From the NCBI RefSeq assembly GCF_004027225.2, contig NC_044278.2, positions 62,001 to 126,000 on the forward strand: a stretch of 64,000 nucleotides of DNA. Direction: 5' to 3'. The notes under the pieces were generated by a model. That model had not been told where the DNA came from. It saw only the letters and a program-made list of their open reading frames with translations, and made no database searches. This DNA is from Strigops habroptila. Its lineage: Eukaryota; Chordata; Aves; Psittaciformes; Psittacidae. A program made the position numbers and the translations under genes. This document shows positions 1 through 64,000 of the stretch, piece by piece (the stretch's first letter is position 1; the number at the start of each line of letters is the position of its first letter).

Positions 1-190
1 TTTCTAAGAATGAATTAAAAAACCTTAGGTAGCCAAAACAAAGCAATGTATGATATCAAATCAAGGCTGGTTTGGCTTTCTCAGCATTTCTAAACAAATT
101 CAGATGTTTGCCAAGCCAATGTGAGGGACCCCAAACCTCTCACTTGTAAAAATATATATCAGAAATATCTCCAGTGAAGGAAATTATAAT
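1..190. other. Intergenic, AT-rich, nothing recognised
   Basis: AT-rich single-copy-looking sequence to the left of a CR1 tail. No splice-flanked open frame, RNA gene or repeat was recognised. Confidence 0.5.
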
Positions 191-257
191 CATAGTATCA
201 TAGAATCATAGAATAGTTAGGATTGGAAAGGACCTTAAGATCATCTAGTTCCAACCT
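191..257 (-). mobile_element. CR1 LINE 3'-end fragment
   Basis: Read on the minus strand this is the typical CR1 tail: GATGATCTTAAGGTCC, then TTCCAA, then CTATTCTATGATTCTATGAT. On the plus strand it appears as CATAGAATCATAGAATAG followed by GGATTGGAAAGGACC. Only about 65 bp remain, so it is a heavily 5'-truncated non-LTR insertion, the usual outcome for CR1 in birds. It carries no coding sequence. Confidence 0.85.
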
Positions 258-1412
258 TAGACTTACATTGTTGGAAAGGCAGTGGAAATGAAGGAGGTGA
301 AATCAGAGGAATCATCAACCTTATTTATTGATGTATTGATGTATTGAATATTTATTGGTGTAATTCTGTAACTCCAAGTCTATTTTAGTATGTGTCAAAT
401 GTCAAAAAAGTCCCCAGATTTCCTTAAGGTTTGCAAATCTGAGTGGAAATTTGGGTCTAGGTACTTGGCTGAGTAAGAACTCGACTTTTTCAGCTAATGA
501 AGTTTTTAGACTTTGATTCAGTAAAGCACTTAAACTCAAGGTGATTTAAGTGATTGGTTAAGATGAAAATGAAGTAAGCATTTAGAAAGGAGCTTACCTA
601 ATTACAGTCTCAAGTAGTTAGGGATTTTTTGTTCAAAGATCAAAGATTTTCTTAGCGCTCAAAACTATCATAAAATATTTAGTTTGTGTATAATATGCAT
701 ATATGACCATCATAAAATATTTAGTTTGTGTATAATATGCAATTTGTTTGCAATTCCTTTGTTCCAATTAAGAAACAAATGCATAGCACAAGGAAGGAGC
801 AAAGGGTGTCTAAAGGCTCTACCAATCTTTTTCCTCCCATCCATCTACTCCATGCTCCTTAATGCTTTTGGTCTGTGGTTTCCACCTTTCAGGCAAGTTG
901 AAGGGGAAAGCAGAGAGTCAACCATAGCATAGCACACTGCTCAACATGAGGTGTGTGCATTGTCAGGTATCTGATGCCAAGACATGCCCCTATTCCTATA
1001 AAATATAGCAAGACATCTTCACTGTGGATGAAGAGCAGATGGAGCTTTAGCTTTTCAGTTCTTATTCAAAACAATTTTTTCACTTTAAAGGATTTGATTT
1101 CCAGCTGATTTCCCTTAAAGGAACAGAGGGCTGTATGAAAGGTGTCAGGAACTGTGCTTACGGTTTGAAGGTGTTGTGGTATATGTAATGCATATTATCC
1201 TATTTTAAGATAGCTGAATTTTGGATATTTTCCAATGTTTTGACTAGCAAAAACACGTGGATCCTGGTAAGTTCACGTTAATGAAGAGACACATACAAAC
1301 TGGAAATTTTCCAGAAACAGTATGACTCTGCCTGTCTGTTAAGCTCTGTCTCCTTCTTAGCCTGGTTGAATTGAAGGTAGTAGATTTGTACGCTTGTCTG
1401 TGTATAAGCATG
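258..1412. other. Intergenic DNA between CR1 tail and solo LTR
   Basis: AT-rich sequence without a supported gene. The only structure seen is a 33-bp tandem duplication at 667-741, listed separately. The short open frames lack splice sites and codon character. Confidence 0.5.
667..741. repeat. 33-bp direct repeat, two copies, period 42
   Basis: ATCATAAAATATTTAGTTTG followed by TGTATAATATGCA occurs at 667-699 and again, identical, at 709-741, separated by a 9-bp spacer. Perfect identity suggests a recent local duplication, for example by replication slippage. Confidence 0.9.
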
Positions 1413-2135
1413 TGTGGTGGGTTAACCCTGGCTGGACCACAGGTGCCCACCAAAGCTGGTCTATCATCCCCCTCCTCAGCTGTACAGAGGAGAGAAAATA
1501 CAACAAAAGGCTCATGGGTTGAGATAAGGACAGAGAGAGATCACTCACCAACTACCATCATGGGCAAAACAGACTCGACTTGGGGAAATTAGTTTAATTT
1601 ATTATCAATCAAATCAGAGTAGGATGATGAGAAATAAAAAACAGATCTTAAAAACACCTTCCCTCACCCCTCCCTTCTTCTCAGGCTCAATTTTACTTCC
1701 GATTTTCCCTACCTCCTCTCCTCCAGCATTGCAGGGGTGTGGGGAATGGAGGTTGTGGTCAGTCCATCACCTGTTGTCTCTGCTGTTCCATCCTCCTCAG
1801 GGAGGAGGACTCATGCTCTTCTGCTCCAGCGTGGAGCAGAAGCAGCACACAGTCCCACAGCAGACAGTCCTCCATGAAATGCTCTAATGTGAGTCCTTCC
1901 CACAGGCTGCAGTTCTTCATGAACTGCTCCAGCCTGGGTCCCTTCCATGGGGTGCATCCTTCAGGAACAGGCTGAGGTGCTACCACCGTCGCCGATGGGC
2001 TCGGCCTTGGCCAGCAGTAAGTCCGTCTTGGAGCTGGCTGGCATTGGCTCTGTTGGGCATGGGGGAAGCTTCTAGCCCAGAAGCCACCCCTGTAGCCTCA
2101 CTGCTACCAAAACCTTGCCACACAAACCCAATACA
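1413..2135 (-). mobile_element. Solo LTR of an avian endogenous retrovirus
   Basis: The element begins TGTGGTGGGTTAACCC and ends CACAAACCCAATACA, giving TG...CA termini. I recognise it as an LTR family common in birds. Sense is taken as minus, because that strand carries an AATAAA polyadenylation signal (in TAATAAATTAAAC, complement of about 1590-1605) near its 3' end. Short internal units such as GGAGCAGTTCATGAAGAACT (minus) are typical of this LTR. It is shorter than the longer copies I remember, so internal deletion is likely. No retroviral gag, pol or env sequence flanks it, which fits a solo LTR left by recombination. No convincing target-site duplication was found: flanks are GCATG and GTACA. 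Confidence 0.8.
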
Positions 2136-2598
2136 GTACAATAAAAGCTTCAGTTCTCATATAGGTTGTTAACTTATCAATAGGATTCTCAGGTGACCTT
2201 TGATTATCAATAGCTGGATGTAATTGAAAAAAGAAGGTGTTTTTTTTCCTTTCTCATTTTTGCATTCCTTTCTATCTGAGCTAAAAGAGGATGACTGTTC
2301 TGGTCAGCAAAATTGCCAGATTTACTTTGAAATCATATGTCCTTATCGTGGAAAGAATACTTTAAATAAATATAATAAACATATAATGATATAGTATATA
2401 GCTCTAGCAAGTGAAAAATGAATGCTGATCTATATTGTAGCTGGTTCACATACCCTAAATTCTGTTGCTGAATCTGTGCTGTTACAATCTTTCTGGTTGT
2501 TCTTTAAAGTACCTACATTCATATTTTATTACATATGATAAACAGGAAAGAAAAGGAATATATTTGGATGAAACAGGGCCAAGAGTTTCACCAACTGT

Positions 2599-2633
2599 TC
2601 AGCAGCCCACGCAAAAAGATTGTGGGTTGCTGG
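2599..2633. other. Hairpin-forming inverted repeat, 11-bp stem
   Basis: CAGCAGCCCAC (2600-2610) faces GTGGGTTGCTG (2622-2632) across an 11-nt loop. Ten of 11 positions are Watson-Crick pairs and one is a G.T wobble; a further wobble at 2599/2633 can extend the stem. It lies outside any recognised repeat. Function is unknown. Confidence 0.6.
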
Positions 2634-5600
2634 GTTTGTTTTGAGTGGGGAGGCTCGGAGAGGTCAGAGACATAGGGATATACAGATAAGCATCTTTACT
2701 GAAAGAAGAAAAAACCCAAGGCTCTAATATGTGCAAATAGGTGTCAAGACTTTAACAGAAGCCAGCTTCAAGCACTTCCTGAGGACTGATAGACAATGCA
2801 GAGCAAAGCAAAGTGATAAGTCACTGGGAGAACTGGCAAATCTCTGCTTCTAGCCCTTCAGACTTTTGCCTTTCCTGCAAATGGACTTGCTACCCCATCT
2901 GCCTCGCTGTGTTTTGATTGTTATCAAAGACCTCCTGTTTAAATTGCTTCATCTCAAGTGTGTCACCTTTATTGGGATAGGTTAGGAAACTTGTAGATTT
3001 GAGGGCATTGTAACTACCAGAAGGACAGTGGTAACAAGCCTCAAAGAATGCAACCAGAAAATAACATAAATCTTAAACCTGATCAGCAGGTTGAAGTGAG
3101 GGAAATAAAAATGTAGGAACTCTTTCAGAAGGAAAAACAGTCAAAATAACGACAAAAGCGAGCTCTGGAACATGCTCAGGAAAAAGGAGAGAGATTTTTG
3201 GGTGCAGTCTTATCTGGGAAAAGAATGAAGGGACCTGTCCACGGGGGAACTTTGTTCATTGAAACAGTTGCATCCCAGGCTGCATCCCCAAATTTGCATT
3301 CCCAAATGCAGTTTATTTAAGTCAGAGCTGGATCCTGAACTGTCTGTCAGCTGAAGAAGTGCTGCCTCCAGTAAGCGCTGCTCTCCACCTGGTACACTCT
3401 TCACTGGGAGCCATGCCACCCAAACTTGGCTCAGCAGTCAGCTCCTCCTTCCCCTGCCCACTCCGGCACAGAACATCCCTGGAACTGCCTGCGAGTCTGG
3501 CAGCTCACCCATTCCTGCACCTCCCTGCAGCAGCGATTTTTCTTCCCAGCAAAAACAACCCACAGGACCGCAAATGCCAGTTTACTGCTTGGTTCTTAGA
3601 GGTGATGCTCAGTGACAGAATAAGCTTTGTGCTTAAAAAATAGAAGTGTCCATCTCACAAAAGCAATCCCAATGAATAACAACATTGACATTCTTCAAAG
3701 CGCAAAAGCTGAAAGAGAAAAAACAAAGCATTATAATAATCTACCCCCAAATGACTTTCAGGTTTCAGTTGAAGGACTGGAGCAGTGTGATAGCTAGTGC
3801 CAGTACTCCTTTCTCCATGCCTTTTCTGCGTATTATGTAGGAAGCTCCAAGTTTGTTAGGTTGCGAGGTACTGTACTTCTCTCGTTTACTAGGTTTGAAG
3901 TACTCAGCAGAGCCAGTGGAAAGATTCCTGCTCATTGCAATGAAAAGAAGAAAACAGATTATATCATATATAAAGTCAATGAAAGGGGAAAAAAAATCTA
4001 TAAAAACTTACCTACATGAGGCATGATGTTAATGAATCTTTATAAAAATAAATATAACTAGAGCTCTTCCAGTAGTTTTGTCCCATTATCTACAGGGCCA
4101 TAAACATGGCACTTGGTTTCTGTCTCATGCGAGACTTTGAAGAAGAGAAAGTGTTTGCGGCATACAAATCACTAGAAAAAAGATCCAAGATTGAATAAAA
4201 TGAGCTTGAAATGATTCTCTAGATCGAGATGCAGCTTCTGCCTACGGTGTTAATATATTACAGTTTGGCATCTCTAAAATATAGCTGTGAAGAATGCTGT
4301 GAACCTGCTAATTAATAAGAGTCTTTTCCTCAGACATTTCATTAACCTAAACTTTTTAGTTTGCAGTAGATTGAATGCATGCATGCCTGTTTTTAACCTT
4401 TGTACAATGGCTCCTGATATTATAATTAATTTATTCCCACAAGCAAGAGGAGAAATTGGATATTGAAGTAATTCAAAATGAGTCATGCGTAATTTATTCT
4501 GATGAATATTGCCAAGTATATTTTTATATTATATAAAATATATTATTTTATATTTTTTATTTTCTATTTTATAGAAATAATGTATTGTATAAAAATACAA
4601 AACTCTAACATTTAATTTCTCTTTTACCTTTAAACAATACACAAGCAAATGTTAAGAAAGGTCCAGAATAGACATGAACATAAATAGTTAAAAACACCTT
4701 GCATGCCCAGGTAAGATCTCTATTTACCCAGACTAAGCCTGACATCTTCTAACAGCATGCTATGTGGATGCCTCTTTTTTTATGTAGCACAAAAGCCAAG
4801 TCTGGGGCTTTCTGCGGAGAGGCCACTTCTTAATCCTTCTGTTGCACATCTGCCTGGAAGGTGAGAATAATCCACTGAATATGTTATCCAAGAACTGGAA
4901 AAAGTCACATTGTGCATGGTGAGGATGGAGTAACAACTACACCCAGTTCCTTTTTACTCTGATGCTCCACCACTGCTAAAGGCCAGCTTTACTCCTCACT
5001 TCCCCACCTATTTGATCAGGAGTGTATTTGACAACCCATGCTGAGGACTACTGCACTCTGCTAGGGATTGAAAGGGAGAAAGGAGGAAATTTTTCCTTCT
5101 TACTGGCCAAGTTTGTTTTTTTGTTCTGCTTTGTTTTTTCTCCAACTGTATCCATGGTCAAGGAAGAACCAGAAGGGTTTGGTTATCCAATAAACCAGGC
5201 TGGATATGCGCTGGCAGGAAGAAGGCAAAGGGCATCAAAATACCTGTTATTTGTAAGGCCAGAGGGTAACAAATAACAGTCATCAGCTCTCCTTTCATTT
5301 TCAGCCACGGAGGGACTGAAGGACTGCCACCGTGTCAGTGGGCAAATAGGCAGCCACCCAAATAGGTTGGGACAATGATGGGAGGAATGATTTACTGCTG
5401 AGAAACGATCCCAGATTTAATGGAACTGTAGCCTAATTAAACTATATTTCTTGCATCTTTTCCTCCTTCCCTTTCACCTTATTCTCTTCCTTCTTGGTGT
5501 TATTGTTGATGCCATCACTTTGCAGATCTCCAGGAGGAAAATTTGCCACTTCGTTGGCTACCAGAAATCACAGGCACCCAAAGGTTATATGTCATGTTGC

Positions 5601-5924
5601 AATGCTGATGCTAGTTGAAACGGAAGAAGTACTGTTCTGTAAATAACTCACCTGTGAAATGCCATCAGTTAGCTCACACGATCTTCATTAATGGTTAAGA
5701 TGTTTTTCCTGTGTCAAATGCAGTACTAAATTTAACTAGCTGGGTACTTCTTCAGCACAGATACCAGTTGATGTGAATTATACTACTAATTTAATTCCTT
5801 GTGAAAATAAGTTTAAGTCCTTGTGAGAATGAGGCCTTTATGTAACAGGCAGAGGAGGCAAGAACTCTGCATGTTTGGGAAAATAAAAGACACTTCTATA
5901 GCACTAATCATTTTAGGTATCGTA

Positions 5925-5956
5925 TTAGGAACTTAATATGTTAGGAACTTAATATG
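5925..5956. repeat. 16-bp perfect tandem duplication
   Basis: TTAGGAACTTAATATG is present twice in immediate succession. It is a small local duplication with no coding context. Confidence 0.9.
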
Positions 5957-8100
5957 TTGGTAAAAATGAATGTGAAGGAGGTGGATTGGTACTGGTTAGG
6001 AAAAGGGTGCAGTAGCTGTTACTGCGGTCTGTTCCTCTCTATGTTTTGCATGCCTATGACCAGAAGAAGGACAGAAAGAATACTTCCAGTGAATCTCCAT
6101 ATGCAAAATAAATCCTACTCTTCTTGTTAATGTAGTAGATTAATGTTAAAGTATTTGGGTTCAGTCTTGGCAGTGAGCAGACATAAACCTCTTATTTGAA
6201 ACATTTGTAGAGGCTCTTACTCTATTTTTCTTTTTTTCTGTAGCAACTTTTTTAAATTGATTTTTCAAGTAGTGTCTATATATTAATTTCATCACAGTTG
6301 GAGAATTTTATAACACGAATGTTGTTGTTATGGCATCTTTTACCCCCTTCTGCCCAATTTGGTACTAAATAGTTTTTCAGGTATTCAGTTACGTACAGAC
6401 TGTTTTGAATTCATGGTATTTTTCAGTGTGCAGATGGCTTTGGGTTTTCTGCTTTAGTATTCATTTTGTTATTCCCCTTGTGATTGTTCTGGCTTACTTG
6501 GTGTTTATCGTATAGCAGTCTCCTAATTATATGCTTGCATATTGCAAAGTTTAGGGGTTTGAATGCCTATTATGTACCTATTCTGCTGCTCTTCATAAAT
6601 TTCATTCGATATGCTTTGACACTGCAGTCGTTCCAGACAATATCATTAAAACTATCCTTAATGTCTTTTAACCTGTTACGGGTGACACTTCAATTTTGTT
6701 TTCTTTGTTATTCTTAGCCCGTATTTTCTTGCGTAGTATTTTGGCAAAGTGAAATGAAAATTGCAGAATGGTAAGAAGAGTAAGCAAGCCAGTAATTACC
6801 TACTTGATATGCTTCTGTTGTAAAGCATTCCATCCGGAGTGTTTCGAAGATTTATGGATGTGTGCTTATTCAGAAGCATGTAGGGTTACAAAATTTTTTC
6901 TCAAGAAATGGTTTTGTGCCTGCATCAATATGCTCAATTCAAGTCTTGTCTCACCTTTTTATTTCAGTAATGAAAAATGAAGGAAGCTGAAGCTCCTAAG
7001 TGATGCTCAAACTGTGGTTTCACTACGTGGCCGAATTGAATCAGGAAACAGGCTAGCTTGAAAATAAGATCAACAAAAGCAGAAAAGAGCTTTTATAGAC
7101 CCAGCTTAGTTCCCAGATACAGCTCATAGCATACCCTCAGAAACAGTCATTCTAGCAGTCCCTAGCTGCTGTGGCTTGAGCTGCCTGTCCCAAAGCTTGC
7201 TAGTGTCAAGGTCATGCTACCTCAGCTGTAGAATGCACTGTAAGCCTCCTGGGAGTTGGGAAATCCCTGCTGCAGTGGAGCAATTTGCAGTCTTACCAGT
7301 TGAGTCAGGCTTTCTGCAGATCAGCCTCTTCAGCACCTAAGCTTTCTGGCCAGATGCTTTTCTTAAATTGAGAAGCTGATCTGAAACATCCTGTCCCCAC
7401 TTCCTTTCCCCCCATTCCCTCATTGTGATTTATTGCTCTCTAATTTCTGCCAGCACAATGTTAAATGCGGGAACCAATCGATGGAAAAATCTGCGTGGTA
7501 AAAATAAGCTAAAAGACAACCCTGAAACATTTGTAACCCAGCAAATTACAGAAACATGTCTCATTGCACTGCCTTCCAACCACTTGTATGGGATAACTAA
7601 GGGAAGATTAAATGAAGCAGGAGTATAGAATGGTCTGGTTTTACTACAAGAAATAAACATTTTTTGAAGTACACTTTTAGTCCATATTTTAGGTTTTATT
7701 TGAAACCATTACAGCTAGATGGTAAATAGTCGGAGTTTTGTGAATCAATACAAAGATGTCTGGGTGTGTGCCTGTTGCGTTGGTTTCATTTCAGCATACA
7801 CAGGAGGCATATTTCCAAAGAACATAATAAATCTTCTTGTCTTCAGAGGTGTCTATCCTGAATATTCTCACATTTTTTGGTTTTCCATCTGAAGATAGCA
7901 TTCAATTGTTCATGTTGGTTTTAGAAAGACAATCTGAGTAACAGAATATTTCAGTTATTATGACATATCAGTAAGAGTTATTGCTATTCAGATGTTATGT
8001 AATAATCAGAAAAGAACATAAACTCACAAAGAAAACAATATAAGATTTTAATTTCTGTTTACCATGACATCTTAGAAATTGCTGGATCAAATTAAAAAAT

Positions 8101-8297
8101 AATAGCCCCTTTGCAAGGGAGATGGAAAAATTAGCACCTTTCCCCTTGAAGGAACCTACACATGAGCTGGGATCTGACTCAGTCAAATCACTGATCAGGT
8201 ACACTGATCCACAAAAGGAGGCAAACAGCTTACAGGTATTACATTTAGCTCTACACATGTATACCATTTCCTCATTAGTGAATACCTTTAGTGTCCA
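8101..8297 (-). repeat. Unclassified 197-bp repeat, copy A
   Basis: The minus strand of this block matches the plus strand of 9901-10096 over nearly its whole length, including the run CTTTTGTGGATCAGTGTACC and then TGATCAGTGATTTGACTGAG. Similarity stops at the same points in both copies (GGACACTAAAGG at one end, GCAAAGG.GCTATT at the other), so this is a discrete unit. It is not CR1 and I do not recognise its family. An open frame runs through it on the minus strand, but the two copies share DNA similarity with indels, so coding is not implied. Confidence 0.8.
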
Positions 8298-9900
8298 ACA
8301 ACAAATTCCAATTAAAAAAATTAAATCCATAGGAATTCTTATTGAAGCCAATATAATTATATAGAAATATTTGCTTACTCCAAATAGGTTTTTTTCAGCA
8401 AGAAAACTGCCACTTATATACTTGCTATAAGTAAACAAGAGCAATGATCTTGGAATTTTCCAGTTCACAATATAAATTGTTGTGCAGGTATCTATAATCA
8501 GTTGGGTTATCTATTAAAGCAATCTGGAAATCTAGATAAGTTATGGCCCCATGACATTTTTCCAAACCCAGGGCATTGCATCTTGTAGAGATGACAGTAG
8601 ATCTACTTCTCCTCTTTTCAGTTGGATTCCTTATTAGGTGCTTTATTTGTCGATAAATAGCCTCCATTCCCACGTCCATGCTTTCCATATATGAAAGCTT
8701 TCAGTATAAAAGTGCTCCCCCCTTCTGCAAAACTCTATTAAAACAAGTAGGAATTGTGACTGATTGCAAAATATTGGGAAGAGCCTTATCTGAATGCTGC
8801 ATAACAGCTTTTCTTATCTTTCAGGCTTCCCAGATCGCATCGCTCTGCAAGAGTTTTCTTTTTTAAGTTAAAACTGAGCACATAATTTTCATTTTTCAAT
8901 TATCTGTAATACATTGGAGGAGTTTTAATTTCTGGAGAAGAATAAAGCAGAAAACACTCTTTTTTTCCAAGTAGGCATTCCTTTTATCTTATTAGAGCCA
9001 TACAGACTGTTAAAACAAAAGAATCAGAAAATATAAAACAAATTCCAAGAGACTGATCATTATAATCAGGTTTTTTTGAAGTTGAAGTGCTAAAATTATC
9101 AATGCAAGCAATGAATAGCTCTGATTACATCCACTTGCATTAAGAATTCATAACCAGTACAGGTTTATGCACATGAACAGTTTAAGTAAAGAAGTTCATG
9201 TCAGAAGTAATGTAGTTGATTCATTACATTTATATGCTTTTATTTTGCCTAATAGAAAGACAGGCTTTTAGAAATATAATATTTTAACCTACAGACGAGG
9301 AGTATAGATGATAAAGAATGCAGTAGAGCTGGAGAAGAGATCAGAATTTGGGAGTGTAGGAAAAATAAGATCTATGCAGATACATTGTAAGTATATATGT
9401 ATATGTGTCTGTGGAAAATAGCATTCAGTAGAAAATGCTGCAGGAAAAGGCAGTTGAAAAGTCAGTGTTTCATTTGTGTAATCTTCTTGTATTATTTCCT
9501 TCTATAGAGGAAAAAAATCTCCTATACTCTGGAATGAAGCAGTATGTGTTTGGAAGGAGGAAAGAATTCAGGCTCATTTACAGAAGGCCAAGGCAAAAAA
9601 AAAAAGGAACATATTTTGATTTTCCCTTGCTGCTGCCAAGTTTCCTTTGATACTGATGGCTTAAGACAGTAGGGCCATGGAAACCATAAGTAACTAAGGG
9701 TTTATAGCATTTTCTACAGGCTGCTCCACAGAACAGTTTTGTGGCACATCCTGCAGAACGAATGTCTCTTGGCTCTGTTCCCTCCTCATGGTGACATCTG
9801 TCAGCAGCCAAAAAATGATGTGATTTTGAGGTGCTGAGACACCTCTTGTTGCAAGAACTGTTGTATTATGGGATCAGGATGACTGCAGGGAAAAGAGACA
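8298..9900. other. 1.6-kb spacer between the two inverted 197-bp repeats
   Basis: AT-rich sequence with no recognised gene or repeat. It separates copies A and B. No transposase-like reading frame was seen, so the pair does not look like the ends of one autonomous DNA transposon. Confidence 0.5.
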
Positions 9901-10096
9901 AGGACACTAAAGGTGTTCACTATTGAGGAAACGCTATACATTTGTATAGCTAAATGTAATACCTATAAGCTGTTCGTCTCCTTTTGTGGATCAGTGTACC
10001 TGATCAGTGATTTGACTGAGTCAGATCCCAGGTCATGTATTGTCCCTTCAAGGGGAAAGGTGCTGTATTTTCCATCTCCCTTGCAAAGGTGCTATT
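9901..10096 (+). repeat. Unclassified 197-bp repeat, copy B
   Basis: Plus-strand copy of the unit seen inverted at 8101-8297. Conserved stretches include GTGGATCAGTGTACC, GATCAGTGATTTGACTGAG and TTCAAGGGGAAAGGTGCT. Internally it contains short inverted repeats (GATCAG TGTAC CTGATC; TGAC TGA GTCA) that could fold. Flanks outside 9901-10096 do not match copy A. Confidence 0.8.
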
Positions 10097-10929
10097 GTGG
10101 TTTATAGCATTAGTGCCAGGGTGCCTACATGCTGTCTCCCATTATCTTCATATGGTCTGTTATGCATTACTGTAGAAGATATGTGTATTTGGTAAAAGCA
10201 TGAAGTCTTCCTGGTTTCAGGTCCTATTTTCATACAATAGTTATCATATCAAGAGTAACTTATTCCATCAAGCTAATAATATACCTAAAAAAATCAGGTG
10301 TATAGATGATATACCTATGTATAAGCAAAAGAGTCTGCAGGGGTACAGTTACAAATAAAACTAAAATTTATGTTGCGTATGGGTGAAAGATAGGCTTCTA
10401 TTTGTCAGCCCATGTCGAAGCATAGGCCTCTGTTAACCTATGTAGACCTATAGCAAGGCTTTGGTAGCCATTTATCTGTTTTAAGGAGTGCTTATACTTG
10501 TTTGCCAGTGCTGAGAAAAGATTTTCACCCTCCTAGTGCTGTATCCTTGTTTCCAACAGTTGCTCTACCTGGCTGAGTGAGGAGACTAGATCAAAACCAT
10601 GTTCAAGAGGTACCTTATTGCTCTATATCATTGCTGCTACTTTTTTGTCTTGGGAACCACATCAAATGTCATAATTTCCAGAACAGGCTCCTCTGCTCTA
10701 GGCCAGGATGATAAGAAGCAGAAACACCTGAAAGCAATTCAGGAGTTAATTAGTAGTTTAATTAGTACTACATTATCTCCTAGTCTTTTTAAGGAGTGGG
10801 GGAGAGCTCACTTTTGGTTTTCCAAGGAAGGAGGTAAGGACATTCTACCTTTTGTTTTTAACATAATGTTATTGATGATTCTATCTAGGACTATCGATAG
10901 GTGAGGGGAAAATGTAAAATGTGATAGAA
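10097..10929. other. Intergenic DNA, nothing recognised
   Basis: About 830 bp of AT-rich sequence between the 197-bp repeat and a MIR-like SINE. A 101-codon open frame at 10599-10904 has no recognised domain and no splice context; it is most likely chance. Confidence 0.45.
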
Positions 10930-11135
10930 AGCATTGTCCAGTATTTAGGGCAGTGGCCTAGGAATCCAGATATGAAGATTCAAGCTGATGACTACAGTGA
11001 AAGTGTTCCCCTTCCTCTGCCTCACCTCTCCATCTGTAAAATGAAAGATAATGGTATGCCTCTACATGCCAGAAATGGTACAAATGCACTGAGGTTTGTA
11101 AAGCGCTTGCTATTTAGTGATGGGAATGCAAAAAT
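10930..11135 (+). mobile_element. CORE-SINE / MIR-type SINE remnant
   Basis: The segment has the order of motifs typical of MIR-like CORE-SINEs of amniotes: a GCAGTGGCCTAGGAATCCAG-like head, CTCTGCCTCACCTCTCCATC followed by TGTAAAATGAAAGATAATGG in the middle, and TTTGTAAAGCGCTTGCTAT near the 3' end. These correspond to the known CCTCAGTTTCCCCATCTGTA...AAATG and TTTGTAAAGCGCTTTGAGAT blocks. Divergence is high, as expected for an old element. Non-coding. Confidence 0.7.
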
Positions 11136-14100
11136 ATAGAAGATGGAGTTCCTTGTGAAAAAAGCTTTTTGCTGTTAAGGAATTCTCCATAGCATTTATT
11201 TTACTACTAACAATCAGTTTTAGCTGACAGTGGTTTAGTATGAGAGCTTTCAGACATATCTGCTTTTATTTCATTTTTCTTTTTATTACAAGTGCCATCA
11301 AAACTTCTAAGTAAGACCAAGCTGTGCTAGCCTCGATGTCAAATTAAGATCTTTACCTTACAAGATTCCTCTGCATTCTTTGCCTTTTGCAGTGATGAAG
11401 TTTATAATGTGTCTGGACATAGATGTCTTTAACCTGAAACAGTCTTACACCTGAAAAGGCTTGACCATCTGTAATCACTACAGTGTGGATTTAACATCTT
11501 CTTTCGCATTGTTCTTAGCAATTAATAGAAGTAGTAATTTAGGGTTAGTTCTTTGCTGCTGCTGGTGTAACTTCGATTGTAATTTTTGCTACATGGCATT
11601 GTTAATGGGGAAATCTCCCATCTCAGAGGAGAGAGAGGCTGGACTCAAACCAGCCCTGCCACCTCTGCTCATTGAGTGCTGGTGTTAAGCTGCCATGGAC
11701 AACTCAGAATCAAAGCTTTAAAAGCCTCATAAAATACTATACATCAGCTGGTTCAACTTGGACAGAAAATCAGTGTCCAGGCCCCAAGTTCTTTGAGGGA
11801 GGCCATCAACACTGCCCCTGGGCCCTGCTGGCCTGGGTACCACCCTAAACCCATCCCCTCCCGGGGGCTGCTTTCCTGGCCATGCCAGGGCCTGCCATGA
11901 TGCCTGGGGATGGCTGGGCTGTGGCCAGCCCCAGTCACCATCCCTGGCCCATCTGGCCTCACTGGAGGCTGAGGGAGGTGGCTGCCTGGGGAGGGAAGGG
12001 AAGGCACTGCACTGCAGGCTCTGCCCCCATCTTGCCTGGCACAGTTTTATCCACTGTGGTTTATACTCTTCCCATGAACTGTAATGTCACAGACTCCTTG
12101 CAAGTAATGTTCCCAAGGGTTTGCTGATTTCAGGAGGATGCATTCCTAGGTAACGATGTCTAGATGTCTTTTTTTAATATATTTTCACATAGTGGGGAGA
12201 CAGCAGGTAACAAACAGCTCCCTCGGCCCTCTGCACCCATGGTGCCAGGAGAGAGGTGAAGTTCCTGCCATGAGGCACCTGAGCCAGGAACAGCACACCA
12301 CAAGGTGCGAACAGCCTGGCTGTGAGCTGTGGCTGACACTTAGCAGCCAAGAGTGAGACCATCTCAGCTACTTGCCGTGATAGCACTTTGTGGCACGTTC
12401 ACTTTCCAAATCCTTTTGTGAAGAAATACTCTCTACGCAGAATACAACTGGAAGCAAGAATGTTTCTGCACCTCTGTGAGATTACACAGCTGCTTCTGTA
12501 AACAGGGGCAGCAGAAATAATTTCTGATGCTTGCAGGATTTGATAAGTGCTCTGACGGCCTCTCACATGAAATCTTCGTGATGGGACGTTCTCCATCAGG
12601 AATACTGAATGAGTAAAGCTGTCCGGGTTCAGTCTGGTACCATGGGGATTTAAAGTCTAAATCGTACAATCGAATAATGGCTTAAGGCAGGAGGAATTGT
12701 TTTGGGCTGTGGAGCCTAGTTTATTTTTGTCTCATGTTTTCAGATTGTTTGGTAAACTATTTCACATACATGAGACTTTGTACTGCAATGGGCACCTGGC
12801 ATATTGTTTATATGATTAGTTAAATAGATCAGAGATCCAAATATGTTGAAATGCTTCTCTAAATAGTATGCAGTTTAATACTTCCTGTGGAATTAAATAA
12901 ATGTAAGCTTGCCACTTGAAATACATGGAAATCTCTTGACTTTAGTGATACAATTGCAAGACTTTCCTACAGCCGCCAAGCACACAACTATCTGGAGTGA
13001 GTCTTTGAAGTGCAAATTGTAAATTTCCCACCAAACACTTGAAGTAAAAGATGGGAAACATCAATTCACACTACTGAGGAAAAAAGACTTCAGTTTGTCA
13101 CGAGAAGAAAGGTTTTAAATTTGCAATTTTCATGTATAAGATAAGGTGTTAATGAATTTTATATTTTATCCAGATGGGTATGTAAATGTCTTCTGAACTT
13201 TGTTACAGAGCATCTATTGTGCAACTACTGTAAAGTTGGGTGGAGTCTGTAGTGAGTTGAAGGGGAAAACATATAATTTACCATGTTATGAGGTTTTTTT
13301 TCTAGTTCTTTAATGGATTTTGACATGGGAGCCTGGTCCAGTTCTGTGATTGAAATCAGTGGAACTACTGATGAAGCCAGTGTTGGGAGAGGCAGAATAT
13401 CTCCTTTTGAGTTTAGTCAGAGTAGTCCAGCACTCTTACCAATTCAGTTTTCTTTAGATAATAAACCATGTTCAATAAATTAGAAAGCATTTCTTGGGAA
13501 CGGGTGGAGGGTTCTATATAAATTATCTTGATCCTGTGATCCACCAATGAATGCTCATTTAGCTTCTCTGTAGAAGCAGAACAAGAGCTGTAGAACAGGA
13601 GTTAAATTTCTAAAGACAGATCTATTTTAACAACAAATAAACCCAAACTGTTGAACTATGACGTACAAAAGACTTTGTTATAAGGTCTGACTTCTACAGA
13701 AGTTGAAATACTGCTCTACAACAAGAGTAGCTGAGTATTTTGCAACAACCTAATCAGCATCTTAAACTATCCACAGTTAGAGGTTTCCACTTATGTTTGA
13801 GTGGAATATCCTGTATTTTAATTTGAGCTGCATGTTGCCTCTTGTCGTGTCACTGGATACTCCTGAGGAGAGTCTGGCTCTGTTGTCTTTACACTCATAA
13901 TGCCTGTGTAATTATGATGAAAGTGTGTTAAGTATTTCCATCTCCAGATTAAAGTGACCAACTGACTTTTATCTGGATTTATTCCATTTCCTTCTTCAAC
14001 TCTGTCTCTTAGGTTATGACTTTTGTTTTGATGAATGAAGTTGTACAGATACAGGAATTACGCGACATGAAGTCAAAGCCTTTGTTAAAGTGCAAGGAGC

Positions 14101-16430
14101 AATCAGCTTTACAGAACTCTTGCCTACAGCTAAGTCCTGAGAACTATTTCATATCTGAAATACATACACTTTAAGTCATAGGTGGCTGCATACATCTAGC
14201 TCTTCATAACAATGCAATCCATGAAACATTTCAAACATTTTGCTCTGGAAACACTCTTCAAACATGAATTCTATCTCCAATTACTAGGAATTTTTCAAGT
14301 ACAGACCATCTTCTAAGTGCAGAATTGAGTCTAACCGAGATCTCTCTCATCTATGGAATAAATCACTGGGATGAAATTCATGCTTGGCTACAGCAGCATA
14401 AATGTAAAGTAGATTCATTGAAGTTAACTGGGTAACTGCAGATTTATGCTGCCATTAGTGTGAAGTGATTTGCTGGAAATGTTTGCTTTTTCATTCCCTC
14501 ATTGCTACAGTTTCTATACCAGTAAAATGTGCGATAGTTATTTGGTCTTAGTAGCATTCTAACAATTAAATTTCAAAGAGGTAAAACTTGTCCAAATCAG
14601 GCCTAAACAGTTATTTTAAGTGCTTCCTTCTGGTAGGTAGTAGGAAACCTGAGTTAAACCATGACAGTTTCCTAAGGAGGATGTAGGTTATGGTGTCAGG
14701 CTGCTTCTTTGTCCATTCATTAGAAGGTTAACGTTTCTGTTAACAAAGGTACTATGGTCTTAGAGACACTAGCTTTTGAATTTTGTAACAGTAGGTGCTG
14801 CAGAAGGGGCAGATAGATACTACTAGCTCAACACGAGGGAAAAAAAGGCTGTGGGGTGGACTTAATTCTTACGAAGTGCCAGAGAAGCCAGAGGGAGAAA
14901 GATGTTACTGATGCCCCTCTTGCAGGAAGACTTTGTTCAGAATTCAGATGTAGTTACTACAAATCAGAGAGCTCAAATGTGAATCAACATCATAACACTT
15001 GGTTTCATGAGCTTCGTTGTTGCTGTAAATCAGTAACTCGCTAAATAGTAGCTTCTCTGAGTTAATATTATCTTCTTTGTGTAGCCAGGGGAAAACAAGA
15101 GCATACCAGAGACACTGTGGATCATTGCAAGTTGCAAAAGGACTGTTTGGGTAATCCATTCTTGCAAAATTATTCCCCCTGTTCTAATACTATGCACAAA
15201 CAGTAGGTCTCCCAGCTGCCAGCAGCACTGGATTTGGGTGTCTGTTGCAGGATGGGGTAGTGGGGTAAGCATCCTAAGAAACTGCAGCCTTCACCTCTTT
15301 AAGGCCCATGTTTATGGCGGTGCCCATTAATGAGTCCATTGGAAAAAAAGGGCAGTGGAAAAATGCCCCCAGCATTAATTCAGCAGGTTGCTAGAGTACT
15401 TTAATTTATTGCAATCTTACTGGTCTGCAGTGTATGTCTGCCCTCGTGGCTACCTTCTCTTCTTTGGGAAAACCCTTTCCATCTAGCAGTTTATTACCCA
15501 ACACACTTCTTAAAATGTCATATAAAATTGAATTTTAGTAGACACAGTTGGTAATAACCAATGACCTTTTAGGAGATATTGTACCAATAAGTGGTTACAG
15601 GCTATATTGCCTGAAATATCTGCAATGATCCTACTCTTTCTCCAAATAGATGAACAATTGCTCAGGAATTCAACAAAAACTTTACAGGCTAGTAGATGGG
15701 ACAATAGTCTTCCTTGCCTTGTGACTGTGGTCTCTGAAAAGAAGGTTTTTGCAAACCGAGCAAATGAGTAGACTAAATCATGAAAGACCATATACAGAGT
15801 GATCATATCTAACATATATTGTGGCTGCACTGAGGTTTTTTAAGTGAATTTCCCTTACCCCAGCCAGTAGGTTTGTCTGGCTACACTGAGTGGAGCTACA
15901 GGTTTGCCTGGCAGAGCACCTCCCCTGAGGTCACAGGTAAGCTAATACAGCTAAAGCTTAAGTCTGCTCTGCTGTGGTTAGATTGCTGCAAATACCCAAA
16001 TTAACTAAAGTTACATGCGGTGCAATTACTCTTTGGATTGTGTTTCAGGCAGACACTGAAAGAAGGATTCAGCTATGGCTGGCTGTACTACAAATATCAG
16101 ATTATGTAAGTGGAACTAATTGTGTGAATTTAGCAGTGGGTAACTAACTGCCTCTCTCAGGGAAACAATTCCATTAGTTTAAAAACTGTTTTCTAAAAAG
16201 GTGGCACTAGGATCAGCTGATATCATAAGCTGTAAAATACTAAGATTCATTGAAGTTCGGTGTCCTGTGTAGCACATTTGACTTATTTGCATGGTGTACT
16301 ATAAGACAACTTAAGAGGCAATTGTTCTCCATATGATGTCCTTTAGTTAGTTCCCTAAGCAGCTTGGATGAGCCTGGGGAACAGGTTGCTAGACAGGCAA
16401 GAGAGGAAAAGAGAAAATACATAGAATAAC
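11136..16430. other. Intergenic DNA with one GC-rich, CpG-poor block
   Basis: No gene supported. The exception to the AT-rich background is 11760-12050 plus 12190-12360, which is GC-rich but short of CpG. It holds repeated CCTGGC/GCCTGG-type words and is not recognised as a known repeat. The remainder shows no splice-flanked exon. Confidence 0.45.
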
Positions 16431-16976
16431 TTAGTAGGTTGACCCCAGCCAGCCACCAAGCACCCACACTACTGCTCACTCACTCTCCCTCTCCTCACAG
16501 TGGCATATGGGAGTGAATGGGAAGAGGAAGAAGTGAGAAAACTCATGGTTGAACATAAAGCCAGTTTAATAGGTGAAGGAAAGGGCAGGTGGGGACAAAC
16601 AAAATGATGAAAAAGCTGTCATGTACCACCTCCTCCTGGCAGACTGATGCCCAGACAACCTGTGAGCTATGGCCACCTTGAAAGACAACTCTCTTCATCT
16701 TCTGTCTCTCCACCCCTTCATCCTGATGTTATGGGACATGGAATACTCTTTCGGCCAGTTCAGGTCAGCTGTCCCAGCCATGTCCTCCCTCCCAACTTCT
16801 TGCCCATTCCCAGCTTACTCACTGTGGGGAAAAAGGCTTGACTCTGTGGAAGCCCTGCCCAACAATAACCAAAATAGTAGTGTGTTATCAACACTGTTTT
16901 AGTCACAAATCCAAAGCACAGCACCACACAGGTTGCTGTCAAGAACGTTAACTCTGTCCCAGCCAGACCCAGTACA
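16431..16976 (-). mobile_element. Solo LTR of an avian ERVL-like retrovirus
   Basis: On the minus strand it starts TGTACTGGGTCTGGCTGGGA and continues with GTGCTGTGCTTTGGATTTGT then GACTAAAACAGTGTTGATAA. Later comes CAGCTGACCTGAACTGGCC, then ATTAAACTGGCTTTATGTTC near the polyadenylation region, and it ends in GGCTGGGGTCAACC. These blocks match, from memory, a widespread avian ERVL-type LTR. The terminal bases at the plus-strand left end (TTAGTAGG in place of TGTCGTGG) are eroded, and no target-site duplication is clear. No internal retroviral genes adjoin it. The short open frames inside are shadows. Confidence 0.8.
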
Positions 16977-18426
16977 GCAAGAAAGTATGGTCAGGGTAAA
17001 AAGAAAAGATGGGTATCTATTTTGAGTTTGTGATATTCCTTGAGTAGGAGAAACTCAGTTATATTTGTCCCTAATTAACTGCCATACGAATGAAAAAGTT
17101 CAATGCCCAGTTCTTGATGTTTTCTAACTCAAAGAAACATCAGAAGACAGAATTTTAATTGGCAAATGATCGAGCGAAGATCTCTTATTGAAAAGCACCT
17201 GCAAGATGCTTTTGGAAAGAGTTTTAATACTTTTCTGAATATTTTTAGGTTCTACCCATGGATATCATTCTTCATGTTCAATATAAAGTAAAACATTAGC
17301 TACAGACACAAACCATTAAGAAGTATGGCTTATCCTGCCTATGAGGGTAAAGATTTGTTTTAAAGGGAACAGTCAGGTTTATAACAATATGTGCAAGTCC
17401 AGAAAAAAGTGCCCCAAATCCTTTTTACATAGGACATGCAGGTTATCTATTCAGGATTGTGCAACAAATTCTTCAGTGCAAAAGATGGCCAGTATCTTTA
17501 TTGCTGTTTAGTCACAAAATGTGTTTCTAGTGCTACCTCCAGTACGTATGACAGTCTAGCACAAATACTTGTGTGATAATTAATGGCTTGCTAAAAAGCT
17601 TGGGGTTTTGGTTTTGGGGTTTTTTTTGGTGGTGTTTTTTTTTTTTGTTTTTTGTTTGTTTGTTTTTCTTTTTCTTTTTGTTTTGTTTTTTTGTTTAACA
17701 AAAGTCTGTCCAAAGGGAATTTTAAGCAGGCACTTTCACTGCTGAATTGAAAGTGTATTTTGGCAGACACTATTTATCTGACCCATTACTTGAGATATAA
17801 TGAACAAAGTTTGATGCACTGCAGTGAGAGAATTGGAAAGGAAGCGCAAAACACTAAATGGAAGTATGAAAATGCACTGAACTCAGCAAAATGCATTGAA
17901 ATACATCATACTACCAATAAGGTGAGAGTGGAGGGAGGGTTTCCTAAACCAGCAGTAATACATTTGTAGCCAATGGAATACCAATTTTTCTGCTGGAGAC
18001 ATAATCATGCATTTTAGGAGAGCAATATAAAACCAAATGAGACTCTTTTCTAAACATAGACACTTCTGAATAAGGGGGGTGAGGTGGTGATGGTGTCTAA
18101 ATACTCTGAATGTTAAGCCCTTTCAGTTATTTTTTTAATGCAGTTAAATCTTGGTGTAGAGTTGAGGTTACTTAATGAAATAACATTGAAGTTTAAGGAC
18201 TCTATCAAGTTATATTTGATATGCAAGGTAGCCATGACCTGCCAGTAATGTATTGGTCCTGCAGCCCACAGAGTGAATACATTTCTCTCAGTTTAGTTAC
18301 AATGAAGGATAAAAAGAATTAGCCGGATCAGTTCAGTCTATCTCTTTTTTATAGGTATAAACTTCTGGACTTCTGCCTTTTGGGTCAATTTTATTCATGA
18401 AAGTGGGCTAACAAGTACCTAATAAA
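16977..18426. other. Intergenic DNA with a T/G-rich tract
   Basis: No gene recognised. It contains a T/G simple-sequence tract at 17601-17696. The rest is ordinary AT-rich DNA. Confidence 0.45.
17601..17696. repeat. T/G-rich simple repeat, (TTTG)n-like
   Basis: A run of T tracts broken by single or paired G (GGGGTTTTTTTTGGTGG, then TTTGTTTGTTTG). Similar tracts lie at 25408-25443 and 44586-44842, and A/C-rich counterparts at 28109-28200 and 58174-58276. Confidence 0.85.
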
Positions 18427-19264
18427 ATTCAACAAGGACAAGTGTAAGGTCTTGCACCTGGGAAAATATAATCCACGATTGCACCACAGGCTGGGATTGA
18501 CCCAGCAGGGGAGCAGCTCTCTGGGAAGAGACTTGGGGTCCCGGTGGAGAGGAAGCTCAAAATGAGTGAACAGCGTGCAGCTGTGACAAAGAAAGCCAAC
18601 AGGATGTGGGGTTACATCAACAAGGGCATCATCAGCGGAGGTAAAGATGTCATTATCCCACTCTACTTAGAGCTTGACAGGTCACACCTGGAATACTGTT
18701 GTTCAGTTTTGGTCCCTGCAATACAAAAAAGCTGTGGACAGGCTGGAGATGGTCCAGAGAAGGTCCACAAGGGTGATCTGGGAAGCCTGTCATCTAAGGA
18801 AAGGCTGAGAGAACTGGGTTTGTTCAGCTTTGAGAAAAGAAGGCTTAGGGGACACCTTATCACCATGTTGCAGTATTTAAAGGGTGGCTACAAAGAAAAT
18901 AGAGGTTCCCTACCTGTGGCAGGGGACTTGGAGCTAGATGGTCTTTAAGGTCCCTTCCAAACCAAATCATTCTATGATGCATTATATGTTTACAAGGAAT
19001 CACATAGAAAAGAGGAGGGGTAATGGGCACAAGTTATAGCTGGGGAGATTCCAGATGGACACAAGAGGAAAATTTTTCACAATGAGAACAATCAGCCATT
19101 GGAATAATTTCCCCAGGGAAGTGGTGGATTCCCCAATGTTGGACACTTTTAAGATTCCACTGGAGAGGGTGCTGGGACATCTAGTCTTTTGCCAAAAAAG
19201 GTTGAACCAGATAACCCTTCAGGGCCCTTCCAACGTGGTATTCTATGATTGATTCTGTGATACC
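18427..19264 (+). mobile_element. 5'-truncated CR1 LINE with a second CR1 tail inside it
   Basis: The element starts in the last part of CR1 ORF2, encoding [20 protein letters not shown] sequence as in other CR1 copies. It runs through the C-terminal coding part (RMWGYINKGI, PLYLELDRSHLEYC) into the 3' region (GGGGAGATTCCAGATGGACA, CCATTGGAATAATTTCCCCA) and ends GGTATTCTATGATTGATTCT. The frame is broken by stops and indels, and no reverse-transcriptase catalytic block is included, so it is inactive. A block of about 77 bp (18912-18988) interrupts it and is listed separately. Confidence 0.9.
18912..18988 (+). mobile_element. Nested CR1 3'-tail of another subfamily
   Basis: Between AGAGGTTCCCT and TTTACAAGGAATCACAT, which are contiguous in the CR1 type surrounding it, lies CTGTGGCAGGGGACTTGGAG then CTAGATGGTCTTTAAGGTCC and CATTCTATGATGC. 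That is the 3' end of a different CR1 type, in the same orientation. It looks like a nested, extremely short insertion, or a template switch made during reverse transcription. Confidence 0.65.
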
Positions 19265-22097
19265 ATGACTGACAACTGGAGAATGTCCTCCTTTGTTTTC
19301 TCCATTTTGTTCAGATCAATTGCTGTTTGTTAAGTGGCAGATTAGTTATTAGGAATTCCATGTTCCATGACAGCTTCCGCTATTATTTGGGTTAGTTTGT
19401 TTGTCTGTTTGTTTTTAATCCTTACCTTTCAGTGTAACTCAGCAGCTCTGTATTTCGTTTTCTTGCTTAATAACACACATCGTTCAGGACTGTTGTAAGG
19501 TTGAAAGCATTGTGTTACATCAGTAAAATCATGGAAATTATTTTACGTTATTATAATAATGAAAGTAATGGCATCATAGAAGTATCATTATTTGCTGGGA
19601 CTCAGATTAATCAGCATATCCATTAGGCTTTTTGAGTTTAAAAATCTGACCAAAATTCTTTTCCTTTATTCAACCGTATCAACCCTTCAGAGCTCAGTTT
19701 CCTGATTTAAGGTGTGAATTCCTCATTGTTTGGTAAAATGTAAGAAATTTTAGAGGAGGTGTGGATGGTGGGATGGTTCCTGAGTGTTTGGAAAGAGCTG
19801 AGGCAGTCTATATTTGACCCTCATATATATGAAACTGAATTAATTATCACAGTCAGAGGAACTGAAACTGAATATGAAAGTGCTAGACAAGTTGCTTAAC
19901 AAACATCTCTCTTTGATTCTGCCTTCTTTAACAGCAGAGAGATAGCAAAGTGAAAGACAAACTGCTGCTAGGAGTGTAAAATTTAAATTGCACCACTCTT
20001 CAAGAAAAGGACCAAAAAATTTAAAATACTATCATGTGTTTTCTATAAAAAATTGTAATAGGTTTCTTTTTCCAGTATGTACTAACATAGATGCAAATAA
20101 TAGAAATAATGGTTACTTCCTCCACTGCTGGCTTAATTATATTTTTTCTTTTAATAATACATTAATGTGCATAAGCAATATGGACACTGCTATACCCACT
20201 GTAGTAAGTGGTGGATACTTGGTGAACTGCAATTAATTTGTACCACCTCACTCCGTTGCATTTTCTACCAATGATTTTACTTTGTTTCTCTTACTAGCTG
20301 TAGCTTTCAGCAGATGCTTTCCTTGCATGGCCTTCACTTTTTCAAAACTGCACTAAAGACTTGCAGAAAAGAACTCTGTGTGCATACTTGCTACTAAAGC
20401 CCATAACTCTTTAAAATTTTTGTTAAATACAAGCAGTGAGAGTAAAAGAGCATACTTCAGTCAACCTGAGTTAATAATGCTTCAGAAGAGGCAGAAGTTA
20501 AAGTTGAATACAGACTTTGGGAAGTCTTATGTGTCTTCTATGTACCTGTGCTACAAACCCAAGTGTTCCTGTCTCCTGCTTCTGCTTTGTATCATTTTCA
20601 CACTTTCATTTGTCTTGGAAATAGTGATGTCCATCCACATGCTCCTACCATTGCTGTGATTTATACAGCAAAATAGGGACTTAGGCATGGTTTTGGACAT
20701 AAATAGCAAAACTACTGTGGCAGTTTTTGTGCAGCTGAGAGAGTTGCACCAGCCTGTCTAATCTAATTTCAGAGTTCCAGCTGCTCTGAGGTCAAGGAGG
20801 ATGGAGAGTGAGATGGAAACAACAACAGCAGCAGCAGAAAGTAGGAAACTATTAACTAATTGGAAGAGAGGTGTCCATCCTTTGGTCAGAGAGAAACCCT
20901 AATTAAAATATATCAAGGGTACAGCTGAGCAGTTGTTGAGAAAAGGAGAATAAAATGTCTTCTCAAATGCTGTGATGTGAAAGGGAAGGTTAGAAAAATT
21001 GCCTGAGGCAGTACAGAGTTATTTTTGGCACAAGAGGAGGCAATATTGTAGGCTTATACGATGTACCTGAATACTAGCTATACACAGTGATATTAGTGTA
21101 GGTATAGGCCATTGTTAGAAGATGAAAAGAAGCTGTGAGAGTAGCTTGCATAGTGGATTAAAGACCTGGGGAAATAGTATTTGTATTTTCCCTGCTCTGT
21201 CTGGAAATCTGCTGCTATTTTCATAAGGTTCCCATGAAGATTCCTCTGGCTTTGATCTTTCGTGAGTATATACTCAGAAGAAGGAAGGGTAAAGTCTAAA
21301 GATCCTGTGGTTCTTCTCTTTGCTTGTCCGGAACCTTTTCTTGATGAAAAGTGAATGGAATAAACTCAAGCCTCTCAAAAATACACTGAGTGGTTTATGA
21401 GGTACCATTTGGTTCAAACCTAAGTGGCTGCTGGGTAGGGCTGAGGATATGAGCGACAAAGAAGAGCAGAGGATGGACATTAGTTCATTCTCTGAATTTT
21501 TCACAGTTATGTTCTGCCCTTTTCCCAGAGCAAAATGTGAACTTCCAGTTCTGCTTCCTTCAAGGATTAAACAGCCATATAAAAGAAAAAGGAGGTCAGC
21601 AAAGAAAGAGAAAATTCAGGAAGAGAAAGATAGAGCTGTCATCCATATAACATGGATATGTCCTCCAAACTGGAATTTTTGAAAAGGTACAGATATTATG
21701 ACCCCATGGTACTTTCCATGGTGAGTGTGTTCTCATTTTTCCTTTTGGAGGCTTCCCTGTCTAGTGTAACTTAAACTGCTCAAATTACAGCATATTATAA
21801 TAGACCCTGGAGGCTACTATGCCAGGCAAGGACTGCTGGAGAGCAGTTTGTTCCAGACTAAAAGTTTCTAGATGCAGCATCAGTACCTAGGGAATCCCAG
21901 TTAGTTGTTTATATCTGCGGCTGTCCAGCTCATTTGGACAGAGTATAGGTGCTGCAGGGACAAAGTCTAGCTTGGGACATCATTGTTCAGGTAGCCTGTC
22001 TGGTAGTCTTGTCACACCTCTCCTGGCAGTAGACTAGTTCAAGACCAGATGAGCACGCTGCCTTTGTTAACATGAAGGCAAGGGTCAAGACACCATA
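19265..22097. other. Intergenic DNA, no supported gene
   Basis: About 2.8 kb of AT-rich sequence. Open frames of 76-93 codons (for example 20378-20659) have no recognisable domain and no splice sites in phase. Nothing else identified. Confidence 0.45.
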
Positions 22098-22653
22098 TGT
22101 CCTGTAACAGTCATTTTTCTCCTTAGTAACTGGTGCAGTGCTGTGTTTTTGAGTTTAGCCTGAGGACAACGCTGGTAACAATGATGTTTTGAGTTGTTGC
22201 TATGTAATGTTTACTCCAATCAAGGGCTTTCTCAGTCTCATGCTCTGCCAGTGAGGAAGGGCACAAGAAGCCGGGAGGAAGCAGAGACAGGACACCTGAC
22301 CCAAACCAGCCAAAGGGGTATTCCATACCAGAGCACATCATGCCCAGTATAGAAACTGGGGGGAGTTACCTGGAAGGCCCAAATTGCTGCTCAGGTCGGG
22401 CTGGGTATCAGTCAGTGCATGGTCAGCACTGGTATTCTCTCCTCTTGTTATTTCCCTTATCATTATTATTATTGGCGGTAGCAGTAGTGGTTTTGTATTG
22501 TACCTTAGTTACTGGACTGTTCTTATCTCAACCCATGGGAGTCACATTCTTTGGATTCTCCTCCCCATTCCTCCAGGAGCAGGGGGGAAGAAAGAGGGGA
22601 GTGAGCGAGCGGCTGCATGGTTCTGATTTACCAGATGGGCTTAAACCACGACA
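22098..22653 (+). mobile_element. Solo LTR of an avian ERVL-like retrovirus
   Basis: Sense-strand landmarks in order: GTGCAGTGCTGTGTTTTTGA, TTTGAGTTGTTGCTATG, ACCTGACCCAAACCAGCC, AAAGGGGTATTCCATACCAG, a decayed TATA region (CAGTATAGAAACTGGGGGGA), TGTTCTTATCTCAACCC, GGGGAGTGAGCGAGCGGCTG and the terminal TTAAACCACGACA. It is related to the LTR at 16431-16976 but in the opposite orientation and of a different subtype. About 20 bp of the usual 5' end appear missing. Flanks are CCATA and CCATG, compatible with a 5-bp target-site duplication carrying one substitution. No internal viral genes adjoin it. The open frames inside are not genes. Confidence 0.8.
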
Positions 22654-23688
22654 CCATGGCACAGAAACCAAGGTCATTAAAGTGATTTTTACTTACATTT
22701 CATGGTCCTTTGATGTGCAGCAGTAGGAAACTTTCAGAAAAATTGTTGTTTGTATGTGCTTTTTAACATGAACTCACAAGAACATGTAAAAGAGGAGTTT
22801 AAGAAAAAACAAAAAAACCCACTCTTATTAAATCCCTTTAGATAAATCCATTCCCTGGAACTTATATCTATTTAAAACTTTATTAGCAACACATGGAATC
22901 TTCTCTTCCATGCTAGCTGTATGTCCTATAAGACACAAATGTAATCAAGAACAGGAACAAACTGATAGGACAACTCTTCATAAAATAGTGATCAGTTTTT
23001 CTTAGGGATCTTTCTTCTGAGCTATGCAATGGGAGGTACTTGCTTGGTCAGATCTAAGGAAAGCAAAACAACTGGTCTCCTCCTTATTCTAAGCTCCCTA
23101 ACCCATATATTCATGCTCTGTGGTAGAAATTCCCTCTGGAATTTGAAGGAGTTATAAAACTTTCTGGGAAGTTGCATAAAAGGAACAATGATGAATCATC
23201 ATTTCTAAATCAGAAAGTGATTCAGTAGCTTTCTGGCTAGTTATGTCTCAACATGTTGTTTTCAACGATGCACTTGCACTGATTGGTAAAAATATAGTTA
23301 ACAAGTATGGAAATTATAGCTTTTATTACTGTCTTGCTTTGATTTAAAAGGAGGTACACTTTTAAGTTGTGGGCAGTTTGTAGGTAATAAGCTATATTTA
23401 ATGTAGAGAATCAAATAAGTGCTTTCTAAGCTGCACAAAATTCCACTTAAGTGAGATGTAACTTCTCTGCAGCCAGGTTCTTCCTATCAAGGTCATTACA
23501 AAGTGTTACGGGATGTGGTGATGTTTTCTGTTTCATGATGACTGGTTCCATTGGTTTTGTCTGCCATACACAAAACATTCATCTTCTGGACTATATATTA
23601 ATCTATTCCTATGGTATCTTCTTCAAAGCTTACTATTGATTTATGCTTTTCATCTGTCATTTACAAGTAACTGTTTCAGCCCTTGTGA

Positions 23689-23708
23689 TTTTTTTTTTTT
23701 TTTTTTTA
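23689..23708. repeat. T(20) homopolymer
   Basis: Uninterrupted run of 20 T. No retrocopy was recognised next to it. Confidence 0.9.
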
Positions 23709-24144
23709 GTCTATTCCCCAGATTCCTTTTGCTATTGATCTTTTTTTTTCTACTTTTGTGAGCTATTTTCCAGCATTAATCCTTTTTGCAGCTTTTCCTT
23801 TTTTTCAGTATGTATAATAAGAAAATCTGGAGTAGTCACTTGTCTGTCCAATAAAAGACATAACCAATATCTGTGGTGGTATATTTCCATCTCTCCACCT
23901 TTCAAAAAGATATTAATGACTTTTGAGTACATCTATTATAGAACAGTAGCAAAAGGAATTGAGGTTTCTTTGTACGTACTAGCTTATTCTCTTTGTAGCC
24001 TTGACTTAAAAAAAAAAGTGTATAAAAATAATTGAAAAGCTAGTTTCACTTTTTCAGGGGGGATTCCCACCACACACACCTCACCCCATTTCTATTCCCT
24101 TCCTCCTCTTATTTGCCCTTTGAAATGCCGATTTTTACTTTTTC

Positions 24145-24164
24145 TTTTTTTTTTTTTTTTTTTT
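24145..24164. repeat. T(20) homopolymer
   Basis: Uninterrupted run of 20 T within a pyrimidine-rich stretch (24135-24170). No retrocopy was recognised next to it. Confidence 0.9.
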
Positions 24165-25407
24165 AATTCTGCAACAGGCTAGTGGCCTGCAGGATCTGTA
24201 ACAGAAAAATCACACTTAAAATCTGTGCATAATATGCCAGCAAAGACAATTGCATCTCTGTAAGGATCTGAGTGAGTGGCAGGGGTTTTGGTGGTTTAAA
24301 AGCCAACAGAAATACTTCAGAAATGCCTCATAAATTGGTTCTTTGTTAAGTTAGGTAAATTGGAACAATAATTATAACTTTTATTTTCCACTAAAGCTCA
24401 AGCAATGCTGAGGAACAGAGCACTATACTCATCTGTGCTCTGAAATGCAACAAAGTTTTTTCTCTTCATACACAGCAAACAAAAAGACTTTTTTTGGCAA
24501 TCTATGAGGCGTACAAACATTATTACTTCATATCCTTGAAAGGAGGCAGCTAGCATACAGGTACATGACTTGCCCTGCACCAAAGGAAGAAAGTCGACTT
24601 ACATAACCTAACACCAAAACCAAATAACCCTCAATCTCCTATAAATGTGTTTTTGCATATCTGGAAGTTTAAGCAGGGCATCTAACAATAGTCTGAAATA
24701 AAATGAGGAGGGGAGGTTTATTTCAACTTTTCTTACTGAGTTTTCTAATTGTCCTTACATTCTTATGTATGTGAATCTAGTCCTAGCAATATTGCTGAGG
24801 TTTCAAAACTTCCCTTTGAGAATAAAGAGGAGTGGAAAACCAGATTTTGTTGTTGTTTGTAATAAACATTATGTGCCAGAAGCTCCATCACTATTTTTGG
24901 AGTGATTTAGTTTTCCTAATACATTTCCAATTGGGTCACCACATACCCAGTAAATAATTGCCTTCATTGAGTGCTTCCTAGCGGAAAGTGTCAGAAATAA
25001 CACTGCTTCCTCTCTTACTCTTGATGCATCTTCATTTTCTCATTTCTCCTTCCACTACTGTAAGGGCGTAATATTTGCCCAAACCACCCTTTTATTAGGT
25101 GTGACCATGTCTTTTCAATGATGATTTTCCCCACCTGTCCATCTGTTCCCTGCAATGTGTTTTCCCAGCACAACATGACCTCCACGGCTGGGGAAGCCCT
25201 GAGGTTCTCTCTCTTGCAGCGCAGCAGCCATTTGCATTTGCTCCAGCACTGTGCTCTGCTACTCAACCTGCGGAGGCCATACTGGTGTCAGTCATGCTCT
25301 GAAGAAGGCATGGGAGGGGTATTCCTTTAAAAGGAGCCAAAGGCTTGCTTTGTTCTTTGCTGCTCAAAGTTTTTTGCCTCTGAAGCAGTAGAGGAAGTGT
25401 TTGAGGT

Positions 25408-25443
25408 TTGGGTTGTTTTGTTGGTTTTTTGGGTTTTTTTTTT
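25408..25443. repeat. T/G-rich simple repeat
   Basis: Short tract GGGTTGTTTTGTTGGTTTTT followed by TGGG and a T run, of the same kind as at 17601-17696. Confidence 0.75.
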
Positions 25444-26305
25444 CATTTTAAAGAAAAATGTATCTAAATATTCATTTAGTCACTGTGTAGTTTTACGGTC
25501 AGACTACTGGCTGATACAAAAAGCAGAACTGACATTTGATTTCTTAAGGAATTTTGCTACTAAAGAGCTGAAAAGGTGAGCAAAAGCTTTCAATTCAGTT
25601 GGCAGAGCACTCATTGTTTTCAGGGAATGGGAAGCGAGAAATAAATCTTATTTATGAATGCTACTGGTCAAAAGAGATAAAACTAAACCTTTGTTATTAG
25701 TAAATTCTCAAGGAAATCTTACATACTGACTCATTTGAAGTTATGAACAAAGTGTTCAAAAGCAACAAAAGACAGGTAGATGCTGTGATATCCCCCTGGA
25801 AATAAGATTCCCTCAAGCATCAAAATGCTTTTAATGCTCATCAGTGGGGGGTTGATGTGGAAAGTGCTTTTTCATGGCAGAGGGAAAAAAATCCACAATC
25901 TCAACTTCACATTTAACAGCCTTGCTTTTGGTATGAAAGGCATTTGACAAGTGAACCCATTACGATAATCAGGAGTGCTACTGTAACAACTGCTGTCAGG
26001 GGAAGAGCTTCTGTTCTGTCTGTCTCCTCTTTTCCTACATCTTTACTTAACAGCTAAATTCAGCTGAATGTGCTCAAGCTGTAACTAAATAATTCTTTAA
26101 TACTTTGGGTGCTGGCTTTCAACTTCTACACTTTTCTGTCCTTTCTGAAATATAAGAAAAGGTAATTATTTTCAATTCTGATTTTGCATGTGGCTACATG
26201 AATAAAAAAGCCATTACTGCTAAACGTAAGTTTACTGCTTTAAATGCCAGGATACAGTAGGGTGGAAAATGACAGCCCATAGTTCAAGTTCTCATGGTAA
26301 CGAAA

Positions 26306-26624
26306 TAAGGGGGCCTACAAGGTTGCCGGAGAGGGACTCTTCATCAGGGATGCAATAGGACAAGGGGTAGTGGGTTTAAACTTAAAGAGCAGAAGTTCAG
26401 GTTAGATATAAGGAAGAAGTTCTTTACTGTCAGGGTGGTGGGACACTGGAACAGGTTGCCCAGAGAAGTGGTGAATGCCCCATCCCTGGCAGTGTTCAAG
26501 GCCAGGTTGGACAGAGCCTTGGGTGACACGGTCTATTGTGAGGTGTCCCTGCCCATGGCAGGGGGGTTGGAAATAGATGATCTTAAGGTCTTTTCCAACC
26601 CTAACTATTCTACAATTCTATAAT
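26306..26624 (+). mobile_element. CR1 LINE 3'-end fragment (~320 bp)
   Basis: Begins AAGGGGGCCTACAAGG and follows the CR1 3' region through GGAAGAAGTTCTTTACTGTC, CACTGGAACAGGTTGCCCAG, GCCCATGGCAGGGGGGTTGG and GATGATCTTAAGGTC to CTATTCTACAATTCTATAAT. The reading frame on the plus strand that covers it is non-coding 3' sequence. 5'-truncated and inactive. Confidence 0.92.
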
Positions 26625-27610
26625 GTGTTGCATGTGTATTTTTTAGGCTTATACAAGACAAGCAGTATGCTAATACAACTATTTTGGCAAGAAAAAAAGA
26701 TGCTCTTACCAAAACAGTTGGGCTGCTCTAATAAGTATATAGAGATTCACTCACGTATGTCAACTCTGTCCATTTACAGATTATTGGGTTATTCAACATG
26801 TGGTTTTTGGTTAAGCACTTATTCTAAAATTGGTAGTTGTGAGAGTAATTAAGATCATTATCTTACTACTGAACATTTTCAAAACAATGTAATCAAGACC
26901 AAAATTTGATTTCTTTATTTCCTGCAGTTTTATTTGTGGTTTTGCTTTCCATTTGGAAGTGGAGCCAAGGTCACAGAATATTTCAATAACCTCCAGTTGA
27001 TGGCTGCTAAATGTCATTCCCTTGAATACAATTACAACCTTAAAAAATAAAAGTGCATTGTCCATTTACTCCAAATGCATCCTTGATGTATGCTTCTGTA
27101 CCTTTGTGATAGATTTTTTTCCCCCTCCCCTCCTCTATAACTCAATTGGATGTTGTAATAATCAATGGTGATATAAAATCAATTAGAAATTGGTCTGGCA
27201 TTATGAAACTGAGATTCCCGGTCAGATTCTAAGTACAAAATAATCAAAGTGCTTAACCTTCTACACTATAGAGGGTTCAAATGCATGATTATATTTGTAA
27301 TTAGACAGTACTGTTATTGGTAGTATAACAGCTTTTGACACACCTCAGATCAAATTATCAATCAAAGTCTTAACTGTTAAGCTGAGTAACTGGAAAAAGG
27401 TAAGTGACCTCTTAGTCCATCCTGATAATCCAATACTTTATTTTGTACTGATGTGACTGATACCACAATGATGATTTTTCTTTTATTTGTCCCATCAGTT
27501 TTCTGTCAGACATGTCAGATGCTCTTGAAAATGGGCACTGCCTTTGGGCAAGTAGAGTAAATCTGGCTTTTAAGTTGATGGTAACTAGGGGGAAAGAAAG
27601 GGGTTAATAC
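26625..27610. other. Intergenic DNA between two CR1 tails
   Basis: AT-rich, about 1 kb, nothing recognised. Confidence 0.5.
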
Positions 27611-27734
27611 ATGGACAGAGTCTTAGGTGACATGGTCTAGGGTGAGGTGTCCAGGCCCATGGCAGTGGGGTTGGAAATAGATGATCTTAAGGTCCTTTCC
27701 AACCCTAACTATTCTTTGATTCTATGATTCTATG
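27611..27734 (+). mobile_element. CR1 LINE 3'-end fragment (~125 bp)
   Basis: ATGGACAGAGTCTTAGGTGA, GCCCATGGCAGTGGGGTTGG and GATGATCTTAAGGTCC, ending CTATTCTTTGATTCTATGAT. It resembles the tail at 26306-26624 closely (GGAAATAGATGATCTTAAGG in both), so the two probably belong to one CR1 subfamily. Confidence 0.92.
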
Positions 27735-28108
27735 TGCTTCTAAAACAAAAATGTGAATCATGGCAGTGATGGTAGTGATTTTGATATATTTCTCTATAGG
27801 TTTAATTAGAGATGGCCTAGTCTCCATCCTCCTTTTGTTGTGTTGACACGTCCCTATTTCATGCCTACTAAAAATTGTTTAATAAAACTCTGATCCTACT
27901 GAAATCACTGCCAAAATACCAATTCATTTCAATGTGCCGAATGTTCATACATGAAATTCAGGCTTTATGATATTTATACAGATAGACATGCATTAGTTAT
28001 TGAGAGGAAAGACAGTTGCTTTAACTTATCTTCCTATTTTGACTACAGGAGGCGATTTCCTGCTCTTTTCGCTACTTATCAGTAACACTAATATCTTAAA
28101 AAAATCCA

Positions 28109-28200
28109 CCCCCTCCAAAAAAAAAAAAAGGAAAAAAAAAAACCCCAACAACAACCAAAAAACCACCCAAACAACCCAACCCAAGCCAAAACAACCAACC
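28109..28200. repeat. A/C-rich simple repeat
   Basis: A runs separated by C or CC (AAAAACCCCAACAACAACC, then CCAAAAAACCACCCAAACAA). It is the complementary type of the T/G tracts elsewhere in the window. Confidence 0.85.
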
Positions 28201-28864
28201 TGCCCAAAAATGATAACCTGTCTAGAAAGATATACTTTACATCAGAACTAGGATGACTCTTAAAAGAATGTTCTTGAATAGGCTATATGTGTTTTAAAAA
28301 GACCACATAGCACACAATTGATACATAAAGGTGAGCATTTCCTCTTTGCTCTGACCAGTCAGCTGTTGATACCTATCACATTCAGACCTTTATCCTCTGA
28401 CACCAATAAATGTTACTGATCCTGAGTGGCTGGGCCACAATGATAGCAACTATCTAAATTTTATTTCCCTCTCCCTCTGTTTCGTGTATTTCCGGTTCTA
28501 TTTTGCTTCAGCACAATAAAAACCCCCAAAACAAAAAAAAGAGATGCAAGCCATCTACGTAACACCTTAACACTGTTTAGATGACACAATTAGAAACATA
28601 AACTTCCTGTAGAGTTGATGGAGAGTTTTTCCGAGGCAGTAATTCAGATGACGCTGGTTAGAAGGCATGAATAACCAGATTCCTTTACTGAAACACCTAG
28701 AGAAAGAAATTCATTGTGCCCTACAGTAATTAATAATTTTGAGCCTGGATTACTACTGGGAACATGCTATAAAGTTGGTATTGTTTGGAGCATATTTTTA
28801 GGAGGGAAGCTGGTATGCTTGTATGAGTGGACAAATAGCTGCATTACTTTGGTATGGTATCATT

Positions 28865-28885
28865 CCCCCCCCCCCCCCCTTTTTT
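28865..28885. repeat. C15 T6 homopolymer run
   Basis: Fifteen C followed directly by six T, and then TTGTTTTGTTTTG-type sequence. Confidence 0.9.
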
Positions 28886-30334
28886 CTTGTTTTGTTTTGT
28901 TTGCATTCAAATCTTTTGCATCTGCTTATATCATCCCAAAACATTTATTTATTCTTGGCTTTCCCACCAATCTGCTTAACCATTTATTAAGTGTCTATCA
29001 CAGCAGTGTCTTTCTTACCCTGTACACATATTAGGAATCATTCGCTTTGTCACTAGAGGATAAGCATCAGCATGGAAAAGCTCTGTAATGCACACAAGGT
29101 GCAGTCTATTGACATTACATCATATGCCTTGTTACATTACCAAAAAGATTAAGTTATCTGAGTATCAACACCGCATGTACACATCACATCATTTTTAAAT
29201 CCAAGCACTCAGAAGCAAAGAAATTAATAATTAAGAACACATAAAACTTAGGCTGCCCACACAGTAAGTACATTATTCTTATCAAGGCTTTTACCTTCCT
29301 AGACTATAAGCTTTTCCATGAAGGAAGACTTTTTGCTGTTGCTGTTCCATACTTGCCTACTGGCTAACACAAAAGGACCCTGTCTGCTCTATAGCAAATG
29401 CGGAGGAAACCGCTTGACTTAAAAATAGTATCCAGTTTATGTAGTAATTTTAATTCAGATATGAGCTGATAATTATTGATTCCTCAACAGTTTCTAAGTA
29501 TAACTGCTTGGCTGTTGTTTAACTTTGATTTTTGACTACCTGAGCAAAATTTTTCTCTTATGGAAACTGCGCTGAAAACATAGTTGCCAAGAACTCATGC
29601 CATATTAGAGCAATCTTTCCTGCTCTGCTAATGTTAACCAAAAGGATGCTTTTGGTCATCCTGTAAAATGAGCATACCAAACTGGTCACTAAACGAGCCT
29701 CCTGACTGACTGGGAATTAGTGGTTAGCACAGGGAAGGACAGAAACTCTTCTATGCCACAGCAGAGTAAGCCAAACATTGCTTCGTGCAGTTGGTCCCAT
29801 TCAGATCATGACTTCTGCCACTAGCATTTTAGCTTTCTTCTTCCATGCTTCATGTCTCAGACCATCTGTATAGCAAGGTGACTTACGAGTCTGAAGCCAC
29901 AGCAGCCTGGATTTTGACACAATCATATCCATAGTCATGTACCAGTACTGGATATGCTCCAAGATGCTTTCACTAAAGAGGCCTGTGCCTTCACTGTACA
30001 ATCTGTGATGAGCCTAATTGGCACACCTGCTTTCAGGCTGTTGTTGGGAAAACTTGCATGACGTGATTTTAAACTTGTTACTACTCTGAAACCCTTTTTC
30101 TAAGCTTATGTTACTGTCTACCTTTCAAATCCTGAGATTTACAAATTTTTTTCCTCTGGTTTTACTCCATTTTTCAAAATCTTGTAAATGCCTGGCATTA
30201 TGGTTTTGTTATATGTGTATAAGTGTGTGTATGTATGTCTATATATAATTTCTTGGCTAACAAAAAGAATCTCAGTAGAAAAAAACTTTTTAGAACAAAC
30301 TTTAAACAGTAAAAATCTTGGGAAGACTGAGGAA

Positions 30335-30400
30335 TTGCATATATAATAAAAATAATAAAAATGCATATATATATAATTGCATATATAATAAACATAACCT
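30335..30400. repeat. AT-rich, TATA-type low-complexity patch
   Basis: ATAAAAATAATAAAAATGCA followed by TATATATATAATTGCATATA and TAATAAAC. GCATATAT occurs twice, with another GCATATATAAT just upstream. Confidence 0.75.
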
Positions 30401-31369
30401 AAATAAACCTGCTCAGCTGTTCAGTTATGATAATCCCTGTAAGATTAGGCAGAAAGAGGGGGAACTATCACAGTTTACTAGTTATTGAGAAGTTTGTGGT
30501 GGTGTTTTTTTCTTGGAATTACCATCCATTCATCCTTCCATACTCCATTTCCACATTTGTTCCCACAGCTGTAACTTATCTTCTCATGTCATACATGTGT
30601 TTAGAAAAGGCATGCACATAAATACATCATATAAGTGTTGATGAACTGAAAAGTCATGCAGTATTGCTTTTAAAACTCTTCTCTGTCTTGATCATTGATG
30701 AACTTTCCCCAAGCCTGCCTTTAATTTTTTCCAATCCCTAAACTATTTCCAACAACCAGCAAGAAGTGGGTTCCTTTTGTTTACTCTTTATACGAATTAT
30801 TAGTAATGAAAATTTCCTTTCTCACTGTAATATATCAACATTTTTTTCCAAATTAACTTAGCTCTTCTCCTGTAGCAACACTTATTCTACAATGCTGAAA
30901 CAAAGCTTGTTTGTTGTCCTGGAATGCTTATTTAATATTTCATCAACTCTGGACACAATAACAAGAATTATTTAATTTCTGGAAAATTTTGTTTGCTGAG
31001 ATGTACAAAACCTGAATTCTTTCCCTTCTGCTTGAGAGACCCTAAAGTGTGAATTCTTATTTCACTTGTTAACACTCATCTTTGGGTAGGTAAAAGGTCT
31101 ACTTCTATTTTCATGCTCTTTATGACTGTTCCTCACAAAATCATGCTGCTTTGTTTTGCGGTATTACATTGTCAAAGTGTACATCCACAATGACAACTTT
31201 CTGAATTTGGAGGACCTCAAATCATATTTCAGGGCTGGGGTGAGGTCTATAAAAGCTTCCAGAGGTGATGGCCAAGCTATTGCTTTTCATGCCACTGAGG
31301 CACCTCACACCTAAGCAGCAAGGAGAAGGGAAAGAAATGATCTGAGGAGGAAGACCACCCCACAGGTTA

Positions 31370-31530
31370 GTTACACTCAGATCTGGAGTCATGCAGGAAT
31401 CTGGCTCTACGTATGTAGCCTCAATTGTTTCTTAATCTCTCTGTCCCAATGTCCTCAGCTGCAGAAGGGCATTAATAATATTTCCCAGCCAGTGGCTGTG
31501 GATCACTGACCAGTCAGAATACATGCAATA
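31370..31530 (+). mobile_element. Possible MIR-like SINE remnant
   Basis: CTTAATCTCTCTGTCCCAAT then GTCCTCAGCTGCAGAAGGGC and ATTAATAATATTTCCCAG line up loosely with the MIR core (CTCTGTGCCTCAGTTTCCTC...GATAATAATA...TACC). The match is short and diverged. An alternative is chance resemblance in the sequence upstream of the CpG island. Confidence 0.4.
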
Positions 31531-31794
31531 AAACATAATTTATGTGTGTTGGTAAGACAGTAGTGATTCTTTAGGCAATCACGACCTGATGCCTGTTTTC
31601 AGCTGGTGATGGCTGGCAGAAGCCACTTACCCCATTCCTAGGAGGGATAGCTAACACGCAGCCTTCAAAGGGTGCTAACAATTTACTATCGGAATAGTTT
31701 GCCTATAAGGTGCACAGTCGGTTTTCCGTCACTGAGGAGTATTTCCGTCCGGAACGGTTGTTTTTGCCAAGTGTGTGTGTGGGGGGGTATATGT

Positions 31795-32480
31795 GACAGC
31801 CGGAGCCCCCCTTCGCTGCCCTCGGCAGCGGGACTCCTCGGTCCCCCTCCGTCCCCTCGCCGCGGCGGGTGCCGCTGTCCGTGGTACTGAAGCGCTCCTC
31901 CCCGCCGGGGCGCCGCAAGTTCCCGACTCCGCCCGGTAGTGCGTCCATTCGGGCACATTTCCCGGGAGCGCGGCCTGTAATTAAGCTAACTCCTCCCTTC
32001 AGCTGCGCTAATTGCACCGCCGGAGCCCGTCGGAAGGGGTGCCTTCCCCGCGCTCTCCACGCTCCCCCTTCCTCTTTTTTTTCGCTTTTATTCCCTCCTC
32101 CCCTCCTTAACAGCGCAAACAAGCTCCCTCCGCCTGGACCGTGCAAACTACCGACCGGGGGCTTTACATCCAGCGGGACCTACCCGCCGCCCTTCCCCGA
32201 CAAACTTGGGGCACGTCTCCCGGGACCGCGTTTCAGGGCTGCCGGTGCCCAGGTGAGAGCCGGGGGGGCTTTGCCCGGGCGGGGCGCGGCCCGGCCCGGG
32301 GGGCGGGCGGGCGAGCGCTGAGCGGGGCGGAGCGGAGCAGAGCAGAGCAGGGGCCTGGGGTGTCGGCGGAGCGGCCGCCTCCTTCCGGGCTGCCTCCGCG
32401 GGCGCGGCGGCGCCGGCTCCCGCAGCGCCCCTCCGGTGGCAGGGGTTCACCTGGTGGCACCTCCCGACGGGAGTAGGTAA
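31795..32480 (+). promoter_or_regulatory. CpG island, probable promoter of the downstream gene
   Basis: The base composition changes abruptly to GC-rich with dense CpG (CGCGGCGGGTGCCGC, CGGGGCGGAGCGGAGC, GGGCGGGCGGGCGAGCG), including GGGCGG boxes of the Sp1 type. It is the only such block in the window. There is no obvious TATA box, which is usual for CpG-island promoters. No ATG occurs on the plus strand from 31795 to the splice-donor candidate at 32252/32253, as expected if this is 5'UTR. The orientation is inferred from that donor and from the plus-strand coding exon at 45717. The open frames of 100-150 codons here are by-products of high GC. Confidence 0.75.
32000..32252 (+). other. Probable 5'UTR exon 1 (start approximate, end at splice donor)
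   Basis: The block ends GGTGCCCAG followed by GTGAGAGC at 32253, a good donor site, and contains no ATG. It would supply the untranslated leader joined to the coding exon at 45717. The transcription start is not visible and the left limit given is a guess. A second donor candidate, GAGTAG/GTAACT at about 32476, would give a longer exon. RNA evidence is required to decide. Confidence 0.45.
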
Positions 32481-32539
32481 CTTCCCCAAGTTTTGCCGCT
32501 GGAGGGGGGGAGTGGGATCTGCCTCGTGGATGGGGGGGT

Positions 32540-32579
32540 GTGCACAACGCATCCCGGTGCACAACGCATCCCGGTGCAC
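32540..32579. repeat. 17-bp tandem duplication at the edge of the CpG island
   Basis: GTGCACAACGCATCCCG occurs twice in succession and is followed by a third partial GTGCAC. The copies are identical and each contains two CpG. Confidence 0.9.
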
Positions 32580-33346
32580 GTGGTGCTTTTTCCAGTTAGG
32601 GTTGTGCTGGGCGTCCCTCGAAATGTAAGTGCCAAAGCTAAAGGAGGAATCGGTGAAGTACTGTCGTGAAGGGAGGGTGTAGGAGTTCTGCTCTTTTAAA
32701 CCTACGCTTTAATGCATAAAAATGCCGAAGTCTTTTTATTTCAAATGATGGATTGCAAAATACAAAGCAGTTTAGCGCATAAAGAGTGTTAGAGTGTAGT
32801 ATGTAAATTGGAAGTTGCAGGCCTCCTTTAATAATTTAGATCTAGCATAATATATTCGATTTTGTTGGTGTGAATAGTAAGAAAAAAATTAGGCAGTAAA
32901 AATAGTTGTAGTCAGCTTTGGGAGAAGTAATACAAATGCAAATGACTTTGATGGCACGTTGAACCAAGGAATGCCCAGTATTATAAACTTAAGCTCTCTG
33001 CAGTCAGCACAGCAGGAAGCCTTTCTTTTGCAGTTTTCATAACTTTGGATAAGACGAAATACGTCAATTGCCTACCTATATGTATAGATGAAGAATTTAT
33101 GGTCAAAAGGAACATTAATACTTAAGATGGGTCCTTACATAGGCCTTTAGTCTCTAATTTTATTGTTAAAAACTTGGGTCAAGAATAGCCAGGGTACCAG
33201 CTATAAATCAGGGAAAATAACTATCCTGCCAGCCAAAGATATGGCTTGTTATTTAAAGTCGTTGATACTGGGTCACTTATTTCAGATTTAACCTACCATG
33301 CATATACTTCATGAAATAAAATGGAAAATCCGATGCAAGTAGGAGG

Positions 33347-33382
33347 TGATCTACTTGTTGCTCCTGATCTACGTGTTGCTCA
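33347..33382. repeat. 18-bp imperfect tandem duplication
   Basis: GATCTACTTGTTGCTCCT is followed directly by GATCTACGTGTTGCTCAT, 16 of 18 identical. Confidence 0.85.
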
Positions 33383-35546
33383 TGCCCCTGACAGGCAGCT
33401 TCCGGTGTGCTGTTTCTCTGAGTAGTTGTGAATTCCAGAATGAATGGAAAAATATCTGTGCTATATCAGTATAGCTCTTGAAATCAATACAGAAAAGTGC
33501 TTATATTGAGGGCTCCTTTATTCCAAAATTCCTAAATTAAGCTGGTTGTAAACAGACATCAGAATAAATCCCACCAATCCTATAACCAATCATACAGAAA
33601 TGATGAGGAAAAGAAATAATTATGGATGAAAGACATCTCTCAGTATGTTTTAAAATTCAGTAGGAGGTATATTTTTGTGCAGGTTCAAGCACTAGGTGGT
33701 TGCTGTTACCTTCACTTGTCTCTCACTACTTCCTGTTTGTGCTAAAATAAAGTTACCCAACTGTGAGAGGTCATCAGGCTTTTTCACAAGTAGCAATTGA
33801 AATTGCTTAGCATGCCTACAGAACTGGAAGCTGAGTCATCTGTTTAAAGAATGTTTTGAACTGGTGTTTGTCAGTTGTCTGAATAGCAGAGAAACAGTTT
33901 ATCTAACATCAATTCCCTTGGAATATCTGGGGTTTTCTGTGGAATAACTGATCTTATTCCTGATTCCCCTAATGAACATGGGGAACTGCCATCAGATTAA
34001 ATCTTTATCCGTAGTTCAGCTCATTGAAAACATTTGGGAGTGCCTTTAGCTCAAGGGTTTTGCCTTTAAATGGTGAAGGTAGAGAACCTGTTACAGGGTC
34101 AGCAAGAAATTTATAAGGATCAACAAATGACTTCTTGTGAAGTCTCTAGTGATAAAATAGTAGTGTGAAGAGAAAGCAGTTTGCACCTTTGGGGTGGGGG
34201 GAACACTGGAGCCTGAATACCTGTTTATCATGGTAAACAATATCATGTATAACAGTATCGTGGTCACGTTATTTAGATACTCTGAGATACTGCTGATGTG
34301 TATTTAGCTTACTATGAGTGAGAGGAAACTCTTTGCAGAAAACATAACAGTAGTAGCCTTTATGAAAGAGAGAAACAAGTGATGTGGCTACAGTTTGAGC
34401 TGAGGCAGAAGCCACTCATAGTGGGCAACGCAGGAAAGCATAACTTGATGTCAGGGTTTAACCTTGGTGAAAGTGGAAAATTAATGGTAGTCTTTGCCCC
34501 CAAAAATCTTCACTCAAGGTGATGTCAAAATGAGATACTGCTTTTATTACACCGTACTGATGCTCAGGCATTGATTTTTTTTCTTTTATATGCTGGTTTG
34601 CTTGACAGTCAGCAGGATTTCTTCATCAGCTCTACCTGGCACCTCACAACTTCATGGGGTTTGCCTGTGAGTTGGGGCTGGGCCTCTGGATGGTTACATG
34701 CTCTTGGCTATGGGGAAACCAATATTAAATACAATGTTGATTTTTCATAGTATAATTTCTTCTCCTTTTCTTACGTGTTTTATACCATGATGTGGAAAGT
34801 AGCTTTGCTTTCTTCACTGGGACAGCTTCTAAAACCCACAGCCTCCAAGAATGCTAGTTTTATTTTTAAACAGAAGACAAATACCCTACAGCAACAAATC
34901 CAAATGAACAGCTGCAGAAGCACTTCCTTCCCTGTTCACCCCTTAAACAAGAAATTTCTGTCACAGAAATACCCTAGCTAAAGCCTAGAATCAGTGGTAA
35001 AAAATACTGGATGAATGATGGATGATGCGTTCTCAGGAAGCTTGGTCAGAGTAATGACCTCTTCAGCTCACAGACAGCAAGTGTCTGCCCTCAAAGTTAG
35101 ATGTTTCTAGCCCTGGGGATCAGGTCTTTTAAATCACTTGATACAACATTGCTATATATAGGAAAGTTAGTCAAAGCATTTCTTGAGGATTTCAAATTTA
35201 CTAGCTATCATGCTGCTTGTAGTAGAAGCCCAGACAGCTAAACTCTGGAGAGATCCTTCAAGATATGTAAGTGTCATTCCAATAAATATTAAAAACTGCT
35301 AGACTACTCTCAAAACACTTTTTGGTAAATTATGCACTCTCTGAAAATATAAAGGTATGATTACTGGTAACAGGTGGAACATTAACTGTCTCATTCCCCT
35401 GGTGTTTATGACTACTTGGGTTTTACCTACTCAGAGTAACAGGAAAAAACTTAACCAACTGTTGCTACCTTTGCTGGTACTCCCACTCAAAAAAATTACG
35501 TGAATTTTTAACCTTTCCCATTCTTCAGAATTATTCTGTCGTGGAT

Positions 35547-35548
<2 letters not shown>

Positions 35549-35583
<35 letters not shown>
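35549..35583. repeat. T(35) homopolymer
   Basis: Uninterrupted run of 35 T, the longest homopolymer in the window. No retrocopy is recognisable on the right side (minus-strand body would lie there), so a microsatellite is the simplest reading. Confidence 0.9.
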
Positions 35584-35584
<1 letters not shown>

Positions 35585-38500
35585 AAGTCCATCAAGATTA
35601 TTTTAGATTAGGCTGGAGGGATTTACAGGAATAACTATGCCAGTGTTCCTTTGTAGCAGCAATCATCTAAAAATATGTAGTGTATAAACAACACTAATAA
35701 GTTATTAAATCATGATCACATCTCTTAACTACACTATGTGATGCCTCACTGGAATGTATTCAATAGATCAATTCCCAGCTAATTCAGTTTTTCTAAACAG
35801 TCCTGTACCATATTATCATGTACGTTTGTAACTGCACAAAAAAAACCCCAAAAGCCGGCAGGCACTAAACTTGCTCTCAGGGACGTTTGGAAATCCTGTG
35901 CATATCAAATAGCACAGCTGGAACTTATGTATTCATATGTTGGTGGTTAGGAAAAGTGGCAGTCTCTGAACCTACTCAGACTTTATTGTGCTGCTTGTAT
36001 GCACCTGAGCTGATCCACAAATCAGACCGCTATATCCTGTCCCTTAGCCACTCTTCATTAAGACTTGCAAGTCTATTGACTGCTGAATAATTGATTTCTG
36101 CAGCCGTGCTCCCATATTGGGGAACCTGGAGCATGGTTCTGCTTCTTTGCTCAGAGGCTGTCTGGGTTCCCAAGCAAGTTCCAGCAGCAATTTACTGTTC
36201 CTGTTTGTGTATGGCACATCCAGGTATTTCAGAGTGGTTTCAAATCATTAAATGTATATTGTGACACTCACGCAGATAGTTATCATGCCCATTCTTCTGC
36301 TGGGAGTAGGGATTTTTTTTTTTTCCTTATATTTTCTTGTTGAGTCAGAGTGAAGGGTGCACCCTGAAAGTTCCCCTGCTAAATTCCACCTCTGAAGAGA
36401 TGAAGTTAGTGTTAGAGCTTGTTAGCTGAGCTTGTAACTGTCTTCATCCTCCTAGGCAGCAGGCTAAAATGTGTCAGCATAAGCATGCTCACACTGAAGC
36501 ATCTTTATGTTATTTGGGTCACCTTAGTGGGCTTGAAAGCCCTGCTTCTGGTCTCACCAGACCAAAAGGCACCAGTGGAGTGTCTCCATGCCAAATCTGC
36601 TTCCTATCTCCAGTAAAAAAAGTGAAGAGAGATGCTTTAGCCAAAATGTTTAAGGACCCAGGAGGAAACAAACATAAGTTACATCAACCTCTGTGTGCTT
36701 CTGACTTGTATTAGAGACAAAACAGACTACAGCAGCATGTCCAAGGCATGAAAGGTGGGCAGATGATACCTGTCACCGTTTATTCCTTCTTTTTACAGAA
36801 ATTTAATTATCTAGTGTAACAAAAGAAAACACATCTTAAACTTCACCACTTTCTAATGTAAATATAGAGTGGGGAAAAGAAATCAGAATAATGGACTCTT
36901 CAGAAAAGTGCTTGTGTTTAAGCAGTGCATTTGGTCCCTACTCCTTTTTCTCTGCTCTTTGTGGACCCTCATCTTAGAAATTAGTATTTCTCACAGGTTT
37001 GTTGTTTTTTTTTTCCTAACCTTTCAGTATTTTCTCCATGTCTGTCTGAGGTCAAAATTATTATCATGTGAATTTAATTTAGTACACCTTTCTCTGTGTG
37101 ATGGGCTGCTGTTTTGGAGAGTACAATGCCAGTATTAATCATCATGAAAAAAATGCATGAAAACGGTCCAAAATATGTCAAGCATTTCAGTGTGATGGAT
37201 GCACAGTAGATGGCACCATTATTATCACTCAGCAACTTGAAAACTTTTGGTCCTCACATTTTCTCCTTTTCAAACATCATTAACTTGTTCATGGGATCCA
37301 ATACTTTTTGAAAAATATATTACTCATCTACTTTCTTTTTCCTCATCCTTCATGCTGTACTGACAGAGCCAGTTACCTGAAACTTCTTAATGTATTGTAA
37401 GTTTACTTCTCAGTGTATGAGATAGCAAAGAAAACCAAAACAAATGGTTCTATGGAACAAAAGTCAATTATATTGATTTTGATTTGTTAATGCAAAATCA
37501 GATTGTATGAATGATTGTAATTAGGAAACTTACATTTATTGGTGTTAGTTTTATTTACTCGTTGGTTTTGTTCTCTTTCGTGAATCAGAAAGATTTAGAG
37601 ACTACAATGTCATAGTATTAATTGATGTTGGTAATACTCTTAGGATTGTTACAAGAGTGATGCACCGTCAGTTTTCAGCAAAGCTTACAATGCTTGGAAT
37701 AAACTGGATCAAATTGGGGTGGAGTGTATGTTACAGCTGATGAGAAATGTGAATATAGCGGCAGAAACGACATATGCTTAGGTGTATACTTACAGCATTC
37801 AAGTACCTGCTGGCAAATGGTTTTACCTGATTATGGATGTTGTCCGGTAATAGGTAATGATAGCTGTATTCCGGTTTCAGTAGGGGGTGAGCCGATGTGG
37901 AATGCAGTCCAGTGCAGAATGGGAAGGGCTGTGAGACTTTGGAGGCCTTCTCATGTGCCAGGCAATGCAAACTGTATCAGGTGCAGCTGATGGTGGCTGG
38001 AAAACTTGCTCTTTTTGTGAACAGTCTGGTTTATTTAGTCCTAGAGTAAACCTGCATGAAGCGGTATACATATGGAAGGTGTACTAAGAAGGCAGCTTTC
38101 CTTATACATCGGCAGCGTAGCAATACTTGCTTTCTACCCCTCTGAAAAGCCAGCTGCCAGAGTCTTGCTAGAAGACCTATGAGCTACACACTGTATGTGC
38201 CTGGAGCCTTTAAAAGACTTGGTGTTTCACTATTACAACCATGATACCACAGCTCCTTCCCATTTGTGCAACCCAATCTGCACATGAACAACATCTGTCT
38301 ATCCCTGGTGTCGACATCTAGTGAAACAGACCACAGCTGAGATCCCCAGGTGAGATCATTCACTGATGTATTTGAACCATAACCTGCAGGAGACTGTATG
38401 GAGGGATGTGTGTTGAATTTGGAGATTGAGGACTATAAATAGGCTTACAAGCAAGACTTCTGGAAGTTTGGTGTAGTTGGCTGGTTCAAACTTACTCAAA

Positions 38501-41500
38501 GCCTGTTGCTATTGTATTAAATGTTAGATACATATGTTTGAAAGATTTGTATTTTTTTGGTTGGGGAAAAGAATAAAGGGAGTGAAGTCAGATGTTCACA
38601 TTTTACCAAGCTGCATTTTATTTTCTCGCAAGAAGGAACATACCTGATTTAAGATTTCTTTTTGTTTCTTTATGAGATCTTTGATATTTTGTTTATTTTC
38701 TAAAGCATTGGTTTAAGGATAAATGCCTTGCTTAGGAATCTTCGCTTTTGAGATTGAATTTTCCTGCTGTTTTGTGAGAGGATTGAAGGCAGCAACTCCA
38801 AAAGACAAACAAAAATTGATTTTTATTTGGTCATTTGTGAAGTAAAACATTTCTGAGTGGTGAGTGGCAACACAACTGCTTTCAACCATGTATTATAGGT
38901 TCCACAACTATCTTCCATATAGTGATACAGCCAGTTCCTTTATGAGATACTATCATCTGAACAACTGTAAGAAAAAAGTTAAAAGCTAAAGTCATCCAAT
39001 AATTAAACTTTCTACTGCAAAGAAATTTTTTACATTTTGGAAAAAAGCCCTTTCCAGTCTCAACGAAATTGCCATGAAGGTCCATAGTGTTTCGTAAAAG
39101 TGAAATTGGTAAGTTTCAATACACAAAAGAACAGAAGAAACGATCTTTCTAAAGGCTAAATACCTAGGTGAAAACATACTGGCCTTCATTCAGGTACCAT
39201 TAATTCACAGTTACAGTATACCTGTAGGTAACTTTTATTTCTCTTAGCGCTACACGTGTTGTTTTCTTTATAGCATTAATCTGATGTTAAAAAAATTCCA
39301 TTTAAAAAATATTACAACTCTTACATTGTTCACTTTAAAATTTAATCAAAAAGCATGGGAGAATCAATAGTTACTTAAATTTAGAAAGGTTCTGAAAGCA
39401 AACCTGATTATAAGTTAGAGAATTAATGATTTAGTACATTACTGAATAATCAATAATTGCTAGTTGATGTTCTGAATCGCTCTTACTAAATGTTTTGGAA
39501 AGTTTGTAATTGCACCACGTAAGTTTCTGGCAGGCACGCCGAACTGAAGAAGTCATCATGACAGAGAGGCACATATTCTGGTATCATGAGAAGCTGTGTT
39601 CCAAGAACAGATGAAGGAATGTGCTTCAGTGGAGAGCTGGAGAGGAAGAGGTGTCTGTATGAGCATGACTATGCATCTTAGCCTATTTTATACTTCAGCT
39701 GGGGGCAAGCTCTCTGACCTCCTGCCGTAGCCAGAGGAGAACACTGCAGCGAATCTCAGCTGGAGTCTGATTTTGGTGTTTTCCAGTGTCCTCCCAGGGC
39801 GTCCCCTTTCTCTTCACTGGCTATAGAGCAGGCATAGGAAGACTTGCCATAGGAGCCTCATGTTGGTGGTAAGGTTTGCTCCATCCTTCCCAACCCATTC
39901 AAAACTAAGAATTCCCTCATGTTCATGAATCTGTTGTATGGTTAGGAAGGGGGAGAAAGCTCTGGCATGCCCTGCTGTCTCATGTACTCCAAGCCCACTT
40001 TTGCAGGAAGGAAGGAAGGTGACTCTCCTTCGCATGCCATAGCAAGGTATGCTTGCAAGGTAGGTGGCTTGTGAACCCTTTTTGATACCTAACATGAGCC
40101 ACAGCTGCTTCCATACAGACAGGAGTATCAGGTTATGTGTTCTGTTTCCCTCTACCTGGGCTTTTATAGATCTTGGGTGGGAGTTCGTGACTTCTCACCT
40201 TCTGTGCACAAAGGCAGTGGATGCCAGCCAACAGTGACGATCAGGAGTGCTCTGGCCCACGAAGAGCAGCACTGAAAACTTCTGGTGTATTATGGATATT
40301 GTTATGCTGCTCTAGTATTGCTTCTGAGTTTAAATAGGAAAAATCTAATCATTACTGTTCATTACACTGCATAAACAATCCTGATACTGCAGGGAGGTCC
40401 TCATCGGATAGTATCTCATGCCACAGATGGCCCTCTGAGGGATCCTGTATTTATAATGTCTTTGGTAATGCACTAACAGAAATGAGGTTAAAAAATAGAG
40501 TCTTTGTAACAGGCAAAGTAAGACATCAGTGATAAATTCAATTATTTTAAATGCATCAGACCAGATTCTGATTTCAGTAAGATGGATATAAACAGGCCTG
40601 CTGGTACCATAGGTTTTTGTGCACGTAAGGCAGATCACAGTCTGGGTTCAGGGATGTAGATTCTTACTCAGTAAAACGCATCTAGTTTAGACTTTGCAAT
40701 CTGTATTAGCAAAAGTTTAGCCTGTCCTTGGCATTTCCTGAGACATCAGTGATTCCCAATGATTATGACATTAAAGATACTTTAAAGGATGTTTTGTGGT
40801 TTTGGAGGTTTGTTGTTTTCCCTTTTATTTTTGCTTGGCTATATATCTCCAAGCATTTCACATACCTGCTAAAACTCTTGCATCAGATTTCCATTTCAGA
40901 GAGATCCAGCTGATGGGACACATGACCTATCAGCTCTTTGATGACCACCACTGAGAACATAGTTAATGGTGTTGGGCTTTTCTTTTTTGTTGTTGTTCCA
41001 TCTATTTCAAATCTATTTTATGAAAGCAGTTAGCAATATCCTGAGTACCATATAGGCTTTTTCTTTAGATATATATTTGCTAATACTTTCTTCCTTTTAT
41101 TAGGCACCGTCGCAAATTTCAAGTGTACAAGAATTCTTGAAGGAGAAGGAAGAGTGGGGTTACTTTCTAAACCAAAGCACAAGAAATTGCAGTAGGGCAA
41201 AATAGAGGTTTCAACATCATGCACATATGTGAGTCTTCAGACTGCGGCGTGAGCTAGGAATTACCGTAGTACATGGTGTAGCAATTTGCCTCACTTGATC
41301 TGACGTAAGATTTTTCTGAAGATGACTTTTCAAAGAGTATCTTTATAGCCATATAAGCTATAGTGTGTGCCACAGAGTGGTAGCAAGAAGATACAATGAT
41401 TATTTCAGTATTTTTTGTAAATAAACGGATAACTTTTTAATGCATGAGTGATAGGTATATACAGGGAAGCTGTCTGTATTAACAGTAGCTGGAGAAGCCA

Positions 41501-44500
41501 TTTATCCCTTCTAACTGTCTATACCAGGTATTTCATTGGTGCTGTATGGAAAGGAAAACTGTCCTTTAAATATAGAGTTAAGTGACTAAATTCTACTTCA
41601 TTTGCAACAGCAACTTTCACTGTTATGAGGCAAGTAGTGACAAGATTCACCAGAAAGCTGGCGTATTTTTGCTTGCCATTTATCAAATATTAACCAAGTC
41701 TATATTTGCATATAGTTTTAAAAAATTGTAACTTTGTAAAGAAATTTATAAATATACTAAAAAGAGTATTTTAAGTCTATATAGTTGGTATACTCAGTGA
41801 TTCAGACAAGACAAAAGCAGTAACAGAAGGAAAGCAAAATAGATGCAAGCAAATGCGACCCCCAAATCAAATTCTGCACAGCCTATGGATTTTAATGGAT
41901 CAAGCCACCGAGATAACAAGTCTCTGGTAATGCAACTGAAAGCCTCCTAGCTTTTCATGCCAACATTACTTCATCAAAACTCTCATCTAAACCAAACTTC
42001 AAGCTTTGTTACAATCCTTTATGTGACAGATTTATCCATGTTAGCTGATTTCCTGCCAACTCACTGCACCTGGTTCACTCTAAATTAGTTGCAGTTAATT
42101 GGCAATAAATGGGAAGAAGGTCCCATTGCCATTTTCTCTTGGCTGTGAAGCTGGTGAGTGTAGTTCTTGTAGCTGTTTTTCAGGTAGAGTATTGTTAAAT
42201 GCATAAGTTTGGGGAGGGCGGGTAAATAAATTTTTAATTCATGAGTGAAATAAGAGTAAAATACATAGTGGTGATTGATTGTTTTTGTTATTTTTCTCTG
42301 CACTTTTTGGGGCAGGACATGTGTGAGAGCAGCTGCATTGAGTTATGTTGAGGAGCTTGTTAGTTCAGCTGAGCCCTGACTGGGGAGACTAAAATGGTGT
42401 GGGGTTGGGTAGTTTTTTTCACTCCACCTGTGAAGGGTTCATTTAGAAGGAATAGGGAGGAGGAAGCTCTTATAGGTAAGGTTTTGTATCTCTGTTTGCT
42501 GGTGTTTTTCTCCCTCTGATACTTTTCCAGCAGGTTTGGGGGGGGGAATAAAAATAGTTTTTCCTTGGAGAGTTAGAGTGATTAATGAGATTTTTGTCTC
42601 TTGGAGGATGTGATTTATATCTCTCTTGGCTTTCCTTCAGTAAGTCTTGCAACAACAAAAAGTTAAGTATGCTTTTAAAATTTTTCTTTTTTGTAATCTA
42701 TTTTGTCACTTCTTTCACAAGATAGCTGTAGATACCCTTTATCTCTCCTGAGCTATTGCACTTGCTGTTCCTGTTAATTCAGTATACTTATGATTTAATT
42801 CTTTCCCTGGTCATTTTACTCCTGTGTTAAAAGGGCCGAACCAACACTGGTGTGTAAACCTGAATCATATAAAGGTGGTTACAGGCTTGGCAGTTTAGCT
42901 TTTTCACAGCAGCATAGCCTCTCCTGGAACAATTGTTCTTTAATTAAGAAATGTGTTTGCTTGAGATAAACATGTTTCCCTGCACCTATTGTGTGATATG
43001 CGAGGCTCAGGATTGTGAGATTTTATGTTTTGGGTTCCGAGTCAGTTTTCCGCTTCTGTAATGACAGCCTCCTGTTGCATTTTCCTTGACAAATGGAAGC
43101 TCTAGTTTGAACTTTTGGTTACGTATGTGGCAGTGGCTTTTCTTTGCTTCTTTTCCTTTACAAATAGTCTCATAGAAGACAAGAAATATGACAGGAATAG
43201 TATCTATCAGGCTTAGATTCCCCCCTCTCTCTGCAGTCCTGTGGTGTTGTGAAATGGGCAGCTCCACCCCTGCCCTGCAGTCACTTTTGCCTTGCTCTTT
43301 GTCCATCTTCCAGAGGTGGTTGCTGCAGTGTGAAGAAAACGTTTCTCATATCCAAAATGAACACTCAAAATTTTTGCTGTTTCTGTTCTCATTTTGACTA
43401 CTATGTATGTTGACAGAAGTCTTACTAGGAGGAAACTTAAAGGTCATCTTCCCCTGTTTGCAAGTCAGGAACGTTCAAGTGAAAACGCCACCTTAAAAGT
43501 TAGATGTTGCCTTGTGAGTTTCAGATAAGGCATCTGAATGCTTTCTTAGTTGTGTATTTATATTACAACTAGCAGGGCTGTAGATACACATGCCAGATTT
43601 TTATGGAGCTCTAGCTTTCTGTAGACATAGTGAAAACAAGAATTATCTTGGAGATTTTAATTAATAGTAAAGTAGGTAAATAACTAATCGAATACCATCT
43701 GTTTGCTTACACTGAGAATCAAAAATGTCTGTTAGTTTGGGGAAAGAATATTCATGAAACAGAATCTCTCTTTTCCAAGACACAGTTTTTATTTGACCTG
43801 CTGGAGGTAAAATATATATATTTTTAGGGCACTTATTCATTGTTCTACACTTTTGCTTTGGGCCTACCATTTTCAGTCATTTGCTTCTCCTTTTCTCTTG
43901 GTGTTAAAAAGCCCAGAAAAGGCCAGGCAAAACAAACAAACACAGCATTGTAGCATCTCTTCCTCTCTTCCCTCCATATGCCTGCCTGAGAGGGGACGAT
44001 GGGGAGGAACTGCCGAGTGCTGGCTGGGGCGGGCACTGTTTTGCTGAAATAACAACTGTTCTAGTGGAGCCTGGAACAAACTCTGAATGAGAAAGTCAAG
44101 GTGTTTGCTGCGCTGAGGAGGTTTTCTGTGCAAAAAGTCTGGTTTCCATTACCAGTTTTGAAGCAAAAGGCAGCTTTCTCTCGGAACAGCTACATGAAGT
44201 ACGTAGAGAGGTACTTGGTGATCTGGGCCAGTAGTTAGAGCACTGATTAAATGAAAGAGTGAAAGGTTGAGTGTTACAGCAAACAGGAAAAACTAACTCT
44301 CACCCCCTGCAACCAGGCAAGCAAGAAAACTCTTGTAGTTCCCATAGCCCGCCTTCCCTCTGTATATGGGGGGAGGTGGGAAAGGTGGAAAATGAAGTGT
44401 AGTGTGCTTCTGCATGACAGACTGTAGAATTTTGTTGCATAGATAATACTATGGGTTTTTTTAATTGCTTAAAGCAGAGATACTTGTTTATCAGAGATTA

Positions 44501-44585
44501 TAGATCAGAATTGAGGACTGGGGATTAGTGAGTATAATTTCAGTTGAATCTTCTGCTATGGATGGCTTCTGCATCAATGGGTTTA

Positions 44586-44842
44586 TAAAATACTTTTGTG
44601 TTGGTGCTTTGTTGTTTTGTGGGTTTCTTTTTTGTGTTTTTGTGGGTTTTTTTTTGTTTTTAGTGAAACTTACTATAATAGCAATATTAAAAGTATGTTT
44701 AATCAGCCAATATATAAACATTCCCTTCTGTTACTATTTTTCCTGTTTGGTGGGGTTTTTTTTTTGGTGGGTTTTTTTTTGTTTTGTTTGGGTTTTTTTG
44801 TTTGTTTGTTTGTTTGTTTTTGTTTGGTTTTGTTTTTTTTCC
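44586..44842. repeat. Long T/G-rich low-complexity tract
   Basis: Two T/G clusters (44596-44660 and 44750-44842) with motifs GTTTTTTTTTG, TTTGTTTGTTTG and TGGGTTTTTTTG, separated by about 90 bp of normal sequence. Open frames of 118 and 139 codons here encode only F, V, L, W, C-rich strings and are artefacts of the composition. Confidence 0.85.
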
Positions 44843-45716
44843 CAATTCCTACAACACTGTTCACAATTTTATACAAGTTTATAATCGAAAAACACAAGAA
44901 GTTTTTACAATACCATCATTTTTCAAACTACTTGAGGAATTGTTGCAAGATTTTCTACATGCTGGGCAAATTACCTAACTGTTCATATACCAATTTATGT
45001 GATATTTGCCTGTGATTTAGGCTACAAATTACAACATAATTTTTTTTTAGCCAGGGCCCAGCCAGGCTCATGTCATTAGTACAGTTCTGACAAATCAGAA
45101 TTTGATTAAACAGATCTTCTGAAGAAGCAGACCTGAGTCAGAGCGCTAAAAAACTGTGGGTAGGGTGAGGGAGGGTGGGATAGGGGTAATAAATAGGTAA
45201 ACGTTGCATACGTCAGTGGTGTGGAAGCTGTGACCAGTGGAAGATGTAGCTGGTCCAGGAAAGCCCACAATGAAATACAACTGTTAGTACAACTCGGTAT
45301 GAAAACTCCAAAGTTTTAAAAAATTCAAGTGAAATGCTGTCTGAGGGGCTTTGCCTCAGGAAATTTTCTGTACTATACAGCAAATCTTAAGTGACTCAAT
45401 GAAGTGCTGCTGTTCAGGACTCCTGAGCCTGGCTGGATTGGAAACTAATTTTTTGTGAAAGTTGGGACCTCTGTATGAAAAATAATTTCAAACATTTTCA
45501 AAGCCATCTCCATTTCATAGTAGCCTGTGAGGCAACCTTGAGCAAACAGAGTCAGGAAGGTTCTGAATGAAACAGCGTTTTTACCCATTTTTATTGAAGT
45601 AGAGCAATTGATGTTTACTGAGGGAATTTGTGGGGATTTTGTTTTGTGTTCTTCCACCCAAAGCCATATTTCCAAACAGTTAAAACTAAAACAGTCAATA
45701 ATATTTCTCTGTATAG

Positions 45717-45833
45717 TATCCGATAATGCAATGGCTGGAAGACAAGGAAGCAGCCGAGTAACTGGGCGGATGCACTGGATATTGGCAGCAATTCTGATGC
45801 TGTGGAGTCACCAGATCAGTGGACAGGGACAAG
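45717..45833 (+). CDS. First coding exon of an unidentified secreted or membrane protein (signal-peptide exon)
   Basis: The exon lies between a polypyrimidine acceptor (TTTCTCTGTATAG) and a consensus donor (AAG/GTAAGTG). Translation starts at the ATG at 45731, with G at -3 and G at +4, and gives 34 residues plus one base (phase 1). The product begins MAGRQGSSRVTGR, a basic n-region, followed by MHWILAAILMLW, a hydrophobic core, and SHQISGQGQ, a plausible cleavage region. This is the layout of a signal peptide. A phase-1 intron after the leader is usual for receptors and extracellular-matrix proteins with phase 1-1 modules. An alternative start is the in-frame ATG at 45770, in weaker context. 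The leader exon is probably in the CpG island at 32 kb. I do not recognise the gene, and later exons were not found here. Confidence 0.65.
45726..45761 (+). promoter_or_regulatory. Upstream ORF overlapping the start codon
   Basis: ATGCAATGG places one ATG 5 nt before the presumed start, in another frame. It has A at -3 and encodes 11 codons before TAA at 45759-45761, inside the main coding sequence. Ribosomes that take the first ATG would miss the main start, so leaky scanning would set the output. This is inference from sequence alone and assumes the exon is translated. Confidence 0.5.
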
Positions 45834-48800
45834 GTAAGTGAAGATCTTTTACTTTAGTTTTCCATTTGCTCGATATTGCATATCATTGGTTGGAGAAACG
45901 AGAGTGTGTCGTGAAGTGCTGAACTTGTGTGAACTGCTGACAAGAAAGGAGAATATCAGAATGTGAAGTACTTCAGCTGAAAAGTCAAATGCTCTTTGAA
46001 AGATGGTGTCTTGATGTGTTAAAGGATTATCCAGATGCCTGAATCTGTTTTCTTGTGCTCTGTGGTTGGAGAGTGTTTTGAAATACATCTCCCAATGTTA
46101 CCTGTTGTTGACTCTCCTGGTGTGGAGAAGTAGCTGTTTAAGAGACTAGACATGGACACTTTGCATTACTTAGCTTTGATAATCTGCAGTGAACATGCAG
46201 TATTCAGAATGGCTTTTGTTGCGGTGCTGTATTTTTCCATGTTGTGATCCTGTCTTCACTGATGGTGGTGCATAATAACATCCGTGAGAATGCAGACAGG
46301 CAGAAAAGGTCTAGCTTGTTACATTTTTTGTTTGAAAAATGAAGCATTATTGCATTTCTGATCTGAAGACTGTACCTAAGGGCTGATAACAAGCTATCAT
46401 ATTTTTTTGATATATATTTAGTATAAGAAATGTTTGCTTGTTGTGTTAAATTGGGGGAAATCTGTAAGTGGTAACTTTGGGGCTTTGAAATTAAAGGGAA
46501 GTGGATACACATTCGTTTCTGAGCTATGTCAGGCCAACTTTAGGAAATATATGTTCCAGGTGAGCTGAGATTTCCACATCCTTAACTGACTCAAGTGGGG
46601 AAAATGATGTGCTTTTTCCAACTACAGGCTCTATATTACTCTTGTCAATGACTAACAGCATGATGCTGGCTAGCTTATGTAGCCTGTGGTAGGTTCACTC
46701 TGCTGTGCAGTTTGGGCACAAGTAGCAGTTCTTGGCTGTTGGAATGATAATGGTGTTTACTTTTGCTTGGTGCAGTTGTAGGTGTATAAATTGGATGTAA
46801 ACAGTGTGCTGCAATTCTGCAGAACTTAACGTTGCCTCTGCAGATACTAAATGCCGACCTTACTGCCTATAGATCACTTCTGTGCAGTAAGGGTTGTGAA
46901 CACTTTGCAGCTGTCACCAGACATGAAGAGGAGTTTTTCCGTAATATTAACTTTGTACAGAAAGGTGAGCTGGTTTTTAAGATAAAAAACCCTTCCATTT
47001 TGACATCATAGTTTTTGACTTGGAAAAACAGATATATTTGAACACTTGCTTTTTGTAGTATTTTGGTAAAATGTAACGGGTATGTTAGATTTTTGTGATT
47101 TATGAAGTGCTGATGAATGGTATTGGAAAGAACTTGAAGTTCTTAGAGTTATTTACTTGAAGGAATTTGTTTTCAAAGTGGACAACATGAGGATACTTGT
47201 GCTGTGAAATATGCTTTTCATTGAAAACTACTTGAGTTTCTGTCTGATGAGAAGTATTGAATATTGCAGTCTTCATCTGTGACCTGATCTTTTGGTCATG
47301 TAGTTCTGTATGTTTCTGTTTTCTATTACCAAAATATAACTTAGGAACAGGAAACCTTTATAGTGTGTTGAAATATTACATTCTCTTTGAATATAAAATG
47401 TCTTCCTAAAATTTGCAGTAACTCTGACTAGAAAAGAGATACGAACTTCCATTGTACTATTTTGCTTTAATCGTAAATACTTTTGCTAGGTTGCTATGCA
47501 GCTTTTGAATATTTCTTAAATACTTTAAAGCAGGCCCAGTGTACTAAAACTGGTTGCGTTTCAGTCTTGGTAGACTTTTTACTCTGCTTTGATGGAAGTT
47601 TAGTAGGCTTTTAAGCATACCTAGTTATTGCAACTGCTGATGACTGCTTAAACCTTTATTTGAGAAATGTGAATTTTTAATCCTCTGACAATGAAGTAGT
47701 AAATTAAAACCAAATAACGAATATTTTCTTGGTATAATTATGTACACAGGGTATTTGGAAAATGTGAAATCTCTTTAAGTTGTCAGATATGTCCTAATTT
47801 TGCTGTGGATTATTATTATCTTTTTCTATCAAAGTAAAAAACAAAGCCCTATGGGTGTGACTTGGAGGAACCTGAGAAACATTAAGGAGAACTCAAGTAA
47901 TCTGAGCAAAATTTAAAGTTTGAGTATTCAGAGTCTATCAGGACAATAAAATGAAGAAATAATTATTCTGTGTCTGGGCGTCGAACCAAAAGGGTTTAAA
48001 AGCCATATGGCTGCATTTAAAGAAAACAGCTTCTGAGTCACATAACTTCAGTGTGAGTGGGTTGCTATGGAAGTTAGAAAGAAACCAACATTTGTTCCAT
48101 TTCCATTTCCCATCTGAATAGTAAACTCAAAATCCCTTTGTTTTTCAACAGCTATTCCTATCTGTGTCTTTTACACTTTAACCCAAGCTATTCTGTCTTT
48201 TGAGGTCCGTGGAGCTGCGTCTTGTTCTATTTGTGTATTGCTTACCATTAGCTACTTCAGTGCACCCAGAGTAAGCGTCAAGTGGAGACTGGAGTATGGA
48301 AGAAACTGTGCCTTGTTCTATTCTGAGCTCTTGCACTTTAGTTAAATGTGTAATTTTTAGTTTTGTACCCATTCTGCTTTTCTTACCTGAATATTACAGG
48401 TTCATTTTTCTATCTCCGAAACAACCTTGGCCTGTATTTTATACTTATAAGTAACTTTTGAAAACTATTTCATATCTCTTTAACGTTGAGCCACAAGTAA
48501 TCTGAAGAACGTTTTGAAACAGTTACGCTTGTTTTTTGGTGAACTTAGAGAAATCATATAGTTGGAAGTCTTTAAGTTACTTGAATGGTGAGCAGACATG
48601 TACTGTTCTGTGATGTTCTCCAACAGGGTTAATGATGGTATTTAATTTTAAGACAGAAGATGAATAAGGAGTCCTGGAATCTGATAATTGTCAGACTTAT
48701 GACGTTTCATAATATGTGAATTTTATCGCTGTATAGAGGAAGCAGGTGCTGCCTTTGAAACTCTGGAGATGCTAGATAAAAGTGTGTCTGCTGTCTGAAG

Positions 48801-50087
48801 AACTCAGTAGTAATGCTCGTGTTCTTGGATGCATGCTTCCTATGGAAGAAGATCCTTCAAATCTCTTTTTTTCCAGAGCTGTCAGCATACAGCGTGGCAG
48901 GTTGCTTGCTTTAATGATCAAGCAGAAAGGTTGTGCAATGTGCTACAGGCAAGAGGATTCAGAGCTCAAACTGAACATGCTAGAAAGCAGTGGGTGTTGC
49001 TGACTTGAGCTCTGACCCCTGTCTGCAGGAACTTTTTTCCCCCCAACGCAGGCCTATTCAGAGAAAATCGTCTGACCTTTTGAATTGTTTTTCAGTTGTA
49101 GTAGGGGATACTTGTGTTTTCTTTTTGCATTTGGTGACTTTAACCAATGATAAAGCAGGCTATGCTTAGCTAGCATTACAACTAACTTGGAATATACAGG
49201 AGTACAGATCAATATACCTTCAGAAACAGTAAAGGGGAGTCTTTGCTGGACTTCAGAGAATCATGAGGTTGATGCTTATAGCTGAAGACAAGCATTCAAA
49301 TTACTTCTCCCTTTTTTTGTCTGTGTTGCTGAGGAAAAACCAATGTGTCCAAAAATGTGCTCCGAAACCAATGCATAACAGTATCTTTTCTCGGTCCTGA
49401 AATCCTGAGATTACTTTGGCTTGTTAGTGGTGGGAAGGCGGGAAGATAGAAGACACCTAGGATTTCTTCACAAACCTACCCATAGTAACTTGTTTTGAAT
49501 ATGGATAGAATGCTGAAATATCGAGATAATTCTAACTGTTTAGCAGTTCAAAGTCTAAGCTTTGGTATCTCTTTCTAAGGACTACACATGCTGTGGGCTA
49601 AAGCAGCTGTGTGTAAGTAGCTTAGCTCTCGCTCAGCTGTTTGCTTGTCTGACATAGAAAGGAAAGAAATATTTTATATATATATGGGGTGCGTGTATAC
49701 AGTTGTACAACACTAATTTTATAAATTACTAGTGATTGTGGCTTAAGAAAACCACCTAAACCACTGGAGTCAAATCATTACATAGAAAGCGAGTGTCTCA
49801 GCTGGTTACAGTTTCACACCTTGGCGAATCCTCATGCCATAAGTGGGTGCTGTGGTGCCATGGCAAAAATCTGCAAAGCCACAGGTAATCTATAAATGCT
49901 TTTCAAAGTGTATGATGTAGATCTAATGCAGTGTAATAGCCATGTCGGCTTAAGTGGTGAGTGCAGCTCAAGGGCACCAAAATCAAAGATTCATGGCAGC
50001 AATGGTCATGAGGTGCAGCAAGGAAAATCATAATCTAAGACAAGGAGAGGATTATTCTCTGTGTGTGTGGTGAAGCACGACCCACAT
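45834..50087 (+). other. Intron 2 or beyond of the unidentified gene, left part
   Basis: No repeat of note. A segment at 46844-46965 has a good acceptor (CGTTGCCTCTGCAG) and donor (CAGAAAG/GTGAGC) and one open frame across it. That frame requires phase 0 input, whereas the exon at 45717-45833 leaves in phase 1; in phase 1 it meets TAG after ten codons. It is therefore not called as an exon. Short open frames elsewhere lack splice support. Confidence 0.4.
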
Positions 50088-50252
50088 TACCCAGAGAGGT
50101 TCAGGAATCACTATCCTTGGAGATGTTCGGGACTTGATAGGACAAGTCCCTGGGCAACCTGATCCAAATTGGAATTTGGCCCAGCTTTGAGCAGGAGGTT
50201 GGATCCATGTGCCTTCAGAGGTCCCTTCCAACCTCATCTTTTTCCATGATTA
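50088..50252 (+). mobile_element. CR1 LINE 3'-end fragment (~165 bp)
   Basis: ACCCAGAGAGGTTCAGGAAT, CACTATCCTTGGAGATGTTC, GTCCCTGGGCAACCTGATCC, TTGAGCAGGAGGTTGGATCC and CAGAGGTCCCTTCCAACCTC match the 3' region of a CR1 type with the CCAGAGGTCCCTTCCAACCTC tail. It differs from the subfamily of the tails at 26.3 and 27.6 kb. Non-coding and inactive. Confidence 0.88.
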
Positions 50253-53200
50253 TATGAAAATGTTTATCTACAGAATAACTGCTTTTTTAAAAATAAGATC
50301 AATTATATGGTTCCTAACAAACCAGCAGTATAATACAACTCCTAGCAACAACAAAGTTCCTGATTCCCGTAAAATCTTTGCCCAATAACTGTCTGGAAGA
50401 AGTTACATTTTATGTTTCTTTAAGAAGCAGACATATCAAAGAAGTTTTTGCAATTTACAGGAAGGTCATCAGATTAGTAAATTAGAGAATCAGCTGCTGG
50501 GTGAGTTTTTGCTTAACATTGCTCACCATCTTCCCTTGAAAGGTTTATCACACCTTGATTGTTTCTAGGAGACCTTTTGATATTCCACATTTCCTCAAAC
50601 TACACCTGTGTGTGTGTCCCATGTGAAATCCAGGCCAGAATTTGCTGATAAGAAGAGCTTGATGCAATTTGCACTATCAGCAGGACTGTAGTAGCAGTAG
50701 ATTGCATCTGGCAGATACGGGAAGAGCAGCTATCCTTGGAGCTGGTCTGCTGATCCTTCCCTAGTAGCGCAGTGAGAAGGCAATGCCCTACTGTGGTCAT
50801 GCGGAGGGGGGAAAACAAAAGTTCTGTTGCAGTTCCTCTTGAATGTCTGGGTAGCTTCAATTCCTGTAATTAGAAGCAACAAATACAATATAAACACCTT
50901 CAGATATTGGGGAGAGGAGGAAGGGGCAAAAAAAGACTGAACAGGCTTGCAGGCTGCCTGGACCAGGTCAAGCTGAATTGTTGTTCCTAGTTCGAGTCAC
51001 TCCGATGGTGCTCTGAAATATAAAACTTCTCTTTTTGGCTAGCAGTGTAAATGGGGACAGTTGCAGTTGTTTTGTTACTTAAAAATCATATGTGCACTTG
51101 CAGACATATTAGAACATGTCTTCTATGCATATGTAATATGTGTATTAGAAATCTAATGCATTTTGGAGAGTACATGTAGTAGGGTATATTTCATGTGGTT
51201 AATCTGGTATTAGGGGACTACCGCAAAGAAGAGAGACAAGTCACTGCCCACAAAAGCCCAAACAAAATGGGAGTCCTAACACTGTGTTCTTTGTTACTTA
51301 TGCTGTAAAGAATTCTTTTCTGGAAAGCAAATATGTGAGATAGGAGAACTAGGGAGAGAGGGGTATTTCGTGCAAGAACTCCTGTACCCATTTCTGAATC
51401 ACTCTGTAGTTCCCAGCTCGTACCCCAAACTCTACTTAAATATACTGTAAAATTTTCATTTAAAGGAAATAATCACCTAAAATTCATACCTTTATAGGTA
51501 GATAGATACCAATGAAATATATATGTACTTTTAAAGTCTCTCCAGTGATTACTGGGATATGGTGTAGAATGCATTAAGTTGTTTTAAAGTAATCAGTTCA
51601 TACCCACAAATGAAACTGAAGCTCATTGCAGCAAAATAAAACTAATCTGTATTGCTCTCCTGTGAAGCATCTGATTGCAGAGAGCTGTTGAGCACTCATT
51701 TGGGATTCTGCACTGAGTCTCTGATAGACTGTTCTTTGACCCAAATTTAGATTAAACCCAGATGACAAAGGTTTAGCAATCTTTGCATGTGCGCTACCAC
51801 CTGTTATATATTCAGGTGGTGCAGTAAGAAGAGTTGGGATAGAACAACCAAAGCTCTCCAGGCATGTTGTGATACACTGCAGTTACATTGAGGTAGTGAT
51901 GAAGTAACTTGGGGATGATGAGGCTACATGTGTCTTCTGTATCCTCATCATAGGCATGTAGAGGCATTTAGAGACATTTGAGTGATTTCTGTGGAAACAA
52001 CAAGCCCAAAGCCTTTGTTCTTGAGACCAAGGTGTCCCATGCTGGAAAGAATAGTAGGCAGGTGTGTGAATGATACGCCTAAACCTCATGTTCTCACTTC
52101 TGCCTCTGCAAATTTGATGTTACTTTTTATAGGTGGAAGGGAAAGGTGGTTTGTATATGTCTGTGTAAAAGAAAAAATTCTTGAACTGCGAATAGATACT
52201 TTATTTCTGATTTGGCAGTCGGTATTGGGCAGGGAGGGCATGTTAGCTTTAATGAAAGAAGCTTCAGCCTTAATACAAATGACTGCTGCCTGTCTCACAG
52301 TAAAGTTTTCAAAATACATTTGAAAACACACTATCAGCATGTACCTTTACACTGTCAAAGTACCAGTGGTTTTCTAAAGCAGTTGAACATGATTTAGTAG
52401 TTAACCTTTATCTCTTGTACATAATACAGCTTTGCTAATGGATAACAATACTGTATTTTGAAGGGAGGATTTGTTTTGTTTTTAATGGAATGATTAATCT
52501 TAACCACTTTAAAATTGGCAAGTAGCCTTTATATAAAAAAAGATGACTGTTAACCAATAGTATGTTACATTTTTGAAAAGAGATCTGGTTGTCTTCATTT
52601 GTTCAGGCAACACCCTTTGCAGAAACTCTTGATGGAAAAAGAAATCAATAGTGTTTCTTTAAGGTATTCTCTCCTTATGTGTGTTGCTTCCTCATGTATT
52701 GGGTAATTGTGAAGTGAAATGTTCGCTGCCTGCTTCAATTTAGTCACAGTATTAAAAAAAGGCAGTTGCACATAACATTTTGGAATGCAGCTGAACTCCT
52801 ACATGAGCTGTGGAATTTAAATTTGATCAGAAAGCATGCTTTGCTTTCGTTCAATTATAGTTCCATTTGTCATAAGTCCTTGTAGGCAAAGACAGCGTGC
52901 AAAATTAATGCAATCTATAAATATTGCATTTTTCTTTAGAATGAATCTTCATTGACTTCCACAACAAGTATAAGATACTAAGCATGCAGACATTCCACTT
53001 TGTGGCCTGTAGTCAGAAAATATTTCATGTCATGCTTATTTCAGAGAGGTTCAAGATAAGCTAAACAATACATAATGAAACATAACACGTATCATTAAAA
53101 GTTCCACTACAATGTAATTTTCAGAAATCACACAACTGAATGTAAGAATAATTTTGGCATGTAAGAATAATTTTAGTATTAAGTGCAGGAGGAGATAACT

Positions 53201-56200
53201 TGAGCAGAATACCTATTATTAATGAGGAAGTAGAAAATCTGTGGTAACAGTTTATGAAACTAGCAGGTGCTAACCTAGCAGCTGAGGACAAAAGGGTTCT
53301 TATTACTGAAGTGGCAAAAACATAATGGTTTTATGATGGTAATAAAAGGGCTTAAACTCTAATGAAAACTGTGTGATCTATCTAAACTTAAACTTAGCTT
53401 TTCCTTATGAATGTTGCATAAATTTGTCTAAGGCTATTTGCATTACTGTTTTACAGCCTGAAAAGTGTCTGTGTTTTCTGGTGACTGCATTTTCTGTAGC
53501 TGTTTTCCCAAGGATTGTTAGTCTGCATCTTCGAGGGGTGAAAAACCTGCTTTCCCTGAAAGGGCTTTATAGGGAAGAAGAAATTAATTGTTACATGTTG
53601 GGCAACAGTATATAGGAGACTATAGATGATGTAGGAGTTGAGACGTTATATTCTTCAGGTACTGTGTTCATCTTCCATATACAAAGAGTGCGGGTATTGC
53701 GCAGGTGTTCTGTTGGTCTTCAGTTCTCCTAGGTTAGCAAACCAAAGAGTGATGAGGCACACGAGAGGTAAAGGAGAGCAGTTAATGGTATAGTTTTGCC
53801 TTCTTAGTAGGACTTGTGTTGCAAAAGTACACATTCCATTTTTATTACATGAAAAGAGAAACTTAAGACAATCACACTGTTAAACTCTGGAATTAATGGT
53901 CTAATACAATTGAAGATCTAGGATATTTTTGAACATGAAGGAAAACAAAAAGATTAATTACGCTATATAGCAAGTAGCTATATAGGAAGAATGCTTCTGA
54001 GTGCAGGTGTGTGGTCTGTGTGGGGTGGTTGGCTGGTTTGTTTTATGTAAAAGGTTCAGTTTTTGCAATCTGTAATAGTTTAAATCCTTGGGAATTAATT
54101 TCCAGGAAGGTTTAGTTTTGAATAATGAGAACTTTCTAATGAATGTATATGTAACTAAGAACCTCTGATGTCATCATCTGGAAACAAGCTTTGATGATGC
54201 AGATATCTGTTGGTGCTGCTGTGGCGCCTGTTGCCCTAGGTGTGCCAGAACTTGCCTGCCATCATCCAGGAATTAAAAATGATCCCATTATCATAGCAGT
54301 AAAATGAAAACCAATTTCTGTACTCTTTCACAAAAGGTAAATTTACTTACTAGAAAGCAGGATATGAATAAAGCCACCACTTGATACAATTAAGAAAAAA
54401 GTTTCACTTGATATCATTGAAAGTAAATCTTTCATTTTTGAAAATATGGTGTTCTCGATGTTTTACCAGAATGTCTGAGATTTCAAAAATGTTCTTGGCA
54501 GTCACCGTGGGAGTAAGCTTCATAAAAAATAATAAAAATTGGCAGTAAAGAGAAAGATACAATGCATGTAGTATAAAACACTTAATCCTGGAACCTGTAC
54601 AAGTACTAAGTGTCCTAATGTATATTTACTGAGATACAGCTTGCGTTTTTATTTATGTTGCATAGTAAAGTATTTCGGGATTCAGTTATCTGTCCTTTTT
54701 GTATACACTTTATTTTAAAAAGCTATCATACCCATAAACTCTCAGCTCTTGATGAGTTGAAATGAATCTCTAAAAGGCTATTCTGGCAAGAAGCTCACAG
54801 TTCAAACAAGCTTGTTTATTATGTTGAGTAGCTGAAATGGATTTGTTTTTAAGCAAGGTTTCTTTTACTTATCTGCTGCTGCTCGGGGTTCACTTCTTCC
54901 AGCGATGGGGGGGGGGAAAAACCCAAGTAAACCCAAAAACAAAGTCATTTTAGCCTTTTTTAAAAACAGAACTCATAAAAAAAAAAAGTGCTGTGAAACC
55001 TTTGTTAGAGTGAAAATACCAAGCCTGGGTTCCAGCATTAATAGCTACTTTGCTACAAGTTCACCATTTACCCATCTTCACACTGGCAGCTCCTATGCTG
55101 ACTGAGTGACTCTGGAATATTAATTTTTCCCTTCTGCCACTTGCTCTTCTGTGTTTAGATCCTCACTTCTGCAGGAGGAGTACAGCCCAGCAAAGGCTTT
55201 GGTATGGCAAACCTTGAGTGAAAAAAGCCAACAAAAGTACCTCAAGAGTTGTCTTGACTACTGGTAACCGGTAAACTAATCTCAACTTCCAAAAGAAAAA
55301 ATCTGGAAAAACTGTCAAAGTATATCTGCATAAGTAATGATCAGTAACAAATGAATTGTGCCAAGATACAGAACAGGCAGGGAGAGGGAGGAGAATTGGC
55401 AAGAAGGCGTCCTTAGCATGAAGAGTGAAACAAGGTTGAAAGGTCATCAGTAGTCCTTCTAGCTCTGTTTTGAACAAAATTGATAAACTAAAGACTATTT
55501 AATTGCAGGCATGTAGTATTATAAAGGCAGGGTGTCCTATGCAGAGCCTTGCATGTAAATCAGTTAATTGAAATTTGTGCTGAGTCCCACTTAGACCATT
55601 TCAGTGCTCTCTCTGGAGGTGAATTATTTATCGAAGTTCTTGAATCTTTCTGTATCTCAATACCAGTTATGGAATCTATCCAGTGATGGCTAAGATATAT
55701 CTATTTTTAAAGAAAATAATATTGTTTGGTTATACTTATTAGGTGACATTTTATTGAATTGGGGACCTTCTCATTAACACTCTGCTCAGTGAAAGTGGTC
55801 TTCAAAGGATTATCTCAAATGTATTAGATGAAAGTGCTCAATGATTTGCAATTTCACTACAGTCTTTCATTCACAGTTTAAAAATTGCCAGCAAATGCAC
55901 AATTAATTACATAACAATTTAACTTTGACGGCTTATTTCTGGATCAGATAGAATAAGTCACAGCTGTCTCATCTTTTTAAATGATGTTTCAGTGCTTTGT
56001 GATTATGCTTCATAGTTGTAGGGTCATATCATTAAAAATACATGGGTACGAGTGTTGTTTCCATTATCCTAATATCTAGTAGAAAATGCAGATTATTTCT
56101 TGTCTATTTGTTACTGTGACAGTGAATGTTTCAATTTCCTCAGTCTGCATTAAAAGTAGGAATAAATAGCATCTACTATATTATTTTTTATTGCTAAAGT

Positions 56201-56870
56201 TCAGGCAGATAGTATCAGACATACATCTTTCAACTATGTAAGTTGAAAAGCTTATTGAAAAGAATTAAAGCTTTATTTTGCTGCTAGGAGATACTGTATT
56301 GTATAGTTGAAGTCTAAAGTATGCTATCCTCTCTATGTTCTATCTGCAATCTGTGTTTCTTTCAAAAACTCTGGCATTGATCATTACCAGTAATAATTCC
56401 TGTGAATTTTCTTTATTATAGAAAAGTAACCTAGGGGTATTTTTATCATGTATATTGTAATACTGTGGATACATATGTGTATGTGCCAAGCACTTGTTCC
56501 TGCTGCTTGCTGGTTTGATTTGCTACAATTTATTATTTAATAATTTGAAATGAATGAATAATCCTATTTACATGGGATGTTCTCTTCCTGAAATGCACAT
56601 TGGAAATTTGTCTTCCATAATAACACTCATATATCACCTGGTATAAAACTTGTAGGGTTTTTTTGCTTTGTAGTAGCGTAAAGTTCCCAAGGGAACTTTG
56701 AGAAATGTGAGACTTCATCTTTCGCGATGTTTATGATTAGCACTGTCCACCTGAATTTAAAGGTTCAGGAATACTGTGTGAAAGATACTTCACATATTTT
56801 CCTTAATCTCAGTTGAAGCAACAAAATGTAGAAGATATTTACTTGTATGTAGAAAGTGGTCAGGTATTCT
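50253..56870. other. Intronic or intergenic DNA, nothing recognised
   Basis: About 6.6 kb of AT-rich sequence. A 20-bp imperfect tandem duplication lies at 53141-53180. Open frames of 80-113 codons (for example 51982-52323) carry no recognised domain or matching splice sites. If the gene at 45.7 kb extends rightward, this is part of its intron. Confidence 0.4.
53141..53180. repeat. 20-bp imperfect tandem duplication
   Basis: TGTAAGAATAATTTTGGCA is followed by TGTAAGAATAATTTTAGTA with period 20 or slightly less, sharing the first 15 bases. Confidence 0.8.
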
Positions 56871-56965
56871 CAGAATGGCTGGAATTGAAAGGGTCCTCTC
56901 AAGGTATTCTGTGCCACCACCCTGTCCAGCGTGGGCTTAGCTAGCACAAGCTGCCCAGGACCATA
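56871..56965 (-). mobile_element. CR1 LINE 3'-end fragment
   Basis: On the minus strand it reads GGTCCTGGGCAGCTTGTGCT ... GACAGGGTGGTGG ... GAGAGGACCCTTTCAATTCC and AGCCATTCTGAGAATACC. This matches the same CR1 3' type as 50088-50252, in the opposite orientation and more diverged. The tail has lost its usual ATTCTGTGATT repeats. Confidence 0.75.
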
Positions 56966-59445
56966 CACAAACACTTATGCTGTACGAATATTTTGGAGAA
57001 GTAGAATTATTATTGCTCTCTACATTATGTTAAAAAGATGAGGGGGAAGATGTTTTCTAGATATAATTTTGTGTATTAATTTGTGTGTGTGTGTGACAGG
57101 CAAGCTCAGCCTCTGTTGATTGTTTCACTGGGCTGTCCGTCAACTCTCAAATGAGTTTAATAGATGTGTTCACTCTTGTACAAATTGGAAAGCAGATGCT
57201 GTGCTTGAAGTGCCACTGTACATAGCATGAGCTTATACGTGGCCATTAAGAAAAATAAACACAAGTATGACACGTTTTCATGTGAAACTGCTAGCTTCAT
57301 CTGGCACGTCACATTGTCATTATCTCTGACTTGAAATGGCAGCATTGTTACCTCCCCACTCTTCCAAGTATTTCTCTCTTATACACACTGCATATCAGAG
57401 TAAGATGCTTGTTGTGAGGAATCCTTTGTTTTAGCTTCCAATGCACTTAAATGTGCTGAATTGGTAACACATAGAGCCTGCCCCTGCTTTTATCTTTGCT
57501 CTTGATTGCATGTGGCTTTGTTAAGGGTTACTAATTTTCATGGCATAAGTATTAAATCCAGCTTCAATAATCATTAACATTTGCATGCAGTTGATGTGCT
57601 TAATTCTCCTAAGGAAAATAACTATCATTTTGGCTACTTGATTTGTCTTGTCTTTTTACATGAGAAATTCTGCTTTCCTTCATCCAAGCCCTTTTAAAGA
57701 GCTGATTTCATGATTCTGTCATGGTTCTGTGTTTTCAAGTTCAAAATGAATGATCTGCAGGGTAAATGTGATGTATGGCATCATGTACACAGGCAATGTG
57801 TATCTGAATGCCTGCAAGCTTCAGTTTTACATGAACTCTCAAATAAGATGGTCAGCTTCGCTTTTATTCTCAAAGCAAGCAAATAAATGCTAAATGTTAA
57901 AAAACGGCTACATGTCTGATAAAAAATACAATCCAATAGAGAAACATTTGACCACTTTTGGGCCCTGTCTGTTATGCACATGGTCTGAGTGCACATCAGC
58001 TCTGAGTGAAAGTAGTGTTGTGATTTATGCGCTCTGCCACAGCTGGCTCATAAATCTTGCCATTCTTGGATCCTGTCTGATAGTTTCTTTGGTCCTTTAC
58101 AAGGCCAGCCACTGAGAAGGCCTATGACTTTCTGATGGCAGATTCCACGTGTTTGAAGTATCCTTTTTTCCTCAAAAAAAAAAAAACAACAAACAAACAA
58201 ACAAAAAAAACAAAAAAAACCACCAAAAAAACCCCAAACAAACAAAAAAAAAAAACCAAAAAAAAAAACCAAAACTCTGCATATTCCTCTGTATTTTCTA
58301 GATCTGATACATAGAACACTTCCAGAATCAACATAAAAATAGTAGCATTTAGCAGATTTCTGCAGGACTGTCTATATTTTAAAGTATATGTTATTTGGGA
58401 TGTAGGGGTTTTTGGCTAACTTGGATACAAATCATCTAAATTCATTAGTATGGTGAAAATGCTACTAAGCAGTTTTTAGAACAGGCAGTTCTCGCTAAGG
58501 AGGTAGTGCATTCTAATTAAATTCCAGATCAAAATCCAGAAAGCATTTCTGTGAGGACACTTGACAAGCTGACTGAAGGCAGTAGTCTCGCAGTAAAAAG
58601 CAGGAAATCAAATGGTTCTAATTCTTTGTGTTTTCACAGTCATAACTGTCATAAGTTAAAATAGGTATTTTCATTAAAGCACTTCTATTAGGTTATCTTA
58701 GCTTATTGAGAGGTAATAATGACTTTCCTCCAAGGCTGAGGAGGAAAATAATATCAAAGGAAGCTGCAAGTACTTTGTGAGTAAACAAAGACAGAATTTG
58801 GTCAAGTATGCAGTAGAAATCTGTATATTAAGGATGGTGAAATTTGTGTTTTGTTTTTTATTAAAAAAAACCCCTTTTTCATCAATAAAATACAACTTCA
58901 GCCTTCCTCACTACCTTGATGCCAACATATTCTAGGCTTTGGTTTGCCCTGCAATCCTATATTGACTTTTAATTAAATCTCCTATGATACCTACCAACCT
59001 GTTGATGTGTAGATGTGAGCAGATGGATACAACCAGTAAGTTGTGCAAACAGCTACTATCATTCCTACATGCTGTATAAGAAACTGCTGGGGGATTTTCC
59101 TTCCTTAGAGAGCAAAAGGAGTTCTGTTGCTATGGTAACACAAAGTTTAACGCTATTTTTTGCTTGGGGAGTAATTGTTTGGATTATAAACTGAAAGAAG
59201 TAGTGACATGCTGTTTGGAGACTGGCTGCAGGCCCCCTCTGGAGAGAGACTTTTCTTTGCGTCATGCAGAGAAATCCCACATACAAAAAACCACTATTCA
59301 TTGTATTGCATTGCACACATGCCTGGAGTTATCAATACCATTTACAGCAACACTTTATGTATTCATCTTCCTCCATCAGTGTGTGATGTGTAATGAATAC
59401 AGTGGGAAGAATTTACTTACCCTTCAACTGAAATAAGAGGCAAGT
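56966..59445. other. Intronic or intergenic DNA with an A-rich tract
   Basis: No gene recognised. The main structure is the A/C-rich tract at 58174-58276. A short GT run occurs near 57083-57095. Confidence 0.45.
58174..58276. repeat. A-rich tract with CAAA units
   Basis: A runs broken by C (AACAACAAACAAACAAAC, then AAAAAACAAAAAAAACCACC). Minus-strand open frames through it consist of F, V, L, C-type strings and are artefacts. Confidence 0.88.
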
Positions 59446-60363
59446 ATGTGTTATGTGGACAGTGAGATTGAGTACACCCTCAGCAAGTTTGCCAACACCA
59501 CCAAGCTGTGTTGTGTGGTCAACACCCTGAAGGAAAGGGATGCCATCCAGAGGGACCTTGGCAGGCTTGAGAGGTGGGCCAGTGCAAACCTCATGATGTT
59601 CAGCAAGGCCAAGTGCAAGGACCTGCATGTAGATGAAGGCAATCCCAAGCACAACTACAGGCTGGGCAGAGAATGGATTGAGAGCAGTCTTGAGGAGAAG
59701 GACTTGGGGAGTGTTAGTTCATGAGAAGCTCAGCTTGACCCAGGAACGTGTGCTTGCAGCCCAGAGACCCAGCATCAAAAGGAATGTGGACAGCAGGTCG
59801 AGGGAGGTGATCCTACCCCTCCACTCTGCTCTCCTGAGATCCCACCTTGGAGTACTGCCTTCACCTCTGAGGCTGCCAATGTAAGGACATAAACCTGTTG
59901 GAGCAAGTCCAGAGGAGGCCACAAAGATACTCAGAGGGCTGGAGCACTTCTACTATGGAGATGGGCTGAGATAGTTGGGCTTGTTCAGCCTGGAGAAGAG
60001 AAGGCTCTGAGGAAATCTTATCACAGCCTTCCAGCACCTAAAGGGGGCCTACAGGAAATCTGGAGAGGGACTTCTTACAAGGACATGTAGTGACAGGATA
60101 AGGGGGAATGGTTTTAAACTGACAGAGTGGAGATTTAGATTAGGTATTGGGAAGAAGTTCTTCCCTGTGAGGGTGGTGAGAACACTGGCACAGGGTGCCC
60201 AGAGAAGCTGTGGCTGCCCCATCCCTGGCAGCGTTCAAGGCCAGATTGGACACAGGGGCTTGGAGCAACCTGGTGTAGTGGAAAGTGTCCCTAGCCATGG
60301 CAGGGGGTTAGAACTGGATTTGCTTTAAACTCCCTTCCAACCCAAACTCTTCTAGGATTCTGT
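59446..60363 (+). mobile_element. Damaged CR1 LINE (end of reverse transcriptase plus 3'UTR)
   Basis: The coding part starts just before the reverse-transcriptase YADD-type motif. The equivalent of FADDTKL is FANTTKL here, so both catalytic aspartates are lost. It continues with [21 protein letters not shown] 1-base insertion near 59708 (GACTTGGGGAGTGTTAG) breaks the frame, and further indels follow. The 3' region contains GGAAGAAGTTCTTCCCTGTG and CATGGCAGGGGGTTAGAACT and ends CTCTTCTAGGATTCTGTGAC. It is about 80 percent identical by eye to the corresponding part of the CR1 at 61-64 kb. Inactive. Confidence 0.92.
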
Positions 60364-60477
60364 GACTTTTATTCAGTAAAGTTAGGGTGAAAATTAAAAA
60401 AAGAGTACTAGTAATGGTCTTGCTCATGTTTCTGGGAAGATCCTAAATGCTATCTGCTGCCTTCCAAATGCACAGTG
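60364..60477. other. Short spacer between CR1 and probable LTR
   Basis: About 110 bp, nothing recognised. Confidence 0.5.
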
Positions 60478-60990
60478 TGTTGTGGATGGAGTGATGCACT
60501 TCAGTTGTAAAAGAGAAATAGCAATATGTTTATTGATATAAACCAGTGATTTAACAAAGTTTGGCAGTAAATGCAACAATGGTTTAACAACTTGATGGGA
60601 AGGGACACTTGAGTATTTACTGTATAGAGGGCAGGGTCAGACAAAACTGTCAGGGAGACCCTCCCATTGAGTTACGAGGTGCAGAAAGAATCCCCTTGCC
60701 TTCTAAAATCCCTCTCAGAGAGGAGTGTAGGTGTCCGTAGATCCAGACTTCGACTCAGACTTGGTCAATGGTTTATGGCTAAGGGATTATAGGTGCACAA
60801 TCAATTCTTTTCATCACTTAGCAAAGATTTCAAAGTTTAGCATGCTATAAATCACTTACTGAGAATCTGTTGCAGCTGGGAATCTCTCAACCTTGAGGAG
60901 TAACCTTGAGAGGTATCCCTATTCAAGGGGAGATCCTGGCATGGAGCCCACTGCTGTGCAGGAGAGCTCAATGGGACCTGGGCTGTCCAC
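60478..60990 (-). mobile_element. Probable solo LTR, avian retrovirus-like
   Basis: At the left end, on the plus strand, it begins TGTTGTGGATGGAGTGATGC. On the minus strand AATAAA (in ATATCAATAAACATATTGC) lies 60-70 bp before that end, as in the R/U5 part of an LTR. The other limit is taken at GGGCTGTCCA, giving TGGACAGCCC at the sense 5' end; this is uncertain. No target-site duplication was found. Family unknown to me. The adjoining CR1 starts about 15 bp to the right. Confidence 0.5.
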
Positions 60991-61009
60991 TATTTACGGA
61001 ATGAGATAA

Positions 61010-61525
61010 TTGACTCAGAGGGTCATAGTAGTAGGGGATTCTACTTTGAAAGGCACAGAGGCGCTCATCTGCCGGCCTGATCCAGTCTCAAGGGAGGTGT
61101 GTTGCCTGCCGGGGGCTCGGATCAGGGATGTTGCTGAGAGGCTGCCTGCTCTAGTAAGTCCTGCTGACTATTACCCCCTTCTAGTCGTCCATGTGGGTGC
61201 TAGAGATATAGACAGCAGTTGCCTGGAGGACATTAAGAAGGACTACAGAGCCCTGGGAGAGGTGGTTAGGGGCTCTGGAGCTCAGATAGTTTTTTCATCG
61301 ATTCTCCAGGACAAAGGGGAGGACCTTAAAAAAGCTAGGCGTGTCTGGCAGGTTAATAAATGGTTAGAACAGTGGTGCCATAGTCAGGGGTTTGGCTATT
61401 TAGAACATGGGGCTCCATTTGGGAGGCCAGATCTACTGGAGGCTGGTGGAGCTGGTCTGACAAAGAAGGGGAAGAGCTGTTTTGGTAGGAGGCTTGCCAG
61501 GCTGGTCAGGAAAGCTTTAAACTAG
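61010..61525 (+). pseudogene. CR1 ORF1, 5'-truncated esterase (SGNH-like) domain
   Basis: The open frame covers 171 codons from just after an in-frame TAA (61007-61009) to TAG at 61523; the first codon is TTG, so the true start is missing. CR1 ORF1 proteins act in the retrotransposition ribonucleoprotein and carry an SGNH/GDSL-type esterase domain, often after a zinc-finger part. Visible here are VIVVGDS (block I, with the GDS serine), LPGARIRDVAERLP, and LVVHVGARDID at the place of block III, where the usual GxND reads GARD. The C-terminal part is [18 protein letters not shown]. The DxxH block expected just before it is not visible (EAGGAGL), so catalysis is doubtful. The zinc-finger portion is absent. 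The frame ends GCT TTA AAC TAG, discussed under the frameshift site. Confidence 0.85.
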
Positions 61526-64000
61526 ATGTGTTGGGGGAGGGGAGCATTGATCCATCCCAACATTCCTGGTCAGTTGCCAGCACCTGTAATAAGTGCTTGG
61601 AGAGATGTAGAGATGTTCCAGCTGCCCCAGCCATTGAGTCGGCTTCATTTGGAGCTCGGCTAAGGTGCCTCTATACAAACGCCCGTAGTATGGGGAACAA
61701 GCAAGAGGAATTAGAGATGTGTGCAAGGTTACGGGAATATGATGTCATTGGTATCACAGAAACATGGTGGGATGGCTCCTATGACTGGAATGTCGGAATG
61801 GAAGGTTACAGGCTGTTTAGAAAAGACAGGCCAGGCAGACGGGGAGGGGGCGTTGCTATCTATGTCAGTGATAGGCTGGAGAGTATGGAACTCTGTCTGG
61901 GGATGGGTGATGAGGTAACAGAGTGTTTGTGGGTCAGGATCAAAGGGAAAACAGCAACGGGGGACATTACGGTGGGGATCTGTTACAGGCCGCCTGATCA
62001 AGAGGACTCTGTGGATGAAGCGCTCTACAGACAGATAGGAGCAGCCTCACGCTCGCAGGCCCTGGTCCTCATGGGGGACTTCAACCATCCTGACATCTGT
62101 TGGAGGGACGGTACGGCCCGGCACAAGCAATCCAGGAGGTTCCTTAATTGTGTGGAAGACAACTTCCTCTTTCAAGCAGTAGAGGAGCCGACGAGGAGAG
62201 GTGCCATGCTGGACCTTGTGCTCACCAACAGGGAGGGACTAGTTGGAAATGTAACGCTCCAGGGCAGCCTTGGCTCTAGTGATCACGAGATGGTTGAGTT
62301 TGAGATCCTCAGGACAGTGAGAAGAGCGTGCAGCAAGCTCACTGCCCTGGACTTCAAGAAAGCAGACTTTGACCTCTTCAGGAGCCTCCTTAGTAAGGTT
62401 TCATGGGATACAGTCCTAGAGGGCAGGGGGGCCCAAGACTGCTGGTCGGTATTCAAGGATCACCTGCTACGTGCTCAAGAGTGTTGCATCCCGACTAGAA
62501 GAAAGTGCAGCAGGAGGGCCAGGAGACCTCCATGGATGGACAAGGAGCTGCTGAGGAAACTTAGAGGGAAAAAAGAAGCTTATAGAAGGTGGAAGCAAGG
62601 ACAGGCGGCCTGGGAAGAATACAGGAGCATTGCCCGAGAAGCTAGGGACCAGGTTAGGAAAGCTAAGGCCCAGCTAGAATTAAGTTTGGCAAGGGATGTA
62701 AAAGATAACAGGAAAGGATTCTATAGGTACGTGGCAAATAAAAGACAGGCTAGGGACAATGTAGGCCCTCTCCAGAAGCTATCAGGAGAACTGGCTACCA
62801 TGGATTTGGAGAAGGCTGAGGTTCTTAATGACTTCTTTGCCTCAGTCTTCACCAGCAAATGCTCTGACCACACAACCCAAGTCTTGGAAAGCAAATGCAG
62901 GGACTGTGAGAACGAAGACCTTAGGCCCACTGTAGGAGAGGATCAGGTTCGAGACCATCTTAAGAACCTGAACGTGCACAAGTCCATGGGACCTGATGAA
63001 ATCCATCCACGGGTCCTGAAGGAGCTGGCGAATGAAGTTGCTAAGCCACTGTCCATCATATTCGAAAAATCCTGGCAGTCAGGTGAAGTTCCCAATGACT
63101 GGAAGAAGGGTAATATAACCCCCATTTTCAAGAAGGGGAAGGTGGAAGACCCGGGGAACTACAGACCAGTCAGTCTCACCTCTGTGCCTGGCAAAATCTT
63201 GGAACAGTTTCTCCTGGAAAACATGCTAAGGCACATGAAAAACAATGAGGTGGTTGGTGACAGCCAACATGGCTTCACTAAGGGGAAATCCTGCCTGACC
63301 AATTTGGTGGCCTTCTATGATGGAGCCACGGAACTGATGGACAGGGGCAGAGCAGTTGATGTCATCTACCTGGACTTGTGCAAAGCATTCGACACTGTCC
63401 CACATGACATCCTTGTCTCTAAATTGGAGAGACATCAATTTGATAGATGGACCACTCGGTGGATAAAAAACTGGCTCGATGGCCGCACGCAAAGAGTTGT
63501 GGTAAATGGCTCGATGTCCAGTTGGAAACCTGTAACGAGTGGTGTCCCTCAGGGATCGGTGTTGGGACCGGTCCTGTTCAGCATCTTTGTCGGCGACATG
63601 GACAGTGGGATTGAGTGCGCCCTCAGCAAGTTTGCCGATGACACCAAGCTGTGTGGTTCGGTTGATACGCTGGAGAGAAGGGATGCCATCCAGAGGGACC
63701 TCGACACGCTTGTGAGGTGGGCTGATGCCAACCTTATGAAGTTTAACCAAGCCAAGTGCAAGGTCCTACACCTGGGTCAGGGCAACCCCAGGCACTGCTA
63801 CAGGCTGGGCAGAGAAGAGATTCAGAGCAGCCCTGCAGAAAAGGACTTGGGGGTGTTGGTTGACGAGAAGCTTAACATGAGCCGGCAGTGTGCACTTGCA
63901 GCCCAGAAAGCCAACCGTATCCTGGGCTGCATCAAAAGAAGCGTGACCAGCAGGTCGAAGGAGGTGATCTTGCCCCTCTACTCTGCTCTGGTGAGACCCC
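61489..64000 (+). CDS. CR1 ORF2: endonuclease-reverse transcriptase, partial at 3' end
   Basis: The frame is open from 61489, after TAG at 61486-61488, to the window edge (837 codons). The first ATG, at 61690, lies inside the endonuclease, so normal initiation there would lose its start. Endonuclease motifs: [15 protein letters not shown] (catalytic Glu), [23 protein letters not shown] and SSDHEMVEF. Reverse-transcriptase motifs: [35 protein letters not shown] (motif A Asp), [11 protein letters not shown] (motif B) and KFADDTKL (catalytic Asp pair), then KCKVLHLG and ILGCIKRS. The enzyme nicks target DNA and copies CR1 RNA at the nick. It overlaps ORF1 by 37 nt in the -1 frame. The last part and the stop lie outside the window. 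Confidence 0.93.
61516..61562 (+). promoter_or_regulatory. Candidate -1 ribosomal frameshift signal linking CR1 ORF1 and ORF2
   Basis: The heptamer T TTA AAC (61516-61522) is in the ORF1 frame and has the X XXY YYZ form of efficient eukaryotic -1 slippery sites. ORF1 TAG follows at once (61523-61525). After a 6-nt spacer (61523-61528), TGTTGGG (61529-61535) can pair with CCCAACA (61556-61562). GGA (61536-61538) can pair with TCC (61551-61553) across a 2-nt bulge, with a 12-nt loop. A -1 shift enters the open ORF2 frame as TTT AAA CTA GAT. Site, spacer and hairpin are read directly; that frameshifting occurs is inference. Confidence 0.55.

Follow-up and report, generated by a model that had tools for sequence, protein, structure and literature searches.

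CR1 retrotransposons abound in birds and reptiles, and no account of how their ORF2 is translated was found in the literature searched. The CR1 copy at the 3' end of the window (the whole 64,000-nucleotide stretch analysed here) raises the question of whether ribosomes reach ORF2 by slipping out of ORF1. Read in the ORF1 frame, the 3' end of ORF1 is GCT TTA AAC TAG (61514–61525, plus strand), and a preliminary description had proposed that ORF2, lying in the −1 frame, is made as an ORF1-ORF2 fusion, with a downstream hairpin as stimulator and no ATG ahead of endonuclease motif I. According to the sequence comparisons below, −1 frameshifting at the heptamer that yields such a fusion is probable (roughly 0.8). 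The conservation of the heptamer, its register, the stop codon and the −1 ORF2 supports this reading, while a stimulatory role of the hairpin is not supported and the claim about the missing ATG is too broad.

In active members of the family, ribosomes translating ORF1 would arrive at T TTA AAC just before the stop codon, and most of them would terminate and release the ORF1 protein. In a fraction of cases, the tRNAs in the P and A sites would slip together on the heptamer, directly before the stop, so that the ribosome moves back one base (TTA AAC to TTT AAA) and continues into ORF2. The product would be an ORF1-endonuclease-reverse transcriptase fusion, reading ...KALN-LDVLGEG... if the slip comes after AAC has been decoded. 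Both the slippage and the role of the fusion as the working ORF2 product are suggested by the comparisons rather than seen directly.

The CR1 copy and its junction

The whole open frame of ORF2, including the part past the window end, has 981 aa and carries both an endonuclease and a reverse transcriptase domain (Pfam Exo_endo_phos, 6e-15, and RVT_1, 4.4e-33), as expected of CR1. As for ORF1, residues 235–397 of a longer sister copy (L033) match PDB 4c1b, an 'ORF1-encoded protein' (7.2e-16), which identifies the esterase type; this is the type IV ORF1 of vertebrate CR1 in the available text of PMC4120745. Pfam gives no match to the L033 ORF1 at E 0.1, and the window ORF1 has a weak match to Lipase_GDSL_2 (7.5e-05, under the curated cut-off). 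The element terminates about 500 bases beyond the window, near 64515 in window coordinates, in ...CCTTTCCAACCCTTACGATTCTATGA (3' end ...ACGATTCTATGA), which is the ATTCTRTG type of CR1 3' octamer as given in the available text of PMC2612034. Among named proteins, the highest identities (77–88%) belong to parrots (Amazona, Strigops, and Neopsephotus).

The ORF1 end and the register of the heptamer are confirmed (Table 1), as is the overlap with ORF2 in the −1 frame, which is open through the end of the window. The copy itself is 5'-truncated inside ORF1, a point that the preliminary description missed: its alignment to L033 starts at 61018, and what remains of its ORF1 frame (L032) contains no Met. 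Thus, it cannot produce a fusion from a start of its own, and the junction must be judged on longer relatives.

Table 1. Features of the CR1 copy around the ORF1/ORF2 junction, in window coordinates
Feature	Position	Strand	Basis
CR1 ORF1 3' part, esterase-type protein; 5'-truncated, without Met	61010..61525	+	stop-to-stop frame; alignment to L033
CR1 ORF2 (endonuclease and reverse transcriptase), −1 frame; runs beyond the window	61489..64000	+	translation, domains
Candidate slippery heptamer T TTA AAC, in ORF1 register	61516..61522	+	sequence; conservation between families
ORF1 stop TAG adjoining the heptamer; an older family has TAA or TGA	61523..61525	+	sequence
Predicted 9-bp hairpin, 61528–61536 with 61555–61563	61528..61563	+	folding; no better than shuffles
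G-rich tract GGGGGAGGGG, 10 nt 3' of the heptamer; translated as G-E-G in the −1 frame; a possible third element	61533..61542	+	
Codon for Asn of endonuclease motif I (YTNARS)	61678..61680	+	translation; endonuclease domain
First ORF2-frame ATG 3' of the heptamer; a start here would leave the endonuclease incomplete	61690..61692	+	translation

Conservation of the heptamer within the genome

Conservation was tested within the window's own genome, mostly on copies selected independently of the heptamer; copies chosen by the pattern (e.g., L006 and L022) were left out of the evidence. The ORF1 protein without its last three residues was used as one query (150 scored of 3,056 candidates, 30 loci taken), and a related ORF1 protein, P0004, with Ala-Leu-Asn included, as another (150 of 3,144, 30 loci). 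For two older families, DNA queries of 186–190 nt ended at the GCT codon or 5 nt before it, with 40 scored of 171 candidates in family B and 40 of 187 in family A-old.

Sixty-four loci, one of them the window copy and none chosen by the pattern, can be aligned to the window junction; 61 have TTTAAAC, followed by TAG in 57 of them and by TGG, TT-, TAA, and TGA in one each. Of the other three, one reads TTTAAGC and two (L100 and L101) carry deletions; L100, L101, and L102 were taken for their long open frames and are not a random sample. In the protein-query loci the junction was located in 59 of 60 by a script that sought the heptamer or the variant of L053, the remaining locus (L067) diverging from CR1 upstream of the junction. 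In 20 of these 59 young-family and related copies, ORF1 has 350 aa or more and ORF2 stays open for 450 aa or longer; 19 of the 20 have the exact heptamer, the exception being L053 with TTTAAGC.

Older families carry the same motif. TTTAAAC is present in 18 of 25 copies of family B (20 found by upstream DNA and 5 by ORF1 protein) and in 9 of 10 further copies read by eye, giving 27 of 35 decayed copies, which correspond to 34 of the 40 scored places plus L093. The majority sequence of this family is GCTTTAAACTAGGTTTGAAGGGGGAAGGGG, read in the −1 frame as FKLGLKGEGDNTRLARHEPRGSMLLLESRSTGQLKCIYANARSM. Family A-old has the heptamer in 16 of 22 decayed copies (22 of the 40 scored places), followed mostly by TAA and otherwise by TGA. 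Two further families, each represented by a single copy found by ORF1 protein, have TTTAAAC TAG (L097) and TTTAAAC with the stop lost (L094), and a degenerate copy (L099) reads TATAAAC. The heptamer, its register, the adjoining stop and the −1 ORF2 are therefore conserved across the CR1 families of this genome at the nucleotide level.

TTTAAAC is not rare by itself, with 19 occurrences in the window versus 20.1 expected; the departure from chance lies in how exactly diverged families preserve it, not in its frequency. A reversed-pattern control (1,929 versus 12) reflects copy number and is not counted toward selection. Constraint on the heptamer after insertion was considered and rejected. In dead copies it is kept in 18 of 25 (family B), 55 of 58 (young family), and 16 of 22 (A-old), versus 14.7, 52.0, and 9.2 for the mean 7-mer, respectively; however, 55 of 190 7-mers in B, 182 of 320 in the young family, and some upstream ones in A-old are kept equally well. 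Conservation is thus read as acting in the source lineages.

Start codons, base-level constraint and downstream structure

In the window ORF2, the first ATG 3' of the heptamer lies 12 nt past the first base of the codon for the motif I Asn, a functional residue of the endonuclease, so initiation at this AUG would yield a defective enzyme. In the youngest family and its close relatives, 19 of the 20 long-open copies have no ORF2-frame AUG before this Asn, the exception being L069 with an AUG at codon 5. To this extent the earlier statement that no ATG precedes motif I stands, but it does not extend to family B, Mycteria, Anas, and three Grus models, all of which have an in-frame Met before the motif, nor to 19 listed sea-turtle models that begin MSV... 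ahead of it (annotated models start at Met by design). A further 13 listed ORF2 models begin MGNKQ, the first Met past the endonuclease Asn.

An unlikely alternative to frameshifting is that ribosomes terminate at the ORF1 stop and start again at an AUG or near-cognate codon further on, with the heptamer incidental or only slowing termination, although several CR1 families do have an in-frame AUG between heptamer and motif, and coupled ORF2 translation of this kind is documented for SART1 and L1 in the available text of PMC2881922. An ORF2 AUG overlapping or just following the ORF1 stop, as in SART1, is absent from the same 19 of 20 long-open copies (older families may differ), and the ATG that stands beside the window's stop, at 61526, is in the ORF1 frame and not in the ORF2 frame. 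Reinitiation also leaves unexplained that, in elements with such an AUG, the −1 frame is already open ahead of it, for 22 codons in the family B majority, 68 in Mycteria P0157, 93 in Theristicus, and 5 in Anas. Between heptamer and motif, the −1 frame is open for 39 to 103 codons in six cases, the chance of meeting no stop being 0.15 to 0.007 per case; the cases are not independent of one another, and any gene model is open by design. Finally, reinitiation does not account for synonymous sites of TTTAAAC that stay constant beside a varying stop.

This last observation comes from an alignment of the final 23 ORF1 codons in six representatives of five families: the window copy for A, the B majority, L062 and L063 for A-old, L097, and L094. 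GCT TTA AAC is identical in all six and forms the longest run of identical columns, while the stop after it differs between families (TAG, TAA, or TGA). Identity among the representatives is 50–88% in the 60 nt upstream and 28–84% in the 50 nt downstream. Such flanks make it improbable that a neutral junction would keep nine identical bases, as would be required if ORF2 were expressed independently of ORF1 through internal entry, a spliced or shorter RNA, or a helper protein. Some gene models do join exons across or beside the junction, in keeping with independent expression, but an internal start would still require an initiation codon 5' of the endonuclease motif, and we consider this explanation even less likely than reinitiation.

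At codons whose amino acid is invariant, pairwise codon identity is 45 of 45 for GCT TTA AAC and 36 of 75 for five others, with the qualifications that the pairs are not independent, four of the six representatives are single decayed copies, and one of the five comparison codons, a GGG, is invariant too. Since GCT TTA AAC does not vary while the codons of other invariant residues do, the constraint appears to act on the bases and not on the peptide alone. A need of the ORF1 protein for C-terminal Ala-Leu-Asn, which is nearly invariant among ORF1 homologues, is thus a very improbable sole cause of the conservation, as nearby invariant Leu and Ala codons change synonymously and TTA is seldom used (for 4 of the 34 Leu residues of the L033 ORF1 and 4 of the 102 of the window ORF2). 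Features of a −1 frameshift cassette found here are an in-register heptamer with a 0-frame stop nearby, an open −1 ORF, and nucleotide conservation. As for the extension itself, among the few high-frequency variants shared within the young family 3' of the heptamer, third codon positions of the −1 frame are not enriched (5, 6, and 4 at positions 1, 2, and 3), so within-family purifying selection on it is unsupported.

According to the folding predictions, the stem that had been described as 10 bp long and 6 nt downstream exists in nearly that form, having 9 bp with two G-U pairs and starting 5 nt after the heptamer. Its energy, however, is ordinary: 53 of 200 shuffles fold equally well, and 75 of 200 for a longer stretch. 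For ten junction sequences at two lengths, folding z-scores without pseudoknots range from −2.1 to +1.4. No such stem was found in family B, and it is mostly lost in A-old as judged by eye; in L072 part of it could pair by eye, with a different predicted fold. These folds do not support the hairpin as a conserved stimulator. A G-run beginning 10 nt 3' of the heptamer is shared by more families than the hairpin is: it stands at that offset in A, A-old, the B majority, and L094. It is partly lost in L097, and the second element in Theristicus has no Gly-Glu-Gly. The run may be conserved for its codons or for its RNA.

Other species, distant elements and known systems

Among 73 ORF1 homologues, 33 reach the C-terminal block as read by eye; they include ostrich, Limosa, and several turtles, and many come from metagenome contigs. 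Leu-Asn-stop ends 29 of the 33, with Ala-Leu-Asn in 26 of those, the remaining four being P0001 (Ala-Leu-Asn, reading on), P0019, P0029, and P0031. On the ORF2 side, [SG]FKL[DGE] stands upstream of the endonuclease motif in 19 of the 120 listed models (921 matched), comprising 16 from Mycteria and one each from Theristicus, Limosa, and Anas; the remaining 101 begin further downstream, have no such motif, or are fused to other exons. Theristicus P0083 also holds a second element, with GFKLK before its endonuclease motif. FKL is not specific to the junction (P0095 and P0172 read GFKLKEG elsewhere) and is therefore counted only upstream of the endonuclease motif. Phe-Lys over Leu-Asn in two frames is encoded only by TTTAAA followed by C or T; as the two frames do not come from one junction in these species, we infer the heptamer there. 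The layout appears to extend to several bird orders, and turtles seem to share the ORF1 end. An ORF1-endonuclease gene model of Natator skips the junction.

In the genome contigs, the only CR1-like matches are L001, L002, and L003; no CR1 DNA was found in viral contigs, and among phages (8 records) and plasmids (4,256 records) every match was below 60% identity, the annotated ones among those listed being retron or group II type reverse transcriptases. L001 and L002, which lie in MAG contigs and are probably contaminating animal DNA, have an endonuclease-reverse transcriptase ORF2 and ORF1s with sub-threshold PHD matches. The ORF1 of L001, a distant CR1-like element, ends in TCG GGA AAC TTC TAA, with G GGA AAC in register one codon before the stop, ORF2 in the −1 frame, and no ATG before YVNARS; a canonical heptamer would occur by chance in so short an overlap with an estimated frequency of roughly 1%. 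In L002, TGA CTA separates ORF1 from an ORF2 that shares its frame; the endonuclease motif comes within about 10 codons, and there is no ATG. UGA CUA is a readthrough context. In L100 and L101 (5-nt deletion) and L102 (8-nt deletion), all single mutated copies, the two frames are directly joined, and the open frame of L100 has 1,375 aa.

Recoding rather than reinitiation could be the general route to the polymerase in the CR1 lineage, by TTTAAAC in birds and probably turtles, GGGAAAC in the invertebrate-like L001, and UGA CUA readthrough in L002; this generalization is tentative, and we give it somewhat less than even odds. If it is true, such LINEs would resemble LTR elements and retroviruses in producing a Gag-Pol-like fusion in a fixed, low proportion.

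The literature search found no CR1 ORF1-ORF2 frameshift, older primary CR1 papers being outside its scope. Those papers (Haas, Kajikawa, Kapitonov and Jurka) may mention one, so priority is uncertain. The literature covered includes PMC4120745, PMC4700185, PMC4255032, PMC7175516, PMC1925062, PMC6609765, PMC1947958, PMC2612034, and PMC5009743; where CR1 elements are treated in the available text, 'frameshift' denotes mutations.

Among non-LTR elements, SART1 and L1 resemble the proposed system in that ORF2 depends on ORF1 translation, but SART1 uses a UAAUG stop-start (PMC2881922, available text), whereas ORF2 of the youngest CR1 family lacks an AUG ahead of its endonuclease motif. Recoding has also been invoked for the non-LTR elements of Paramecium, where +1 frameshifting, reinitiation, or stop readthrough was suggested from the consensus layout (PMC5405496), and for HeT-A, where frameshifting was suggested for the gag gene (PMC5009743); in the available text of both sources, however, it is not described as a conserved −1 heptamer at an ORF1/ORF2 junction.

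A conserved −1 frameshift in CR1 would provide a mechanism for ORF2 translation, fix how much ORF2 is made relative to ORF1, imply a fusion protein open to direct search, and bring a mode of LTR elements and viruses into LINEs. Programmed −1 frameshifting of the gag-pol or 1a/1b type is used by LTR retrotransposons, retroviruses, and nidoviruses. In contrast to these, CR1 is a LINE with an esterase-type ORF1, its stop abuts the heptamer, and no conserved hairpin was found with pseudoknots excluded. What it has in common with them is an X XXY YYZ heptamer in the upstream frame, a downstream ORF in the −1 frame, and, as we infer for CR1, a polymerase made as a minor fusion product.

The ORF1 stop and other CR1 fragments in the window

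The ATG directly abutting the CR1 ORF1 stop codon opens a short alternative frame, and not ORF2. Two TTTAAAC matches (60113 and 60324) occur within the ORF2 fragment starting at 59437, neither of them near any ORF1/ORF2 junction.

Coordinates of CR1 features in the window and in two CR1-like elements from MAG contigs (L001 and L002, probably contaminating animal DNA)
Feature	Location	Positions	Remark
ATG abutting ORF1 stop (TAGATG)	window	61526-61528	frame of ORF1
CR1 ORF2 fragment	window	59437-60370	
CR1 ORF2 fragment	window	18401-19186	
CR1 ORF2 fragment	window	26321-26533	
CR1 ORF2 fragment	window	49998-50164	
Heptamer G GGA AAC, in register	L001, CR1-like	1616-1628	one codon 5' of ORF1 stop
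ORF1/ORF2 junction	L002, CR1/L2-like	1514-1545	both ORFs in one frame, TGA CTA between

Fused copies, genomic placement and public records

In three copies from the same genome, L100, L101 (contig G000:C26) and L102 (G000:C3), small junction deletions place ORF1 and ORF2 in a single open frame, which in one of them reaches 1,375 aa. Many of the best-scoring copies of old, diverged CR1 families sit on contig G000:C25, perhaps a sex chromosome that keeps old insertions. In public records, apparent misannotation has given Grus japonensis proteins encoded by CR1 ORF2 (e.g., P0074 and P0085) labels like "mitochondrial enolase superfamily member 1" or "glycerol kinase".

Junctions of two CR1-like elements

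ORF2 of L001 lies in the −1 frame, with no ATG upstream of the endonuclease motif; the PHD match in its ORF1 is weak. As for L002, the endonuclease motif follows at most about 10 codons past TGA CTA, with no ATG in between, and this stop context is a strong readthrough signal.
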